This document shows positions 1 through 64,000 of a DNA stretch of 64,000 bases, in pieces. Source of the DNA: Yimella lutea (GTDB lineage Bacteria; Actinomycetota; Actinomycetes; Actinomycetales; Dermatophilaceae); contig NZ_VFMO01000001.1 of NCBI RefSeq assembly GCF_006715095.1, forward strand, positions 1,550,001-1,614,000. Reading direction: 5' to 3'. The position numbers and the translations under genes are program-made. Below the pieces are notes generated by a model. It saw only the letters and a program-made list of their open reading frames with translations, ran no database searches and was not told the DNA's origin. Positions within the stretch are counted from its first letter, which is position 1. Each line of letters begins with the position of its first letter.

Positions 1-125
1 GTCAGTTGCGCAGTCAGCACCACGCGCTCATGTCCGCCATCGACGCGCGGTCCGCCGCCGAGGCAGCCGATCTGGTCGAGCACCACATCTGGTCCGCCTA
101 CGAGGCGATGCCCCGGCTGCACTGA
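1..125 (+). CDS. C-terminal end of a GntR-family (FCD domain) transcriptional regulator, partial
   Basis: Only the last 40 codons are present, read from base 3 to the TGA at 123-125. The peptide contains the segment HHALMSAIDARSAAEAADLV followed by EHH. This has the pattern of the final two helices of FCD ligand-binding domains in FadR/GntR-type repressors, where an H-x2-(L/I)-x2-A-I-x-A-R-D helix is followed by A-x2-(L/M)-x2-H. The DNA-binding part lies outside the window, so regulon and ligand cannot be inferred. The next gene (azlD) is convergent and only 12 nt away. Confidence 0.55.
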   Translation, partial: QLRSQHHALMSAIDARSAAEAADLVEHHIWSAYEAMPRLH

Positions 126-137
126 ACCAGACCGGGC

Positions 138-452
138 CTAGCCCCAGCCGATCGCCCGCAGGATCGCCGCGGTCGCTCCAGCAAGCACGATCACCAGCAG
201 GAAGGGCGCTCGCAGACACAGTGCGAGGATCGCGACGAGGAGTCCGGCGGCGCGGGCGTCCACGACGGTCGAACCCTGCGGTCCGCCGAATGCCTGCACC
301 GCGACGAGTGCTGCCAGCAGGGCGATCGGCAGGTACTTCATGATCCGGCTGATCAACGGTCCACCGAGCCAGTCGTGCGGGACGAGATAGCCCAGCAGCT
401 TGGTGACCAGCGACAGCGCTCCGGCGACCAGCACGATCGCCCACAGACTCAT
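138..452 (-). CDS. azlD: AzlD-family branched-chain amino acid exporter, small subunit
   Basis: This 104-aa hydrophobic protein has about four predicted membrane segments and the AzlD pattern: a short N-terminal helix (WAIVLVAGALSLVTKLLGYL), a central KYLPIALLAAL helix, and a hydrophobic C-terminal half. In this family the small AzlD protein works with AzlC to export branched-chain or related amino acids across the cytoplasmic membrane. The start is the ATG whose four bases ATGA (449-452) overlap the stop of azlC, which implies translational coupling. It is the last gene of a minus-strand GNAT-azlC-azlD operon. Confidence 0.85.
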   Translation of the reverse strand: MSLWAIVLVAGALSLVTKLLGYLVPHDWLGGPLISRIMKYLPIALLAALVAVQAFGGPQGSTVVDARAAGLLVAILALCLRAPFLLVIVLAGATAAILRAIGWG

Positions 453-1237
453 CGGCGGTCGTCCTGTGGGTCGATCGTCTTGTCGAGGTGATGCCCGAGC
501 CTGGCCTGCAGGTCCTCGTCCACGATCGCCTCGCCGTCGGACCCCTCGGACGCATCCGGCAAGGCACCGGCGACAACTGCAGCGAGTGCAGCGATGAGGA
601 TCGGCGTCCCCGCCGGTGCGTGTGGCGCCACGATCAGCGCGATCGCTGCCGCGGCCGCGGCGGTGAGCCGCGTCCGCAGCGTCGTCAGTCGCGGCCAGAG
701 CAGCGCGATGAAGGCGCCTGCCGCTGCGGCGTCCAGACCCCATTTCTTCGGATCGCCGAGTGCGTTGCCGAGCAGAGCGCCGGCGAAGGTCATCAGATTC
801 CAGAAGACGAAGACCGCAATACCGGTCCACCAGAAGCCGACCCGGGTGCGCTCGCGATCGGGCTGTGCGATCGCGACGGCAGTCGACTCGTCGATCGTCA
901 GGTGGGCAGCGACCACCGTGCGCCAGCCGCTCACCTGAAGCAGTCGCGAGACCTGCAAGCCGTAGAACGCGTTGCGCAGCCCGAGCAGCGTGCTGGTGGT
1001 GACGGCGGCAACCCCGGTGCCTCCGGACGCGATCACGCCCACGAGCGCGAACTGGGACCCGCCGCTGAACAGCAACAGCGACAGCACCATCGCCTGCCAC
1101 ACATCGAGCCCGGCGGCGACGGCCAGTGCGCCAAAGCTCGTGCCGTACAGGCCGGTGGCAACGCCGATCCAAAGGCCTTGGCGGGCAACGGGTTTCGTAT
1201 CTGCGGTGAGGTGGGGTCGAAGCGGCCTAATGCTCAT
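449..1237 (-). CDS. azlC: AzlC-family branched-chain amino acid exporter, large subunit
   Basis: This 262-aa protein is made of hydrophobic helices. It has the AzlC hallmark near residues 25-70 (GLYGTSFGALAVAAG, then SLLLFSGGSQFALVG) and the FYGLQVSRLL/IDESTAVA segments. The C-terminal 35 residues are hydrophilic and acidic. With AzlD it would form a two-component amino-acid exporter in the cytoplasmic membrane. The ATG at 1237 lies within the last codons of the upstream GNAT gene (overlap 1227-1237), and the stop overlaps the azlD start, so all three genes are probably read from one mRNA. The substrate cannot be determined from sequence. Confidence 0.88.
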   Translation of the reverse strand: MSIRPLRPHLTADTKPVARQGLWIGVATGLYGTSFGALAVAAGLDVWQAMVLSLLLFSGGSQFALVGVIASGGTGVAAVTTSTLLGLRNAFYGLQVSRLLQVSGWRTVVAAHLTIDESTAVAIAQPDRERTRVGFWWTGIAVFVFWNLMTFAGALLGNALGDPKKWGLDAAAAGAFIALLWPRLTTLRTRLTAAAAAAIALIVAPHAPAGTPILIAALAAVVAGALPDASEGSDGEAIVDEDLQARLGHHLDKTIDPQDDRR

Positions 1238-1793
1238 GGTCGTGCGCTTGCTCCTCGAGCGGCGCCGAGGAATCGGTGTGCAGTTCGATCTCCCGGACGG
1301 TGTCGCCCGCGGACGTCACGATGCGGTCGGCGTATCCACCGGACACCACGAAACCCGCGGTCGCGAGGAAACGGACAAGAGGCGTGTCGCGCTCCATGAT
1401 CCGGACGCGGACGTAGCTGCGGTCGTTGGCGGCGAGAGTGTCCATCGCGGCGTTGAGCAGCCGGGACCCGTGACCCTTTCCGCGGTGATCGGGGTGCACG
1501 CCTCCGGCCAGGATCTCCGCTTCACCCTCGTGCGCGCCGTCCCGCATGACGGGCCCGACCGCCACGAACCCGACGATCGTGTCGAGTTCGGTGGCGACCA
1601 ACAGTCGGTGGACCGGCGATGGGGGAGCAGCGAGCGAGGAGCGCCACGCCTGCTCGAACTCGGCCGCCTCGAAGGCTTGGAGGGTCTCCGGTTCGACGAC
1701 GTCGGCGAGTGCCCGTCGCCAGACCTGCGCCTGCACCTCCCCGACCGCGGGGAGATCGTCGGTCCGTGCCGTTCGCACACTCGCATCGCTCAC
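1227..1793 (-). CDS. GNAT-family N-acetyltransferase
   Basis: This 188-aa protein has the GNAT fold signature. The acetyl-CoA motif A appears as LAGGVHPDHRGKGHGSRLL (Q/R-x2-G-x-G/A), followed by a helix and the motif-B-like FLATAGFVVSGGY. I chose the GTG at 1793, giving VSDASVRTARTDD, because these domains begin just before the first beta strand; the open frame continues upstream to 1841. A GAGAAT hexamer lies 8 nt before this start. The C-terminus is histidine-rich (EEQAHDHEH). It is first in an operon with azlC and azlD, so it may act on an amino acid or amine, but the substrate is unknown. It is divergent from the formate dehydrogenase operon. Confidence 0.75.
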   Translation of the reverse strand: MSDASVRTARTDDLPAVGEVQAQVWRRALADVVEPETLQAFEAAEFEQAWRSSLAAPPSPVHRLLVATELDTIVGFVAVGPVMRDGAHEGEAEILAGGVHPDHRGKGHGSRLLNAAMDTLAANDRSYVRVRIMERDTPLVRFLATAGFVVSGGYADRIVTSAGDTVREIELHTDSSAPLEEQAHDHEH

Positions 1794-1873
1794 CCGACCG
1801 ATTCTCGCAGCCAGGATGGGATAGTCGCGCGCTGGTCCCACGACCTTGCACCGACGTGATTAAAGTGTCTGGC

Positions 1874-4800
1874 ATGGCGTCGTGGAGTCCCCTGGAGTGG
1901 CCGGTCGTCCGGCAGGCGCGTTCGGGCGACCTGTTCGGTCGTGGCCCGGCCGCCACCTCGCCCACCACCCGATCATTGCAGCCCCGCACCGCGACCGCCG
2001 ACCGCGTCGTCCAGAGCGTCTGCCCGTACTGCGCCGTCGGCTGTGGCCAGAAGGTCTACGTCAAGGACGAACGCGTCGTCCAGATCGAGGGCGATCCCGA
2101 CTCGCCGATCTCGCGGGGACGCTTGTGTCCCAAGGGATCTGCCAGCGAGCAACTGGTCAACTCACCCGACCGACAGACCAAGGTTCTGTACCGTGCGCCG
2201 CGGGCGAAGGACTGGTCCGAACTGGACCGCGACACCGCGATCGACATGATCGCCGAACGCTTCATCAATGCCCGCCGACGCGGCTGGCAGGACCACGACG
2301 ACCAAGGTCGCCCACTGCGGCGAACGATGGGCATCGCCTCGCTCGGCGGAGCCACGTTGGACAACGAGGAGAACTACCTCATCAAGAAGTTGTTCACCGC
2401 GGCCGGCGCGATCCAGATCGAGAACCAAGCTCGTATTTGACACTCCGCCACGGTTCCCGGTCTGGGAGCTTCGTTCGGGCGCGGCGGCGCCACCCAATCG
2501 CTGCAGGACATGGCCAACTCCGATTGCATCGTGCTGCAAGGCGGCAACATGGCCGAAGCACACCCGGTGGGGTTCCAGTGGGTTGCCGAGGCGAAGGCGC
2601 GAGGTGCGAGGGTCATCCATGTAGATCCGCGTTTCACGCGTACCGGTGCCGTCGCCGACAAGCACGTACCGATCCGTGCCGGCTCCGACGTCGCCCTGCT
2701 CGGTGGGCTGATCAACTATGTGCTCAGCAACGATCTGTGGTTCAAGGAGTACGTGGTCGCCTACACCAACGCCGCGACGCTGGTGAACGAGGAGTTCCGC
2801 GACACCGAGGACCTCGGCGGCCTGTTCTCCGGTTTTGACCCCGAAACCGGCAAGTACGACCCGAAGACCTGGGCCTACGAGCAGGGTGAGCCTGACTCCC
2901 AGGCAGCGGCGGGCAAGGAGCACGGCGCGCAGGCGTCCGCTCGCGCGGCTGGTGATCAGCTCGGTTCCGGTGGCGCGAACACGGGCACGAGCCAGCCGCG
3001 TCGTGACGAAACACTCCAGCACCCGCGCACGATCTTCCAGATCCTCAAGCGGCACTACGCCCGCTACACCCCCGAGACGGTGCAGGACGTCTGTGGCATC
3101 ACGGCCGCCGACTTCGAGTACCTCGCGAAGGCGATCACCGAGAACTCCGGTCGCGAGCGCACGACCTGCTTCGCGTACGCGACCGGCTGGACCCAGCACA
3201 CGCTCGGCGCCCAGTTCATCCGTTGCGCATCGGTGCTGCAGTTGCTGTTGGGCAACATGGGTCGTCCGGGTGGCGGCATCATGGCGTTGCGCGGTCACGC
3301 GAGCATCCAGGGCTCGACCGACATCCCGACGTTGTTCAACCTGTTGCCGGGTTACCTGCCGATGCCGTTCGCGGGCAAGCAGGACAAGCTGGACGACTAC
3401 CTGACGAGCGTTCACAGCAAGTCGGAGAAGGGCTACTGGGCCAACGCCGACGATTACCTCATCAGCCTGCTCAAAGCGTGGTGGGGCGATGCGGCGACGG
3501 GGGACAACGACTTCGCCTACGACTATCTGCCCCGTCTCGACGGGCCGGCCGGCACCTACCAGACGGTGCAGAACATGCTCGCCGACCAGGTCGAGGGCTA
3601 CTTCATCCTCGGTCAGAACCCTGCGGTCGGCTCGGCCAACGGACGCATGCAGCGGTTCGGGATGGCCCGCCTGAAGTGGCTGGTCGTGCGTGACCTGCAG
3701 ATGATCGAGTCCGCAACTTGGTGGAAGGACGGCCCCGAGATCGCCTCGGGCGAAATGCGCACCGAGGACATCGAGACCGAGGTCTTCTTCATGCCTGCCG
3801 CGACCCACGTGGAGAAGGCGGGGTCGTTCACGCAGACCCAGCGCCTGCTGCAGTGGCGTCACCAGGCGGTGCAGCCACCGGGGGAGTCGCAGAGCGAGTT
3901 GGAGTTCTTCCACGAACTCGGAGTTCGTATCCGCGCCAGGCTCGCCGACTCGACCGACGAGCGCGACCGCCCGTTGCTCGATCTCACCTGGGACTACCCG
4001 AAGGACGCGCACGGCGAGACCGATTCCGAGGCTGTGCTGGCCGAGATCAACGGTCGCTACGTGACGGGCCCGAACGCCGGCAAGCCGATCAACGCCTACA
4101 CCGAGCTGAAGAACGACGGCTCGACGATCTGCGGCTGCTGGATCTACGCCGGCGTGTACGCCGACGGCGTCAACCACGCGGCCGATCGGGTGCCGCACGG
4201 CGGTCCCAAGCCCGCGCAGTCCGAGTGGGGCTGGGCCTGGCCGGCGAACCGCCGCATCCTGTACAACCGCGCGTCCGCCGACCCCGACGGCAGGCCGTGG
4301 AGCGAACGCAAGAAGTACCTGTGGTGGGACGCCGAGCAGGGCAAGTGGGTCGGCGACGACATCCCGGACTTCCCGGACAACCTCGCGCCGGGTACGCATC
4401 CGCACGCGGGTATCGGTGGGCCACAAGGCCTTTCGGGCGATGACCCGTTCGTCATGCAGGCCGACGGCAAGGGATGGCTGTACGCACCCAACGGTCTGGT
4501 CGACGGCCCGATCCCGACGCACTACGAGCCGCCGGAGTCGCCTGTGACCAACGCGCTGTACCCGCAGCAGGACAGTCCGACGCGTCTGATCATCGCGCGG
4601 GACGACAACCTGCAGGCGCCGAGCGCCGGTGCGTCGCAGGTGTATCCGTACGTGTTCACGACCTACCGGTTGACCGAGCACCACACCGCGGGCGGCATGA
4701 GCCGGTTCCTGTCGTTCCTGTCCGAACTGCAGCCGGAGATGTTCTGCGAGGTGTCACCGCAACTTGCGCAGGAGGTCGGGCTGGAGGCCTACGGCTGGGC

Positions 4801-5245
4801 GACGATCATCTCCGCGCGCGCGGCGATCGAGGCGCGGGTACTGGTCACCGACCGGATGACACCGCTGCAGGTCGGTGGTCGTACGGTCCACCAGATCGGG
4901 CTGCCCTACCACTGGGGCGTCGGCAACGAGGCGCTGGTCAGCGGTGACGCCGCCAACGACCTCATCGGTCTTGCGCTCGATCCGAACACCCAGATCCAGG
5001 GGTCCAAGGCGGGACTGTGCGACATCCGTCCCGGACGTCGGCCGACCGGAGCCGCAGTGATGGACCTGGTGCGTTCCTACCAGGCTCGCTCGGGCACCGA
5101 CCTGGAGACCGACAACCTGCGCATCACCGATCCGGCGCACGAGACCGTGAACCCGGATTCGCAGGAGAGCGACCAGGACGAAAGCGCTCCGGCACAACAC
5201 GATTCGCAGGGTTCGCAGAAGAGTTCGAACGAGAAGGAGGGCTGA
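1874..5245 (+). CDS. fdhA: Formate dehydrogenase catalytic (alpha) subunit, selenoprotein with in-frame UGA
   Basis: This molybdopterin enzyme oxidises formate to CO2. The frame runs 1123 residues if the TGA at 2438-2440 is read as selenocysteine (Sec189). The context ARI-U-HSATVPGLGASFG is the classic active site of Sec-containing formate dehydrogenases. An N-terminal [4Fe-4S] motif is at Cys50, Cys53, Cys57 and Cys85 (CPYCAVGC then RLCPKG). No twin-arginine signal precedes it, so a cytoplasm-facing enzyme is likely. Residues about 336-378 form a Gly/Ala/Ser-rich insert, and the C-terminal 35 residues are acidic and Ser/Gln-rich. Stop-codon-based gene callers will split it into 5' and 3' halves. 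It is followed 4 nt later by the iron-sulfur subunit, and the Sec machinery genes lie just downstream. Confidence 0.95.
2438..2470 (+). promoter_or_regulatory. Sec UGA codon and bacterial SECIS hairpin
   Basis: The UGA is at 2438-2440. A stem GGTTCCC (2452-2458) pairs with GGGAGCT (2464-2470), including two wobble pairs, around the loop GGTCT (2459-2463). Exactly 18 nt separate the UGA from the loop. The SelB-binding SECIS of E. coli fdhF has the same GGUCU apical loop and, as I recall it, the same spacing. The element lies within the coding sequence, as expected in bacteria. Confidence 0.92.
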
Positions 5246-5249
5246 GCTG

Positions 5250-6215
5250 ATGGGACAGTTCTCCGGGCCGACCGATCCCACCGCCGACGCCCACTGGCAC
5301 ACGCACGAGGAGCGCAAAGGCTTCTTCACCGACACCTCGATCTGCATCGGCTGCAAGGCGTGCGAGGTGGCGTGCAAGGAGTGGAATCACAACCCCGCCG
5401 ACGGCGACTTCAAGCTGTTGGACTCCTCCTACGACAACACCGGCGAACTGAGTGCTGACACCTGGCGCCACGTCGCGTTCATCGAGCAGGGCAAGGCCGA
5501 CATCGAGCAGGCTCGCGAGTCGGGTCGACAACTCGTGTCGTTGGGCATGCCGAAGGTCGGCGCACCCGTGGCACCCGAACCCGACCCCACACCTGCGGAC
5601 ACCCCTGAGTTCCGCTGGCTGATGGCGTCCGACGTCTGCAAGCACTGCACCCACGCCGGGTGCCTGGACGTCTGCCCGACAGGTGCCTTGTTCCGCACCG
5701 AGTTCGGCACGGTCGTCGTCCAGGACGATGTCTGCAACGGGTGCGGCACGTGTGTCGCCGGGTGTCCGTTCGGTGTCGTCGAACGGCGTAGTGACGGCAC
5801 GGCCGCTCCGCGCACCGAGCGGGGCAAGCACGTCAAGAACAGCGGCGTCGCGCAGAAGTGCACGCTCTGTTACGACCGGTTGCTCGACGACCAGACGCCG
5901 GCGTGTGCGAAGACCTGCCCGACCACGTCCATCAAGTTCGGCGATCACGACGACATGGTCGAGACCGCCCAGGAGCGCGTCGCGCAGTTGCACGCCGAGG
6001 GGCGCACCGAGGCACGTCTGTACGGCGCGAACGAGAACGACGGCGTCGGCGGCATCGGATCGGTGTTCCTGCTGCTGGACGAACCCGAGGTCTACGGGTT
6101 GCCGCCCGACCCGCGGGTGCCCACCGCAGACCTCAACTCGATGTACCGCCGTGCGACCGTGGCGGCTGTCGGCATGATCGCGGCAACGGCGGTCGCGTTC
6201 GCGAGGGGCCTATGA
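5250..6215 (+). CDS. fdhB: Formate dehydrogenase iron-sulfur (beta) subunit
   Basis: This 321-aa ferredoxin-type protein carries four cysteine clusters: CIGCKACEVAC near residue 32, CKHCTHAGCLDVCP, CNGCGTCVAGCP, and CTLCYDRL with a later CAKTCP. This is the arrangement of beta subunits that pass electrons from the molybdenum subunit to the membrane. The last 20 residues (ATVAAVGMIAATAVAF) are hydrophobic and could form a membrane anchor. A strong Shine-Dalgarno AAGGAGG sits about 10 nt before the ATG. The stop overlaps the start of the NrfD-like gene by 4 nt, so subunits are probably made in step. Confidence 0.93.
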   Translation: MGQFSGPTDPTADAHWHTHEERKGFFTDTSICIGCKACEVACKEWNHNPADGDFKLLDSSYDNTGELSADTWRHVAFIEQGKADIEQARESGRQLVSLGMPKVGAPVAPEPDPTPADTPEFRWLMASDVCKHCTHAGCLDVCPTGALFRTEFGTVVVQDDVCNGCGTCVAGCPFGVVERRSDGTAAPRTERGKHVKNSGVAQKCTLCYDRLLDDQTPACAKTCPTTSIKFGDHDDMVETAQERVAQLHAEGRTEARLYGANENDGVGGIGSVFLLLDEPEVYGLPPDPRVPTADLNSMYRRATVAAVGMIAATAVAFARGL

Positions 6216-7312
6216 GCGACTTCGACAGTTACCGGTCGCCGGAGCCGCCCCGCAAGCGGCGCCGCGACAAAATCGGTGGCGCGGTCCGCAAGCGTGCCCG
6301 TGGGTGGCGCGACGGCGGCGACGGTGCGCGCGAGATGCTGATGGTGCCCGATGTCGAGTTCACCTCGTACTACGGGCGACCCGTCGTGAAGCCGCCGCCC
6401 TGGGGCCACGAGGTGCCGGCCTACCTGTTCCTCGGTGGAGTCGCCGGTGGATCCGGCCTGATCGCCTTCGCCGCTCAGTTGACCGGTCGCGAACTGCTGC
6501 GCCGCAACGCACGTCTGGGTGGCCTGGCCGCGATCAGCCTCGGCGGCGCAGCGCTGGTGAAGGACCTCGGTCGTCCCGACCGGTTCTACAACATGCTGCG
6601 CACCTTCAAGGTGACCTCGCCGATGAGCATGGGCTCGTGGATCCTCACCGGTTACAGCGTCGGTGCCGGCGTGGCGGCGGTCGCCGAGATCGACCGGCTG
6701 ACCGCTGACCGATTGCCGTTCGGGCCGCTGCGCCCGGTGCTGCGCTGGGTCGAACCCTTCTCCGGTTTCGAAGCGGCGTTGTTCTCACCGCCGCTTGCCT
6801 CGTACACCGCAGTTCTGTTGTCGGACACCGCGAATCCCACCTGGAACGACGCTCGCAAGTATCTGCCGTTCGTGTTCGTCAGTTCGGCGACTCTTGCTGC
6901 GTCGGGCTTGGCGATGATCACGACCCCGGCGTCCGAGACCGGTCCGGTGCGCTTGTTGGCAGCGCTCGGCGTCGTCGGCGACGTGGTGAACATGAAGGTG
7001 CTGGAGCGCTCGATGGACCCGACCGTCGTGGAGACGCTGCATCACGGCAATCCGGGCAAGATGCTGCGGTGGGCCGAACGCCTCGCCGTCGCCGGCGGTG
7101 TCGGTGCCCTGATCGGCGGACGACTTCGTCCGATCGCGGTCGTCTCCGGAGCGGCGTTGTTGACCGCGTCGGCGCTGACCCGCTTCGGCGTGTTCGAGGC
7201 CGGCATCGAGTCGGCCAAGGACCCGAAGTACACCATCGAGCCGCAGAAGCGCCGCCTCGCCGCCCGTCGGGCCCAGGGCATCACCGACGACTCGATCACG
7301 ACCGCCCGCTGA
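6212..7312 (+). CDS. nrfD: NrfD/PsrC-like membrane (gamma) subunit of formate dehydrogenase
   Basis: This 366-aa protein has a basic, Arg/Lys-rich N-terminus of about 35 residues and then several hydrophobic segments (AYLFLGGVAGGSGLIAFAAQ, LGGLAAISLGGAALV and others). The combination of PAYLFLGG, LGRPDRFYNMLRTFK and SPMSMGSWIL is typical of NrfD/PsrC quinone-interacting subunits. It is not the cytochrome b gamma subunit of E. coli Fdn/Fdo, because no haem-binding helix pattern is seen. I infer that it transfers electrons between the iron-sulfur subunit and the quinone pool. The ATG at 6212 overlaps the fdhB stop (ATGA). Confidence 0.87.
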   Translation: MSDFDSYRSPEPPRKRRRDKIGGAVRKRARGWRDGGDGAREMLMVPDVEFTSYYGRPVVKPPPWGHEVPAYLFLGGVAGGSGLIAFAAQLTGRELLRRNARLGGLAAISLGGAALVKDLGRPDRFYNMLRTFKVTSPMSMGSWILTGYSVGAGVAAVAEIDRLTADRLPFGPLRPVLRWVEPFSGFEAALFSPPLASYTAVLLSDTANPTWNDARKYLPFVFVSSATLAASGLAMITTPASETGPVRLLAALGVVGDVVNMKVLERSMDPTVVETLHHGNPGKMLRWAERLAVAGGVGALIGGRLRPIAVVSGAALLTASALTRFGVFEAGIESAKDPKYTIEPQKRRLAARRAQGITDDSITTAR

Positions 7313-7357
7313 CCTGACCGGTGCGTCGCTGGTACTCGCCACTGTTGCGTGCGGAAC

Positions 7358-7379
7358 GCGAAACTTCGCGAAGTTTCGC
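7358..7379. terminator. Perfect 22-nt palindrome between convergent fdh and selD
   Basis: GCGAAACTT and AAGTTTCGC flank a central CGCG, so the whole 22 nt is self-complementary. It lies between two convergent transcripts and is a candidate bidirectional terminator. There is no clear U-tract. Confidence 0.5.
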
Positions 7380-7391
7380 ACCTTGACTGCA

Positions 7392-7420
7392 ACTGTTGCG
7401 CTGCCGGGACTCGCAACAGT
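7392..7420. terminator. Second hairpin between fdh and selD
   Basis: ACTGTTGCG (7392-7400) pairs perfectly with CGCAACAGT (7412-7420) across an 11-nt loop. The same 9-mer ACTGTTGCG also occurs directly at 7341-7349. Together with the 7358-7379 palindrome this region probably ends transcription from both sides. Confidence 0.45.
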
Positions 7421-7451
7421 CGCCTCACCTCGGGCGACGGTCAGGTGGGGG

Positions 7452-8447
7452 TCAAGCGATGATCTCGATGCCCGCGCCGTCCACGGTGTGCCCGATCACC
7501 GGGTGGCCGGGCAACTCGCCGACGACCAACAACCCGCCGGACGTCTGCGCGTCCGCCAGGAACAGCAGGTCGTCCTCACTCACGCCCGAACCGACCGACA
7601 GATGCGGACGGACCCAGTCCAGGTTCCGTCGCGTCCCACCCGACACGAACCCGTCGCGCAACGCGTCCAGTGCACCATCGACTGCCGGCACTGCCGCGCG
7701 TTCGATCACGGCACCGACACCGGACCCGCGCATCATCTTGTGCAGATGTCCGAGCAACCCGAACCCCGTGACATCGGTGGCGGCTTCGAGACCGGCGTCC
7801 ACCGCGGCAACCGACGCATCCCGGTTCAGCGTGGTCATCAACTCGATGGCCTGCGCGAAGACCTCGCCGGTGGCCTTGTGCCGGTTGTTCAACAGTCCGA
7901 CGCCGATCGGCTTGGTCAAGGTGATCGGTAGGCCGGCGCGGGCAGCGTCGTTGCGTAGCAACCGTTTCGGGTCGGCGACGCCGGTGACCGCCATACCGTA
8001 CTTCGGTTCCGGATCGTCGACGCTGTGTCCGCCGAGCACCGGGCAGCCGGCTTCGTCCGCGACTGCAAGACCGCCGCGGAGCACCTCGGTCAGCAATTCC
8101 ATCGGCAGCACGTCGCGTGGCCAACCGACCAGGTTGATGGCAACGACCGGTCGCCCACCCATGGCGTACACGTCCGACAGTGCGTTGGCGGCGGCGATGC
8201 GGCCCCAGTCGTACGCGTCGTTGACGACGGGGGTGAAGAAGTCGGCGGTCGAGAGCACCGCGAGGTCGTCGCGCACGCGGACAGCAGCTGCGTCGTCGCC
8301 GGCATCGATGCCGACCAGGATGTCATCGCCCCGCTGGCCGACCAGGTCGCGGACGGCGTCCTCGAGCTCGCCGGGCGGGATCTTGCAGGCACACCCGCCG
8401 CCATGGGTGTAGTCGGTGAGCCGGTAGTCGTTGCGGTCGATCGCCAT
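7452..8447 (-). CDS. selD: Selenide, water dikinase (selenophosphate synthetase)
   Basis: This 331-aa enzyme makes selenophosphate from selenide and ATP, the selenium donor for Sec-tRNA synthesis. The N-terminal catalytic loop reads THGGGCACKIPP, with Cys19, Cys21 and Lys22 matching the essential Cys and Lys of E. coli SelD (GCGCK). This version therefore uses Cys rather than Sec. Later family motifs include GIDAGDDAAAV, LGGHSVDDPEPKYG and ATDVTGFGLLGHL. TACAGT at 8459-8454 (minus strand) ends 7 nt before the ATG, so the transcript is probably leaderless. It is convergent with the formate dehydrogenase operon and divergent from tRNA-Sec/selAB. Confidence 0.96.
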   Translation of the reverse strand: MAIDRNDYRLTDYTHGGGCACKIPPGELEDAVRDLVGQRGDDILVGIDAGDDAAAVRVRDDLAVLSTADFFTPVVNDAYDWGRIAAANALSDVYAMGGRPVVAINLVGWPRDVLPMELLTEVLRGGLAVADEAGCPVLGGHSVDDPEPKYGMAVTGVADPKRLLRNDAARAGLPITLTKPIGVGLLNNRHKATGEVFAQAIELMTTLNRDASVAAVDAGLEAATDVTGFGLLGHLHKMMRGSGVGAVIERAAVPAVDGALDALRDGFVSGGTRRNLDWVRPHLSVGSGVSEDDLLFLADAQTSGGLLVVGELPGHPVIGHTVDGAGIEIIA

Positions 8448-8489
8448 GCCGTCACTGTACGGACACCAGGTGTCCGCAGAAGGAGTGAC

Positions 8490-8517
8490 CTGACCCGCGA
8501 GTCATGCGGACTTTCGG
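8490..8517 (+). repeat. 28-bp dispersed repeat, copy A
   Basis: This stretch, beginning CTGACCCGCGAGTCATGCGG, matches the reverse complement of 61284-61311 at 27 of 28 positions; the single difference is A versus C at position 15. It sits 13 nt before tRNA-Sec. Its TGCGGAC also pairs with GTCCGCA at 8472-8478, making a larger imperfect palindrome. Confidence 0.7.
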
Positions 8518-8530
8518 TTAGGTTGTCCGC

Positions 8531-8626
8531 GGAGGCGTCAGGGTTCCTGGTGGGCCCCCCGGTCTTCAAAACCGGTGAGTCCGAGTATCTCGGGCTGGCG
8601 GGTTCGATTCCCGTCCGCCTCCGCCA
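8531..8626 (+). tRNA. selC: tRNA-Sec (anticodon UCA)
   Basis: The 96-nt sequence starts GGAGGCG and ends CGCCTCC-G-CCA, forming the acceptor stem with an encoded CCA. The anticodon arm is CCGGT-CTTCAAA-ACCGG with anticodon TCA at 8566-8568, which reads UGA. A long variable arm (about 8576-8597) and a T arm with the GGTTCGATTCC loop region complete it. The length, long variable arm and UCA anticodon identify selenocysteine tRNA. It lies just upstream of selA. Confidence 0.96.
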
Positions 8627-8652
8627 CACATTTCAGGGTTCGGGGAGGGCGA

Positions 8653-9948
8653 GTGAGCACGGACGATCCGCGCAGCCGTATCCCGCGCACCGACGCACTC
8701 CTCACCTCTCCTGCGGCGCAGGACGCACGGACGTGCCTGGCGGAGGGACGCATCCAGCAAGTCGTCCAGGACGTCCTCGCGCGGGCTCGCCGAGGTGATA
8801 TCGCACCGGAATCGGTCGAGCCCGAGTTGTCGGATCGCCTTTCCGCAGAACGACCTTCGCGACTGACCCCGGTCATCAACGCGACCGGGGTCGTCGTCCA
8901 CACCAATCTCGGCCGAGCCCCGTTGTCCCCGGCAGCCGCCGCTGCGGTGCAGCAGGCGAGCGGTTACGTCGATGTGGAGATGGATCTGGCTGCCGGCGTC
9001 CGGTCCAAGCGGGGCACCGCAGCCCGCGACGCACTGCTCGACGCGTGCCCGGTGGCTGAGGCCGCGCTCGTGGTGAACAACGCAGCAGCGGCGCTCGTCC
9101 TTGCCACCACGGCCCTCGCTGCCGGCAAGAAGGTCATCCTCGGTCGGGGTGAGTTCATCGAGATCGGAGCCGGGTTCCGGCTACCCGACCTCATCGAGTC
9201 CACCGGTGCGCGTCTTTGTGAGGTCGGCACGACCAACCGCACCTCGGTGGCCGATTACGTCGATGCGATCAGCGAAGAGACCGGGTGCATCCTCAAGGTG
9301 CACCCGAGCAACTTCCGGGTTCACGGCTTCACCCGGTCGGCGGACGTGGCCGAACTGCGCTCTGCGGTGGGCGAACTCCCAATCGTCCACGACCTGGGCA
9401 GCGGTCTACTGGCGCCGGACCCGACCTTGCCCCACGAACCTGACGCGTCGACTGCTCTGACCGACGGGGCCGACCTCGTCATCGCCAGCGGCGACAAACT
9501 GCTCGGGGGGCCGCAGGCAGGCATCCTGCTGGGCAAAGCCGAGCTCGTCGAGCGGCTGGCGAAGCACCCGCTGGCCCGGGCCGTCCGGGTCGACAAACTC
9601 ACCCTGGCCGCGCTGGAGGCGACCCTCGCCGGGCCGACGCCTCCGGTCAGCCAGTACTTGCACGCGGACGCCGCCCAGCTCAGGAAGCGTGCCGAGGCGA
9701 TCGCTGGGCCGCTCGGCGTGCAGGTCGTGCCGCACGACGGACGCGTGGGTGGCGGGGGAGCACCCGGAGTTGCGTTGTCGGGGTGGGCGATTCATCTACC
9801 GGAGAAGGTCGCTGCACTGCTGCGCACCGGTGACCCGGCGATCCTGACGCGGGTACACGACGGAGCCTGCCTGCTCGATCTGCGATGCGTTCCCGAGCAG
9901 GACGACGCCCGTGTGCTCGACGCACTTCGGGCCGCGCTCGGTTCCTGA
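8653..9948 (+). CDS. selA: L-seryl-tRNA(Sec) selenium transferase
   Basis: This 431-aa PLP enzyme converts Ser-tRNA(Sec) to Sec-tRNA(Sec) using selenophosphate. Visible family signatures are INATGVVVHTNLGRAPLS, a NNAAAALVL segment, and the PLP-lysine motif ASGDKLLGGPQAG. I chose the GTG at 8653 (VSTDDPRSRIPRTDALL), which follows the purine-rich GGGGAGGG at 8642-8649 and starts just after tRNA-Sec. The stop TGA shares its A with the selB start (TGATG at 9946-9950), implying translational coupling. Length is close to the usual SelA of about 460. Confidence 0.95.
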   Translation: MSTDDPRSRIPRTDALLTSPAAQDARTCLAEGRIQQVVQDVLARARRGDIAPESVEPELSDRLSAERPSRLTPVINATGVVVHTNLGRAPLSPAAAAAVQQASGYVDVEMDLAAGVRSKRGTAARDALLDACPVAEAALVVNNAAAALVLATTALAAGKKVILGRGEFIEIGAGFRLPDLIESTGARLCEVGTTNRTSVADYVDAISEETGCILKVHPSNFRVHGFTRSADVAELRSAVGELPIVHDLGSGLLAPDPTLPHEPDASTALTDGADLVIASGDKLLGGPQAGILLGKAELVERLAKHPLARAVRVDKLTLAALEATLAGPTPPVSQYLHADAAQLRKRAEAIAGPLGVQVVPHDGRVGGGGAPGVALSGWAIHLPEKVAALLRTGDPAILTRVHDGACLLDLRCVPEQDDARVLDALRAALGS

Positions 9949-11720
9949 TGTACGTCGTCGCCACCGCTGGTCATGTCGACCACGGCAAGAGCGCGCTGGT
10001 GCGTGCACTGACCGGCAGCGATCCCGACCGCTGGGCGGAGGAGAAGCGCCGCGGTCTCACCATCGACCTCGGATTCGCCTTCACCACAACGGCATCCGGC
10101 GCCAAGCTTGCGTTCGTCGATGTGCCCGGTCATCAACGATTCATCGCCAACATGCTCGCCGGCCTCGGTCCGGCGCCGGTGGTGATGTTCGTGGTGGCCG
10201 CCGACTCCGGTTGGCAGGCACAGTCCAGTGATCATCGGGACGTGATCGCGGCGCTCGGTATCGATCGCGGCCTGGTCGTCGTGACCAAATCCGACCTGGC
10301 CCCGGACTCGGTGCAGGACGTGATCGCCCAGGTCAGAACGGAGTTGGCGAGTACCGGGCTGGCGAACTCCGCCGCAGTGGCCGTCAGCGCGCGCACCGGC
10401 GACGGCCTCGACGAATTGCGATCAGCCCTCGCAACACTGATCCACGAACTTCCAGAACCGGATCCGACGTCGCGAGTCAGGTTCTGGGTCGATCGCTCGT
10501 TCACCGTGAAGGGCGCCGGCACCGTCGTCACCGGAACATTGCCCGCCGGCGCTGTCGCGCATGGCGACCACCTGGAGCTGCTAGGCAAGAAAACAGGGTC
10601 GATGTCGGTCCGCGGCATCGAGAGTTCGGGGGAGTCGCTGGAGCGCGTCGGGCCGGTCAGCCGTGTTGCGCTGAACCTGCGAGGGGTGTCCCACGACGAC
10701 GTCGGTCGCGGCGACGCGCTCGTCACTCCGGGCGCGTGGCGCGCGATCGACACCATCGACGTTCGACGGGTCAGTGGTGACAGCCTGCGGGAAGCGCCGG
10801 AGCATTTGGTCGCGCACGTCGGGACCGCTGCGGTACCCGTCCACGTCCGGCCGCTGGGCGACGATCATGCTCGGCTCGTACTGGAGCGTCCGCTTCCGCT
10901 CAGCCTCGGCGACCGGATGGTGCTGCGCGATCCGGGGCGCCGCATCGTGGCGGGAGTACAGATCATCGATCCGGAACCGATGCCGTTGCGGCGCAGAGGT
11001 GCTGCCACGCAGCTCGCCGAAGCGCTCGCCGAACGTCCGACCGATGGCGACTGCGCCACGGAGGTGAAGCGGCGCGCGACGGTGCGTCCGGAACACCTTG
11101 GACAGCTCGGCTTCGACGTGTCTGAACCACCGCCGGGCGTGCTGTCCGTCGACGTCTGGTGGGTGGACGCAGCGGCATGGGATCGATGGGCCGAGCGTTT
11201 GCGGGGGGCCGTCGAGACCGACCGGCGCAGCGACCCACTCAGTGCCGGCCTCACCGTGGCGGCCGCGAAGGATCGTCTCGGTCTTCCCGACGTCGCCCTG
11301 CTCGGCCCGCTGGCGCGGAAGTCCGGTCTGAGGATGAGCGCCGGACGCATTTGCGCAGGCGACGCCGGTCTCGGAGCGCTCGAGCCGGCCGTCGCTGCCC
11401 TGGAAGCTCACCTGAAGGGCACGCCGTTCGAGGCGCCGACCGCGCAACAGCTCAGCGACTGGGGGCTCGGCGTCCGACAGCTCGCCGCAGCCGAACGGGC
11501 AGGCCGAATCATCCGGATCGCAGAGGGTGTCGTGCTGCTGCCCACCGCACCGGCACTTGCCATGGGGACCCTCGCGACGCTCGATCAACCCTTCACCGCC
11601 AGTCAGGCCCGACAGGCGCTCGGGTCCTCACGGCGCGTCGTGATTCCGCTGCTGGAACTCCTCGACGCCAAGGGGTGGACCTGCCGGGACGCCGACGGCG
11701 CACGGCACGTGGTCCGCTGA
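9948..11720 (+). CDS. selB: Selenocysteine-specific elongation factor
   Basis: This 590-aa translation GTPase delivers Sec-tRNA(Sec) to the ribosome at UGA codons marked by a SECIS hairpin. The G domain begins at once: GHVDHGKSALVRALTG (G1), then RRGLTIDLGFAF, DVPGHQRFIANM (G3) and VVTKSDL (G4). EF-Tu-like barrels follow (WVDRSFTVKGAGTVVTGTL). The C-terminal part, about residues 350-590, fits the winged-helix repeats that bind SECIS RNA. The gene overlaps selA by one base. It is about the length of E. coli SelB (614). Confidence 0.96.
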   Translation: MYVVATAGHVDHGKSALVRALTGSDPDRWAEEKRRGLTIDLGFAFTTTASGAKLAFVDVPGHQRFIANMLAGLGPAPVVMFVVAADSGWQAQSSDHRDVIAALGIDRGLVVVTKSDLAPDSVQDVIAQVRTELASTGLANSAAVAVSARTGDGLDELRSALATLIHELPEPDPTSRVRFWVDRSFTVKGAGTVVTGTLPAGAVAHGDHLELLGKKTGSMSVRGIESSGESLERVGPVSRVALNLRGVSHDDVGRGDALVTPGAWRAIDTIDVRRVSGDSLREAPEHLVAHVGTAAVPVHVRPLGDDHARLVLERPLPLSLGDRMVLRDPGRRIVAGVQIIDPEPMPLRRRGAATQLAEALAERPTDGDCATEVKRRATVRPEHLGQLGFDVSEPPPGVLSVDVWWVDAAAWDRWAERLRGAVETDRRSDPLSAGLTVAAAKDRLGLPDVALLGPLARKSGLRMSAGRICAGDAGLGALEPAVAALEAHLKGTPFEAPTAQQLSDWGLGVRQLAAAERAGRIIRIAEGVVLLPTAPALAMGTLATLDQPFTASQARQALGSSRRVVIPLLELLDAKGWTCRDADGARHVVR

Positions 11721-11755
11721 CCGATGTGACACCTTCGTGCACAATTGCAATTCGG

Positions 11756-11771
11756 TGTAATACGGGTCACA
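11756..11771. promoter_or_regulatory. Crp/GlxR-like site before paaA (one mismatch)
   Basis: TGTAA-TACGGG-TCACA matches the Crp/GlxR consensus TGTGA-N6-TCACA except for one base. It ends 9 nt before the paaA start. A cAMP-receptor-type control of phenylacetate catabolism would be plausible, but the position so near the start suggests repression, or chance. Confidence 0.4.
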
Positions 11772-11780
11772 CTGGACGGT

Positions 11781-12821
11781 ATGTACGGCAACGACTTCGG
11801 TGATCCCGACGAGGCCTTGAACGCAGCCGAGGGCGGCGGTCTGGACGACGTGCTCGGCACCGCCACCCAGCGTGGTGACGGCGGCGATTTCGAGGACCTC
11901 ATCGACGCGGACCTTCGCATCGAGCCGCGTGACGCGATGCCGGAGGAGTACCGCCAGACGCTCATCCGCCAGATCGCCCAGCACGCCCACTCGGAGATCA
12001 TCGGCATGCAGCCCGAGGGCAACTGGATCACCCGCGCTCCGTCGTTGCGGCGCAAGGCGATTCTCATTGCGAAGGTGCAGGACGAGGCCGGTCACGGTTT
12101 GTACCTGTACTCCGCAGCCGAGACGCTCAGTGTCGATCGCAGCGAGCTGCTCGACAAGCTGCACTCGGGTCGGCAGAAGTACTCCTCGATCTTCAACTAC
12201 CCGACGGTGTCCTGGGCCGACGTGGGTGCGATCGGCTGGCTGGTCGACGGCGCCGCGATCATGAACCAGGTGCCGCTGTGCCGCTGCTCCTACGGTCCGT
12301 ACGCCCGCGCGATGATCCGCGTCTGCAAGGAGGAGTCCTTCCACCAGCGCCAGGGCTTCGAGTCGCTGTACACGATGTCGCAGGGCACCGAGGCTCAGAA
12401 GGCGATGGTGCAGGATGCTGCGAACCGCTGGTGGTGGCCGGCGCTGATGATGTTCGGGCCGCCTGACACCGGTGAGCATGCCAACGAGGGCCGCACCGCG
12501 CAGTCGATGGCCTGGGGCATCAAGCGCTTCGCCAACGACGAACTGCGTCAGAAGTTCGTCGACATGACCGTGCCGCAGGCGCACAAGCTCGGCATCGAAC
12601 TGCCCGACCCCGACCTGAAGTGGAACGAGGAGCGCGGCCATTACGACTTCGGTCCGATCGACTGGGACGAGTTCTGGCGCGTGCTCAAGGGCGACGGCCC
12701 ATGCAACGAGCAGCGGATGAACCACCGGGTCACCGCGCACGAAGAGGGTGCGTGGGTGCGCGAAGCCGCCACCGCGTACGCCGACAAGCAGCAGGCACGA
12801 ACGCAGGGGGCAGTGGCATGA
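11781..12821 (+). CDS. paaA: 1,2-phenylacetyl-CoA epoxidase, catalytic subunit PaaA
   Basis: PaaA is the diiron oxygenase subunit that epoxidises the ring of phenylacetyl-CoA in aerobic phenylacetate breakdown. The 346-aa protein shows ferritin-like diiron motifs ([46 protein letters not shown]). It is about 35 residues longer than E. coli PaaA, the extra length being an acidic/Gly N-terminus ([17 protein letters not shown]). The frame is open 12 codons upstream, but the ATG at 11781 follows ACTGGACGGT. It overlaps paaB by 4 nt and begins a five-gene operon. Confidence 0.95.
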
Positions 12822-13114
12822 CCGATGTCGACAAGCGCGAATGGCCGCTGTACGAGGTGTTCGTCCGCAGCAAGCGTGGCCTGTCACATGTGCACGCCGG
12901 TTCGTTGCACGCACCGGACGAGGAGATGGCGCTGCGCAACGCCCGTGACCTCTACACCCGTCGCCAGGAGGGCGTTTCCGTCTGGGTGGTGAAGGCCTGC
13001 GACATCAGCGCGTCCAGCCCGGACGAGCGCGACAGCTTCTTCGACCCGGCGGTCGACAAGGTCTACCGGCACCCGACGTTCTACGACGTTCCCAAGGATG
13101 TCGAATACCTGTGA
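12818..13114 (+). CDS. paaB: Phenylacetyl-CoA epoxidase subunit PaaB
   Basis: This 98-aa protein has the PaaB pattern: [36 protein letters not shown] helix (here [18 protein letters not shown]), and VWVVKACDI. PaaB has no iron site of its own and is thought to bridge or organise the PaaA/PaaC complex. The ATG overlaps the paaA stop (ATGA), and the gene ends at the paaC start, so all are read from one mRNA. Confidence 0.93.
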
Positions 13115-13893
13115 TGGAAAGGGCCGCCGTGCAAACGGATTCGACGACCGCTGACTACCTGCTCGGCCTGGCGGATGATGCCTTGATCTACACCCAGCGT
13201 CTGGGGGAGTGGGTCTCGCGTGCTCCGCAGATCGAGGAGGACATGGCGCTCGGCAACATCGCGCTCGACCAGCTCGGCCAGGCGCGCGCGCTGCTCACCC
13301 GCGCCGGCCAGGTCGACGGCACCGGCCGCGACGAGGACGCTCTGGCCTACCTGCGGGACGAGCGCGAGTTCCGCAACGTCCACCTCGTCGAGCGCCCTCG
13401 CGGCGATTTCGGTTTCGAGATGGCACGGCTGCTCTGGTTCTCCGCCTACCAGTTCGAGTTGTACTCCGCACTCGTGAACAGTACGGACGAAGTCGTTGCC
13501 GGCGTGGCTCGCAAGGCGATCAAGGAGGTCACCTACCACCGCGACCACGCCGCCCAGTGGGTGCTGCGTCTCGGCGACGGCACGCAAGAGTCGCACGAGC
13601 GGATGCGGGCCGGTCTCGAAGCGGTAGCTCCGTATGTGGCCGAACTCTTCGACGACTCCGAGTCCGCCTCTGCCGCAGCAGAATCCGGCGTCGGCGTCCT
13701 GCCGTCGTCGCTGCGTGAAAAGACAACCGCGTACGTTCGCTCAGTGACCGAGGAAGCTACCCTGGAGTACGTCGACTCGGCCCGTTTCGCCGCACGTGGC
13801 GGACGCACCGGTGTGCACTCCGAGGCGATGGGCTACCTGCTGGCCGAGATGCAGCACATCCACCGCTCGCACCCGGACGCCACCACATGGTGA
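13111..13893 (+). CDS. paaC: Phenylacetyl-CoA epoxidase structural subunit PaaC
   Basis: This protein of about 260 aa is ferritin-like and mostly helical, with DYLLGLADDALIYTQRLGEW near the N-terminus and IALDQLGQARALL, YHRDHAAQWVLRLGDGT and GYLLAEMQHIHRSHP. PaaC stabilises PaaA in the epoxidase core. Two adjacent starts are possible, GTG at 13111 (4-nt overlap with paaB) or ATG at 13114 (1-nt overlap); an AAGGA lies about 12 nt upstream. Its end overlaps paaD. Confidence 0.93.
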   Translation: MMERAAVQTDSTTADYLLGLADDALIYTQRLGEWVSRAPQIEEDMALGNIALDQLGQARALLTRAGQVDGTGRDEDALAYLRDEREFRNVHLVERPRGDFGFEMARLLWFSAYQFELYSALVNSTDEVVAGVARKAIKEVTYHRDHAAQWVLRLGDGTQESHERMRAGLEAVAPYVAELFDDSESASAAAESGVGVLPSSLREKTTAYVRSVTEEATLEYVDSARFAARGGRTGVHSEAMGYLLAEMQHIHRSHPDATTW

Positions 13894-14393
13894 TGACGAT
13901 GTCTCGGATCGAGAAGGTCGAAGCGGCGGTTCGCGCCGTACCCGACCCCGAGATCCCGGTGATCAGCCTGGACGACCTCGGAGTCATCCGCTCGTTCGAG
14001 GCCGACATCGATGCCGGCGTCGTGCACGTCGTGATGACCCCGACCTACTCCGGTTGCCCGGCCATGGAGGAGATGTCGTCGTCCGTCGCATCGGTGATCG
14101 CCCGATGCGGCTTCGAGCCGCAGGTCAAGATCGTGCTGGACCCGCCGTGGACCACTGACTGGATGTCGGAGTCCGGACGAAAGGCATTGCAACAGTTCGG
14201 TATCGCACCGCCTGGTCCGGCGGGCCGCCCGGCAGGGCCGGTCGGTCTGACGATCGCGCAGCGCACCGTCTCATGTCCCGTGTGTGGCAGCGCGCACTCG
14301 CAGGTCGTATCCGAATTCGGTTCGACCGCGTGCAAGGCGTTGCGACGTTGTCTGGACTGCAAGGAACCGTTCGAGGAGTTCAAGCCGCTGTGA
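13887..14393 (+). CDS. paaD: Phenylacetate degradation protein PaaD (MIP18/DUF59 family)
   Basis: This protein of up to 168 aa has an N-terminal DUF59/MIP18 domain (AVPDPEIPVISLDDLGVIRS, TPTYSGCPAMEEM). A C-terminal zinc-ribbon-like module contains CPVCGS and CLDC. PaaD is thought to help mature or supply the iron-sulfur cluster of the epoxidase system. Four in-frame starts cluster at 13887 (ATG), 13890 (GTG), 13893 (ATG, within TGATG) and 13899 (ATG), so the exact N-terminus is uncertain. It is coupled to paaC and paaE by overlaps. Confidence 0.92.
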   Translation: MVMTMSRIEKVEAAVRAVPDPEIPVISLDDLGVIRSFEADIDAGVVHVVMTPTYSGCPAMEEMSSSVASVIARCGFEPQVKIVLDPPWTTDWMSESGRKALQQFGIAPPGPAGRPAGPVGLTIAQRTVSCPVCGSAHSQVVSEFGSTACKALRRCLDCKEPFEEFKPL

Positions 14394-15505
14394 CCGCACT
14401 CATCTCCACACCTACCCGGCGTCGTGCCCAGTTCCACGAACTCGAGGTCGTCGACGTCCAACGCCTGACCCCCAACGCCGTCGCGGTGACCTTCGCGGTG
14501 CCCGACGAGTTGGCGGACGACTTCACGTTCGCGCCCGGTCAGCACCTGACTCTGCGCCGCACCATCAACGGCGAGGACGCACGTCGCTCCTACTCGATCT
14601 GCATGTCACGCCCGGAAGCGTTGCGCCGCAAGGTGATTCGAGTGGGATCGGCCGAGGTCGACGGGGGGCTGATGTCCACCTGGTTGAACCGCGAGGTCAA
14701 GGTCGGCGATCGCATCGACGTCATGACCCCGCTGGGTTCGTTCACCTCTGCGCCGTCGGACACCGAGGCGCGGCACCACGTCGCGCTCGCGGCCGGCTCG
14801 GGGATCACCCCGATACTGTCACTGCTGACCTCGACGCTCGAGGAGGACGACGACTCCCGCGTGACGCTGGTCTACGGCAACCGCCGCACCGAGTCGATCA
14901 TGTTCTTGGAGGAACTCGAGGACCTCAAGAACCAGTACCCCGGACGCGTCCACCTGATGCATGTCCTGTCGCGCGAGCCGCAGGATGTCGAGTGGCTCAA
15001 CGGCCGCATCGATGCCGAGAAGCTCGAGTTGCTGTTCGGTACGGTGCTCCCGGTCGAGACCGTCGATGACTGGTACCTGTGCGGCCCGTTCCAGATGGTC
15101 GAGACCGCACGGAAGCTGTTGTCCGACAAGGGTGTCAGTGACGACCACGTGCATCACGAGGTCTTCCACGTGGACGACGGCACCACCCCGCAGCAGCGGG
15201 TCGAGGTCGACACACCCGCACCGGCCGAAGCAGTCGTCACCGTCAACCTGGACGGTCGCACGACGAAGGTCGAGATGTCGTCCAAGGCCGAGACCATCCT
15301 GGACGCCACCCTTCGCGCCCGACCCGACGCGCCGTTCTCCTGCACCGGTGGAGTGTGTGGCACCTGCCGCGCGCGCGTGGTCTCGGGCGAGGTCACGATG
15401 GACCGCAACTACGCCCTCGAGCCCGACGAAGTGGCTGCCGGCATCATCCTCGCCTGCCAGTCCCACCCCGTCACCGACGAAGTGACCCTCGACTACGACG
15501 CCTGA
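14390..15505 (+). CDS. paaE: Phenylacetyl-CoA epoxidase reductase subunit PaaE
   Basis: This 371-aa reductase passes electrons from NADPH through FAD and a [2Fe-2S] cluster to PaaA. FAD binding is seen in RRSYSICMS, nucleotide binding in AAGSGITPILSLLTS, and a plant-type ferredoxin domain at the C-terminus with CTGGVCGTC and a later ACQSHP cysteine. I chose the GTG at 14390 because it overlaps the paaD stop by 4 nt (GTGA), matching the rest of the operon; the frame is open further upstream only within paaD. Ring-opening and later paa genes are not in the window. Confidence 0.94.
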   Translation: MTALISTPTRRRAQFHELEVVDVQRLTPNAVAVTFAVPDELADDFTFAPGQHLTLRRTINGEDARRSYSICMSRPEALRRKVIRVGSAEVDGGLMSTWLNREVKVGDRIDVMTPLGSFTSAPSDTEARHHVALAAGSGITPILSLLTSTLEEDDDSRVTLVYGNRRTESIMFLEELEDLKNQYPGRVHLMHVLSREPQDVEWLNGRIDAEKLELLFGTVLPVETVDDWYLCGPFQMVETARKLLSDKGVSDDHVHHEVFHVDDGTTPQQRVEVDTPAPAEAVVTVNLDGRTTKVEMSSKAETILDATLRARPDAPFSCTGGVCGTCRARVVSGEVTMDRNYALEPDEVAAGIILACQSHPVTDEVTLDYDA

Positions 15506-15515
15506 CCTAGACACG

Positions 15516-15564
15516 CTGGTCGCGTAGTGAGGGAGCGCTAGCGACCGAGCGCGATCGAGACCTG
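15516..15564. repeat. Intergenic palindromic repeat (GGTY...RACC family), copy 1
   Basis: This GC-rich imperfect palindrome opens CTGGTCGCGTAG and closes GATCGAGACCTGG. It sits between the convergent paaE and scramblase genes. Elements at 21323-21376 and 33008-33056 share the layout of GGTT/GGTC at one end and AACC/GACC at the other with inverted arms between. Confidence 0.4.
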
Positions 15565-15581
15565 GCGACGGTCAACGAGGA

Positions 15582-15601
15582 CTCAGCCGGATGTGGTTGA
15601 G
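15582..15601. terminator. Hairpin between convergent paaE and scramblase-like gene
   Basis: CTCAGCC (15582-15588) pairs with GGTTGAG (15595-15601), one wobble pair, with loop GGATGT. It lies between convergent genes. No U-tract is seen on either side. Confidence 0.35.
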
Positions 15602-15622
15602 CCTCAGCGGTGTCGCGCGGCC

Positions 15623-16786
15623 CTAACCTCGCTCGTCCTGCTTCAACGCTGTGTCAATGGTCAGCGCCGCAGCAATGCACAGCGATTTCAACGGCTCGGG
15701 CAGGTCGTAGTGGATGTTCACGGCGTAGTTGTCGGCCGTGGTGAACATCGTGGTCAACAGCCCCTCCCAGGTCTTGGTGACCCGGGCGACCTCGGTGCCG
15801 TGAGCATCCAGCATCGCGAAGTCCCAGGCCCGCCAGTTCTCGGCGTTCAACGAACCGATCTCCTGGCCGTTCGCCTCGATTCCGAACTTGATCTTGCCGA
15901 ACATGTTGCGCTGCACCAGGCGTCCGATCTCACGACCCTGCGGGTCCTGCACGATCACCGACGACTTCATGACCTTCGCCGGGCGGGTCAGCTGCAGCAG
16001 CACCTGTCCCTGGTTGTCGCGAACCTCGAGCTTGTGGGTGAGGAACTGGTCGTAGTTGGTCATCAGCCGGATCGCCTTGCGCATGCCGCTCTGGCCGACC
16101 TGCACGACGGCCCCGAGCGTCGAACCGTCGGCCGCGTAGATCGTGTACTCGTTGGTGATCTCGATGACCTTGCGCTTCTGGCTGACAACGAGAGTCTTCT
16201 CGGTGAACACGTTACGACCCGCTTCGGCCGGACGATGACCGGCAGGACCGCTCATCTGCCCGCCGAACGACTGGTCGCCGTACCCCTGGGCGATACTGTC
16301 GTTGAACCGGTTGACCGCACCGACGACCCCCTGTTGGCCGGGCTGCTGGACGTAACCCGGCTGCTGGCTTGCACCCGCGGCGTACGGGTCGTGGGGTGCG
16401 TTGCCCGGCGCTTGCGTCGGCGGCGGAGCGCCCCAATTCTGGCCAGGCGCAGCCTGATCCGGGGTCTGGGCATACGGGTCCTGCGCGTTGGGGGCAGCCT
16501 GCGCGTACGGGTCGCGGGGTTGTGCCTGGGCGTAAGGGTCGTGAGCCTGCTGGCCGCCCCTCGATGCCGCGTAGGGGTCTGCCGCCGGCGACGCGCTCGA
16601 GTCGTTGCGGTGGCCCGGTAGACGGACCGGACCGGGTGCGGGCGACTCCCCGAAAGCGGGTTGCGACGACTGAGCCGCGGACGACGCATCCGGGTTCGGT
16701 TTGGTGAAGTCGGTCCACTCGTTGCCGTCCCAGAAACGCAGTTTGCGCGGGTCCTTGGGGTCCGGCCGCCAGCCCTTGTCAGTCAT
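15623..16786 (-). CDS. DUF2510 / scramblase-like (LURP-one-related) protein with DPYA repeats
   Basis: This 387-aa protein has three parts. Residues 1-30 form a DUF2510 motif (GWRPDPKDPRKLRFWDGNEWT), common in actinobacterial surface or membrane proteins. Residues about 30-190 are low-complexity, rich in Pro, Gln and Ala, with repeated DPYAQ/DPYAA units. Residues about 195-387 form a beta-rich domain resembling phospholipid scramblase/LURP-one proteins (VFTEKTLVVSQKRKVIEITNEY, IYAADGSTLGAVVQ, VQDPQGREIGRLV). No membrane segment is obvious. The function is unknown; the scramblase name reflects fold similarity, not a shown activity. It is convergent with paaE. Confidence 0.75.
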   Translation of the reverse strand: MTDKGWRPDPKDPRKLRFWDGNEWTDFTKPNPDASSAAQSSQPAFGESPAPGPVRLPGHRNDSSASPAADPYAASRGGQQAHDPYAQAQPRDPYAQAAPNAQDPYAQTPDQAAPGQNWGAPPPTQAPGNAPHDPYAAGASQQPGYVQQPGQQGVVGAVNRFNDSIAQGYGDQSFGGQMSGPAGHRPAEAGRNVFTEKTLVVSQKRKVIEITNEYTIYAADGSTLGAVVQVGQSGMRKAIRLMTNYDQFLTHKLEVRDNQGQVLLQLTRPAKVMKSSVIVQDPQGREIGRLVQRNMFGKIKFGIEANGQEIGSLNAENWRAWDFAMLDAHGTEVARVTKTWEGLLTTMFTTADNYAVNIHYDLPEPLKSLCIAAALTIDTALKQDERG

Positions 16787-16825
16787 TGCGTCATCGTCGC
16801 ACGAGCACCTACGTGCACGGGTGGG

Positions 16826-17755
16826 TCACACGAAGATCGGGGACGCATCCGGTGAACCGAACGCCGCCTTCACCAGCCGCCGGTGCAACGGGATGAACGG
16901 CAGCCGGGACGCCTCGTCGGCATCGACCCACGCGACCTCGGTCACCTCGTCGGACAGCCCCGGCGTACCCGACACCAGCCGAGCCAGGAAGCACACTCCA
17001 TAGATCTGCGTATGGGCTGACCCGCCACGGGAACGGATCACGATGTCGGGATCGGTGTACACGCCGATCAGCGACTCGACCTCGACCTGGATTCCGGTTT
17101 CCTCGTAGGCCTCGCGGATCGCGGCCTCGGCGAACGTCTCGCCCGGATCGATGCCTCCACCGGGAAGACACCACAACGAGTTGTCCTCGCGGCGGGTGAC
17201 CAGCAGTCGACCGCCCTGCATGACGGCGACCGAGGCACCGATTTTCGTGCGCGCACCGCGGCCGACGCGGTCACCGAGCACCAGTGTCGCCCGGGGGACC
17301 GCGCGTTCGTAGGTCACCCAGGTGAACCCGTCCTGCGGATCGCGCGATGTTTCGCGCCACTGGTCGGGTGTGAGCGTGGGGAAGTAGGTGTCGCCCTCGA
17401 CCTCGACGTCGATCTCGGTCAGCAGGATGCGATCGGCGAACGGCAGGGCCTGCTCGTAGATCTGAGCTCCGCCGACGATGAACACGTCGTCGTCGCCGAC
17501 CATCGCGAGCGCGTGGTCGAGGCTGGACGCGGTCTCCACGCCCTCGGCCGACCAGCCGGCCTGTCGGGTGACCACGATCGAACGGCGGCCGGGCAGCACG
17601 CCCATCGCGTCGAAGGTCTTGCGCCCCATGATCATCGGGTGACCCATGGTGGTGCGTTTGAAGTACTTCAGGTCATCGGGAAGGTGCCATGGCATGTCGC
17701 CGTCGCGGCCGATCACTCCATTGCGCGACCTCGCCGCGATCATGCTGATCGTCAT
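16826..17755 (-). CDS. dfrA: Fusion of dihydrofolate reductase and a Nudix hydrolase
   Basis: One uninterrupted frame of 309 aa carries two enzymes. Residues 1 to about 153 are a full dihydrofolate reductase ([62 protein letters not shown]). After a short linker, residues about 175-309 are a Nudix domain with an intact Nudix box ([20 protein letters not shown], continuing TGI). DHFR regenerates tetrahydrofolate used up by ThyA. The Nudix half could clear oxidised or excess nucleotides, but its substrate is unknown. The ATG overlaps the thyA stop by 4 nt, so thyA and this gene form an operon. Stand-alone DHFRs are about 160 aa. Confidence 0.93.
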
Positions 17756-18564
17756 ACCGCGATCGGCGCCTTGATGCTTGGGTCGGCGACGTAACCCTCG
17801 AGCGAGATGTCGTCCAACTCGAACGCGTCGATCTCTCGGATCTGCGAATTCAACCGCAGGATGGGCAGTTGCTTCGGCCTCCGGGTCAGCTGCTCGCGGG
17901 CCTGATCGAGATGGTTCACATATAGGTGGGCATCGCCCAACGTGTGCACGAAGTCGCCGACCCCGAGCCCGGTCACCTGGGCGACCATGTGGGTCAGCAA
18001 GGCGTACGAGGCGATGTTGAACGGGACGCCGAGGAAGACGTCCGCCGACCGCTGATACAGCTGACACGACAGCTTGCGTTCGCCGGACCCCTCGGCGGGG
18101 GAGACGTAGAACTGGAACATCGTGTGACACGGCGGTAGGGCCATGTCGTCGACCTCGGCGACATTCCACGCGGAGACGATGTGGCGACGAGAGTCGGGGT
18201 TGGTGCGGATCGACTCGATCACCTTCGCCAATTGATCGACGTGCTGCCCGGACGGCGTCGGCCAGGACCGCCACTGGTGCCCGTAGACCGGTCCGAGGTC
18301 GCCGTTCTCGTCGGCCCACTCGTCCCAGATCGTGATGCGACGCTCCTGCAGCCACTTCACATTGGTGTCACCGCGCAGGAACCACAACAACTCACCGAAG
18401 ATCGAGCGCAGGTGCAGCTTCTTGGTGGTGAGCACCGGAAAACCCTCGTTGAGGTCGAACCGCATCTGGTGACCGAAGACCGAAAGGGTGCCGGTGCCGG
18501 TGCGGTCGTCCTTGCGGGCGCCCTCGCGCATTATTCGGTCGAGCAGATCGAGGTATTGCTGCAT
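17752..18564 (-). CDS. thyA: Thymidylate synthase
   Basis: This 270-aa enzyme makes dTMP from dUMP using methylene-tetrahydrofolate, releasing dihydrofolate for the downstream DHFR. Signatures are [19 protein letters not shown], the catalytic [34 protein letters not shown] and [15 protein letters not shown]. The start [12 protein letters not shown] at 18564 is supported by family alignment and by TAGCGT at 18577-18572 (minus strand), 8 nt before the ATG, so the mRNA is probably leaderless. It is divergent from dapA. Confidence 0.96.
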
Positions 18565-18617
18565 GACTCGGACGCTATCAGCGGGCTCGGACAGCACCCG
18601 ACCGCGAGTTGCGTCGG

Positions 18618-18633
18618 TGTGACCCAGATCACA
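18618..18633. promoter_or_regulatory. Perfect Crp/GlxR-type site between thyA and dapA
   Basis: TGTGA-CCCAGA-TCACA matches the consensus TGTGA-N6-TCACA at every fixed base. It is 54 bp upstream of the thyA start and 119 bp upstream of dapA, so a cAMP-receptor-type regulator could act on thyA transcription. Confidence 0.6.
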
Positions 18634-18677
18634 ATAGGCGTCTGTAACGGATTGCGGCGCGTGTCGATGTACCCGGT

Positions 18678-18721
18678 GATCGCGTTGCCACCCGGACCCC
18701 CGAGCGGGTGGCAACGCGATC
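18678..18721. repeat. 17-bp perfect inverted repeat upstream of dapA
   Basis: The arms GATCGCGTTGCCACCCG (18678-18694) and CGGGTGGCAACGCGATC (18705-18721) flank a 10-nt loop. If both neighbours are leaderless (thyA from about 18564, dapA from about 18752), neither mRNA contains this hairpin. It may therefore act as DNA, for example as an operator near the dapA -35 region, or be a palindromic repeat. Confidence 0.75.
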
Positions 18722-18751
18722 GCCATTTCCGCCACCGATAGCCTGGGATCC

Positions 18752-19639
18752 ATGACGAGCAACCCCTTCGGACGCATGATCACCGCGATGGTGACCCCGA
18801 TGAACGACGACGGCTCCATCGACTACGACGGAGTGCAGGCGCTCGCGAAACACCTGGTCGACAACGGCCACGACGGACTGGTCGTCAACGGCACCACCGG
18901 TGAGTCGGCGACGACCACGGACGAGGAGAACGTCGCCACCGTCAACGCCGTCGTCGAAGCGGTCGGTGACCGCGCTCGTATCACCGCCGGCGTCGGCACC
19001 AACGACACCGCACACTCCGTCGCAGCAGCAGAGGCCATCGCCGCCGTGGGCGCGCACGCCGTGCTGATCGTCACCCCGTACTACAACAAGCCGACGCAAC
19101 CCGGCATCATCGAGCACTTCCGAACCGTCTGTGCCGCAACGGGATTGCCTGCCATGGCCTACGACATCCCTGGCCGCACCAGCATGGCGCTCGCGAGCGA
19201 CACCATCCGTCGTCTGGCGGAGATTCCGGAAATGCGGGCCGTCAAGGACGCGAAGGGCGACCTGTTCGAGGCGTCCAAGCTGATGGCCGAGACCGATCTG
19301 CTCTGGTTCTCCGGCGACGACGTGCTCAACCTGGCCTGGTTGGCGATGGGTGCGTCCGGAGTGGTGAGCGTGGTCGGCCACGTGGCGGGCAAGCAGTTCG
19401 CCCGAATGATCGCCGCCGTTGGCGCGGGCGACCTGGAGACCGCGCGCAGCATCCATACCCAGCTGATCCCGGCCATCGAGGCCCTGATGAACACCAGTCA
19501 GGGCGCTATCATGGCCAAGGGGGCGATGAAGGAACTCGGCATCATCGGCAGCGACCACGTGCGCCTGCCGTTGCTGCCCATCACCGACGAACACCGCGAC
19601 GTGCTGCGTAACGGTCTGACCCAGGCAGGACTTTTGTGA
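18752..19639 (+). CDS. dapA: 4-hydroxy-tetrahydrodipicolinate synthase
   Basis: This 295-aa enzyme condenses pyruvate with aspartate semialdehyde, the first committed step to lysine and diaminopimelate for the cell wall. It shows the pyruvate-binding [14 protein letters not shown], the AYDIPGRTS tyrosine region and the Schiff-base lysine in [15 protein letters not shown] at 18739-18744 ends 8 nt before the ATG, so the transcript is probably leaderless. The stop overlaps the GTG of RNase J by 4 nt. A second lysine gene, dapF, lies at 52.7 kb. Confidence 0.96.
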
Positions 19640-21318
19640 GCCACCCGCACCCCGAACTCGGCGCGCCGCCGCCGCTGCCCAAGAACGGCGTCCGCGTCGT
19701 CGCCCTCGGCGGTCTCGGCGAGGTCGGCCGCAACATGACCGTGCTGGAATTCGACGGACGCCTGCTCGTCGTCGACTGCGGCGTGCTGTTCCCGGACGAC
19801 CACCCGGGCGTCGACCTGATCCTTCCGGACTTCGACTACCTGCGGGACCGGCTGGACGACATCGAGGCCATCGTGCTCACCCACGGGCACGAGGACCACA
19901 TCGGAGCCGTCCCGTACCTGCTGCGTCTGAAGCCGGACATCCCGCTGATCGGTTCGACGCTGACGCTTGCGCTCATCGAGGCGAAGCTCAAGGAACACCG
20001 CATCACGCCGTACACGATGGGGGTCAAGGAAGGCGGACGGGAGAAGCTCGGTCCGTTCGACTGCGAGTTCGTGGCCGTGAACCACTCGATCCCGGACGCC
20101 CTCGCTGTGTTCGTCCGGACGCCCGGCGGCACCCTGCTGATCACCGGCGACTTCAAGATGGACCAGTTGCCGCTCGACGGCCGCATCACCGACCTGCGCG
20201 CTTTCGCGCGGCTCGGTGAGGAGGGCGTCGACCTGTTCCTCACCGACTCGACCAACGCCGAGGTGCCGGGCTTCACCACGCCCGAGAAGGACATCACCCC
20301 GGCGATCGAGCGGGTCTTCGCAAAGGCCGAGCGGCGCATCATCGTCGCGTGCTTCGCCTCTCACGTGCACCGCGTGCAGCAGATTCTGAACGCCGCCGAG
20401 GCGCACGGCCGCAAGGTCGCGATGGTCGGCCGGTCGATGGTGCGCAACATGGGCATCGCCGCCGACCTGGGATACTTGAAGATCCCGGACGGCATCCTGG
20501 TCGACGCGAAGAAGCTCGGTGACCTGCGCGACGACCAGGTGGTGCTCATCTGCACCGGATCGCAGGGCGAGCCGATGGCGGCGTTGTCGCGGATGGCGAA
20601 CCGCGACCACCAGATCGACGTCGGTCACGGCGACACCGTCCTGATGGCGAGCTCGCTGATCCCCGGCAACGAGAACGCGATCTACCGGGTGATCAACGGA
20701 CTGATGCGACTCGGTGCGAACGTGGTGCACAAGGGCAACGCGCTCGTGCACGTCTCCGGTCACGCGAGTGCCGGTGAACTCCTCTACTGCTACAACATCG
20801 TCAAGCCCAGGAACGTCATGCCGATCCACGGCGAATGGCGCCACCTGGTGGCCAACCGTGACCTCGCGGTCGCGACCGGCGTGCCCGAGCGCAACGTGCT
20901 GCTGGCCGAGGACGGCGTAGTCGTCGACCTCGTCGACGGTCAGGCCTCGATCACCGGTGTCGTGCCGTGTGGATACGTGTACGTCGACGGTTCACTCGTC
21001 GGCGCCACCGATGAGACCATGCTGAAGGACCGTCGCATCCTGCGCGACGAGGGCTTCGTCACGATCATCGTCGTGCGCGACTCCTCGACCGGCAAGATCG
21101 TCGCCGGCCCCGACATCCGGACGCGTGGCTTCGCCGAGGACACCGACGTCTTCGACAAGGTGGTACCCAAGATCGAGGACGCGCTCGAAGAGGCCCGCCG
21201 CAAGGGCGTCAACGACTCCCACCAGCTGCAGCAGGTCATCCGTCGTGCGGTCGGGGGCTTCGTCGGTGGCAAACTGCGCCGCCGGCCGATGATCATCCCG
21301 ATCGTCATCGACGCCTGA
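19636..21318 (+). CDS. rnj: Ribonuclease J
   Basis: This 560-aa metallo-beta-lactamase/beta-CASP ribonuclease takes part in mRNA and rRNA processing with endo- and 5'-3' exonuclease activity. Its zinc motif is LTHGHEDHIGAVPYL, with downstream VNHSIPDA, GDFKMDQ, CFASHVHR and HVSGHASAGEL motifs and the RNase J C-terminal domain (EEARRKGVNDSHQLQQVIRR). The GTG at 19636 overlaps the dapA stop; a dapA-rnj-ftsK order is common in actinobacteria. Confidence 0.95.
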   Translation: MSHPHPELGAPPPLPKNGVRVVALGGLGEVGRNMTVLEFDGRLLVVDCGVLFPDDHPGVDLILPDFDYLRDRLDDIEAIVLTHGHEDHIGAVPYLLRLKPDIPLIGSTLTLALIEAKLKEHRITPYTMGVKEGGREKLGPFDCEFVAVNHSIPDALAVFVRTPGGTLLITGDFKMDQLPLDGRITDLRAFARLGEEGVDLFLTDSTNAEVPGFTTPEKDITPAIERVFAKAERRIIVACFASHVHRVQQILNAAEAHGRKVAMVGRSMVRNMGIAADLGYLKIPDGILVDAKKLGDLRDDQVVLICTGSQGEPMAALSRMANRDHQIDVGHGDTVLMASSLIPGNENAIYRVINGLMRLGANVVHKGNALVHVSGHASAGELLYCYNIVKPRNVMPIHGEWRHLVANRDLAVATGVPERNVLLAEDGVVVDLVDGQASITGVVPCGYVYVDGSLVGATDETMLKDRRILRDEGFVTIIVVRDSSTGKIVAGPDIRTRGFAEDTDVFDKVVPKIEDALEEARRKGVNDSHQLQQVIRRAVGGFVGGKLRRRPMIIPIVIDA

Positions 21319-21322
21319 CCTG

Positions 21323-21376
21323 TCCCGCTGGTTGAGCCGTCGTGAGCCTGCGAGCGACGCGCCGGAACCACCGGGA
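21323..21376. repeat. Intergenic palindromic repeat, copy 2 (GGTTGAG type)
   Basis: TCCCG-CTGGTTGAGC opens and GGAACCACCGGGA closes this imperfect palindrome, which contains CGTCGTGAGCCTGCGAGCGACG in two short inverted arms. It lies between the convergent rnj and desulfurase-like genes. It shares GGTTGAGC with the element at 33008-33056 and may double as a terminator. Confidence 0.45.
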
Positions 21377-21399
21377 CGAACGGGGCTAGCGAGTCGGTG

Positions 21400-22785
21400 T
21401 CACCAGGGCAGCGGCTCGCTCAGATCACGCGGGTCCTGTGGCGCGCTCCATCCCACACCTTCGGTGTGCACGTAATCCATCGCAGGACCGTGTGCGAGGA
21501 GCTTGCGAACACCGTTGATCAGGCGGTCGACGTGGTGCGGCTGCGTGGCAAGACCGATGGATGCACGGACGGCGCAGCCGCCGATGACCTGGTCGCAGAG
21601 GCGATGAGCGCAGAACTTGCCGTCCCGCACGGCGATGCCGTATTCGTCCGAGAGCACTTGTGAGACCAGCGAGCAGTCGTAGCCGTCGACGGTGAACGTC
21701 ACCACCCCGACGTTAGGACGATCGGAACCCAGTACCGAAACCAGGCGGACGCCATCGATGGACTCCAGGCCGTCACGCAACCGCGTATAGAGGACCTGCT
21801 CGTGGGCGGTGATGGCTTCGTGATGCTTGGCCAAGGTCGCGCAGGCGGCGGCCAGCGCGATCGCGCCGACTGCGTTCGGGGTGCCGCCCTCGTGGCGGGC
21901 GGGGCCGACATTCCATTCGACGGTCCGAGCGGTGACGGTGCGGGTCGCTCCGCCGGCGGGTAGGTACGGCTGGGCGTCGTCCAACCAGTTCGAGCGACCC
22001 ACCAGTGCGCCGGCGCCGTACGGCGCGTATGCCTTGTGGCCGGAGAGCGCGACCCAGTCGACGCCGAGTTCATCGATGTCGATGCGGTGGTGCGGCGCGA
22101 GCTGGGCAGCATCCAGAACGGTGCGCGCACCGAATTCTGCTGCGATGGAGGCTAGCTCGGCGATCGGCCAGATCTCACCGGTGACATTGCAGGCACCGGT
22201 GATGACGACGAGCTTGTGGTCGGCCGTGCTGGTCGCGAGTGCACCGGTGAGCAGGTCGAGGGCGTCCTGGGCGCTTGCCGGGATCGGCAGCCGGTGGACG
22301 TTGCGTCCCGTCCACGCGAACTGGGCGGCATGGTGGGCCGAGTCCCAGGTGAAGACCTGTGTGCGGCGGGGGAGTGCGTGGGCCAGCAGGCGTAGTGCAT
22401 CGGTGGTGTTGCGGGTGAAAACGACATGGTCGTGCTCGCGGGCACCGACGAACCTGCCCACCTCGATTCGGGCCTGCTCGAACCACTGAGTTGTCTGTCG
22501 GCTGGTGTGGCCGGCACCGCGGTGCACCGAGCCGGACACGCGCTGTACGGCGGCGACGGCCGTCTCCACCGAGCGCAGGGCCGGTGCGGTCGCGCCGTGG
22601 TCGAAGTTCGCGAAGTCGACGACGGTTCGGTGCACGGTCGGAACCCCGAGTTCGTAATGAGCGGTGAGCGGGATTCCCTGTAGCTGTTCTACCGGCAGCG
22701 GCCGGACATTCGCGGGTACGAGGTGAAGCCGGCGGGACTCAACCGCTGGCGATGCGCAGGTGAGGGTCTCGGTTGCGACGGACAT
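21400..22785 (-). CDS. PLP-dependent class V aminotransferase, cysteine-desulfurase-like, under a SAM riboswitch
   Basis: This 461-aa fold-type I PLP enzyme has the cofactor lysine in WVALSGHKAYAPYGAGALVG, the NCNVTGEIWPI-type loop (GACNVTGEIWPI), and a C-terminal VRDGKFCAHRL that resembles the catalytic-cysteine loop of SufS (R-x-G-x-x-C-A). It may therefore be a cysteine desulfurase or selenocysteine lyase relative. Control by a SAM-IV riboswitch points to sulfur or methionine metabolism. The ATG at 22785 follows a good AAGGAG; the frame is open upstream through the riboswitch but is not expected to be translated. No suf genes are nearby, so it is unlikely to be the housekeeping SufS. Confidence 0.8.
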   Translation of the reverse strand: MSVATETLTCASPAVESRRLHLVPANVRPLPVEQLQGIPLTAHYELGVPTVHRTVVDFANFDHGATAPALRSVETAVAAVQRVSGSVHRGAGHTSRQTTQWFEQARIEVGRFVGAREHDHVVFTRNTTDALRLLAHALPRRTQVFTWDSAHHAAQFAWTGRNVHRLPIPASAQDALDLLTGALATSTADHKLVVITGACNVTGEIWPIAELASIAAEFGARTVLDAAQLAPHHRIDIDELGVDWVALSGHKAYAPYGAGALVGRSNWLDDAQPYLPAGGATRTVTARTVEWNVGPARHEGGTPNAVGAIALAAACATLAKHHEAITAHEQVLYTRLRDGLESIDGVRLVSVLGSDRPNVGVVTFTVDGYDCSLVSQVLSDEYGIAVRDGKFCAHRLCDQVIGGCAVRASIGLATQPHHVDRLINGVRKLLAHGPAMDYVHTEGVGWSAPQDPRDLSEPLPW

Positions 22786-22796
22786 CGGTGCTCCTT

Positions 22797-22810
22797 CGGT
22801 CGTTGGACCG
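22797..22810 (-). promoter_or_regulatory. Small hairpin before the ribosome-binding site of the desulfurase-like gene
   Basis: On the minus strand CGGTC-CAAC-GACCG forms a 5-bp hairpin directly before the AAGGAG. It may be part of the riboswitch expression platform, though its role is inferred only from position. Confidence 0.35.
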
Positions 22811-22866
22811 ACGAGCAGCGGCACCGACCCGAACGGGCGGCGCGGCGAGTGCATCGATCCGCGCTT

Positions 22867-22970
22867 GCCGTAACCCGGTCGGGCTACGGCCCGGTCGTCA
22901 CCTGGAGCACCCCACCGCGGTGGAGGGTTGCCGCTCAGCAAGCCAGGGCTTGTCGCTGAGTCTCATGACC
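22867..22970 (-). ncRNA. SAM-IV riboswitch
   Basis: The minus strand from 22970 begins GGTCATGAGACTCAGCGACA, then AGCCCTGGCTTGCTGAG, CGGCAACCCTCC, CGCGGTGGGGTGC and GGTGACGACC. This follows the actinobacterial SAM-IV consensus. The opening GGTC pairs with the closing GACC, as in P1. A 10-bp hairpin just 3' (22867-22890, loop GACC with one wobble pair) fits the extra 3' helix of this class. It should sense S-adenosylmethionine and lower expression of the desulfurase-like gene, whose start is about 80 nt downstream. Confidence 0.88.
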
Positions 22971-23253
22971 TGTTCTGGACTATGCCACACGGGGCGGCGT
23001 CTGGGCAACCCTCGTCCGAACGTCGCACCGTGTACTGGAACATGCGTACTTCATGGATCCACCGTCGCAACGGTTGACATATTTCGTCCCAGTACGGGCT
23101 CAGGTAGGAAGAGCCGACGTGGGCCGCTCCTGAGGAGATCGAACTCGTTGTCTGCCGAGGGTGAGGGGTTTTGAGGAAGGTCGGGAAGACAACAATATCG
23201 ACGTTACGCGTGTGCTGCGTGAGATTGATGTGACGGTCGCGTAGCCTCCCGGG

Positions 23254-25962
23254 GTGGCCACCCGTCAGACCGCATCAAAGTCCACCGCCTCGCGCGGACG
23301 TTCGTCGTCCGCGCGTCCGGCGTCCAAGAGCGCTTCGTCCCGGCCCGCTGCCCGTAAATCCACGGGTTCGACAGTCAAAGGCAAGCCGCAGCCGCGCAGC
23401 GGCGGACCCTCGCTGCCGATGCGCGCCGTCCGCGGCACCTGGATGGGTGTGGCTCACGTCGCCGGCGGCACCGCACGTCGGGTCGGTTCAAGTGCTCGCG
23501 ACCTCGAACCCGAACTGCGCAGAGACGGAGTTGGATTCGCGCTCATCGCCGCAGCGATCATCGTCGCTGCCGTCGAATGGTGGGGCATCGCCGGACTCTT
23601 CGGCGACATCGTCCACACCATCACCGCAGGCACGTTCGGTCTGATCTCCCTGGCGCTGCCGGTCGTCCTGCTCGGCCTCGGGGCGCACATCCTGCGCACG
23701 CCGAAGGGCCACCACGCCACCAACCGCATCAGCATCGGCCTCGCACTGCTGGCGTTCGCGGTCTGCGGACTCACGAGCATCGCGAAGGGCCTGCCGGACG
23801 CGGACCCCCGCGAGGGGCTCGAAACAGCCGGCGGGATGATCGGTTTCCTGGCATCCAGCCCGACGGTTGCCGCTGTCACCACCTGGGGCGCCGTCCCGCT
23901 GCTCCTACTGCTTGCGTTCTTCAGCCTGCTGGTGATCACGGCCACCCCGGTGCACCAGATCGGCGACCGTGCGCGACACCTGCTCGACCGCCTGTTCTAC
24001 GGGCGCATGCTGGAAGAGAACGACGAAGACGGCCCGGTCGACGCCGTCGCGCTCGATCTGCACGGCGAGAACATCGACGGCAGTCGCCGCAAGCCGCGCG
24101 GTCGCAAGCCGCGTCGCGACGAGAACGGCGACCTGCTCGACGGTGACGAGCCCTACGAGCAAGCAGCGGTCGTCGTCCCCGAGAAGCCCGGGCGCGGCCG
24201 TGCGAAGAAGGCCGAACCCGAGGTCTACGACCACGACGAACACGAGTCCGCGGCAAGGCCGCAGGATCCTCCGCAGGACACACCGACGCTCGCGGGGGAG
24301 CAGAAGAACAAGCCGGTCCAGTTGCCGGGTGCACCGCCTGCCAAGCTCGAGGCCCCGCCTACCCAGCCGCTGCCGCAGCGCACCGAGCAACTGCTGCTCG
24401 CCGGCGACGTCACCTACACGCTTCCCTCCAGCGACCTGCTCGCTGCCGGTCCGCCGCACAAGACTCGTTCGGCTGCCAACGACCGTGTGGTCGACGCCCT
24501 CGCCGGGGTGTTCGACCAGTTCGACATCGACGCCCAGGTCACCGGGTTCACCCGTGGCCCGACGGTCACCCGCTACGAGATCGAACTCGGCACCGGCACA
24601 AAGGTCGAGAAGGTCACCGCCCTCTCGAAGAACATCGCGTACGCGGTCGCGTCCGCCGACGTCCGGATCCTCAGCCCGATCCCGGGCAAGTCGGCCATCG
24701 GTATCGAGATCCCGAACACCGACCGCGAGACGGTCAGCCTCGGTGACGTGCTGCGCAGCAACGCCGCGCGCAGCAACGACCACCCGATGGTCATGGGCGT
24801 CGGCAAGGACGTCGAGGGCGGATACGTCATCGCCAACCTCGCCAAGATGCCGCACATGCTCGTCGCCGGTGCGACCGGTGCCGGTAAGTCCAGCTTCGTG
24901 AACTCGATGATCACATCGATCATGATGCGCGCGACGCCGGACGAGGTGCGCATGGTGCTGGTCGACCCCAAGCGTGTGGAATTGACTGCGTACGAAGGTA
25001 TTCCGCACCTGATCACACCCATCATCACGAACCCGAAGAAGGCCGCGGAAGCGCTGCAGTGGGTCGTGCGCGAGATGGACACTCGCTACGACGACCTCGC
25101 CGCGTTCGGTTACAAGCACGTGGACGACTTCAACAAGGCCGTCCGCGCGGGCAAGGTGCAGCCGCCGCCCGGTTCGGAACGCGTCGTCCAGCCGTACCCG
25201 TACCTCCTCGTCGTTGTCGACGAGCTCGCCGACCTGATGATGGTCGCCCCCCGCGATGTCGAGGAATCGATCGTCCGCATCACCCAGCTGGCCCGTGCGG
25301 CCGGTATCCACCTGGTGCTGGCGACACAGCGTCCGTCCGTCGACGTGGTTACCGGTCTGATCAAGGCCAACGTGCCCTCGCGTCTGGCGTTCGCGACTTC
25401 GTCGCTCGCCGACTCCCGCGTCGTGCTCGATCAGCCCGGTGCCGAGAAGCTGATCGGCCAGGGTGATGCGCTCTTCCTGCCGATGGGCAGCAACAAGTCG
25501 ATCCGTGTGCAGGGCGCCTGGGTGCCCGAATCCGAGGTCAAGGAGATCGTCAGCCACATCAAGGGACAGCTGCAGCCGGCCTACCGTGACGACGTCGCCG
25601 TGACGGCTCCCAAGAAGGAGATCGACGAGGACATCGGTGACGACCTCGACCTGCTGCTGCAGGCCGCCGAACTGGTCATCAACAGCCAGTTCGGCTCGAC
25701 CTCGATGCTCCAGCGCAAGCTGCGCGTCGGGTTCGCGAAGGCCGGCCGCCTGATGGACCTGATGGAGAGCCGCGGCATCGTCGGGCCCTCCGAGGGTTCG
25801 AAGGCGCGCGACGTGCTGGTCAAGCCCGACGACCTGCCCGCCACCATGGCACGCCTGCGCGGCGACGAGGTGCCCGGCGACTCGGCCTACGACCAGGACA
25901 TGCCGGTCGAGGAGGGCTCGGACGAGGACGCCTGGGCGCTGACGGAGAACGGACGCCAGTGA
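23254..25962 (+). CDS. ftsK: DNA translocase FtsK/SpoIIIE
   Basis: This 902-aa membrane-anchored DNA pump clears chromosome DNA at the division septum. The N-terminus is basic and Ser/Lys-rich. Residues about 90-230 hold four hydrophobic segments (VGFALIAAAIIVAAVEWWGI and others). A charged Pro-rich linker follows (about 250-390), then the RecA-like motor with Walker A GATGAGKSS and Walker B LVVVDELADLMM, and a C-terminal gamma winged helix (QFGSTSMLQRKLRVGFAKAG). TAGCCT at 23242-23247 ends 7 nt before the GTG start, so the mRNA is probably leaderless. The end overlaps the next gene by 4 nt. Confidence 0.96.
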   Translation: MATRQTASKSTASRGRSSSARPASKSASSRPAARKSTGSTVKGKPQPRSGGPSLPMRAVRGTWMGVAHVAGGTARRVGSSARDLEPELRRDGVGFALIAAAIIVAAVEWWGIAGLFGDIVHTITAGTFGLISLALPVVLLGLGAHILRTPKGHHATNRISIGLALLAFAVCGLTSIAKGLPDADPREGLETAGGMIGFLASSPTVAAVTTWGAVPLLLLLAFFSLLVITATPVHQIGDRARHLLDRLFYGRMLEENDEDGPVDAVALDLHGENIDGSRRKPRGRKPRRDENGDLLDGDEPYEQAAVVVPEKPGRGRAKKAEPEVYDHDEHESAARPQDPPQDTPTLAGEQKNKPVQLPGAPPAKLEAPPTQPLPQRTEQLLLAGDVTYTLPSSDLLAAGPPHKTRSAANDRVVDALAGVFDQFDIDAQVTGFTRGPTVTRYEIELGTGTKVEKVTALSKNIAYAVASADVRILSPIPGKSAIGIEIPNTDRETVSLGDVLRSNAARSNDHPMVMGVGKDVEGGYVIANLAKMPHMLVAGATGAGKSSFVNSMITSIMMRATPDEVRMVLVDPKRVELTAYEGIPHLITPIITNPKKAAEALQWVVREMDTRYDDLAAFGYKHVDDFNKAVRAGKVQPPPGSERVVQPYPYLLVVVDELADLMMVAPRDVEESIVRITQLARAAGIHLVLATQRPSVDVVTGLIKANVPSRLAFATSSLADSRVVLDQPGAEKLIGQGDALFLPMGSNKSIRVQGAWVPESEVKEIVSHIKGQLQPAYRDDVAVTAPKKEIDEDIGDDLDLLLQAAELVINSQFGSTSMLQRKLRVGFAKAGRLMDLMESRGIVGPSEGSKARDVLVKPDDLPATMARLRGDEVPGDSAYDQDMPVEEGSDEDAWALTENGRQ

Positions 25963-26645
25963 CCCTGGCGGCACAGAACCAGGGGACGGGCTTTTGGCGC
26001 ATGCTGCGGGTGCACCCGTGTGGGGTGCTGCTCGGAGTCCAGCTGTTCGGGATCCTGCTCTACCCGTTCCTGACCGGTTCGGTACTGGGTCGCACGGTCT
26101 TCTCGGTGTTCCAGTTGCTGGTGCTCACCATCGCGGTCGGGGCCGTCCGGATGACGCCGGCCCTCACCCGGTGGGCGTTGATCGTCGGCGTACCGGCTGT
26201 GGTGTTCACCGTGCTGACGTTGTTCTGGCCGGACAACGAAGCGTTCGTGGTGGGCTCGGACATTACCCACTTCACCTTCTTCTTCTACACGGCCTACGCG
26301 CTCATCCGTTACATGTTCGCCGACGACATCGTCGGGAACGACGAACTGTTCGCCACCGGCGCCTGCTTCACCGTCGTCGCGTGGGGATTCGCCCATCTGT
26401 ACTCGACGGTCCAGTACATCTGGGGTGCAAGCCAATTCGCGTCGCCTCACAACGGCACGCTGTCGTGGATGGAGTTGCTCTTCCTGTCGTTCACCACGAT
26501 GACCGGCACCGGATTGTCCGACATCACGCCCATCGGGCCGTACGCTCGATCGGCAGTGATGTTGGAGCAGTTGGCGGGCGTGAACTACGTCGCCCTGGTG
26601 GTCGCTCGACTGATCGGCATCACGCTCACCCGTTTCCGTCGCTGA
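25959..26645 (+). CDS. Two-TM-type potassium-channel-like membrane protein
   Basis: This 228-aa protein has about six hydrophobic segments. Its C-terminal third contains SWMELLFLSFTTMTGTGLSDITP followed by a last helix; this is the pore-helix and selectivity-filter layout of ion-transport-2 domains, with TMTGTGLSD in place of the classic T-x-G-Y-G-D. The filter differs from the potassium signature, so ion selectivity is uncertain. The GTG at 25959 overlaps the ftsK stop (GTGA), so it is coupled to ftsK. No RCK or cyclic-nucleotide domain is attached. Confidence 0.65.
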   Translation: MTLAAQNQGTGFWRMLRVHPCGVLLGVQLFGILLYPFLTGSVLGRTVFSVFQLLVLTIAVGAVRMTPALTRWALIVGVPAVVFTVLTLFWPDNEAFVVGSDITHFTFFFYTAYALIRYMFADDIVGNDELFATGACFTVVAWGFAHLYSTVQYIWGASQFASPHNGTLSWMELLFLSFTTMTGTGLSDITPIGPYARSAVMLEQLAGVNYVALVVARLIGITLTRFRR

Positions 26646-26660
26646 CCGACGACAGCATCC

Positions 26661-26690
26661 ATCGACACCCATCGACACCCATCGACACCC
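26661..26690. repeat. Three tandem copies of a 10-bp unit
   Basis: ATCGACACCC is repeated exactly three times, ending next to the CGGAGGAC ribosome-binding site of the following gene. Change in copy number would alter spacing or a promoter region, but no effect is known. Confidence 0.85.
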
Positions 26691-26701
26691 CGGAGGACAC
26701 G

Positions 26702-27475
26702 ATGACCGACCAGCGCCCCGACCGTCCGTCCGGTGTTCCCGCTTGGGGCGACGACCGGGACTCCACCAGCGAACTGCCCACCGGGCGCGCGCCACAGGTC
26801 AACGGCGCCGACAATACTCACGAGTTCGGACGATCGGCAGGGGTGGGACACACGACCGACCCGTACGGGCATCGACCCGCAGCTGCTGATCCGTACTCCG
26901 GGCCAGCACAGCCGCGGCCGACCTACGGCGCGGGTGGACCGGTCGGTCGCGAACCCGTCCCGGCGGCCTACGGGCACGCCACGGGGGAGAAGCGCTTCGG
27001 CGCCTTCCTGCCGGCTCTGGCCGCCGCGGTCACGACCGTCGCAGTTGCGGCTATCGCCGGGCTGATGATCCGCAACGACGTGCGTCCCGGCGGCTCCGTC
27101 GTGGTCCGCGATCTGTGGTCGCACGCAACGTTCTTCGACCAGATGTCATGGGCGTACGACGGCAAGCCCGCGTCGGCTCTGATCTTCGGACTCGTGCTGG
27201 CAGTGCTCGGTCTCGTGGTGTTCATCGGGACGCTGCTCGCGCTGGCCGGGTCGCGCCGCTCGCCTTCACGCGGCGCCTTGTTCTTCGCCGTGTGGGGGCT
27301 TGTTGCCATCGCAGGTTCGATCGCCGGCGTGCTCACCACGTTCGCGGTCAACCGCGACCTCAGCGCTCGAATCACCCAACTGATCGACCTCGGTGCGGGG
27401 TTCGGAATCCGCTACGGCTGGATCCCGGCTCTCGTCGCGGTGCTGCTGCGGATCGGTCGCACCAAGAGGTACTGA
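26702..27475 (+). CDS. Membrane protein of unknown function with a disordered N-terminus
   Basis: This 257-aa protein is not recognised. Residues 1 to about 100 are hydrophilic and rich in Pro, Gly, Asp and Tyr (AADPYSGPAQPRPTYGAGG). Then come about four hydrophobic segments: FLPALAAAVTTVAVAAIAGLM, ALIFGLVLAVLGLVVFIGTLL, LFFAVWGLVAIAGSIAGVL and a weaker one near GWIPALVAVLL. The ATG follows a strong GGAGG at about 8 nt. It lies downstream of ftsK and the channel-like gene in the same direction and ends one base before the convergent MauE/thioredoxin gene, leaving no room for a terminator between them. Confidence 0.7.
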   Translation: MTDQRPDRPSGVPAWGDDRDSTSELPTGRAPQVNGADNTHEFGRSAGVGHTTDPYGHRPAAADPYSGPAQPRPTYGAGGPVGREPVPAAYGHATGEKRFGAFLPALAAAVTTVAVAAIAGLMIRNDVRPGGSVVVRDLWSHATFFDQMSWAYDGKPASALIFGLVLAVLGLVVFIGTLLALAGSRRSPSRGALFFAVWGLVAIAGSIAGVLTTFAVNRDLSARITQLIDLGAGFGIRYGWIPALVAVLLRIGRTKRY

Positions 27476-28507
27476 TCAGACGGATTGTTCCTGCAGTTGC
27501 TGTTCCTGGGCGGCCTCGAACTGCGCCTGCGCTTCGGACAGTTCGGCGTCGATGTCGGCCAGGAACGACTCGATCTCGTCGTACCCGGCGACCGGGCCAC
27601 CCGCCAGTTGGCCGTCCATGCCCAGCAGGACCGCGGACGGGTACGCCATGCCGAGCGTCCGTGTGGTGATGCCGTTCGGGTCGGTCATCCACTCGACATG
27701 CTCGCCGAGGTCGGGCGCGTCCTCGGCCTGCGTGCCCGCAGCGATCATCACTACGCGCAGCATCGGCTGCTCGGCTGCCCATGGCGGCACGTGCTCCATC
27801 GTCCGGATGCACGAACCGCAGCCCAGGCTCACCGACACCAGCAGGACGGGCTTGCTCATCGCGATCGAGTGCAGCGCGACCGTTTCGCCGTCGCGGGCGA
27901 TCAGCGCCCCGTACGGGATCGGCTGACGGACGTAGTCGAACTCTTCGCCGTCCTCGAGCGACTCAGCGACCGGGGTCGTCTCTGCGCTGCCCCCGTGCAC
28001 GACCAGCCCGGTGAGGGCGACGGCGGCGAGCACGCCGAGCACCCAACCCCATTCGGTTCCACCGAAATCGGTGATGCGTTCGATCATCGAACCGCCGCGC
28101 ACGGCGTCCACCAGAGCGAGCGCGGCCGCACCCACCAGCAGGACGTTGCGGACCACGGTGCGTTTGTCGATCTCGCCGAGGCCGAGCTTGCCGAAGCAGC
28201 CGCAGGTGACCGGCTCGTCGAACCCGAGGGCGCGGACGACGACCACGAGGTATGCGACGAACAACGCCAGAGCGAGCGCGGCCACGACGACGTACAACGG
28301 TGAAGGCACGAGCAGTAGCGCTGCGGCGAGCGCGAACTCGGCGTACGGCAGCAGCTGCGGCGCCTTCATGGAGCGCAGTGCGTCCGGCAGCCGCAGGCTG
28401 AGGAAGGCGTCCTCGGTCGTGCGCGGGTCACGAACCTTGAACGCGGCACTCACCACCAACGCAAGCACGAGCAGCAGTGCGGCGACGATCCAGGGGGCCG
28501 AAGGCAT
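27476..28507 (-). CDS. MauE/DoxX-like membrane domain fused to a thioredoxin-like domain
   Basis: This 343-aa protein starts with a MauE-type four-helix membrane domain (WIVAALLLVLALVVSAAFKV, ELALAAALLLV-type helices and VTCGCFGKLGLGEI with its Cys pair). After a further helix (WVLGVLAAVALTGLVV), residues about 205-330 form a thioredoxin-like domain with SVSLGCGSCIRTMEHV (active-site CGSC) and GMAYPSAVLLGMDGQLAGG. It probably handles disulfides outside the membrane. TAGAAT at 28520-28515 (minus strand) is 8 nt before the ATG, suggesting a leaderless mRNA. A similar membrane-plus-thioredoxin layout is known for DsbD-like and MauDE proteins; the partner is unknown. Confidence 0.72.
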   Translation of the reverse strand: MPSAPWIVAALLLVLALVVSAAFKVRDPRTTEDAFLSLRLPDALRSMKAPQLLPYAEFALAAALLLVPSPLYVVVAALALALFVAYLVVVVRALGFDEPVTCGCFGKLGLGEIDKRTVVRNVLLVGAAALALVDAVRGGSMIERITDFGGTEWGWVLGVLAAVALTGLVVHGGSAETTPVAESLEDGEEFDYVRQPIPYGALIARDGETVALHSIAMSKPVLLVSVSLGCGSCIRTMEHVPPWAAEQPMLRVVMIAAGTQAEDAPDLGEHVEWMTDPNGITTRTLGMAYPSAVLLGMDGQLAGGPVAGYDEIESFLADIDAELSEAQAQFEAAQEQQLQEQSV

Positions 28508-28528
28508 GAGGACGATTCTAGAGCGGGA

Positions 28529-29713
28529 TCAGTGGCCGAGTTCCCCGATCGTCTTCAAGGACGGTGGGCGGGTCTGCTGTTCGTCCCTGGCCACAGCCTC
28601 GACGTCCCGCATCACCCGCAGGACATTCCGGCCGGCAACCTTTGCGAGGTCGTCGTCCGACCAACCAAGCTCGGCCAGCGCCACGAACAACGCGGGGTAG
28701 GTGGAGACGTCCTCCAGCCCGTCGGGCAGTCGGTCGACACCGTCATAGTCACCACCGACGCCGATGTGATCGACGCCGACCGCCTCGCGCAGGTAGGTGT
28801 AGTGGGCGACGACGTCGTCCAGCGTGGCCACCGGCTTCGGGTGCTGCTGCGCCCGCTGCTTGTTGAACTCGGTGAACTTGATGTGGTCCTTGGGGTCCAC
28901 ACCCTCGGCAAGTGCGGCCTCGCGGGACTCGGCCCGCCAGTCGGCGCACGCCTGGGAGACGAAGTCGGGCACGAACGTCGCCATGAGCACGCCGTTCTTC
29001 TGCTTCAACGTGGTCAGGACGTCGTCCGGTGCGTTGCGTGGACTCGAGCAGACGGCGTAGGCGCAGGAGTGCGAGAAGATCACCGGCGCGGTAGACGCGG
29101 CGAGCGCATCGCGCATGGTCTCGGCCGACACGTGCGACAGGTCCACCATCATGCCGATTCGGTTCATCTCGCGAACCACCTCGACGCCGAACGCGGTGAG
29201 CCCGCCGTGCACGGGCTCGTCGGTCGCGGAGTCGGCCCACGGGTTGTTGTCGTTGTGCGTGAGCGTCATGTAGCGCACGCCCAGGACGTACAACATCCGC
29301 AGCGTCGCCAGCGAACTGTCGATCGACTGACCGCCCTCGGCGCCGAGCAAGGAGGCGATGCGCCCCGAGGCGAAGACGCGCTCGATCTCGTCGGCGGTGC
29401 GGGCGAGCCCGAAATCGTCGGAATAGCGCGCGACCATCTGATGGACCGCGTCGATCTGCTCGAGGGTCGCGGTAACTGCTGTGCCGCCGGGCAGGTTTGA
29501 CGGCACGAACACCGACCAGAACTGTGCTCCGACGCCGCCCTTGCGCAGCCGGGGGATGTCGGTGTGCCCGCGTCCGCTCAGATCGCCGGCGATGTCGTGC
29601 TTGTCGAAGTCGTAGCCGGCTTCCGTACGCGCGTGCCACGGCAGGTCGTTGTGGCCGTCGATCAGCGGGTGTTCGCGCAGCAGTGCGGCGATACGTTCAG
29701 CGGTGTTGGACAT
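28529..29713 (-). CDS. Membrane dipeptidase (renal dipeptidase family, M19)
   Basis: This 394-aa zinc enzyme is predicted to cleave dipeptides. It has the M19 hallmarks [11 protein letters not shown] (first His/Asp), the bridging Glu region [38 protein letters not shown] and [13 protein letters not shown], and the closing [10 protein letters not shown]. No signal peptide or lipobox is visible, so it may be cytoplasmic. I chose the ATG of [12 protein letters not shown] at 29713; another ATG lies four codons upstream. It is divergent from rimO. Confidence 0.88.
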
Positions 29714-29786
29714 GGGCCCATGCAATCACGGCACCACCCGCCGAGGGTCGCTGGTCGACGCGTCCGGGACAACTACAGTGAGCGTC

Positions 29787-31244
29787 ATGACTTCCCGAAG
29801 TGTGGCCGTGGTGACCCTCGGGTGCGCCCGCAACGAGGTCGACTCCGAGGAACTGGCCGGACGCCTGTCCGCGCAGGGCTGGACGCTGGTCGACGACGCA
29901 TCCGCCGCCGACGTCGCCGTCATCAACACCTGTGGATTCGTCGAGCAGGCCAAGAAGGACTCGATCGACGCGTTGCTCGAGGCCAACGACCTCAAGCAGA
30001 CCGGTCGCACCCAGGCCGTGGTGGCGGTCGGTTGCCTGGCCGAGCGGTACGGCAACCAGCTTGCCGAGCAGTTGCCCGAGGCGGACGCGGTCCTCGGGTT
30101 CGACAGCTACCAGGACATGTCCTCCCACCTGACCTCGATTCTGGCGGGGGAGCGTCCGGCGTCGCACACGCCGGGCGACCGGCGCAAGCTGCTGCCGCTG
30201 TCACCGTTGGCGCGTCAGGGTTCGGACGTCGCCACTCCCGGCCACGGTGACATGCGGCGTCCCTCCGACGTCAGCATCGAGTCGCCGGTCGCGGCACCGC
30301 GGGTGATCCGAGCCCGTCTGGACGGACGTCCGTGGGCTCCGCTGAAGATCGCCAGCGGGTGCGATCGCCGGTGCGCGTTCTGTGCGATCCCGATGTTCCG
30401 TGGCGCGTTCGTGTCGCGTCGCCCGGCGGACGTACTGGCCGAAGCGCGCTGGCTCGGGCAGCACGACGTCCGCGAGATCTTCCTGGTCAGCGAGAACTCC
30501 ACGTCCTATGGCAAGGACCTCGGCGACCTGCGTCTGCTTGACACGATGCTGCCCGAACTCGTTGCCGTGGATGGCATTTCGCGAGTTCGCGTCTCCTACC
30601 TGCAGCCGGCCGAAATCAGGCCCGACCTGCTCGATGTGATGACCTCGACGCCCGGCGTCGTCCCGTACTTCGACATCTCCTTCCAGCACGCGAGTGGTCC
30701 GTTGCTGCGCAAGATGCGCCGGTTCGGTGACGCCGAGTCGTTCCTGGGCCTGCTGGAGCAAGTGCGGCACCGTTCGCCGGAGGCAGGCGTCCGATCCAAT
30801 GTGATCGTCGGTTTCCCCGGTGAGACCGAGGACGACGTCAATGTGCTGGCCGACTTCCTGTTGGCGGCCCGCCTCGATGTCACCGGTGTGTTCGGCTACT
30901 CCGACGAGGACGGCACCGAGGCCGAGACGTACGACGCGAAGCTGCCGCAGGACGAGATCGACGATCGCGTGGAGCACATCCGCTCGCTGGTCGAAGAACT
31001 CAACCACCAGCGTGCCGCCGAGCGCATCGGTCAGAACCTCGAGGTGCTCGTCGAGCAGATCGAGGACGAGGACACCGGCGAGATCGAGATTCGTGGACGG
31101 GCCGGACAGCAGGGCCCGGACGTCGACGGCGAGACCGTGCTGACCTGGCCGGACGCCCGCGAACTGCCCTCGATCGGCGACATCGTGACGGTACAGGTGG
31201 TCGACACGATCGGCATCGACCTCGTCGCGGAGCCGACCGGATGA
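29787..31244 (+). CDS. rimO: Ribosomal protein S12 methylthiotransferase
   Basis: This 485-aa radical-SAM enzyme adds a methylthio group to an aspartate of ribosomal protein S12. An N-terminal UPF0004 domain has the conserved cysteines in [25 protein letters not shown] and VGCLAER. The radical SAM motif is [12 protein letters not shown], and a TRAM domain closes the protein ([16 protein letters not shown] onwards). [13 protein letters not shown] is characteristic of RimO rather than MiaB. TACAGT at 29774-29779 is 8 nt before the ATG. It overlaps pgsA by 4 nt. Confidence 0.94.
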
Positions 31245-31942
31245 CCGAACCCACCCCGCACCGCGGCAAGGACGCCCGGCCGCGCGACTGGCGTGAGTGG
31301 CAACCGCTGCGAAGTCCGGACGGCACGCCGATCCGGCTGCACGCGCCCGAGCTTCGACCCGACCCGGCCGACATTCCCAGCCAGGACGTCAGCAACTGGA
31401 ACATCGCGAACGTCCTGACGATGCTGCGGATCGCGCTCGTGCCGTTGTTCGGATGGTTGCTTCTGACGCAGGACGGCGACAACAACGCCTACCGCTGGGG
31501 CGCGTTCGCGGTCTTCATCGCCGCGTCGATCACCGACCGCATCGACGGTGAGATCGCCCGTGCTCGTGGGTTGGTCACCGACTTCGGCAAGATGATGGAC
31601 CCGATCGCCGACAAGGCCCTCATGGGCATGGCGCTGGTCGGACTCTCGATGATCGATCGGGTGCCGTGGTGGGTGACGATCGTGATCCTGGTGCGCGAGA
31701 TCGGCGTGACCCTGTTGCGCCTGTGGGTGATCCGGCACGGGGTGCTCCCGGCCAGCCGCGGCGGCAAGCTGAAGACCTTCCTGCAAGCAGTCGCGATCGG
31801 ATTCTTCGTGCTCCCGTACGCCGGCGCGTTCGTCGTCATCGCCTGGATCGTCATGGCCGCCGCTCTCGTGGTCACCGTCGTGACCGGCGTCGACTACGTC
31901 TTCCGCGCGCTGTCACTGCGGCGGACGGCGAAGGCGGCCTGA
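31241..31942 (+). CDS. pgsA: CDP-alcohol phosphatidyltransferase (phosphatidylglycerophosphate synthase)
   Basis: This 233-aa membrane protein has an N-terminal hydrophilic stretch of about 55 residues and then about five membrane segments. The CDP-alcohol phosphatidyltransferase motif is complete: [20 protein letters not shown] then MDPIADK. It joins CDP-diacylglycerol to glycerol-3-phosphate to make phosphatidylglycerophosphate. The position between rimO and pncC, with overlaps at both ends, matches the usual actinobacterial rimO-pgsA-pncC-clgR order and supports the specific name. Confidence 0.9.
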
Positions 31943-32424
31943 TGTTCCCCAGCGAGACGCAACTGGTTGCCCACCTGACCGGGCTGGGACAGACGATCGC
32001 GGTCGCCGAATCGCTCACTGCCGGAATGGTCGCCGCGACCATCGCCTCCGTCCCGGGCGCCAGCGTGGTGCTGCGCGGGGGCGCGGTCACCTATGCGACC
32101 GACACCAAGACGTCGCTGCTCGGCGTCGACGAAGAACTGCTCGCGCGCGGGGGAGCGGTGCAGGCGCAGGTCGCCGAACAAATGGCTTCCGGGGTGCGCA
32201 CGGTGTTCGGTGCCGATTACGGGCTCGCGACCACCGGGGTCGCCGGGCCCGATCCACAGGACGGCGTCGAGGTCGGTGTCGTGTTCATCGCGATCGCGAC
32301 GGCGGACGGTGTGATGAGCGACCGCCTCGACCTGGACGGCGATCGCGAACGGATCCGTCGCTCGGCCACCACCGCAGCACTTCGGCTCGCCCTTGCGCAT
32401 CTGGGGCACGGGGATGTGGAATGA
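31942..32424 (+). CDS. pncC: CinA-type nicotinamide-nucleotide amidase
   Basis: This 160-aa protein is the stand-alone C-terminal domain of CinA, which deamidates NMN to nicotinate mononucleotide for NAD recycling. Family motifs are VAESLTAGMVAATI, GGAVTYATDTK, AVQAQVAEQMASG and TTGVAGPDPQDG. The ATG shares its A with the pgsA stop (TGATG), showing translational coupling. Confidence 0.92.
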   Translation: MFPSETQLVAHLTGLGQTIAVAESLTAGMVAATIASVPGASVVLRGGAVTYATDTKTSLLGVDEELLARGGAVQAQVAEQMASGVRTVFGADYGLATTGVAGPDPQDGVEVGVVFIAIATADGVMSDRLDLDGDRERIRRSATTAALRLALAHLGHGDVE

Positions 32425-32559
32425 CCGGCCCGGGATGAGAGTTGTCAGTCCCACGGGTCCACCTTGTACACAAGCGTTCGGAATGGCCGCGCACGGTGAT
32501 GGTGCCTGCGGTTATCGTGGACTCGTTCATCCGTTCGGTTCGTTGAATCAGGAGTCGTC

Positions 32560-32856
32560 ATGATCTTGCTGCGTCAAGAACTCGGCGACGTTCTGCGTGA
32601 GCTGCGCCAGGAGCAGGGACGTACCCTGCGCGAGGTGTCCGCCGACGCCAAGGTCTCGCTCGGCTACCTCAGCGAGATCGAACGCGGCGAGAAGGAAGCC
32701 TCCTCGGAGTTGCTCGCCCACATCTGTGACGCGCTCGGTATGCCGTTGTCGCAGACTCTTTCGTTGGTCTCGCAGCGTGTTGCCGGTGTCGAGGCGCTGA
32801 CCGCTCCGGTGCCGCTGCCGGTCAAGACCGACCGCGCCGTCGTCTCCGCTGCCTGA
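32560..32856 (+). CDS. clgR: XRE-family regulator ClgR
   Basis: This 98-aa helix-turn-helix protein has [34 protein letters not shown], here read in two parts ([20 protein letters not shown] and [20 protein letters not shown]). This is very close to ClgR, the activator of clp protease genes in corynebacteria, streptomycetes and mycobacteria. The C-terminus ends VVSAA, and the Ala-Ala end fits the known control of ClgR by ClpXP degradation. An AGGAG precedes the ATG. The 135 nt upstream may contain its promoter (TATCGT at 32513-32518), but no certain ClgR operator was found. It follows pncC, as in related genomes. Confidence 0.88.
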
Positions 32857-33007
32857 GCTTTTCGTATCGCGTCGCCTTGGTTTCGGCACGCGAGGATTCG
32901 CAAGCTCATCTTTGCGGCCCAACCAGCGGGCGTGGTTGGGGCTCAGGCTTATTCGCCGACGCCGACGCCGGAAGCCGGGAACGCGTGCTGGGAACTGGAT
33001 TTACTCG

Positions 33008-33056
33008 CTGGTTGAGCCATGCGGATGAGGAACGAATCCGCATGCGCCGAAACCTG
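33008..33056. repeat. Intergenic palindromic repeat, copy 3 (GGTTGAG type)
   Basis: CTGGTTGAGCC-ATGCGGAT at the left pairs with ATCCGCAT (33036-33043) and GCGCCGAAACC at the right. It sits between the convergent clgR and nei genes, in a 217-nt stretch that otherwise holds nothing I can support, and may act as a bidirectional terminator. Confidence 0.5.
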
Positions 33057-33073
33057 GTGAGGTGCGCTGGGAC

Positions 33074-33850
33074 TCAGCCGTGGGTCGGATTCCGTTGACA
33101 CGACGGGCAATAGGTCAACTGTCTTGCCTGCGGAGCGTCGCCGATCATCCCGATCCGCAGCTTGGCTCCACAACGCGGACACGGCCAGCCCTTGCGCTCG
33201 TACGCCTGCGGCACGTGACGGCCTTCGCCGATCGCGTCGTGCAACATGCGGTAGGCGATCTGCAGAACATCGCGGATGTCGCCTTCGTCCAATCGATCGA
33301 CCGGCAGCCACGGGTCGACGCCTCGCTCGAACAGCGGCTCCGTCGTCCAGATGGTGCCGAGTCCGGCGAGGTTGCGTTGATCGAGCAGCGCTGCGCCGAT
33401 CGGCCGTCCGCCGTTAGCCCGCAACCGACGTAGTGCCTCATCCTCGTCCCAGTCGGCGCCAAGGATGTCGGGACCCAGGTGCCCGACGAGCCGGTGCTCG
33501 TCGCGCGTGCGGACCAGGTTTAGCATCCCCAGTTTGCGTCCGGCACAGGCCTTCTCGGCTGTCGCGACGAGCGCTCGAATGTCGGCATGTGCCGCGAACC
33601 GAGGACTGACCCGCGGCGTGGGAACCACCCGCCACGAACCGTCCATCCGCAGGTGCGAGTGAAGCGTCCACCCGGAGTCGATGCGGTGCAGGATGTGCTT
33701 GCCACGCGGCACGACCTCGATCGTTCGACGACCGCGCAGCTCGACCTCGGGCAGCCGACCCATGCGTAGATCGACGCCGACGAGTTCATCACCGCGCAGC
33801 GCCCGGTCGAGTCGGCGCGCGGTGCGCCAGACGGCGTCTCCTTCAGGCAT
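33074..33850 (-). CDS. nei: Fpg/Nei-family DNA glycosylase (endonuclease VIII-like)
   Basis: This base-excision repair enzyme of 258 aa has the catalytic N-terminus M-PEGDAVWRTARRLDRAL, in which the proline becomes the N-terminal nucleophile. A GKHILHRIDSGWTLHSHLRMDGSW segment holds the conserved lysine and loop. A C-terminal zinc finger has CPRCGAKL and YCPSCQ. I chose the second of two close ATGs (33850) because the proline must follow the initiator; the first gives MPMPEGD. It starts just after the lhr stop, so the two repair genes are probably one operon. Confidence 0.92.
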   Translation of the reverse strand: MPEGDAVWRTARRLDRALRGDELVGVDLRMGRLPEVELRGRRTIEVVPRGKHILHRIDSGWTLHSHLRMDGSWRVVPTPRVSPRFAAHADIRALVATAEKACAGRKLGMLNLVRTRDEHRLVGHLGPDILGADWDEDEALRRLRANGGRPIGAALLDQRNLAGLGTIWTTEPLFERGVDPWLPVDRLDEGDIRDVLQIAYRMLHDAIGEGRHVPQAYERKGWPCPRCGAKLRIGMIGDAPQARQLTYCPSCQRNPTHG

Positions 33851-33856
33851 CGGCAC

Positions 33857-36800
33857 TCATCGGCGCAGCCGCAGGCCCTTGGGTGTGGTGTGGAATCCGT
33901 TGTCGGTCAACGCCGTTGCCAACGGATGACTCGAACTCAACGCCGCAGTGCCGTCGATCGAGTGGACGCTGAGGTCGGCCAGGCGTCCGCTGCGGACGAT
34001 CTCGGCCAGTGCCTTGGCGACTGCGTCGGCGTGGGTCGGTGTGTCGTCCCAGGTGAGCACTGACCGTCCGCCGCGCTCGATGTAGGCGATCAGTTGCCCG
34101 TCGACGAGAGCGACCAGCGAACCCGACTTACGCCCGGGTTTGTGGCCGGTGTCGCCCTCGCGCGGCGGCCAGGCGAGCGCGGCCCCGTAGGCGTTCGCCG
34201 GGTCCGTGGCCGCGAGCACCAACGCAGGAATGGTCTTGACCGGCGCGACGTCCCAAGGGTTACGAGGGGTGACCTCGTTCGCCGGCCGCGCACGCAGTCG
34301 ATCGATGGCGCCCGTGCCCGCGAACTGGGCGGCCCCAAGACCTTCGATGAAGTACCCGCGTCGCACCTTTCCGCGCTCCTCCGCGGCAGCGAGCACCCGG
34401 TAGATCTCGGCGAAACCGCCGGAGATCCCTTCTGCGACAACGCTTCCGCGCGTCACGATGCCGTAGCGGTCGAGCAGGACATCGGTGGTCGCCAACGACC
34501 GCTGGGTTGGGTTGAACTCGAACTGCGGCAGCACCCACCACCTTCCGACCATGGTCGGCGTGGTGATAGGTCGGATGGCGGACGAGGGTCGGGCCAGGCC
34601 CGTGCGCAGGCCGGCGCTTCGTCCGTACCGTGACCGGCGCGGACCTGCCGTGCGGCTGCGGTGCGTCGTTCGACCTCCACCCAGCAGGGCTCGCACCGGT
34701 GCGAGCGTGTCTCCGGTGATCCGCCCGGCCCAGGCGAGTTGCCACATCGCCTCGGCGATCTGAGTCTCGCCGCCCTCGACGGCAGCGCTGACCGCGGAGA
34801 AGAAGTGGGCGCCACCACCGGCCATGGCGTCCAGGACGGCGCGCTGCAGGTCGTCGAGTTCGCCCTCGTCGGGTGCCCTGAGAGTTGCGTCGAGCTGGTC
34901 GCCGAGGTGCAGACTGATCCACCCGTCGTCACCTGGCAGGGAGCCGTGCCCCTGCCAGATCACTTCGCCGGCCGTCATCAGCTCGTCCAGCATTCCGGCC
35001 GTGTAGCGCTCAACCCGTGCAGGCAGGACAAGCGATTCGAGTGCGGAGGCCGGCACCTTCGCGCCGGCCAACTGCTCGACCGCTCGGAGCACGCCGTCGA
35101 GCCCGCGTTGGCCGGTGCCGACACCCTGCCAGGGCGGGAGGAAGCGAGCGAAGTCGGTGGCCGCGACGGGCTCGACCTCGGAGCGCAGGGCTGCGAGCGA
35201 GCGGCGCTTGATGATGCGCAGCACCTCGGCGTCGCAGAAGTCGGACAGGCCGTCGCCGGTGCCGAGCGGTCGCAGTTCTCCTTCGACGATGCGTCCGCGG
35301 TGCACCAATCGCTTGAGCGTGTCGTGCACGACGGCGCGGCCCAGACCGAACGCCTGGGCGGCGTCGGACGCCGTGAAGGGGCCGTGGGTGCGGGCATACC
35401 GGGTGATCAGGTCGGTCAGCGGGTCGTCGGCGGGTTCGAGGAAGGCAGCCGGGACACCGGTCGGCAGGGCAGCGCCGAGGGCGTCCCGCAGCAGCGCAGC
35501 GTCCTCGACCGCTGCGAAGCGTTCGGTGTCGCCCCAGCGCACGACGATCAGCCTGCGGTCGGCGACCAGAACGTCCAGGATCTCGTCGAGGTCGGTCACG
35601 TCGGGACGAGTACGCGCGCGAATCTCGTTGCGGGTCAAAGGTCCCAGTGCGCGGGCGAGATCGGCGACATCGTCGGCGTGCCGCGCCTGTCGGCTCTCGG
35701 TGAGTCGTTGCAGGTCGGCCTCGGTGGTGGCGACGACGTCGCTGTCGAGCAGGTCGCGCAGCGCAGCGCCCTCACCGTGACCGAGCAGGTCGGCCAGCAG
35801 TGACGGGTCGAGCGCCAACGCGGCCGCACGCCGTTCGGCCAGCGGGGAGTCGCCCTCGTACAGGAACTGCGCGATGTATCCGAACAGCAGGCTCTTGGCG
35901 AACGGGGACGCGGTCGGCGTCTCGACCGTGACCGTGCGCACCGTGCGCGACTGGATATCGCGCATCAGCGCGGTGAGCCCGGGTACGTCGAACACGTCCT
36001 GGACGCACTCGCGCACGGCTTCGAGCACGATTGGGAACGACGGGTACTGGCTGGCCACCTCCAGCAACTGAGCCGATCGTTGGCGCTGCTGCCACAACGC
36101 CTGTCGGCGTCCCGGGCGCTGCCGGGGAAGCAGCAACGCGCGTGCGGCGCACTCACGGAACCGGGAGGCGAACAACGCCGAGCCGCCGATCTGGTCGGTG
36201 ACCATGCGCGAGACGTCGTCGGGGTCGAGCACCAGCACGTCGGTCAGATCGTCGGCGGGGTTTTCTCCGTCACCCATCTCCATGTCGAGCAGGCGAAGCA
36301 CGATGCCGTCGTCGGCATGCATCGCCTGCACCTCGACGCCGTACCGCTCGCGCATGCGTGCCGCGATGCACAGTGCCCAGGGGGCGTGGACGGGTGCGCC
36401 GAAGGGGGAGTGGATGACGACCCGCCAGTCGCCGAGTTCGTCCCGGAAGCGTTCCACCACAACCGTTTTGTCCGTCGGCAGGTGGCCGGTGGCCTCCTGC
36501 TGTTCGCGGACGTAGGTGATCAGGTTGTCGGTGGCCCAGGTGTCGAGTCCGGCTTGTGTGACCCGCTCGCGGGCGCCTTCGTCGGGCAGCGAACCGACCT
36601 CGCGGACGAACTTGCCGACGGCCTGGCCGAGTTCGGCAGGACGTCCGAGCGCGTCTCCGCGCCAGAACGGCAGGCGTCCCGGTTGGCCGGGTGCGGGCGT
36701 GACCAACACCTGGTCGTGGGTGATGTCCTCGATCCGCCAACTGCTGGTGCCCAGCGTGAACACATCTCCGACGCGCGACTCGTAGACCATCTCCTCGTCG

Positions 36801-38479
36801 AGTTCACCGACCCTGCGTCCGGGACCTTCACCGCCGGCGAGGAAGACCCCGTACAACCCACGGTCGGGAATCGTGCCTCCGCTGATCACGGCGAGCTGCT
36901 GCGCACCGCGGCGGGCACTGAGCGTGTCGGTGGTGCGATCCCACACGATGCGTGGCCGCAGTTCGCTGAAGTCGGTGCTCGGGTAGCGTCCGGCCAGCAT
37001 GTCGAGCACGGCTTCGAGTGCGGTGCGTGGCAACGCCGCGAACGACGCTGAGCGGCGGACGAGTTGCTCGAGATCGTCGACCGGCCAGTCGTCCATCGCG
37101 CACATGGCCACGATGTGTTGAGCCAGTACGTCGAGCGGGTTGGCCGGGATCTTGAGTTGCTCGATGGTGCCGGCGCGCATGCCCTCGACGACGACGGCGG
37201 TCTGAACGAGGTCGCCGCGGTACTTGGGGAACAGCACCCCGTGGGAGACCGCGCCGACCTGGTGTCCGGCGCGTCCGACACGCTGCAGTCCGCTGGCCAC
37301 GCTGGGAGGTGACTCGACCTGGATGACGAGGTCGACCGCGCCCATGTCGATGCCGAGTTCGAGGGACGACGTCGCGACCACGGCCGGCAGGCGTCCGGCC
37401 TTCAGGGCGTCCTCGATGTCGGCCCGTTGTTCCTTGCTCACCGAACCGTGGTGCGCGCGGGCGAGCACCGCCGCCGCGCCGTGACTGCTGCCCGCCTGAC
37501 CCATCAATTGGGCCGGGGGAGAAGAGGATTCATCGTCCAGCGCGATGTCGTTGCGGTCGGCCCAGATCTCGTTGAGGCGGGCGGTCAAGCGTTCTGCCAG
37601 GCGCCGTGAGTTGGCGAACACCAGCGTCGAGCGGTGGCTGCTGATCAGGTCGACCATCCGCTCCTCGACGTGCGGCCATACGGACGCCGAGCGCGTGGGG
37701 TCGTCCGGACCGGTGAGGTCGGAGGGCTGGTTACCTAGGTCGGCGAGATCGGGCACGGGGACGACGACCTCGAGCTCCCACTCCTTGGTCGACGGCGGCT
37801 GCACGATGGTGACCGGACGCCCGCCCGTGAGGTAGCGACCCACTTCCTCGACCGGACGGACCGTCGCCGACAGTCCGATGCGCTGCGCCGGCTTCGGCAG
37901 GAGCGCATCCAGCCGGTCGAGCGAGACCGCCAGGTGCGCACCGCGTTTGGTGCCCGCCACCGCGTGCACCTCGTCGACGATCACCGTCTCGACGCCACGC
38001 AGGGCTTCACGTGCGGCCGAGGTCAGCAGCAGGAACAACGACTCCGGGGTCGTGATCAGGATGTCGGTCGGACGTCGAGCGAACGCACGGCGGTCGGCCG
38101 CTGCAGTGTCTCCGGATCGCACCGACACGCTCACCTCCGGTTCGGGGAGCCCGAGCCGGGTTGCGGCGTGCTTGATGCCGACCAAAGGCGCCCTCAGGTT
38201 GCGTTCGACGTCGACGGCCAGCGCCTTCATCGGGGAGATGTACAGCACCCGACAGCGTTCGAGCGGGTCCTTCGGCGGCGGCGTCGCGGCCATCCGATCG
38301 ATCGCCCACAGGAACGCCGAGAGCGTCTTGCCCGAGCCGGTCGGTGCGACGACGACGGTGTGCTGGCCCGAACTGATCGCATCCCACGCGCCCTCCTGGG
38401 CGGCGGTCGGCGCGCTGAACGACCCCTCGAACCACGCACGGGTGGCAGGGGAGAAGCGTTCGGTGATTGGGGAGTTCAT
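33857..38479 (-). CDS. lhr: Large DEAD/H helicase Lhr
   Basis: This 1540-aa superfamily 2 helicase is of normal length for actinobacterial Lhr. It has Walker A APTGSGKTLSAFLWAIDRM, the box TVIVDEVHAVAGTKRG (DEVH), SATVRPVEEV (motif III) and, further on, VATSSLELGIDMG and QRVGRAGHQ (motifs V and VI). A long C-terminal part of about 700 residues carries the Lhr-specific winged-helix and core-C domains. Lhr is linked to DNA repair; it is induced by damage in mycobacteria. It is followed with 6-nt spacing by the nei-type glycosylase. A 74-nt inverted repeat lies upstream of its start. Confidence 0.95.
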   Translation of the reverse strand: MNSPITERFSPATRAWFEGSFSAPTAAQEGAWDAISSGQHTVVVAPTGSGKTLSAFLWAIDRMAATPPPKDPLERCRVLYISPMKALAVDVERNLRAPLVGIKHAATRLGLPEPEVSVSVRSGDTAAADRRAFARRPTDILITTPESLFLLLTSAAREALRGVETVIVDEVHAVAGTKRGAHLAVSLDRLDALLPKPAQRIGLSATVRPVEEVGRYLTGGRPVTIVQPPSTKEWELEVVVPVPDLADLGNQPSDLTGPDDPTRSASVWPHVEERMVDLISSHRSTLVFANSRRLAERLTARLNEIWADRNDIALDDESSSPPAQLMGQAGSSHGAAAVLARAHHGSVSKEQRADIEDALKAGRLPAVVATSSLELGIDMGAVDLVIQVESPPSVASGLQRVGRAGHQVGAVSHGVLFPKYRGDLVQTAVVVEGMRAGTIEQLKIPANPLDVLAQHIVAMCAMDDWPVDDLEQLVRRSASFAALPRTALEAVLDMLAGRYPSTDFSELRPRIVWDRTTDTLSARRGAQQLAVISGGTIPDRGLYGVFLAGGEGPGRRVGELDEEMVYESRVGDVFTLGTSSWRIEDITHDQVLVTPAPGQPGRLPFWRGDALGRPAELGQAVGKFVREVGSLPDEGARERVTQAGLDTWATDNLITYVREQQEATGHLPTDKTVVVERFRDELGDWRVVIHSPFGAPVHAPWALCIAARMRERYGVEVQAMHADDGIVLRLLDMEMGDGENPADDLTDVLVLDPDDVSRMVTDQIGGSALFASRFRECAARALLLPRQRPGRRQALWQQRQRSAQLLEVASQYPSFPIVLEAVRECVQDVFDVPGLTALMRDIQSRTVRTVTVETPTASPFAKSLLFGYIAQFLYEGDSPLAERRAAALALDPSLLADLLGHGEGAALRDLLDSDVVATTEADLQRLTESRQARHADDVADLARALGPLTRNEIRARTRPDVTDLDEILDVLVADRRLIVVRWGDTERFAAVEDAALLRDALGAALPTGVPAAFLEPADDPLTDLITRYARTHGPFTASDAAQAFGLGRAVVHDTLKRLVHRGRIVEGELRPLGTGDGLSDFCDAEVLRIIKRRSLAALRSEVEPVAATDFARFLPPWQGVGTGQRGLDGVLRAVEQLAGAKVPASALESLVLPARVERYTAGMLDELMTAGEVIWQGHGSLPGDDGWISLHLGDQLDATLRAPDEGELDDLQRAVLDAMAGGGAHFFSAVSAAVEGGETQIAEAMWQLAWAGRITGDTLAPVRALLGGGRTTHRSRTAGPRRSRYGRSAGLRTGLARPSSAIRPITTPTMVGRWWVLPQFEFNPTQRSLATTDVLLDRYGIVTRGSVVAEGISGGFAEIYRVLAAAEERGKVRRGYFIEGLGAAQFAGTGAIDRLRARPANEVTPRNPWDVAPVKTIPALVLAATDPANAYGAALAWPPREGDTGHKPGRKSGSLVALVDGQLIAYIERGGRSVLTWDDTPTHADAVAKALAEIVRSGRLADLSVHSIDGTAALSSSHPLATALTDNGFHTTPKGLRLRR

Positions 38480-38522
38480 CGCCGCTCAGCTTCCCACGCA
38501 GCACCGACAGACCGACACTTCC

Positions 38523-38596
38523 CACCGAGTGGCCGGGCTATGAACTGGTGGTCGGGCAATATCCCGGCCGCTGATTCATAGCCCGGCCACTCGGTG
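38523..38596. repeat. 22-bp perfect inverted repeat with nested inner palindrome
   Basis: The arm at 38523-38544 (CACCGAGTGGCCGGGCTATG then AA) is exactly complementary to 38575-38596. Inside the 30-nt spacer GGTCGGG pairs with CCCGGCC. The unit G(T)GGYCGGGC-AT recurs in both halves, so the element looks like two related palindromes, one within the other. It lies 3 nt past the stop of the AhpD-like gene and 43 nt before lhr. Confidence 0.85.
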
Positions 38597-38598
38597 AG

Positions 38599-39153
38599 TC
38601 AGGCCTTCGGGTCGGGGCTGACCCGAAGGGTGTGCAGCGTGGTCGCGAGCATGTCGTAGTGCCCGACCAGCAGGAGGAACTCCACACATTCGCGTTCGGA
38701 GAGCTTGGCCTGCAGGCGTGACCACTGTGCGTCGTCGAGGTCACGGTCGGCGAGCAGTGCGTCCGCCGAGTCGATGAGCACGGCTTCGCGTTCGTTCCAG
38801 TGGGGCGATGAATCCTGTTGCAGCGCATCGGTATCCGCGGCCGTGACGCCGACTCGGACGTCGAGCCGCTGGTGGTGTGCCCACTCGTACGCACTCCCAC
38901 GGCGGTTCGCGACGCGCAGGATGACCAGTTCGCTCTCGCGGCGCGGGAGCGAACCGAACGGCATCAGGCGGGCCGCGAAGTGCAGCCAGCCCCAGTACAG
39001 GCCCTTGGCTCGTGCGAGGGTGGTGAAGATCGCCGGCGGCTTCGTGCCGGTGACCTTGCCGGCGATCCGGCTCATCGCGAACGCCGGCGCACCGAGCTCC
39101 TTCAGGGTGCCGGGCGAGATGCGGGCGACCGCCGATTTCGCATCCGTGCTCAC
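38599..39153 (-). CDS. Carboxymuconolactone decarboxylase / AhpD-family protein
   Basis: This 184-aa helical protein has the CMD fold: ARLMPFGSLPRRESELVILRVANRRG and then YEWAHHQRLDVRVGVTAAD. The usual AhpD active-site pair C-x2-C is replaced here by AYEWAHH, so disulfide-reductase activity of the AhpD type is unlikely. Such proteins occur in many catabolic and stress loci. The ATG at 39153 overlaps the SDR stop by 4 nt, so it is made from the same mRNA. Confidence 0.8.
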   Translation of the reverse strand: MSTDAKSAVARISPGTLKELGAPAFAMSRIAGKVTGTKPPAIFTTLARAKGLYWGWLHFAARLMPFGSLPRRESELVILRVANRRGSAYEWAHHQRLDVRVGVTAADTDALQQDSSPHWNEREAVLIDSADALLADRDLDDAQWSRLQAKLSERECVEFLLLVGHYDMLATTLHTLRVSPDPKA

Positions 39154-39998
39154 GAGGTCACCTTCTTTCGCTGGACGGTCGTGAGTTGCGCGTTCTCCTC
39201 GCGGGCGATCTGCAGGGCGAGGCCGAGTTCGGGAAAGCCGCGCAATTCCATGACCCGCTGGGCAAGCATCCGCGCGGGCAGGAGCGGAGCGATCCAGCGA
39301 GGTGCACAGATGCGTCGCGAACGGTTCTTGATGCCGCGGTCGAGGGCGTCGATCGCGCTCTTGAGCGGCGCGACACCGAGGATCGTCCCCCCGCCCGTCA
39401 GTGTGGTGGCGGCCTTGGTCCCGAACCCACGTGAGGTCATGTCGGTGTCGATCTCGGCGAAGTAGGCGACACCGACCTTCGCGCCGGTGGGCTTGAGCTC
39501 GATCCTCAGGGTGTTCCCGAGCGCTTCGACGGCGGCTTTGGACGCGTTGTACGCACCCATCATCGGTGCATGTGCGGCAGCGGCAAGCGACGCGGTTGCC
39601 ACGGCGTACCCGCCGAGGTGGCTGATGTGCGGTGCGGCAGCGCGCAGCGTCCAGTAGCAGCCCATCACGTTGACCTCGATGTGCGCGCGCATGACCTCCG
39701 GGTCACCGCCGTCGAACGGCAACTGCGAGGCAATGCCGGCGTTCGCGACGACGACGTCGAGTCCACCCCACATTCGGGCGACCTCGTCGATCGTGTCGGT
39801 GACCTGGTCCTGGTCGGTGACGTCGACCTCGCGCCAGATCGAGCCGGGACAGCGGGCTGCGGTCCGCTCGAGGATCTCCGCTTCGATGCCGAGCAGCGCG
39901 ACCTTCGCCCCCTGTGCGGCGAGTCGTTCGGCCAGGGCGGCACCGATGCCTCGTGCTGCTCCGGTGATCAGGACACGTCGACCTTCGTGAGCACTCAT
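39150..39998 (-). CDS. Short-chain dehydrogenase/reductase
   Basis: This 282-aa NAD(P)-dependent oxidoreductase has the cofactor motif ITGAARGIGAALAERL, the NAG motif VVANAGIASQLP, and the catalytic pair in ATASLAAA and AYNASKAAVEALG (Y-x3-K). The C-terminal 80 residues (RSRRICAPRWIAPLLPARML) form an extension seen in SDRs that act on hydrophobic substrates. TAGCGT at 40010-40005 (minus strand) ends 7 nt before the ATG, so the transcript is probably leaderless. A Crp-like GTGA-N6-TCAC lies at 40020-40033. The substrate is unknown. Confidence 0.87.
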   Translation of the reverse strand: MSAHEGRRVLITGAARGIGAALAERLAAQGAKVALLGIEAEILERTAARCPGSIWREVDVTDQDQVTDTIDEVARMWGGLDVVVANAGIASQLPFDGGDPEVMRAHIEVNVMGCYWTLRAAAPHISHLGGYAVATASLAAAAHAPMMGAYNASKAAVEALGNTLRIELKPTGAKVGVAYFAEIDTDMTSRGFGTKAATTLTGGGTILGVAPLKSAIDALDRGIKNRSRRICAPRWIAPLLPARMLAQRVMELRGFPELGLALQIAREENAQLTTVQRKKVTS

Positions 39999-40019
39999 TC
40001 GGCCACGCTAGTTGATCAA

Positions 40020-40033
40020 GTGACCCAGTTCAC
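40020..40033. promoter_or_regulatory. Crp/GlxR-like site upstream of the SDR gene
   Basis: GTGA-CCCAGT-TCAC matches the core of the TGTGA-N6-TCACA consensus, with both outer bases different. It lies 10 nt upstream of the predicted -10 of the SDR gene, overlapping where a -35 would be. Confidence 0.4.
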
Positions 40034-40057
40034 GCGGCCGCGTCCGGGGTTATGAGA

Positions 40058-41083
40058 TCAGCGCGGGACGGACGGCTGTTGCTGGGTGATGCAGTGGATC
40101 CCGCCGCCGCGGGCGAAGATCTCGCGTGCGTCGACCCCGGCGACCTCGCGGCCCGGGTACACCCGACGCAGCACGTCGAGCGCGCGGTCGTCGTGCTCGT
40201 CGTCGAAGGTGCAGGCGATGACACCCCCGTTGACGACGAGGTGGTTCACGTAGCTGTAGTCGACCGGTCCGTCGTCGTCGAAAAGCGTTGCGGGAGCGGG
40301 GATTCGCTCGACCGTCAGAGTTCGCCCGGCGGCGTCGGTGCTGTTCTCCAGGAGCGCGATGATCTCGCGGCTGACCTGGTGATCGGGATGGTCGGGATTC
40401 TCCTGGTGGTGCACCAACACCACGCCGGGGGAGGTGAAGGTCGCGACGATGTCGACGTGGCCGCGGGTGCCGAACTCGTCGTAATCGCGGGTGAGCCCAC
40501 GAGGCAACCAGATGCATGTCGAGGCACCGAGGCAACGAGCCATCTCGGCCTCGATGTCGGCCTTGGACGCCTGCGGGTTGCGACTCGGATCCAGTTGCAC
40601 CGTCTCGGTCAACAGCACCGTGCCTTCGCCGTCGACGTGGATGCCGCCGCCCTCGTTGACGATCGGCGAATCGACGACCGTGGCGCCGGCCTGCTCGCCG
40701 ACACGACGACCGACACCGGCGTCCTTGTCCCAGCTGGCCCACGCCTGCGCGCCCCAACCGTTGAACACCCAGTCGACGGCACCGAGCTCTCCGTGTTCGC
40801 CGAGTACGAAGGAGGGGCCGATGTCACGCATCCACGCGTCGTCCAGCTCGGCTTCGTGCACAACAACGTTGTCGTGCAACAGGTCTCGTGCACTGCCGAG
40901 GTCGTCGGTCGTGACGAGCATGTGGACGGGTTCGAACCGGGCGACGGCGTTGGCGACGTTCGCCCAGGTGCGCCGGGCAGCCTCGGCCTCGGCGTCCGTC
41001 TCGCCGAGTGTGTATCCCTGGCTGGGGAACGCCATCCATACGCGATCGTGCGGCGCCCATTCGGCGGGCATTCGCCAGGTCAT
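40058..41083 (-). CDS. aguA: Agmatine deiminase
   Basis: This 341-aa enzyme hydrolyses agmatine to N-carbamoylputrescine and ammonia. It has the PAD-like fold signatures PAEWAPHDRVWMAFPSQG, DDAWMRDIGPSF, IVNEGGGIHVDGEGT and the catalytic cysteine in FARGGGIHCITQQQP. The ATG at 41083 is preferred; a GTG two codons upstream would overlap the preceding stop by 4 nt. It lies directly after the N-carbamoylputrescine amidase gene, completing the agmatine-to-putrescine route. Confidence 0.94.
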   Translation of the reverse strand: MTWRMPAEWAPHDRVWMAFPSQGYTLGETDAEAEAARRTWANVANAVARFEPVHMLVTTDDLGSARDLLHDNVVVHEAELDDAWMRDIGPSFVLGEHGELGAVDWVFNGWGAQAWASWDKDAGVGRRVGEQAGATVVDSPIVNEGGGIHVDGEGTVLLTETVQLDPSRNPQASKADIEAEMARCLGASTCIWLPRGLTRDYDEFGTRGHVDIVATFTSPGVVLVHHQENPDHPDHQVSREIIALLENSTDAAGRTLTVERIPAPATLFDDDGPVDYSYVNHLVVNGGVIACTFDDEHDDRALDVLRRVYPGREVAGVDAREIFARGGGIHCITQQQPSVPR

Positions 41084-41085
41084 CG

Positions 41086-42051
41086 TCACGCGTTCGGGTC
41101 GGCGCGGACGTGTTCGGGTTTGATCGGTTCGGCCAGCGCCGCGTACGTGTCCGGGCGACGGGTCGACAGGAACGGGAACAGGTCGATCCAGTCCTTGCCC
41201 TGGGCCAGGTCGAGATCGGCGACCAGGACGGCCTCGGTGTCGCGCGGTGCTTGGACCAGGACGCGTCCGTAGGGGTCGGCGATGAACGATGACCCGTAGA
41301 AGGTGATCAAACCCTCGCTGCCGGTGCGGTTGGGCACGACGACGAACACTCCGTTGGCGATCGCGTGGCCGACGATGGTGTGTTGCCACAGCGGCTGGGT
41401 GTCGAACTCGGGGTGATCCGGCTCTGATCCGATCGCGGTCGGGTACGCCAGCAACTGCGCTCCACCGAGGGCGTAGGAGCGTGCGACCTCGGGGAACCAC
41501 TCGTCCCAGCAGGTCGGCATGCCGAGCTTCACCGACGGATCGTCAAGTGTGACCACGGGATAGGCATTGTCCGATGGTCCCGGACGGAAGTACTTGTCCT
41601 CGTAGTAGCCCGCGGTGACCGGGATGTGCGTCTTGCGGGTGCGGGCGACGAGTTCGCCGTCGGGGGAAACGAGGATCGCGGTGTTCAGGCCGCGGCCGTC
41701 CGCCTCGGGCGCCTTCTCGAACAGCGAGGCGTGCACATATACGCCGAAGTCCTTGGCCGCCTGCGCCGCGAAAGTGAAGGTCGGGCCGTCGCCGAGGCTT
41801 TCTGCGGTCTGGTCCGGCGCACCTTCGGGCAGGGTGTCGGCCGGGTAGCGGGAAAGAGTCAGTTCGGGAAGGAACACGACCTGGGCGCCCGCCTTCGCCG
41901 CCTGCTCGATGCCGCCCCGCAACGCCTGCTGCAGTTCGCCTGCGTCCTCGCGCCAGTGGTGCTGCACCAGAGCGACACGCACGGGTGCGGCGACGGGTTC
42001 GTCGACACGGGCGAGGGAGATCGGCACCTCGGATGCTGTGATCAACTGCAT
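41086..42051 (-). CDS. aguB: N-carbamoylputrescine amidase (nitrilase family)
   Basis: This 321-aa carbon-nitrogen hydrolase has the Glu-Lys-Cys triad in VVFLPELTLSRYP, ARTRKTHIPV and LGMPTCWDEWFPE. Together with the next gene (aguA) it would turn N-carbamoylputrescine into putrescine, CO2 and ammonia. The N-terminus carries about 20 residues before the core (MQLITASEVPISLARVDEPV). TACTCT at 42063-42058 (minus strand) is 7 nt before the ATG, suggesting a leaderless mRNA starting the aguB-aguA operon. Specific substrate assignment rests mainly on the pairing with aguA. Confidence 0.9.
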   Translation of the reverse strand: MQLITASEVPISLARVDEPVAAPVRVALVQHHWREDAGELQQALRGGIEQAAKAGAQVVFLPELTLSRYPADTLPEGAPDQTAESLGDGPTFTFAAQAAKDFGVYVHASLFEKAPEADGRGLNTAILVSPDGELVARTRKTHIPVTAGYYEDKYFRPGPSDNAYPVVTLDDPSVKLGMPTCWDEWFPEVARSYALGGAQLLAYPTAIGSEPDHPEFDTQPLWQHTIVGHAIANGVFVVVPNRTGSEGLITFYGSSFIADPYGRVLVQAPRDTEAVLVADLDLAQGKDWIDLFPFLSTRRPDTYAALAEPIKPEHVRADPNA

Positions 42052-42114
42052 AGTCCGAGAGTATGGCCGACGCCTGCCGGAACTTTCACATCGAAGCTTT
42101 GCGAGACTTGTCGA

Positions 42115-42351
42115 ATGCGGATGAGCGAGTTCTGGCAACTGGTCGAGGAGGAGTTCGGCGACGGTTACGGTCGCGTCCTGGTCGACTCGCATGTGCTCGG
42201 CGAACTCGGCTACCGCACCGGCGCGGACGCGCTCGCCGACGGTACGCACCCCAAACATGTCTGGCGGGCGCTGTGCATCGAGATGGACGTGCCGAAGGAG
42301 CGCTGGCTCGGCCGCGACAAACCGATCCGTGAGGGTGGCCGCGCCGACTGA
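42115..42351 (+). CDS. DUF3046 protein upstream of recA
   Basis: This 78-aa protein matches the actinobacterial DUF3046 family: MRMSEFWQLVEEEFGDGYGR, VLGELGYRTGADALADG and HVWRALCIEMDVPKER. Members are often found just upstream of recA, as here, but their role is not known. The ATG at 42115 is chosen because the family begins M-R-x-(S/T)-x-F-W; a second ATG lies two codons later. It is divergent from aguB with 63 nt between starts. Confidence 0.85.
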   Translation: MRMSEFWQLVEEEFGDGYGRVLVDSHVLGELGYRTGADALADGTHPKHVWRALCIEMDVPKERWLGRDKPIREGGRAD

Positions 42352-42399
42352 GTGGACTGCTTCGTCCGCAGCCGGCCGCGCGACACGCGGGAACCATCT

Positions 42400-42415
42400 T
42401 CGTACGCGTGTTCGA
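42400..42415. promoter_or_regulatory. LexA-type SOS box upstream of recA
   Basis: TCGTAC-GCGT-GTTCGA matches the actinobacterial SOS box TCGAAC-N4-GTTCGA at 11 of 12 fixed bases. It is 183 nt upstream of the recA start; TAGGGT at 42426-42431 could be a -10. This implies LexA control of recA-recX; lexA itself is not in the window. Confidence 0.75.
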
Positions 42416-42597
42416 CCTCGTGGCGTAGGGTTGTCCACAGGTGCCGAGCCAAGGTCACTTCGTCCACAGGCGTGCGGATGGGAGCGGTGGTTGTCGGTGG
42501 TGGCACCTAGCGTCTGACCTCATCCGAACACACACGCAGGTTCCGGACGGTCGCCGGTAGGCGCGTTCACCACGAGATTCAATGAGGAGCACCGCTC

Positions 42598-43728
42598 ATG
42601 GCAGCAGCAACAGGCACCCGGCTCGACCCCACCGACAACTCGCACAAGATCAAGTCGCTCGACGCCGTCATGGCCCAGATCGAGAAGGCCCACGGCAAGG
42701 GCTCGGTCATGCGCCTCGGCGACGACATCCGTCCGCCGATCGAGGTCATCCCGACCGGTTCGATCGCACTCGATGTCGCGCTCGGCATCGGCGGTCTGCC
42801 CCGCGGTCGCGTGGTGGAGGTCTACGGCCCGGAGTCCTCCGGTAAGACGACGGTCGCGCTGCACGCGGTGGCGAACGCGCAGAAGAACGGCGGTATTGCC
42901 GCCTTCATCGACGCCGAGCACGCGCTCGACCCCGAGTACGCCAAGAAGCTCGGCGTCGACATCGACTCGCTCCTGGTCAGCCAGCCCGACACCGGTGAGC
43001 AGGCCCTTGAGATCGCCGACATGCTGATCCGCTCCGGTTCGCTCGACATGATCGTCATCGACTCCGTCGCGGCGCTCGTGCCGCGCGCCGAGATCGAGGG
43101 CGAGATGGGCGACAGCCACGTGGGTTTGCAGGCCCGCCTGATGAGCCAAGCGCTGCGCAAGATCACCGGTGCCCTCAACAACACCGGCACCACCGCGATC
43201 TTCATCAACCAGTTGCGCGAGAAGATCGGCGTCATGTTCGGCTCGCCCGAGACCACCACGGGTGGAAAGGCGCTGAAGTTCTACGCGTCCGTTCGCCTCG
43301 ACGTGCGTCGCATCGAGACCCTGAAGGACGGCACGGACGCAGTCGGTAACCGCACGCGCGTCAAGGTCGTCAAGAACAAGGTGTCGCCGCCGTTCAAGCA
43401 GGCCGAGTTCGACATCCTCTACGGCCAGGGCATTTCCCGAGAGGGTGGGCTGATCGACATGGGTGTCGAGCAGGGCTTCGTCCGCAAGGCTGGCGCCTGG
43501 TACACCTACGACGGTGACCAGTTGGGGCAGGGCAAGGAGAACGCTCGCAACTTCCTCAAGGACAACCCCGACATGACTGACGAGTTGGAGCGCAAGATCA
43601 AGGAGAAGCTCGGCGTCGGTCCGAGGACCGAGGAAGAAGCCGAGTCGGTTGCCGAGCCGGTCGACCTGACCGCCGACACCGGTAAGCCCGGCAAGCCGGT
43701 GCTCAAGGACGTCTCGGTCGACTTCTGA
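42598..43728 (+). CDS. recA: Recombinase RecA
   Basis: This 376-aa protein drives homologous recombination and LexA cleavage. It has Walker [17 protein letters not shown], Walker [13 protein letters not shown] and the DNA-binding loops ([20 protein letters not shown] and [17 protein letters not shown]). No intein is present, unlike in some mycobacteria. GAGGAG lies about 10 nt before the ATG, with 246 nt of upstream region containing an SOS box. It is followed 8 nt later by recX. Confidence 0.98.
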
Positions 43729-43736
43729 TCGGTTCG

Positions 43737-44477
43737 ATGAATCCTTTCGACCGACAGTCGAGTCCGCCGGATTTCGTTGATCCGGCGGACTCGGCCGCAT
43801 CGGTACCCGTCGAGGAAACTCCTTGGGGTGAAGCGTCGCCCGACGACACCGAATCGCCTGCACGCGGTCCGCGGCAACGACGAAGAGGCGGACATCGCCG
43901 GCGCGGTGCCGGCGGCGACCAGGAGCGCCGACGACCGGCGCCCGCTCCCGAACAAGACCCGGACGCCAACCCGTACGACGTCGCGAAGACGATCGTGCTG
44001 CGTCAGCTCACGATGGCCCCGCGCAGCCGGAAACAGTTGGCCGACAAGCTTGCTCAGCGCGGGTGCGACGAAGACATCGCGAATGCGGTCCTCGACCGGA
44101 TGACCGAGGTAGGGCTGATCGACGACGAGGCCTATGCCCGGATGCTGGTGCGTTCGCAGCAGGCCGGCCGTGGCCTCGCCAAGCGTGCGCTCGCCCAGGA
44201 ACTGCGCAAGAAGGGCGTGGATGACGAGATCACCCGAGCCACGTTGGACGAGGTCGATCCCGAGGAGGAGAAGGAGCGCGCCCGCGCGCTCGTCGCCAAG
44301 AAGATGCGTTCGATGCACGGGCTGGAAGCCACCGTGCAGACCAGACGGTTGGCCGGCATGCTCGCCCGCAAGGGCTACTCCTCGTCGATCTCCTGGGCAG
44401 TGATCCGTGAGGCGATCGCCACGACGCCCCGGAGCGGCAGCGGGACTGAGGGATACCCGAGCGGGCCCGCGGAGTGA
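43737..44477 (+). CDS. recX: RecX regulatory protein with long N-terminal extension
   Basis: This 246-aa protein includes the RecX helical repeats from about residue 80: VLRQLTMAPRSRKQLADKLAQRG, EVGLIDDEAYARMLVRSQQ and GLAKRALAQELRKKGVDDE. RecX binds RecA filaments and limits their activity. The first 78 residues are a disordered Pro/Arg/Asp-rich extension (PRQRRRGGHRRRGAGG), making it longer than the usual 150-180 aa. It is co-transcribed with recA. Confidence 0.92.
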   Translation: MNPFDRQSSPPDFVDPADSAASVPVEETPWGEASPDDTESPARGPRQRRRGGHRRRGAGGDQERRRPAPAPEQDPDANPYDVAKTIVLRQLTMAPRSRKQLADKLAQRGCDEDIANAVLDRMTEVGLIDDEAYARMLVRSQQAGRGLAKRALAQELRKKGVDDEITRATLDEVDPEEEKERARALVAKKMRSMHGLEATVQTRRLAGMLARKGYSSSISWAVIREAIATTPRSGSGTEGYPSGPAE

Positions 44478-44492
44478 CGCGGAGTGCCGACC

Positions 44493-44897
44493 TCAGGCGC
44501 GGTAGTACGCGCCGGCGCGCAGCGCACGCTCGTCGACGATCTGCTTGCCGAGCGGGAACAGCGCAGCCGGGATCATCTTCAGGTTGGCCCAAGCGAATGG
44601 GATCCCGATGATCGTGATCGCCAGGGCGCAGGCGGTGGCGACGTGGGCGATGGCCAGCCAGATACCGGCCAGCAGGAACCACAGCACGTTGCCGATCGCG
44701 GAGCCGACACCGGACGTCGGCTTGTCGATCACCGCCCGGCCGAACGGCCAGACGGCGAAGTTGCCGAGCCGGAACGAGGCTATCCCGAACGGGATCGTGA
44801 CGACCAGGAGGCACATGATCAGCCCGGCGACGGCGTAGCCCAGCCACAGCCAGAACCCCGCGAACACGAACCAGATGATGTTAAGCAGCGTCTTCAC
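44493..44897 (-). CDS. yccF: YccF-family inner membrane protein
   Basis: This 134-aa protein has two similar halves, each with a long membrane segment followed by an IPFGIASF/IPFAWANL motif (TIPFGIASFRLGNFAVWPFG and IIGIPFAWANLKMIPAALFP). This is the YccF/DUF307 layout. Its function is unknown. The GTG at 44897 (VKTLLNIIWFVFAGFWLWLG) is chosen by family start; GAGAAT ends 7 nt before it. It is convergent with recX and divergent from miaB. Confidence 0.85.
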   Translation of the reverse strand: MKTLLNIIWFVFAGFWLWLGYAVAGLIMCLLVVTIPFGIASFRLGNFAVWPFGRAVIDKPTSGVGSAIGNVLWFLLAGIWLAIAHVATACALAITIIGIPFAWANLKMIPAALFPLGKQIVDERALRAGAYYRA

Positions 44898-44966
44898 GGG
44901 CCCATTCTCACCCGGGCTCGGTGGTGATTCGGCCCCACCCCGCTGACGCCGTACCCTTGATCGGTC

Positions 44967-46499
44967 ATGACGAACGCGGCGAAGACCTACGAAGTGCGCA
45001 CCCACGGGTGCCAGATGAACGTCCACGATTCCGAACGGATCAGTGGCCTGCTGGAGTCCGCGGGCTACGTCGACGTCGCGTCGGTGTCGTCGGACACTCG
45101 TCCCGATGTCCCCGACGTCGTCGTCTTCAACACCTGCGCGGTCCGTGAGAACGCCGACAACAAGTTGTACGGATCGCTCGGCCACCTGCGTCCGTGGAAG
45201 AACATCAACCCCGACCTGCAGATCGCCGTCGGTGGTTGTCTGGCTCAGAAGGATCGTGCCTCCATCGTCGATCGCGCGCCCTGGGTGGACGTGGTCTTCG
45301 GCACCCACAACGTCGGCGCGCTGCCGGTGCTGTTGGAACGCGCCCGGCACAACGCCGAGGCCCAGGTCGAGATCCTCGAATCGCTCGAGACCTTCCCGTC
45401 GACGCTGCCGACACGCCGCGATTCCGCGTACAGCGGTTGGGTGTCGATCTCGGTCGGCTGCAACAACACCTGCACCTTCTGCATCGTCCCTGCCCTGCGC
45501 GGCAAGGAGAAGGACCGCCGTCCGGGCGAGATCCTCGCCGAGATCCAGGCGCTGGTCGATCAGGGGGTCGTCGAGATCACCCTGCTCGGGCAGAACGTCA
45601 ACAGCTATGGCGTGGAATTCGGTGACCGTCAGGCGTTCAGCAAGTTGCTGCGTTCCTGCGGCGACATCGAAGGGCTTGAGCGAGTGCGGTTCACCTCACC
45701 GCACCCAGCGGCGTTCACCGACGACGTCATCGACGCAATGGCCGAGACCCCGAATGTCATGCCGTCGTTGCATATGCCGCTGCAGTCCGGTTCGGACAAG
45801 GTGCTGCGTGAGATGAAGCGCTCGTACCGATCGGCGAAGTTCCTCGGCATCCTCGACCGGGTGCGCGACCGCATCCCACACGCTGCCATCACCACCGACA
45901 TCATCGTCGGGTTCCCGGGCGAGACCGAGGCCGACTTCGAGGAGACGATGCGCGTCGTCCGCGAGGCCCGCTTTTCCTCGGCGTTCACCTTCCAGTACTC
46001 CATCCGGCCCGGCACGCCGGCTGCGACGATGCCCGAACAACTTCCGAAAGCCGTTGTGCAGCAACGGTTCGACCGGTTGCTGCAGTTGCAGGAGGAGATC
46101 TCCTGGGCCGAGAACCGCGAGATCGAGGGCCGCACCATCGAGGTGCTCGTCGCGCCGACCGAGGGACGCCGCGACAGCCGGACCGGGCGCATGTCCGGTC
46201 GCGCGCAGGACAACCGCCTCGTCCACTTCGCAGTGCCGACCGGGGAGGGCGTCGAGCTGCCGCGTCCGGGCGACTTCGCCACCGTCGACGTGACCTACGG
46301 TGCCGGGCACCACCTGATCGCCGACGGTGTGCTGGGCGGCGGAACGTTCTCCGTCCGCCGCTCCCGTGGAGGTGACGCGTGGCAGGCGTTGCAGGAAGGC
46401 AAGGCCGACGGCGCGACCGTCAAGCCCAAGGTCGCACTCGGCATGCCCTCGATCGGACAACCCGCACCCGTGCAGGTTCCTGCCTGCGGTATCGACTGA
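44967..46499 (+). CDS. miaB: tRNA-2-methylthio-N6-(isopentenyl)adenosine methylthiotransferase
   Basis: This 510-aa radical-SAM enzyme adds the methylthio group to i6A37 in tRNAs reading UNN codons. The N-terminal cysteines are in [28 protein letters not shown] and VGGCLAQKD; the radical SAM motif is [12 protein letters not shown]; a TRAM domain lies near the C-terminus, followed by an extension of about 50 residues. It would act on tRNA already prenylated by MiaA, encoded about 5 kb downstream. TACCCT at 44952-44957 ends 10 nt before the ATG. Confidence 0.95.
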
Positions 46500-46570
46500 C
46501 CCTTCGGGCCACCGCACCGCGACTCGACCCGTCCGCCGATGTCGCACCCACGAGGTGGACACTGGCAGGC

Positions 46571-47791
46571 GTGAGTTTTCAGGGGTACCGGCGCGGCGAC
46601 GTCGGCTACCGCAACATCACCCTGGCTCTGTTCGCGGCGGGCATGGCGACCTTCGTGGCGATGTACTCGGCTCAGGCCGTCCTGCCGGAACTGTCGGACG
46701 AATTCTCCGTCGGCCCGGCGACCTCCGCTCTTGCGATCTCGGCCACCACCGGGTTGTTGGCGCTCGCGATCATCCCGGCCAGTGCGCTGTCCGAACGATT
46801 CGGACGCGTCCGGGTGATGGCCTTCGCAGCGCTGGCCTCCGCGCTGCTCGGATGCCTCATGCCGCTGGCAGCGTCGATGGAAGTCCTGTTGCTGCTGCGC
46901 GGCTTGCAAGGCCTGTGCCTCGCCGGGGTGCCCGCCACCGCGATGGCCTACCTCACAGAGGAGGTCGACGCCGAACATCTCGGTAGCGCGATGGGGCGCT
47001 ACATCGCCGGCACCACTGTCGGCGGTCTCAGCGGACGGGTGCTGGCCGCTCTCGTGCTGGACCACGCGAGTTGGCGATGGGCGCTCGAAGCAGCCGGTAT
47101 CGCGGCCCTCGCGTTCACCGGGCTGTTCCTGTGGCGGGCGCCGGGGTCCCGGTTCTTTGTGCCACAACCTGTCGGTCTACGCGCGACCACTACGAATGTT
47201 GTCGGCCACCTGCACAACGCCCGCCTGGTCGCGTTGTACGTGACGGCGTTTCTGCTGATGGGTGGATTCGTCGCGGTCTACAACATGATCGGATTCCGTT
47301 TGAGCGCAGCGCCGTTCGGACTGCCGCAGTCCGCCGTCGGGCTGGTGTTCCTGCTTTATCTGGCGGGTACGGTCTCGTCGGCCGCCGCGGGTCGATTGGC
47401 CGACCGTTTCGGGCGCAAGACCGTCCTCGTCGTCGCTGAGCTGGTGGCGGTGATCGGCTTACTGATCACGCTGCCGGCGAACCTGCCCGCCGTACTCGGG
47501 GGAGTCCTGCTGTTCACGGCAGGCTTCTTCGCAGCGCACTCGGTGGCCAGCGGTTGGGTCGGCGCAACCGCCGACGCACACCGCGCCGAGGCGAGCGCGC
47601 TCTATCTGTTCGCCTACTATCTCGGGAGTTCGGTGCTCGGCGCTCTGGCCGGTCTGTGGTTCGCGGCCGACGGCTGGGCGGGCGTCGTCGTCTACGTCGG
47701 CGTGCTGTTCGCGCTGGCGCTTGCTCTGGCCGTGATCATTCCGTTGCTGCGAAGGCGATGCGCAGCCACTCGTGCGTCGGGCGTATCCTGA
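46571..47791 (+). CDS. Major facilitator superfamily transporter
   Basis: This 406-aa protein has about 12 membrane segments and MFS signature loops: ALSERFGRVRVM between TM2 and TM3 and AGRLADRFGRKTVL in the second half. It resembles drug/metabolite exporters of the YnfM type. The substrate is unknown. I chose the GTG at 46571 (VSFQGYRRGDVGYRN), just before the first hydrophobic stretch; the frame is open further upstream. Its last codons overlap the likely promoter of the trpS leader. Confidence 0.82.
   Translation: MSFQGYRRGDVGYRNITLALFAAGMATFVAMYSAQAVLPELSDEFSVGPATSALAISATTGLLALAIIPASALSERFGRVRVMAFAALASALLGCLMPLAASMEVLLLLRGLQGLCLAGVPATAMAYLTEEVDAEHLGSAMGRYIAGTTVGGLSGRVLAALVLDHASWRWALEAAGIAALAFTGLFLWRAPGSRFFVPQPVGLRATTTNVVGHLHNARLVALYVTAFLLMGGFVAVYNMIGFRLSAAPFGLPQSAVGLVFLLYLAGTVSSAAAGRLADRFGRKTVLVVAELVAVIGLLITLPANLPAVLGGVLLFTAGFFAAHSVASGWVGATADAHRAEASALYLFAYYLGSSVLGALAGLWFAADGWAGVVVYVGVLFALALALAVIIPLLRRRCAATRASGVS
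47784..47789 (+). promoter_or_regulatory. -10 element of the trpS leader transcript
   Basis: TATCCT lies 8 nt before the leader-peptide ATG and within the last codons of the MFS gene. Its spacing predicts that transcription begins at or next to that ATG, so the peptide would be translated without a 5' leader. Confidence 0.55.
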
Positions 47792-47796
47792 TCCGC

Positions 47797-47838
47797 ATGT
47801 CGAACACTCTCGCCCAGGGGTGGTGGCCGTCCTCCTAG
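47797..47838 (+). CDS. trpS leader peptide (MSNTLAQGWWPSS)
   Basis: This 13-codon frame contains two adjacent Trp codons (TGG TGG at 47821-47826) and ends in TAG. It lies 111 nt upstream of trpS and 31 nt before a strong terminator hairpin. A tandem-Trp leader before a tryptophanyl-tRNA synthetase fits ribosome-mediated attenuation: with little charged Trp-tRNA the ribosome would stall here and allow read-through into trpS. Confidence 0.85.
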   Translation: MSNTLAQGWWPSS

Positions 47839-47876
47839 GCGGCCGTGTCGACATACCCACTTCACTCGCGCCGCCT
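47837..47876 (+). promoter_or_regulatory. Possible antiterminator pairing in the trpS leader
   Basis: AGGCGGC at 47837-47843 is complementary to GCCGCCT at 47870-47876, the 5' arm of the terminator. A ribosome stalled on the Trp codons would leave 47837 onward free to form this pairing; one that reaches the stop codon would cover it. Confidence 0.65.
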
Positions 47877-47893
47877 CGCACGAGGCGGCGTTT
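47869..47893 (+). terminator. trpS attenuator terminator
   Basis: CGCCGCCTCG (47869-47878) pairs perfectly with CGAGGCGGCG (47881-47890), followed by TTT. It lies between the Trp leader peptide and trpS. The short U-tract is common in high-GC genomes. Confidence 0.8.
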
Positions 47894-47948
47894 CGCATGC
47901 GCGAGCGTCTCGACGGGCGGGGCGGCTGCTTCGATCAGGAGCAGAACC

Positions 47949-49019
47949 ATGTCAGACGAATCCTTCGAGGCCGCCCGGGTCCGCAGCAACACGGTGCAGG
48001 CGGTGATCGACGGTCCCGACTCACCGGCCCGCCGAAAGCTGCGGGTGCTCACCGGTGACCGACCGACGGGCCCGCTGCACGTCGGCCACTACCTCGCCAG
48101 CATTCGCAACCGGGTCGAGTTGCAGGACAAGGGAATCGACTCCTTCGTCATCATCGCCGATTACCAGGTGATCACCGACCGGGACGCCGTCGGTGAGTTG
48201 GGGACGAACGTCTTCGGCTGCGTCCTGGACTACCTCGCCGCCGGCATCGATCCGGCACGGACGACTATCTTCACCCACTCCGCAGTGCCTGCGCTCAACC
48301 AACTCATGCTGCCGTTTCTGTCGTTGGTAACCGACGGCGAACTTCGCCGGAACCCGACGGTGAAGGACGAACTCGCCGCCACCGACGGGCGTCCGATGTC
48401 CGGCCTGCTGTTGACCTATCCGGTGCACCAGGCGGCCGACATTCTCTTCTGCCATGGGAATGTGGTGCCGATCGGCAAGGACAACCTGCCGCACGTCGAG
48501 CAGACCCGGGTGATCGCACGTCGCTTCAACAACCGGTACGCCGGTGGCGAGACGGTGTTCGCCGAGCCGGACGCTCTGCTCACCGAATCGCCACTGTTGC
48601 TCGGGCTGGACGGCACCAAGATGAGCAAGTCGAAGGGCAACACGATCACCCTCGCGATGACGGCGGACCAAACCGCTGCCGCCGTCCGGAAGGCACGCAC
48701 CGATTCCGAGCGGGTGATCACCTACGAACCTGATCGCCGTCCCCAGGTTGCTTCGTTGTTGGAGATCGCCGCAGGGTTCGAGGGTCGTGCGCCCGGTGAG
48801 CTCGCTGCGCAGATCGGGGACGCAGGTGCAGGCGGGCTGAAGAAGCTCGTCACCGATGCGGTCAACGAAGGACTTCGCGACCACCGTTCGCGCCGAGCCG
48901 AGTTGGCTGCCGATCCCGCGTACCTGCACATCGTGTTGCGTCAGGGGAACGAACGAGCGAACGCGGTGGCAGATGCCACGCTCGCGACGGTCCGTGCAGT
49001 GATGCGGATGAACTACTGA
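47949..49019 (+). CDS. trpS: Tryptophanyl-tRNA synthetase
   Basis: This 356-aa class I synthetase charges tRNA-Trp. It has the HIGH-like RPTGPLHVGHYLASI and the KMSKS motif DGTKMSKSKGNTI. Other family segments are VIIADYQVITDRD and LTYPVHQAADIL. An AGGAG precedes the ATG. Expression is probably set by the Trp-rich leader and attenuator directly upstream. It is convergent with the APH-like gene. Confidence 0.96.
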   Translation: MSDESFEAARVRSNTVQAVIDGPDSPARRKLRVLTGDRPTGPLHVGHYLASIRNRVELQDKGIDSFVIIADYQVITDRDAVGELGTNVFGCVLDYLAAGIDPARTTIFTHSAVPALNQLMLPFLSLVTDGELRRNPTVKDELAATDGRPMSGLLLTYPVHQAADILFCHGNVVPIGKDNLPHVEQTRVIARRFNNRYAGGETVFAEPDALLTESPLLLGLDGTKMSKSKGNTITLAMTADQTAAAVRKARTDSERVITYEPDRRPQVASLLEIAAGFEGRAPGELAAQIGDAGAGGLKKLVTDAVNEGLRDHRSRRAELAADPAYLHIVLRQGNERANAVADATLATVRAVMRMNY

Positions 49020-49038
49020 CGGGTGCTCGGGTCCTCGC

Positions 49039-49881
49039 TCAGGAGTATGCGCGCAGTGCGTCCGCGATCATCCGATGACCCTGGGCTTCGAAGCCCTCGT
49101 CACGTACCTGGAAGGCCCAGGCGGCCGTGCCGATCGCCTCACGGATCAGCATGCGGTGCCACGCGTCCGGCTCGCGTGGATCGTCGCCGTACCCGTCGAG
49201 AAACGCGGTTTCGAGATCGCGACGCCCGACGAACTGCTGGGTCGCCAAGCGTGCGAAATCGCTTGCGGCAGGACGGTGCTCGGCGCGTCCGAAGTCGATG
49301 ATCCGGATCGTGCTCTCGTCGTCCAGCCAGTTGCGCGGCTGCCAGTCACCGTGCGTCGGGACGAGGGTCACCGGGGGAGTCGGCCACGACGCAATGACTT
49401 CCCGCAGCCTTGTCTCGGCAGTGGGCTCGATGCGGTGCGGCTTGTCGAGCCAGGCGAGGGCCTTCTTGCGCAGTGCTTCTTCGTATCTGATGTCGACCTG
49501 TGAAGTGCTGGAATGGATGCGGGCAAGGAGCGCGCCGGCCTGCCGGTAGGTCTCGGGCTTCGATTCGCTCGCCGTGTTCTCGACGAGTTGTCCGGGAAGG
49601 TAGTGGGTCACGAGCAGGCGTGCGTCGGCGTCCTCGTGGAGCAGCACGGGCGCGTGACCTGTCGACGCGAGCACGGGCACCCACTCGCGATGCGCTGCGA
49701 TCTCTCGCACCAGGTGATGGTTGTCCTGGCCGGACGCCTTGATGATCACCCGTCGCCCATCTGCTGTGACGCCCTCCTGGACGACGGTGTCGACCAGCCC
49801 CCAGCTGTGGTCCCGGACGATCTCGATGCCGGGGCACCATGATTCAAGGAGCAGGTGCTGTTCGGCGCTGAGGGTCGACAT
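49039..49881 (-). CDS. Aminoglycoside-phosphotransferase-family kinase-like protein
   Basis: This 280-aa protein has the APH/choline-kinase fold: the catalytic loop VPTHGDWQPRNWLDD and metal-binding IRIIDFGRAEHRP. The N-lobe lysine lies in GRRVIIKASGQ. Such proteins phosphorylate small hydroxyl compounds; antibiotic resistance should not be assumed. TAGGCT at 49894-49889 (minus strand) is 8 nt before the ATG, predicting a leaderless mRNA. It is separated from rtcB upstream by a strong terminator. Confidence 0.82.
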   Translation of the reverse strand: MSTLSAEQHLLLESWCPGIEIVRDHSWGLVDTVVQEGVTADGRRVIIKASGQDNHHLVREIAAHREWVPVLASTGHAPVLLHEDADARLLVTHYLPGQLVENTASESKPETYRQAGALLARIHSSTSQVDIRYEEALRKKALAWLDKPHRIEPTAETRLREVIASWPTPPVTLVPTHGDWQPRNWLDDESTIRIIDFGRAEHRPAASDFARLATQQFVGRRDLETAFLDGYGDDPREPDAWHRMLIREAIGTAAWAFQVRDEGFEAQGHRMIADALRAYS

Positions 49882-49913
49882 GTCGGCCAGCCTACGAAGC
49901 GGCCGGAAGACTG

Positions 49914-49957
49914 GAGAATCCGCGCACCCTCGATCACCGCAGGGTGCGCGGATTCTC
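49914..49957 (-). terminator. Terminator downstream of rtcB
   Basis: A perfect 17-bp inverted repeat (arm 49914-49930, GAGAATCCGCGCACCCT; other arm 49941-49957) with a 10-nt loop follows the rtcB stop at 49970. No U-tract is seen, but the stem is very stable. Confidence 0.7.
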
Positions 49958-49969
49958 GTCCCGGGGAGG

Positions 49970-51139
49970 TCAGTCGCCCTTCACATTGACGATCTGCCGC
50001 AGCGTGTGCCGCACCTCCACCAGGTCGGCGGCGTCCGCCATCACCTGGTCGATGTCCTTGTACGCCTGCGGGATCTCGTCGATGAACGCGTCGGTGTCCC
50101 GGTACTCGATGCCGACCATCGCCTCCTGGAGCTGCTCCCGGGTGAAGGTCTTGCGGGCCTTGCTTCGCGAGTACTCCCTGCCGGCACCGTGCGGGGAGCT
50201 GTTGAGTGACAACGGGTTTCCCTTGCCGACCACGACGTAGGACGCGGTGCCCATAGAGCCCGGGATCAGGCCCGGACGACCCGCCTCGGCGTTGATCGCA
50301 CCCTTCCGGGACAACCAGACCTGCTTGCCGAAGTGGGTCTCCTGCTCGGTGTAGTTGTGGTGGCAGTTGATCCGTTCCTGCTGCTGCACCGGCACACCCA
50401 TCCAGTACTCCAGCTGGGTGATCACCCGGTCCATCATCTCCTCCCGGTTCAGCAACGCGTAGTGCTGTGCCCACCGCAACTCCCGGATGTAGGCCCAGAA
50501 CTCGTCCGTGCCCTCGACCAGGTATGCAAGGTCGTTGTCCGGCAACGAGATCCACCACTTCTGCGCCAACTGCTGGGCGACCTTGATGTGGTTTGACGCG
50601 ATCTTGTTGCCGACGCCCCGCGAACCCGAGTGCAGGAACAGCCAGACCCGATCCTGCTCGTCCAGGCTCACCTCGATGAAATGGTTGCCAGAACCCAGCG
50701 AGCCCAGCTGCAGGTCCCACTTGCCGGCGTACTTCGCCGGGTCGAAACCTGCGTCCGTCGCCATGGCCGCGAGCTCGTCGACCCGTGCCTGGGTGTGCTC
50801 GCGGGAGATCTTCCGGTTGACGCCGCCCGCCGACAGCGGGATCGACCGCTCGATCTGCTTCCGCAGCTTCGACAGGTCACCCGCGATGTCGGCCTTGGTG
50901 AACTGGGTCCGCACCGCGATCATGCCGCAGCCGATGTCCACACCGACCGCCGCCGGGATGATCGCTGCCTGCGTCGGGATGACCGAACCGACGGTTGCTC
51001 CCCGGCCCAGGTGTGCGTCTGGCATCAGCGCGAGGTGCGGGAAGATGAAGGGCATCGACGCCGTAAGTTCTGCCTGCTCGCGCGTGTTGTCCTCCAGGAT
51101 GCTTGCCCAGTTCCAGAGCCGCTCGTTGATCTTCTGCAT
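49970..51139 (-). CDS. rtcB: RNA-splicing ligase RtcB
   Basis: This 389-aa GTP- and manganese-dependent ligase joins 2',3'-cyclic phosphate or 3'-phosphate RNA ends to 5'-OH ends. It has AAVGVDIGCGMIAVRT (metal-binding Asp and Cys), SLGSGNHFIEV, LFLHSGSRGVGNKI, NCHHNY, and the guanylation-site region NSSPHGAGREYSRSKA. The ATG at 51139 follows AAGGGAG. No archease or RtcA gene is adjacent. RtcB in bacteria repairs tRNAs and rRNA cut by toxins; the local role is unknown, though the region is rich in tRNA genes (miaA, miaB, trpS). Confidence 0.94.
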   Translation of the reverse strand: MQKINERLWNWASILEDNTREQAELTASMPFIFPHLALMPDAHLGRGATVGSVIPTQAAIIPAAVGVDIGCGMIAVRTQFTKADIAGDLSKLRKQIERSIPLSAGGVNRKISREHTQARVDELAAMATDAGFDPAKYAGKWDLQLGSLGSGNHFIEVSLDEQDRVWLFLHSGSRGVGNKIASNHIKVAQQLAQKWWISLPDNDLAYLVEGTDEFWAYIRELRWAQHYALLNREEMMDRVITQLEYWMGVPVQQQERINCHHNYTEQETHFGKQVWLSRKGAINAEAGRPGLIPGSMGTASYVVVGKGNPLSLNSSPHGAGREYSRSKARKTFTREQLQEAMVGIEYRDTDAFIDEIPQAYKDIDQVMADAADLVEVRHTLRQIVNVKGD

Positions 51140-51266
51140 GGTCCTACTCCCTTCGTTCTCATCCCACACTCATCAGGTGTGCGTGGGTGGGTTCTTCGTA
51201 ACCGAGGATTGACGTCCGGATGCCGTCGAATGATCCATCGAATGCGAATGTTGTTGTCGGACAACG

Positions 51267-51297
51267 AAAAATGCCCGGTGGCGGACCACCGGGCATT
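51267..51297 (-). terminator. Rho-independent terminator of the 40-aa gene
   Basis: AATGCCCGGTGG (51270-51281) pairs perfectly with CCACCGGGCATT (51286-51297) with a CGGA loop. On the minus strand the stem is followed by TTTT (51270-51267), so it ends minus-strand transcription. The stop of the 40-codon frame is 17 nt upstream. Confidence 0.85.
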
Positions 51298-51313
51298 GCT
51301 CGTCGTATCGACG

Positions 51314-51436
51314 TCAGTCGATCCTGGACGAATCATCGTCGGTGGCGCCGAACTGCTTCAGGCAGCCCGAATTGCCCTCACGCTCTTGGCGGCGAGGGCT
51401 GAGGCTCCCATCCAGGGTCAGCGCCGTGATCGACAT
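51314..51436 (-). CDS. Small 40-aa protein of unknown function
   Basis: The peptide begins MSITALTLDGSLSPRRQERE and continues GNSGCLKQFGATDDDSSRID. It is not recognised. It is hydrophilic with one Cys, a basic middle (SPRRQERE) and an acidic end, and has no signal or membrane segment. It is supported as a gene by its surroundings: a promoter-like TTGCAC-N18-CAGACT placed 8 nt before the ATG (leaderless start) and a perfect terminator 17 nt after the stop. It lies in the 366-nt space between rtcB and acyP, divergent from acyP. Confidence 0.55.
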   Translation of the reverse strand: MSITALTLDGSLSPRRQEREGNSGCLKQFGATDDDSSRID

Positions 51437-51443
51437 GTCGGGA

Positions 51444-51473
51444 AGTCTGGGCCCGCCGTCGTGTCCTGTGCAA
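51444..51473 (-). promoter_or_regulatory. Promoter of the 40-aa gene
   Basis: On the minus strand TTGCAC (51473-51468), an 18-nt spacer and CAGACT (51449-51444) end 8 nt before the ATG at 51436. The -10 differs from TAnnnT at its first base. Confidence 0.45.
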
Positions 51474-51505
51474 CCGATTAATCGGCGAGTTCTAGGCTGA
51501 TCGCC

Positions 51506-51781
51506 ATGTTGCGAGCGGTACAGGTGCGCATCACCGGACGCGTCCAAGGGGTCTTCTTCCGTGCCTCCTGCGCCGAGTACGCCCGACAACTGGGGGTGCG
51601 CGGATGGGTGCGCAATGAGCCGGACGGCACCGTGCTGGCTCACTTCGAGGGCGGCTGGAACTCGATCGAGGAGATCGTGCAGTGGTGCCGCAAGGGTCCG
51701 CGACGAGCCGACGTCACAGACGTCGAGGTGACCAAGGTGGCGCCCATCGGAGCCGACGGATTCGACGTCGACCGTGAGTGA
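51506..51781 (+). CDS. acyP: Acylphosphatase
   Basis: This 91-aa enzyme hydrolyses acyl phosphates. It has the catalytic motif GRVQGVFFRASCAEYARQLG (with the phosphate-binding Arg) and GWVRNEPDGTVLAHFEG (with the catalytic Asn). TAGGCT at 51493-51498 ends 8 nt before the ATG, suggesting a leaderless mRNA. It overlaps miaA by 8 nt and begins an acyP-miaA-dapF run. Confidence 0.94.
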   Translation: MLRAVQVRITGRVQGVFFRASCAEYARQLGVRGWVRNEPDGTVLAHFEGGWNSIEEIVQWCRKGPRRADVTDVEVTKVAPIGADGFDVDRE

Positions 51782-52700
51782 TTCAGGAAACCTGATCGCC
51801 GTCATCGGTCCGACCGCGTGCGGCAAATCGGACCTCGGCGTCGCACTCGCCGAAAGACTCGGGGGAGAAGTTGTCAACGCCGACGCGTCACAGCTCTACC
51901 GCGGCATGGACATCGGCACGGCGAAGATGCCGCTCGAGCAGCGGCGCGGAGTGCCGCACCACCAGCTGGACGTCCTCGAGGTGACCGAGGAGGCGAGTGT
52001 CGCTGCCTATCAACGTGATTCCCGGCGTGACATCGACAGCATCCTCGATCGCGGACATGTCCCCGTGCTGGTAGGCGGCACCGGGCTCTACGTCCGCGCG
52101 GCGCTCGACGTCCTCGACATCCCACCCACCGACCCCGGGGTACGGGAACACTTCGAGCGGCGGGCCGCTACCGAGGGGATTCTGGCGTTGTACTCCCTAC
52201 TGAGACAACGGGATCCGAACGCAGCGGCCAACATCCTGCCGAGCAACGAGCGCCGTGTGATCCGTGCACTGGAGGTCATCGAGCTCACCGGTCGCCCGTT
52301 CAGCGCGACCATGCCGAGGCGCGAATTTCTCCGTCCCACAGTGATGCTCGGACTCGATGCCGATCGCGGCGTGCTCGACCAGCGCATCGACCGGCGCACG
52401 AGGGCGATGTGGGACGACGGTCTGGTCGACGAGGTGCGAGCACTCGACGCAACAGGGCTCCGAGACGGACGGACCGCGAGCCGGGCGATCGGATACACGC
52501 AGGTGTTGCGGCAACTCGACGCCGAACTCACCGAGGCTGAAGCGATCGAGGACACCGCACGTGCCACCAAGCGACTGGCCCGGCGGCAGTTCTCCTGGTT
52601 CCGGCCCGACCCGAGGATCACCTGGTTGCCGCACGACGCGTCCGACCTGATGGACCGTGCGCTCGAGGTGATCGCGTCCTCGCGCACAATGGACGCGTGA
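51774..52700 (+). CDS. miaA: tRNA dimethylallyltransferase
   Basis: This 308-aa enzyme transfers an isopentenyl group to A37 of tRNAs that read UNN codons, the substrate for MiaB. It shows the P-loop VIGPTACGKSDLGVALAERL, NADASQLYRGMDIGTAK, VGGTGLYVRA and the C-terminal RQFSWFRPDPRITWL. The start is GTG at 51774, overlapping acyP by 8 nt; the stop overlaps dapF by 4 nt. Confidence 0.95.
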   Translation: MSDSGNLIAVIGPTACGKSDLGVALAERLGGEVVNADASQLYRGMDIGTAKMPLEQRRGVPHHQLDVLEVTEEASVAAYQRDSRRDIDSILDRGHVPVLVGGTGLYVRAALDVLDIPPTDPGVREHFERRAATEGILALYSLLRQRDPNAAANILPSNERRVIRALEVIELTGRPFSATMPRREFLRPTVMLGLDADRGVLDQRIDRRTRAMWDDGLVDEVRALDATGLRDGRTASRAIGYTQVLRQLDAELTEAEAIEDTARATKRLARRQFSWFRPDPRITWLPHDASDLMDRALEVIASSRTMDA

Positions 52701-53584
52701 CCACCATCGACTTCGTCAAGGGCCACGGCACGCAGAACGACTTCGTTCTCGTGCCCGATCACGAGGGACGCCTCGACCTCACCCCGCAGGAGGTGACCTT
52801 CCTGGCCGATCGCCGGGCCGGCATCGGTGGCGACGGAGTGATCCGGGTTGCTCCGATCGGGGCGGCACCCGACGACGTCCGCGAGCAGTGCCCGGACGCG
52901 CGATGGTTCATGGACTACCGCAACAGCGACGGCTCCGTCGCGGAGATGTGCGGCAACGGCACCCGTGTTTTTGCGCGGTACCTGGTGGACGCCGGCCTCG
53001 AACGCGCGGATGTCTTCGAGATCGCGACGCGGGCCGGTCAGAAGCGGATCACCCGGTTCGGTGACGGTTTCGCCACCGACCTCGGGCCGTGGCGCTTGTC
53101 GCGGGAGGTCGAGGCCCAGGAGCGTGGAATGGATTCCGTGGTCCAGGTGCACGGGGCACCCGACCCGCTGCCCGCGCTCAGCCTCGACCTCGGCAACCCG
53201 CACACCGTGGTCGCGCTCCCGCCGTCCATCGACCTCGGCGCCCTTGACCTGACCCGTGCTCCGCAGGTCGACCCGCACCCCGAGCACGGCACGAACGTCG
53301 AGTTCGTCCGCGCGATCGAACACGCCCACATCTCCATGCGGGTGCACGAACGCGGTGTGGGGGAGACGCTGAGCTGTGGCACCGGCGCAGCTGCTGCGGC
53401 GCTCGCGATCTGGTGGTGGGGCGGTCGTCCGTCCGATCAACTCGACTGGCTCGTGGATGTACCGGGAGGACGTCTCGGCGTCCAGATCGCGGGTGATCGG
53501 GTGGCGCTGTCCGGACCCGCCGTCCTTGTCGCCCGCGGCACCGTCGAGCTGCCGGACCCGGTCGGGGTCAGTGACGGTGCGTGA
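52697..53584 (+). CDS. dapF: Diaminopimelate epimerase
   Basis: This 295-aa enzyme converts LL- to meso-diaminopimelate for peptidoglycan and lysine. Its two catalytic cysteines are in AEMCGNGTRVFARYL and LSCGTGAAAAAL, and the N-terminus shows FVKGHGTQNDFVLV. The GTG start overlaps the miaA stop (GTGA). Its 3' end overlaps the convergent methyltransferase by 17 nt. Confidence 0.95.
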   Translation: MTTIDFVKGHGTQNDFVLVPDHEGRLDLTPQEVTFLADRRAGIGGDGVIRVAPIGAAPDDVREQCPDARWFMDYRNSDGSVAEMCGNGTRVFARYLVDAGLERADVFEIATRAGQKRITRFGDGFATDLGPWRLSREVEAQERGMDSVVQVHGAPDPLPALSLDLGNPHTVVALPPSIDLGALDLTRAPQVDPHPEHGTNVEFVRAIEHAHISMRVHERGVGETLSCGTGAAAAALAIWWWGGRPSDQLDWLVDVPGGRLGVQIAGDRVALSGPAVLVARGTVELPDPVGVSDGA

Positions 53585-54179
53585 CGCGCAGGATCCGGAA
53601 GCCCCGGACGCTGGTGAACCGATCGGCGACCAAGCCGTCGAGGTTCTCGTTCAGCCATTTCTGCAATGAGTCCGAACCGAGGTTGCGCTGCACCACCAGA
53701 TAGGCCTCGCCGTCGTCCGACAGTCGCGGCAACCAGGCGCGCAACAGGTCGTGCAACACCGCCTTGCCGACCCGGATCGGCGGGTTCGACCAGATCAGAT
53801 CGAACCGGACGTCCGCCGGCACCTCGTCCGCAGTGGACGCCCGAATGTTCCTTAGCCCCAACGATTCTGCGTTGAGTCGAGCCAGATCCATCGCACGCTC
53901 GTTCACGTCCACCGCATGCACGATCGCGTCCGGCGAGTACAACCCCAGGCTCAGAGCCATCGGTCCCCAACCGCACCCGAGGTCGAGGAAAGTGCCGGAC
54001 GCCGGGGGCTGCGGAGCGTGCTGCAGCAGCACCGAGGTGCCCTGGTCGATCCGGTCGGGCGAGAAGATTCCCGGCGCAACCTGGACGGCGTGTGTCGAAC
54101 CCGCCAACGGGACGTTGATCGTCCTGCGCTCGTCAGCGCTGGCGGGTTCGGCGCTGAAGTAGTGATCGGTGCCTGACAT
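53568..54179 (-). CDS. RsmC-like methyltransferase
   Basis: This 203-aa SAM-dependent methyltransferase has the SAM motif FLDLGCGWGPMALSLGLYSP, the acidic VHAVDVNERAMDLAR, and the substrate motif FDLIWSNPPIRVG (NPP-[FYI]), typical of the RsmC/RlmG group that modifies rRNA guanines. The single-domain length fits actinobacterial members. The target is inferred, not shown. TAGGTT at 54192-54187 (minus strand) is 8 nt before the ATG. It is divergent from hflX. Confidence 0.85.
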   Translation of the reverse strand: MSGTDHYFSAEPASADERRTINVPLAGSTHAVQVAPGIFSPDRIDQGTSVLLQHAPQPPASGTFLDLGCGWGPMALSLGLYSPDAIVHAVDVNERAMDLARLNAESLGLRNIRASTADEVPADVRFDLIWSNPPIRVGKAVLHDLLRAWLPRLSDDGEAYLVVQRNLGSDSLQKWLNENLDGLVADRFTSVRGFRILRVTHRH

Positions 54180-54281
54180 CGGTCCCAACCTATCGGCGGG
54201 GCAGCGATGTGCATCCGGACGCCTGACATTTGGCATAAAGAACTCGCTCGAACGGTTGAAGCTTGCGACACTGAGGGGAAC

Positions 54282-55772
54282 ATGACTTCGCAACACGATT
54301 TCTTCAACCGCCGCGCCGATGCGCTCGCCGACTCCGAGTTCGACGTCCAGTACGACCAGGACGGCTTCTTGCTGGAGGACGGCACCGAGCACCGCGACGG
54401 CGACCAACTCGACCGCGCCGAACGTGCGGCCCTTCGCCGTGTGGAGGGCCTGTCGACCGAACTGCAGGACGTCACCGAGGTCGAGTACCGCCAGCTGCGT
54501 CTGGAGCGAGTGGTGCTCGCCGGCGTCTGGACCGAGGGAACCGTCGAGGACGCCGACAACTCGATGCGTGAACTCGCCGCCCTCGCCGAGACCGCGGGTT
54601 CGACCGTGCTCGCCGGTGTGATGCAGCGTCGCAGCAAGCCCGACCCGAGCACCTGGATGGGATCGGGCAAGGCCGCCGACCTGCGCGCGATCGTCATCGC
54701 CGAAGGCGCCGACACCGTCATCGCCGACGGTGAGCTCAGCCCCGGCCAGCGGCGTGCCCTGGAGGACGTCGTCAAGGTGAAGGTCATCGACCGCACGGCG
54801 CTGATTCTCGACATCTTCGCCCAGCACGCGAAGTCCAAGGAAGGTAAGGCGCAGGTCGAGCTCGCCCAGTTGCAGTACCTCCTGCCGCGACTTCGTGGTT
54901 GGGGTGAGTCGATGTCCCGGCAGGCGGGTGGTCAGGCCGCCGGTGGCCAGGGCATGGGTTCGCGAGGCCCAGGTGAGACGAAGATCGAGCTCGACCGCCG
55001 CCGCATCAACACCCGCATCGCCAAGCTCAAGCGCGAGATCGCTTCGATGAAGACGATCCGTGACACCAAGCGCCACGGCCGCAAAGCGAACGAGGTGCCG
55101 TCGGTCGCGATCGCCGGTTACACCAACGCCGGCAAGTCCTCGATCCTCAACCGGCTCACCGGTGCCGGCGTCCTGGTGCAGAACCAGCTGTTCGCCACCC
55201 TCGACCCGACCGTGCGTCGCAGCGAGACCGCCGACGGCCGTCCGTACACCCTCGCCGACACCGTCGGATTCGTGCGCAACCTGCCGCACCAACTCGTGGA
55301 GGCGTTCCGTTCGACGCTGGAGGAGGTCGGCGAGTCCGACCTGCTGTTGCACGTCGTCGACGGGTCACACCCCGACCCGCAGGCGCAGATCTCCGCGGTG
55401 CGTGAGGTGCTTGCCGAGGTGGGCGCGACCGACGTCAAGGAGGTCGTGGTCGTCAACAAGTCGGACGTCGCCGACCCCGAGGTGGTCGACCGGCTGTTGC
55501 GCTCGGAGAAGTATGCGATCGCGGTGTCCGCTCACACCGGCGCCGGGTTCGCCGAGTTGCTCGAACTCATCGATCGTGAGTTGCCGCGCCCGCAGATCCG
55601 GGTCGAGGTGCTGCTGCCCTACGACCGCGGCGACCTGCTGAGCCGGTTGCACGACGAGGCCGACGTGATCAGCAGCGAGCACACCGGCGAGGGCACCCAC
55701 GTGCACGCGAAGGTGAACCCTTCGCTGGAGTCGGCACTCGAGGAGTACCTCGTCCGGGTGGCTGCCGAGTAA
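54282..55772 (+). CDS. hflX: Ribosome-associated GTPase HflX
   Basis: This 496-aa GTPase splits stalled ribosomes, including under stress. The N-terminal HflX domain runs to about residue 230 with [20 protein letters not shown], and is followed by a Gly-rich [13 protein letters not shown] region. The G domain has [20 protein letters not shown] (G1), [20 protein letters not shown] (G3) and VVNKSDV (G4). GAGGGGA precedes the ATG. It lies downstream of the divergent methyltransferase and before panD. Confidence 0.95.
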
Positions 55773-55806
55773 GAGGCCTGCCACCGGTAGGCCACAATGG
55801 CGCACC

Positions 55807-56223
55807 ATGCAGCGATTCATGCTCCACAGCAAGATCCACCGTGCGACGGTCACCCAGGCCGACCTGCACTACGTGGGTTCGTTGACGATCGACCGTGACC
55901 TGATGGACGCGGCCGACCTCCTTCCGGGTCAGCAGGTCGATGTCGTCGACGTCGACAACGGCAACCGCCTCACCACGTACGCGATCGAGGGTGAGCGGGG
56001 CACCGGCATCCTGTGCATCAACGGTGCCGCGGCCCGCTTGATCAGTCCAGGCGACACCGTGATCGTCATCGCGTACGCCGCGATGGACGACGCCGAGGCC
56101 CGTTCGTTCGAGCCGAATGTCGTGTTCGTCGACAAGCAGAACCGCATCGTGCAGGTCGATCATGACCCGGGCGACGTGCCGGACGGCTTCGGACTGTCGA
56201 CCTCTGCGGTCACCCACCGCTGA
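55807..56223 (+). CDS. panD: Aspartate 1-decarboxylase
   Basis: This 138-aa pro-enzyme makes beta-alanine for pantothenate and CoA. It has the self-cleavage site in [13 protein letters not shown] (Gly24-Ser25, where Ser becomes the pyruvoyl group) and [15 protein letters not shown]. The CoA link suits the nearby acyl-CoA-using genes only loosely. No other pan genes are in the window. Confidence 0.95.
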
Positions 56224-56315
56224 CCTTCCTCCACACCCCCATGCACGCGCCCGGTGTATCCACAACCGGCGCGTCCGATGTCGTCCGCACCGGACACCAG
56301 ACCTAGGCTTGCAGG

Positions 56316-58682
56316 ATGCCGGCCTCCAACTCGACGTCCTCCTCGAGCCCGATCGATTCGTTGATGGAGGCCGCAGTCGCGGCTGTGGGTGGAGCGCCCC
56401 GCCCGGGGCAGCAGCAGATGACCGAAGCGGTCGCCAAGGCGTTCGACGACGAGCATCACCTGCTCGTCCAGGCCGGCACCGGCACCGGTAAGTCGCTGGC
56501 CTATCTCGTGCCGTCCATCGTGCACGCCAACGCGACCGGCAAGCCCGTCATCGTCGCCACCGCGACGCTCGCGTTGCAGGCGCAGATCGTCGGGCGCGAC
56601 CTGCCGGTGCTCGCCGAAGCCCTGCGTCCGGTGCTCGGCCGGCGCCCCACCTACGGACTGGTCAAGGGGCGCCGCAACTACCTGTGCCAACACAAGCTCG
56701 TCGGTGGTTACCCCGACGACGAAGAAGACAGCCTGTTCAGCACCGGTGCGGTCGACCAGCAACTCGGACGCCTGGAGAAGGAGATCGTCCGACTGCGTGA
56801 ATGGGCCGGCGAGACCGACACCGGTGACCGCGACGATCTCGTGCCAGGCGTCAGCGAACGCGCTTGGCGTCAGGTGTCGGTCACGGCCCACGAATGCCTC
56901 GGATCGACCTGCCCGATGGTGCAGGAGTGCTTCGTGGAGAAGGCCCGCGCCGAGGCCAGGGACGTCGATGTCGTCGTCACCAACCACAGCTTCATGGCGA
57001 TCGACTCCTTCGAGGGCCGCCAGATGCTGCCCGAACACGACGCGCTGGTCGTCGACGAGGCGCACGAACTCGTCGACCGGGTCACCTCCACCATCACCGA
57101 CGAACTGACCGCGGGCATGGTGGCGAGCGCGGCGAAGAAGGCTGCCCGGTACGCCGACACCCAGGAGCTCGCCGACACCGGCGTCTTCCTCGGGGGAGTC
57201 CTCGATCAGCTGGCCGAGGGACGTCTGCTCGGACTGCCCGACAATCTCGCGCTCGCCGTCCAGCGCGTGCACGACAGCGCACGCAGCCTGTCCTCCGACC
57301 TCAAGCCCGACAAGCCGGCCGACAACGACGGCCCCCGACAGACGGCACGGGCCGCAGTCGACGAAGTGCTGGAGAACGCCGCACGCCTGCTCGAAGCACG
57401 TGAACTCGACGTCGCCTGGATCAGCCGCAGCGAGTACCGCGGCTCGGCACTCAATGTCGCACCGATGAGTGTGGCGATGCTGGTGCGCGACAAGATCTTC
57501 GGCGATCGCACGGTCGTGATGACCTCGGCCACGCTCGAACTCGGTGGATCCTTCGACTCAGTGGCCGGCACGCTCGGCCTGCGTGGTGAGGGTTCACCGG
57601 CGTGGGAGGGTCTGGACGTCGGCTCGCCGTTCGACTACCCGCAGCAGGCCATCGCCTACGTCGCCAAACACCTGCCGCCGCCCGGCCGCGACGGCACCTC
57701 CGACCAAGCGATCGACGAGATCGAGACCCTCATCCGGGCCGCCGGCGGACGCACTCTCGGGCTGTTCTCCTCCATGCGCGCCGCGAAGGCGGCGACCGAG
57801 GCGATGCGCGAACGGTTCGGCGACGAGTTTCCGGTCCTGTGCCAGGGCGACGATCAGATGGGCACGCTCGTCAAACAGTTCGCCGCCGATCCGAAGACCT
57901 GCCTGTTCGGCACTCTCACCCTCTGGCAGGGCGTCGATGTGCCCGGTTCGGCCTGCCAACTGGTGATCATCGACCGAATCCCGTTCCCGCGTCCGGACGA
58001 TCCGATCACCTCGGCGCGCTCGCAGGCGATCGCCGAACGCGGCGGCAACGGCTTCATGGCGGTGTCGGCCACCCACGCTGCCTTGCGTCTGTCACAGGGG
58101 GCCGGACGCCTGATCCGGCGCTCGAACGACCGCGGCGTGGTCGCGTTCCTGGACAACCGAATGGTCACTGCGCGGTACGCGGGCTTCCTGCAGAAGTCCC
58201 TCCCGCCGTTCTGGCCGACGACCGACCGCGACCTCGTGCTGCGTGCGCTCAAGCGACTGGACGAAACCGCCGACGCTCCGGTGGCGCCGGCGAAGAAGCC
58301 TGTGCCGCATGCCGCCTCCAAGCCCGACGTTCAGGAGCGCTTCGACGCCGAAGCCGGTCGGGTCACGTCCACCGACGCCGGCGACTACGACGAACTCGTG
58401 TTCACCGATGACGAACCGGCCGACGCCGTGGAGACCCCGGAACGGCGGGCCGCCGAGGAACACCCGGCGCCCGAACCGCTGCCGGCGGTGCCGGCGGTAC
58501 CGGCCGAGACCGATGTCGTCGTCGAACCGGCCCCTGCTCAGGGCGGGGAATGGACCAGCGACGACGACGAAGAGTTGTCGGACGGTGTCTCACTCGGCCT
58601 CGATGTCGATGAACTGGCCGACCATCTCGACCGGCCGGTGGCCGAGGTCGAGGCACGCCTGAAGAAGCTGAACCTCGGCTGA
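56316..58682 (+). CDS. dinG: DinG/XPD-family ATP-dependent helicase
   Basis: This 788-aa superfamily 2 helicase has Walker A VQAGTGTGKSLAYLVPS, the DEAH box ALVVDEAHELVDRV, and cysteines in NYLCQHK, ECLGSTCPMVQECF that fit the iron-sulfur domain of DinG and XPD. The final helicase motif is LRLSQGAGRLIRRSNDRG. The C-terminal 160 residues are acidic and end in a small helical motif (ELADHLDRPVAEVEARLKKL). TAGGCT at 56304-56309 is 7 nt before the ATG. No SOS box was seen upstream. Confidence 0.93.
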   Translation: MPASNSTSSSSPIDSLMEAAVAAVGGAPRPGQQQMTEAVAKAFDDEHHLLVQAGTGTGKSLAYLVPSIVHANATGKPVIVATATLALQAQIVGRDLPVLAEALRPVLGRRPTYGLVKGRRNYLCQHKLVGGYPDDEEDSLFSTGAVDQQLGRLEKEIVRLREWAGETDTGDRDDLVPGVSERAWRQVSVTAHECLGSTCPMVQECFVEKARAEARDVDVVVTNHSFMAIDSFEGRQMLPEHDALVVDEAHELVDRVTSTITDELTAGMVASAAKKAARYADTQELADTGVFLGGVLDQLAEGRLLGLPDNLALAVQRVHDSARSLSSDLKPDKPADNDGPRQTARAAVDEVLENAARLLEARELDVAWISRSEYRGSALNVAPMSVAMLVRDKIFGDRTVVMTSATLELGGSFDSVAGTLGLRGEGSPAWEGLDVGSPFDYPQQAIAYVAKHLPPPGRDGTSDQAIDEIETLIRAAGGRTLGLFSSMRAAKAATEAMRERFGDEFPVLCQGDDQMGTLVKQFAADPKTCLFGTLTLWQGVDVPGSACQLVIIDRIPFPRPDDPITSARSQAIAERGGNGFMAVSATHAALRLSQGAGRLIRRSNDRGVVAFLDNRMVTARYAGFLQKSLPPFWPTTDRDLVLRALKRLDETADAPVAPAKKPVPHAASKPDVQERFDAEAGRVTSTDAGDYDELVFTDDEPADAVETPERRAAEEHPAPEPLPAVPAVPAETDVVVEPAPAQGGEWTSDDDEELSDGVSLGLDVDELADHLDRPVAEVEARLKKLNLG

Positions 58683-58696
58683 CGATCAGCCGTCGG

Positions 58697-59581
58697 TCAG
58701 CGCAGGACGACGGTGCTTGAGCCGTTGAGGAACACCCGGTGCTCGGCGTGCCAGGTGAGAGCGCGCGCCAAGACCTGCGTCTCGACGTCCCGACCGGCCA
58801 CGACCATGTGATCGGGGGAGTAGGTGTGGTCGATGCGGGCCACGTCCTGCTCGATGATCGGGCCCTCGTCCAGATCCGGCGTCACGTAGTGCGCGGTCGC
58901 ACCGATCAGCTTCACGCCGCGGTCGTGCGCCTGGTGATAAGGGCGAGCACCCTTGAAGCTGGGCAGGAACGAATGGTGGATGTTGATCGCACGGCCCTCC
59001 AAGGTGCGGCACAGGTTGTCCGACAGCACCTGCATGTAGCGGGCGAGCACCACCAACTCGACGTCGTACTCCTGGACGAGTTCGAGGATGCGCGTCTCCG
59101 ACTGCGCCTTCGTCTGCGCCGTCACCGGGATGTGGTGGAAGGGGATGTCATGGGTGGCGACGGTCTTCTGGAACGTCAGGTGGTTCGATCCCACCGCGAC
59201 GATCTCGAGCGGCAACGAACCCACCTGCTGCCGGAACAACAGGTCGTTGAGGCAATGGCCGAGTTTGGACACCAGCACCAGTGCCCGGATCGGCTTCCCG
59301 GCCGGCCACAGGCCCCATTCCATGCCGAATTCAGTTGCCACTGAGGTGAACCCGTCCTGCAGCGTGTCCAGTGAGTGCTTCTCGCACCGGAACACCAACC
59401 GGATGAAGAAGCGCCCGGTGGACGGGTCCTCGAACTGTTGGCACTCGTTGATGTTCGCGCCCTGCTCGACGAGGTAACCGGTCATCGCGTGGACGATCCC
59501 GGGTCGGTCGACGCACGTCGCGGTGAGGACGAAGTCGGACGGGTCGGACGGGTCGGACGGGTCGGACGGGTGGGTGCCCAC
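58697..59581 (-). CDS. purU: Formyltetrahydrofolate deformylase
   Basis: This 294-aa enzyme releases formate from 10-formyl-tetrahydrofolate. An ACT domain (FVLTATCVDRPGIVHAMTG) is followed by a formyltransferase fold with RALVLVSKLGHCLNDLL, NIHHSFLPSFKGARPYHQAH and the catalytic Asp in VTPDLDEGPIIEQD. The N-terminus has the repeat HPSDPSDPSDPSDF from four copies of a 9-bp unit. The start is GTG at 59581, after AGGAG. The formate made here could feed the formate dehydrogenase at the other end of the window. Confidence 0.94.
   Translation of the reverse strand: MGTHPSDPSDPSDPSDFVLTATCVDRPGIVHAMTGYLVEQGANINECQQFEDPSTGRFFIRLVFRCEKHSLDTLQDGFTSVATEFGMEWGLWPAGKPIRALVLVSKLGHCLNDLLFRQQVGSLPLEIVAVGSNHLTFQKTVATHDIPFHHIPVTAQTKAQSETRILELVQEYDVELVVLARYMQVLSDNLCRTLEGRAINIHHSFLPSFKGARPYHQAHDRGVKLIGATAHYVTPDLDEGPIIEQDVARIDHTYSPDHMVVAGRDVETQVLARALTWHAEHRVFLNGSSTVVLR
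59534..59569. repeat. Four 9-bp tandem repeats in the start of purU
   Basis: GTCGGACGG is repeated four times exactly. Each unit encodes three residues (Asp-Pro-Ser on the minus strand), so slippage would change the N-terminal length without a frameshift. Confidence 0.9.
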
Positions 59582-59668
59582 AGTTGCTCCTACGGAAGGG
59601 TGAGGCCCCGAAGATAGGTCATCGCAGCGGTGAGGACGGTGTCGGACCAGGGTGAAAGAGTGTGCCCC

Positions 59669-60628
59669 ATGAGTTCAGTGCCCCCGCTCGTGCTGATCAG
59701 CGGCCCCGAACAACTGCTTGCCGATCGCGCCCTGCGCAGCACCATCGACCTGGTACGCGAGACCGAGCCCGACGCGGAGGTGGTGCGAATCGACGCCGCC
59801 ACCTACGAGCCGGGCGAACTCATGCTGCACATCAGCCCGAGCCTGTTCGGCGGGCTGAAGATCGTGGTCGCACGCGACCTGGACGAGGCCGGCGACGAAC
59901 TGATCGACGAAGTCACCGCGCTCGCGAAGGCCCCGATGGACGGCGCCGTGCTCGTCGCGATGCACAAGAGCGGAAACCGCGGCAAGCGTGCGCTGGACGC
60001 ACTCAAGAAGGGCGGCGCACGGGTCATCGAGGCGCCGGCGATCAAGTCCGATCGCGACAAGGCCTCGTTCGTCAGCAACGAGTTCCGCGCTGCTCGGCGC
60101 AAGGTCACTCCCGAGGCGGTGCAGGCGCTGTTGGACGCCGTCGGCAAGGACCTCGGCGAACTCGCCGCGGCGTGCGCACAGCTGATCGCCGACACGACCG
60201 GCGTCGTCGACGAGGAGCAGGTCGACGAGTACTACGGCGGCAAGGTCGAGGCGACCGGCTTCAAGGTCGCGGAGATGGCCATCGCCGGCAACGCGGGGGA
60301 GGCGCTGCGCCTGTTGCGTCACGCGCTCGCGTCGGGTCTCGACCCGGTCCCGATCGTCGCGGTCCTCGCCGGACAGCTGCGTCAGATCGCGAAGGTCGCC
60401 TCGGCCGGCAACGGATCGTCCGCGGCGCTCGCCCGTGACCTGAGCATGGCCCCGTGGCAGGTCGAGCGTGCACGCCGGTCGGCCCGCGGCTGGGACGGCG
60501 ACCGGCTCGGCCGCGCGATCCAGGCCGTCGCGGCCGCCGACTTCGATGTCAAGGGTGGCGGACGCGACCCGGTCTACGCCGTCGAGCGGGCCGTGCTGAC
60601 GATCTGCCGCGAGCGAACGGCACGCTGA
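59669..60628 (+). CDS. holA: DNA polymerase III delta subunit
   Basis: This 319-aa clamp-loader subunit opens the beta clamp. It shows the delta fold: LVLISGPEQLLADRALRSTI near the N-terminus, SLFGGLKIVVARDLD, and the C-terminal collar domain FKVAEMAIAGNAGEALRLLR and ILAGQLRQIAKV-like motif (VLAGQLRQIAKVAS). The ATG follows GAAAGAG. It precedes rpsT, the usual actinobacterial order. Confidence 0.93.
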   Translation: MSSVPPLVLISGPEQLLADRALRSTIDLVRETEPDAEVVRIDAATYEPGELMLHISPSLFGGLKIVVARDLDEAGDELIDEVTALAKAPMDGAVLVAMHKSGNRGKRALDALKKGGARVIEAPAIKSDRDKASFVSNEFRAARRKVTPEAVQALLDAVGKDLGELAAACAQLIADTTGVVDEEQVDEYYGGKVEATGFKVAEMAIAGNAGEALRLLRHALASGLDPVPIVAVLAGQLRQIAKVASAGNGSSAALARDLSMAPWQVERARRSARGWDGDRLGRAIQAVAAADFDVKGGGRDPVYAVERAVLTICRERTAR

Positions 60629-60666
60629 CGGCGGGTAAACGCAGGTGAGCCGCGCCGACCCGCGAT

Positions 60667-60696
60667 TTGAGGGGATCACCGGCAGGCGTGTAGATT
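60667..60696 (+). promoter_or_regulatory. Promoter of rpsT
   Basis: TTGAGG (60667-60672), an 18-nt spacer and TAGATT (60691-60696) fit a main-sigma promoter. The predicted start near 60703 gives a leader of about 140 nt. Confidence 0.55.
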
Positions 60697-60703
60697 TGCT
60701 CCT

Positions 60704-60734
60704 TGCGTGCGCGTATTGGTCGTGCGCGCTCGCA
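60704..60734 (+). promoter_or_regulatory. Hairpin at the 5' end of the rpsT leader
   Basis: TGCGTGCGCG (60704-60713) pairs with CGCGCTCGCA (60725-60734) except for one T-T mismatch. It lies at the predicted 5' end of the mRNA and may protect it or take part in S20 autoregulation; this is inference. Confidence 0.45.
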
Positions 60735-60842
60735 GCAGTACCAACGCACCGAACTCGCCAGGGTCGTCCCCACGCCCCATCCGTTCCGGTGCGTCGTCGC
60801 CCTCTACGACAACCATCAGACCGAACTTTAGGAAGAACTTTC

Positions 60843-61103
60843 GTGGCAAACATCAAGTCGCAGATGAAGCGGATCAAGACCAACGAGATCCGCACCGAGC
60901 GCAACAAGGCCTACAAGTCGGAGCTTCGCACCTGGATCCGCAAGACCCGTGAGGCCGTTGCCGCCGGTGACGCCGACAAGGCGAAGGACGCCCTCAGGAC
61001 CGCCGGCCAGAAGCTGGACAAGGCCGTCTCCAAGGGTGTCATCCACAAGAACCAGGCCGCGAACAAGAAGTCGGCGCTCACCAAGCAGGTGAACAGCCTC
61101 TGA
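60843..61103 (+). CDS. rpsT: Ribosomal protein S20
   Basis: This 86-aa basic protein binds 16S rRNA. It has the S20 signature [20 protein letters not shown] near the N-terminus and [20 protein letters not shown] near the end. The start is GTG at 60843 after AGGAAG. It is followed by two strong hairpins. Confidence 0.97.
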
Positions 61104-61122
61104 TTGCGGCTCCTTCGCAGTT

Positions 61123-61161
61123 CAGGCCCGTAGCAGGCGCTTGGCTTCTGCTACGGGCCTG
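61123..61161. terminator. Terminator hairpin downstream of rpsT
   Basis: CAGGCCCGTAGCAG (61123-61136) pairs perfectly with 61148-61161 across an 11-nt loop. It is 20 nt after the rpsT stop; no clear U-tract follows. Confidence 0.75.
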
Positions 61162-61240
61162 ATGCGTCCCGCCGCGTGAGCCTTGCGCTGTGGTCGCCTG
61201 GGTGCCACCACTGGGAGGCAGGGCCACCGTTCGTAGCAAT

Positions 61241-61271
61241 GAAGCCCCGCACCGAACAGGTGCGGGGCTTC
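61241..61271. terminator. Second terminator between rpsT and the reductase gene
   Basis: GAAGCCCCGCACC (61241-61253) pairs perfectly with GGTGCGGGGCTTC (61259-61271) with loop GAACA. Ends in CTTCTG, and on the minus strand in CTTCATTG; it can serve the convergent genes on both sides. Confidence 0.75.
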
Positions 61272-61283
61272 TGCGTCGGTCAT

Positions 61284-61311
61284 CCGAAAGTCCGCAGGAC
61301 TCGCGGGTCAG
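61284..61311 (-). repeat. 28-bp dispersed repeat, copy B (inverted)
   Basis: The reverse complement matches 8490-8517 at 27 of 28 bases. A shorter related stretch follows at 61321-61340 (TCTGCGGACTCTCGGGTCAG), reaching into the end of the reductase gene. GTCCGCA here pairs with TGCGGAC at 61322-61328. Confidence 0.7.
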
Positions 61312-61336
61312 CGCGCGGGGTCTGCGGACTCTCGGG

Positions 61337-62575
61337 TCAGCTGAAGGGCGGGCGGGCGTCGATGGCGACCGAGCGACGTCCGGCCCAACGCCAGATACGG
61401 GCCGCGCGGTCGCGGTCCTGCTCGGTGACCAGGTTGCCCATCCAGCGCAGCGCCAGGGTCATCAGGAAATCCGAGCGCATGCCGACCGGGCCGAGCGCAG
61501 TCAACAGCTTGGGGTTGCTGAAGACTCCGGCGAGCCGGCGGGCCACGGAGAACGCCTCGCCGTAGTGCTCGGTCAGCAGCGCCGGCCATGCGGTTTCGAG
61601 CGAATCGCCGGCGACGAGCATGTCGGCGATGAAGCGACCGGTCTCCAGGCCGTAGTCGATGCCCTCGCCGTTGAGCGGGTTGATGCACGCGGCGGCGTCG
61701 CCGATGAGCGCCCAGTTCGGGCCGGCGACGTTCGACACCGCTCCGCCCATCGGTAGCAGCGCGGACGTCGGGTTTCGCAGTTCGCCGGACAGCCCGAACT
61801 CGTCGCCGATGGTGTCGGCGTACACCTTCATCAGTGGCTTGATCGCCACGTCGGCCGGACGTTTGGATGTGGCGAGGGTACCCGCACCGAGGTTGACCGA
61901 ACCGTCGCCGAGCGGGAACACCCAGCCGTATCCGGACAGAATCTGGCCTTGCTCGCCACGGAGCTCGAGGTGGGAGGAGATCCACGGGTCGTCGCTCATC
62001 GTCGAGGTGACATACGAGCGGCCGGCGACGGCGTACACGGTGTCGCGGTGCCATTCGCGCCCGAGCACCTTGCCGAGCGGGGAGCGCACACCGTCTGCGA
62101 CGACCAGCCGCTCGCACTCGATCTCGAAGGTGCCCTCGGCGCCGCGGAAGGTGACGGCGCGGACTCGTCCGCCGTCCAGTCGAGCGTCGATCGCCCGCGC
62201 ACCCTCGACCCCGACCGCGCCTGCCTTCAGGGCGGTGGTGCGCAGGTGGTCGTCCAACTCGGTACGCGGAACGGCCGATCCGCGGTCGGGCAGACCTTCG
62301 ACCTGCGGCCAAGGCAGTTCGAGCCGCTGCCCGAACCCGTGTGCCCGCAGACCCTGGTTGACGGTGTGCGCGAAAACCCAGTCGGTGAGTCCGAGACGGT
62401 GGAGTTCACCGATCGCGCGAGGGGTGAGTCCGTCGCCGCAGGTCTTGTCGCGGGGGAAGACCGCCGCGTCGGCGAGGACGACGTCCAGGCCGTAACGGGC
62501 GGCCCAGGTGGCCGCAGCCGAACCGGCGGGGCCGGCCCCGACGACGAGGACATCAGTGTGTGTCGCAGCGGGCAT
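61337..62575 (-). CDS. Geranylgeranyl-reductase-family FAD oxidoreductase
   Basis: This 412-aa flavoprotein has the Rossmann motif DVLVVGAGPAGSAAATWAAR at the N-terminus, the family DKTCGDGLTPRAIGEL, the ERLVVADGVRSPLGK segment and the second FAD motif WALIGDAAACINPLNGEGID. In actinobacteria such proteins often lie near respiratory genes and reduce isoprenoid chains, as in menaquinone. The substrate here is not certain. GAGAAT ends 7 nt before the ATG at 62575. It is convergent with rpsT. Confidence 0.85.
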   Translation of the reverse strand: MPAATHTDVLVVGAGPAGSAAATWAARYGLDVVLADAAVFPRDKTCGDGLTPRAIGELHRLGLTDWVFAHTVNQGLRAHGFGQRLELPWPQVEGLPDRGSAVPRTELDDHLRTTALKAGAVGVEGARAIDARLDGGRVRAVTFRGAEGTFEIECERLVVADGVRSPLGKVLGREWHRDTVYAVAGRSYVTSTMSDDPWISSHLELRGEQGQILSGYGWVFPLGDGSVNLGAGTLATSKRPADVAIKPLMKVYADTIGDEFGLSGELRNPTSALLPMGGAVSNVAGPNWALIGDAAACINPLNGEGIDYGLETGRFIADMLVAGDSLETAWPALLTEHYGEAFSVARRLAGVFSNPKLLTALGPVGMRSDFLMTLALRWMGNLVTEQDRDRAARIWRWAGRRSVAIDARPPFS

Positions 62576-62666
62576 GGCAGCGATTCTCTCAGGGTCGTCG
62601 CGCGGTGCCAATTCGGCGTCGAACCGGCAGTGCCTGCTCCCGGGGCGGCAGGTCTCGCAGCTGCGA

Positions 62667-62672
62667 TATTCT
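62667..62672 (+). promoter_or_regulatory. -10 element of the leuS leader transcript
   Basis: TATTCT ends 7 nt before the leader-peptide ATG. This spacing predicts a transcript that begins at the ATG itself. Confidence 0.6.
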
Positions 62673-62678
62673 CTGCTC

Positions 62679-62714
62679 ATGCATCGCCTGCTTCTGCTTC
62701 GAACGCCGCGCTGA
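62679..62714 (+). CDS. leuS leader peptide (MHRLLLLRTPR)
   Basis: This 11-codon frame has four successive Leu codons (CTG CTT CTG CTT, 62688-62699) and ends in TGA. CTT is uncommon in this GC-rich DNA, so its use should make the peptide sensitive to the supply of charged tRNA-Leu. It precedes two hairpins and then leuS, fitting ribosome-mediated attenuation. Confidence 0.82.
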   Translation: MHRLLLLRTPR

Positions 62715-62736
62715 ACAGACCGGACCTCAGCGCGGC
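62705..62736 (+). promoter_or_regulatory. First hairpin of the leuS leader
   Basis: GCCGCGCTGA (62705-62714) pairs perfectly with TCAGCGCGGC (62727-62736) across a 12-nt loop. The left arm covers the end of the leader peptide, including its stop, so a moving ribosome would melt it, as for the 1:2 stem of classic attenuators. Confidence 0.75.
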
Positions 62737-62737
62737 C

Positions 62738-62770
62738 GCCCCTTGCCTGATGAGCGAGGGGCTTCTTGTT
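62738..62770 (+). terminator. leuS attenuator terminator
   Basis: GCCCCTTGC (62738-62746) pairs with GCGAGGGGC (62754-62762), one wobble, loop CTGATGA, followed by TTCTTGTT. It lies 68 nt before the leuS start. Confidence 0.75.
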
Positions 62771-62838
62771 GGCACGGTTCGGTGCCGCAGAACGCGACAC
62801 GGCAGACAACGAGCAGACGAAACGACGTGAGGGCACCA

Positions 62839-64000
62839 TGAGCGACAGCAATCAGAGCGACACCCCGAAGTTCCGGTACACCGCGCAGACCGCCGGCGAG
62901 ATCGAACGCCGCTGGCAGGACCGGTGGGAGGAGCAGGGCACCTTCCAGGCGCCTAACCCGAGCGGCCCGTGGGCCGACCCGTCCGCCGACGGCAAGCAGA
63001 AGTACTTCCTGCAGGACATGTTCCCCTACCCCAGCGGCGCGGGCCTGCACGTCGGCCACCCGCTGGGCTTCATCGCGACCGACGTCTTCGCGCGCTACCA
63101 GCGCATGACCGGCAAGAACGTGCTGTACACGATGGGCTTCGACGCCTTCGGCCTGCCGGCCGAGCAGTACGCGGTGCAGACCGGCCAGCACCCGCGCAAG
63201 ACCACCGAGGACAACATCGTCACCTACCGCCGACAGCTGCGGCAGCTGGGGTTGTCGCACGATCTGCGCCGCTCGTTCGCGACGATCGATCCCGAGTACT
63301 ACAAGTGGACGCAGTGGATCTTCCTGCGCATCTACAACTCCTGGCACGACGAGCGCGCGGGCAAGGCCCGACCGATCGAGGACCTGGTCTCGGCCTACGA
63401 AAGCGGTGAAATCGCCACCCCGACCGGTGCGGCCTGGGCCGACCTGTCGGACACCGAGCGCATCGCAGCCGTCGACGCACGCCGTCTGGCGTACAAGAAG
63501 GAGGTGCCGGTCAACTGGGCGCCCGGTCTGGGCACCGTCGTCGCCAACGAGGAGGTCACCAACGAGGGCCTGACCGAACGCGGCGACATGCCGGTCTTCC
63601 GGCGCAGCCTGTCGCAATGGATGATGCGCATCACGGCGTACGCCGACCGCCTGATCGACGACCTGGACCGGCTGGACTGGCCCGAGTCGATCAAGGCCAT
63701 GCAGCGCAACTGGATCGGGCGCTCGCAGGGTGCGGCCCTGCGCTTCCCGGTCAACGCCATCGACGCGTCCATCGAAGTGTTCACCACGCGTCCGGACACC
63801 ATCTTCGGCGCCACCTTCATGGTGCTGGCCCCCGAACACCCGTTGGTCGACGCGATGACCCCGACGACGTGGCCCGAGGGCACCAAGCAGGCCTGGACCG
63901 GCGGCCACGGCGATCCGCGCACCGCGGTCGCCGACTACCGGCTGGCCGCCTCGCGCAAGAGCGAGGTCGAGCGGCAGGCCGACGAGAAGACCAAGACCGG
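62839..64000 (+). CDS. leuS: Leucyl-tRNA synthetase, partial (cut by window end)
   Basis: The first 387 codons are present; full enzymes are about 800-970 aa. The HIGH motif is in [20 protein letters not shown], followed by [12 protein letters not shown] and the start of the editing domain ([21 protein letters not shown], read in two parts). It charges tRNA-Leu. The ATG at 62839 follows GTGAGGGCACC. Expression is probably governed by the Leu-rich leader and terminator upstream. Confidence 0.96.

Follow-up and report, generated by a model that had tools for sequence, protein, structure and literature searches.

The attenuator of the E. coli trp operon combines tandem Trp codons with competing hairpins. 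The auxiliary, indolmycin-resistant trpS of Streptomyces coelicolor (trpRS1) is reportedly also subject to ribosome-mediated transcriptional attenuation (Vecchione and Sello, 2010). The locus described here lies in a 64,000-nucleotide stretch of DNA (the window, ~67% GC) and resembles the S. coelicolor system as reported: an auxiliary TrpRS exists beside a housekeeping one, a Trp leader peptide precedes it and ribosome-mediated attenuation would control it. It differs in that the organism probably belongs to another order of Actinomycetota and in that the window leader has two Trp codons. Tandem Trp codons and competing hairpins are likewise shared with the trp operon attenuators, but the window element would control a tRNA synthetase and not biosynthesis. 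For Corynebacterium and Streptomyces, attenuators of the trp operon are given in the accessible text of PMC1262725, where a classical attenuator is also predicted before trpS2 of S. avermitilis and where trpS attenuators are named for Streptomyces only (Seliverstov et al., 2005). TrpRS1 is resistant to indolmycin according to the available part of a review (PMC9437257). In S. lividans TK24, RNA-seq shows a leaderless Trp leader (trpL2) before trpS; in the available text this leader precedes a monocistronic trpS with hairpins and no U-rich stretch, an arrangement that the window locus resembles, while its sequence, MMTRTCTQLWRAA, has a single Trp where the window leader has two (PMC8079986). 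No survey of trpS attenuators beyond Streptomyces was found in the literature searched, a search that most subscription papers lay beyond.

We propose that the window trpS, an auxiliary tryptophanyl-tRNA synthetase gene, is very probably controlled by a ribosome-mediated transcription attenuator that senses Trp-tRNA on a leaderless leader mRNA. While such control of trpS was known from Streptomyces, it appears to be widespread in actinobacteria. Rfam 15 does not recognise this arrangement in the window or in the 12 relatives scanned: its Trp_leader family (RF00513) gave no match at gathering in any of them, and no Trp leader was found among the Rfam matches up to E 10 in 47600-48050.

The Trp leader and its competing hairpins

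The preliminary description of this DNA reported a 13-residue frame with adjacent Trp codons before trpS, and the frame is there: a predicted leaderless leader peptide gene, MSNTLAQGWWPSS, runs for 13 codons from the ATG at 47797 to the TAG stop at 47836-47838 (47797-47838, forward strand, as are all parts of the element), between the stop codon of an MFS gene (47789-47791) and trpS (47949-49019). It is short and its tandem Trp codons (47821-47823 and 47824-47826; together 47821-47826), the putative sensor, lie near its end, a design kept in relatives and expected of a Trp-codon leader, of which translation is predicted. A predicted -10 box, TATCCT (47784-47789), stands 7 nt 5' of the leader start codon, its first base opening the interval that had been flagged. 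In a promoter survey of 49 leaders, the motif TANNNT occurs 6-7 nt 5' of an in-frame start codon located before the Trp codons in 49/49, versus 0/1184 control positions; this start is the one chosen first in 42/49 and another in-frame upstream start in the other seven (L061, L075, L078, L088, L095, L112 and L120), and in L028 the motif is listed at a later start codon while also being present at the first ATG. This spacing leads us to predict that the window leader mRNA is leaderless, with its 5' end at ~47797. WW, WWW or WxW is found in 47 of the 49 leaders, L013 and L117 having a single W, and the leaderless Trp-Trp mini-ORF could serve as a simple marker for auxiliary trpS genes.

The MFS transporter ORF (46379-47791) lies directly 5' of the leader, and the first base of its stop codon is the last of the -10 box; none of its 25 listed NCBIfam matches reaches its cut-off. 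The trpS frame is itself open upstream to 47772 (a 415-codon ORF, 47772-49019), across the leader and the terminator, so that automatic annotation could call the start too early and hide the leader.

Regions 3 and 4 form a terminator-like hairpin (47868-47891, -21.2 kcal/mol) which folds with 9 Watson-Crick pairs, one G-U pair and a loop of 4, and is followed by a short U-tract; the segment 47865-47895 is unusually stable (z -4.2), with 0/200 shuffles as stable. What had been described as a perfect 10-bp terminator at 47869-47890 followed by TTT is thus correct for the hairpin and the TTT but not for the pairing, since a perfect 10 bp would need a 2-nt loop. Region 2, the antiterminator strand AGGCGGC (47837-47843), overlaps the leader stop codon. 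It repeats the 3' arm of the hairpin and, as had been proposed, can pair with its 5' arm, being complementary to the GCCGCCT there: the 2:3 helix (47837-47879, with the 3' arm not yet made) folds at -16.1 kcal/mol. In the untranslated leader, region 2 is held in a 1:2 (protector) structure (47797-47854), which folds at -28.7 kcal/mol for 47797-47868 and is part of a whole-leader fold of -49.9 kcal/mol; against shuffles, the whole leader has a z of -4.4, and 0/200 fold as well. The distance from the start of the first Trp codon to the start of region 2 is 16 nt, which agrees with the earlier suggestion that region 2 starts where a ribosome stalled at the Trp codons would leave RNA free. The positions and folds are those of an attenuator, in that a stalled ribosome would free region 2 while a ribosome at the stop codon would cover it. 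Since the terminator (-21.2) is favoured over the antiterminator (-16.1) at equilibrium, the switch must be kinetic.

How could such a switch operate? The transcript would begin with the A of the leader AUG or with an adjacent base, so that the first ribosome would load on a leaderless mRNA. Given ample Trp-tRNA, this ribosome would translate both Trp codons, reach the stop codon and cover region 2, such that regions 3 and 4 would form the terminator and trpS would go untranscribed. When Trp-tRNA is scarce, during Trp starvation or when the housekeeping TrpRS is inhibited or overloaded, the ribosome would stall at UGG UGG and leave region 2 free from ~47837; region 2 would then capture region 3 while region 4 has yet to be transcribed, and RNA polymerase would read into trpS. 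A leader that is not translated would adopt the 1:2 plus 3:4 fold, with trpS off. The anatomy, the pairing options, their conservation, the coordinated change of the competing segments and the second trpS are all computed observations, to which we add by inference the transcription start, leader translation, termination and the response to uncharged tRNA. The element had been called a full ribosome-mediated attenuator; its anatomy and its conservation speak for this name, and the U-tract, only UUU and then CG behind a strong hairpin, is weak.

The copies of trpS

The window trpS encodes a tryptophanyl-tRNA synthetase of 356 aa (47949-49019), which scores 216 bits against TIGR00233 (cut-off 176.75). 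It had been presented as the only trpS in view, which is true of the window but misleading for the genome (3.53 Mb, one contig, completeness 100), where two trpS genes score above the NCBIfam cut-off: the second, housekeeping-type gene (G000:C1:3200780-3201766, 333 bits) lies 1.6 Mb away from the window gene. The idea that the window gene is the sole trpS of the genome is rejected accordingly, and with it falls the contrast with Streptomyces that had been drawn. Given the housekeeping-type gene elsewhere in the genome, the attenuated gene is, by sequence, of the auxiliary type (TrpRS1/TrpRS II-like). The two are 32% identical, and R38 and Q73 of the window protein (Gln and His, respectively, in the housekeeping copy) are the same in all 21 proteins of its type that were aligned; these positions are putative indolmycin contacts.

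Among the structures in the PDB, 1yi8 and 2a4m (deposited as TrpRS II) are the best relatives of the window TrpRS. This kinship raises the question of whether the product could, like Deinococcus TrpRS II, be the nitration partner of a nitric oxide synthase, the leader then controlling a non-charging stress function. We consider this highly improbable: the genome has no match to PF02898, a search in which 2/14 control genomes (Bacillus subtilis and Deinobacterium chartae) were positive, and in many genomes an orthologue is the sole trpS above the cut-off, from which it would follow that enzymes of this type can charge tRNA-Trp.

Trp leaders were also sought elsewhere in the genome. No WW or WxW ORF of 4-30 codons is present in the 500 nt upstream of the housekeeping trpS, and no such leader ORF is found in the 400 nt upstream of the best of three trpE-family matches, a stretch holding two ORFs with scattered Trp that, by eye, look like frames inside the upstream gene.

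Does the leader go with a spare copy? Among the 51 genomes with at least two trpS genes (including L093 and L097, with three over the cut-off), 47 carry a Trp leader before the window-type gene, 43/51 with WW or WxW; the multi-copy genomes without a detected leader are L021, L043 (Luteimicrobium), L050 (Nocardia concava) and L063 (Streptomyces sparsogenes). A leader was found in only 4/64 evaluable sole-copy genomes: L028 and L029, which are G004 and G055 (one genus), a Propionibacteriaceae MAG (L042) and Propioniciclava flava (L051). Being a MAG, L042 may only seem to be sole-copy. Copies are phmmer matches for most of the 97 related genomes and matches over the TIGR00233 cut-off for the others. 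Copy number was counted first for 41 of 80 named loci, including all leader-bearing ones, and the first sole-copy table stood at 4/29 with a leader (Fisher p about 1e-12, for that table); the remaining 39 loci were added later, and the 37 searchable ones (L074 and L091 were not) all have a single gene over the cut-off, with no WW/WxW leader counted. L034, with 41 nt upstream only, was excluded as not evaluable, G077 (L114) and L053, being one genome, contribute a single count to the 4/64, and G034 (L122) was omitted from the table given its broken trpS match, missing terminator and 81% completeness.

The link between leader and copy number is strong in counts, although it reflects few independent events and is not strict. 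A tree of 79 proteins implies at least 5 changes of copy state and 10 of the leader; it contains only 4 supported independent pairs, with on average 2.4 changing the same way and 0 the other way, which is not significant by a sign test. Comparing multi-copy with sole-copy genomes offers a way to test whether a self-starving sensor is tolerated chiefly where a further TrpRS sustains basal charging.

Conservation and coordinated change

Relatives of the window trpS were gathered from 97 related genomes (96/97 with a match, DNA being taken for the best 30), from 80 named loci (the best among the first 590 matching stretches, of which 584 were confirmed) and from 10 further upstream regions, which makes 120 upstream regions in all; L053 and L114 are one locus among these, and neither passes the following test. 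A strict test required an ORF of 6-26 codons that begins with ATG or GTG and contains WW or WxW, then a hairpin of at least 7 bp, with a segment between the ORF and the hairpin able to pair with the hairpin 5' arm (2:3). It was passed by 40/120 real upstream regions and 0/714 dinucleotide shuffles; among the 40, the hairpin chosen in L103 and L118 is not the obvious one. Other regions have a Trp leader and fail, owing to an imperfect hairpin or a single Trp (L013, L015, L061, L073, L084 and L088, and on like grounds L101, L107, L116, L117 and L119). In a single-Trp version of the test, 15/714 shuffles pass, which makes the single-Trp leaders L013, L073, L117 and L119 each less certain. A WSW ORF before L048 starts with TTG and was excluded from the leader counts.

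Whether the WW peptide is conserved in relatives had been raised as a check on the attenuator, and Trp-codon leader ORFs do precede orthologous trpS genes in many actinobacterial genera: Streptomyces, Kitasatospora, Actinomadura, Nonomuraea, Saccharopolyspora, Microbispora, Nucisporomicrobium, Microbacterium, Plantibacter, Cellulosimicrobium, Promicromonospora and Propioniciclava, as well as the window's own family. The Streptomyces loci L070, L076, L084 and L085 are among these relatives with leaders, S. coelicolor itself being outside the set. The terminator-like hairpin has kept its position and changed its sequence among relatives. In L122 (G034, an assembly 81% complete), the WW leader MGSFASHAWWLPS is intact, no terminator hairpin is seen and the trpS match is broken, which reflects either an assembly error or decay.

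The competing segments have changed together across lineages, with pairing kept. Most loci of the window's family carry GGCGGC/GCCGCC as the core of regions 2 and 3. Kitasatospora, Actinomadura and one Streptomyces, among others, have GGACGGCC/GGCCGTCC; two other Streptomyces share GAGCGGCC/GGCCGTTC with Saccharopolyspora and Microbispora. The core is GCAGCC/GGCTGC in L117, Microbacterium and Plantibacter, and GCGACGGC/GCCGTCGC in L028. MAFFT mis-registered region 2, and for this reason 2:3 pairing was scored by script. The mean score is 18.9 with a leader's own partner versus 15.7 (sd 0.41) with swapped partners (n=49, including the doubtful script-picked hairpins of L061, L088, L101, L103, L107, L116 and L118); 0/500 swaps reach 18.9, a figure that is no probability because related sequences are not independent.

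These data bear on the possibility that a short ORF with two Trp codons simply happens to lie next to an unrelated terminator, one that serves the MFS gene upstream. Short ORFs are common, and the MFS gene, which ends at 47791 just before the leader, could use a terminator here; a coincidence would nevertheless have to produce the 40/120 versus 0/714 outcome of the strict test, an arrangement kept in distant relatives and competing segments that change together, and we find it barely credible. Within the genome, the attenuator appears to have no second strong copy: a covariance model comprising 7 terminator pairs only (R1) gives the window site an E of 1.1e-14 and the next site 0.0099, 150 of 4116 first-look candidates having been scored. 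That next site, at 49690-49791 of the window, falls inside an opposite-strand ORF (49039-49881) and was rejected as looking like chance.

Termination, the trpS start region and the neighbourhood

At least 3 T within 9 nt after the script-chosen hairpin are found in 34/49 loci, including the window, and fewer than 3 in 15/49; with so short a U-tract (UUUCG in the window) and 15/49 loci poor, intrinsic termination is not assured, and Rho or translational effects may play a part. Trp-tRNA could be sensed in the same manner by a hairpin that is itself no terminator, either because a Rho site is exposed or hidden or because translation of trpS is affected, for example through a helix between the post-hairpin stretch and the trpS start codon. 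We hold this to be rather unlikely. Besides the poor U-tracts, it draws on S. lividans trpL2, which has hairpins and no U-rich stretch in the available text (PMC8079986), and on the start-region data given below; yet the 3:4 hairpin ends ~57 nt upstream of the trpS start codon and excludes the ribosome-binding site, and the competition of 2:3 with 3:4 is conserved.

In the post-terminator stretch (47891-47963), complementarity and accessibility tentatively point to a helix that may cover the start codon of trpS and its ribosome-binding site. Bases directly 3' of the terminator are often complementary to the trpS start region, with 8-10 bp in L010, L016 and L040, for example. Pairing between the post-terminator stretch and the start region scores 13.1 with the own partner versus 11.8 (sd 0.36) with swapped ones, reached in 0/1000 (41 loci, 8/49 leaders being left out of the post-terminator tests: L061, L084, L088, L101, L103, L107, L116 and L118). 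The profile of complementarity to the start region is highest where the terminator ends, at 12.5 versus a background of 10.3 (sd 0.38; 0/5000 draws; 40 loci, L028 being left out of the profile and accessibility tests too). The predicted unpaired mean of the start codon is 0.39 versus 0.48 with shuffled UTRs, lower in 27/40 loci (Wilcoxon p 0.024); in the window it is 0.39 versus 0.58 with a shuffled UTR, and direct post-terminator complementarity to the start region is only 5 bp there. While both the peak and the reduced accessibility favour a hairpin acting on translation, the helix is weak or missing in many loci, only 27/40 fall below shuffles, and the profile also rises to a similar height (12.0) over the Trp codons, a second peak that we cannot account for. 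The idea of a start-codon helix was moreover drawn from the same loci that were used to assess it, and the complementarity should be regarded as a weak lead rather than a finding.

The two layers could also coexist. A leaderless Trp sensor, whose presence tracks spare-copy status, might be the first, and RNA 3' of the terminator might pair with the trpS start codon and ribosome-binding site to form a second, translational one, such that leaked transcripts would be poorly translated. We offer this combination as a speculative extension, with modest odds of being right, of the transcription attenuator that we favour.

The neighbourhood, identified by eye from translations, comprises recA, recX, miaB, the MFS transporter, trpS, an rtcB-like gene, miaA and dapF; comparison with the family library covered the MFS gene, trpS, a kinase-like ORF and the rtcB-like gene only. 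The best NCBIfam match of the RtcB-like RNA ligase ORF (49970-51169) is an intein-containing RtcB model, far below its cut-off. Elsewhere, the window carries a SAM-IV riboswitch on the minus strand (22856-22970, 118 bits) and a selenocysteine tRNA gene (8531-8622, 76 bits), which suggests that the bacterium may use selenocysteine.
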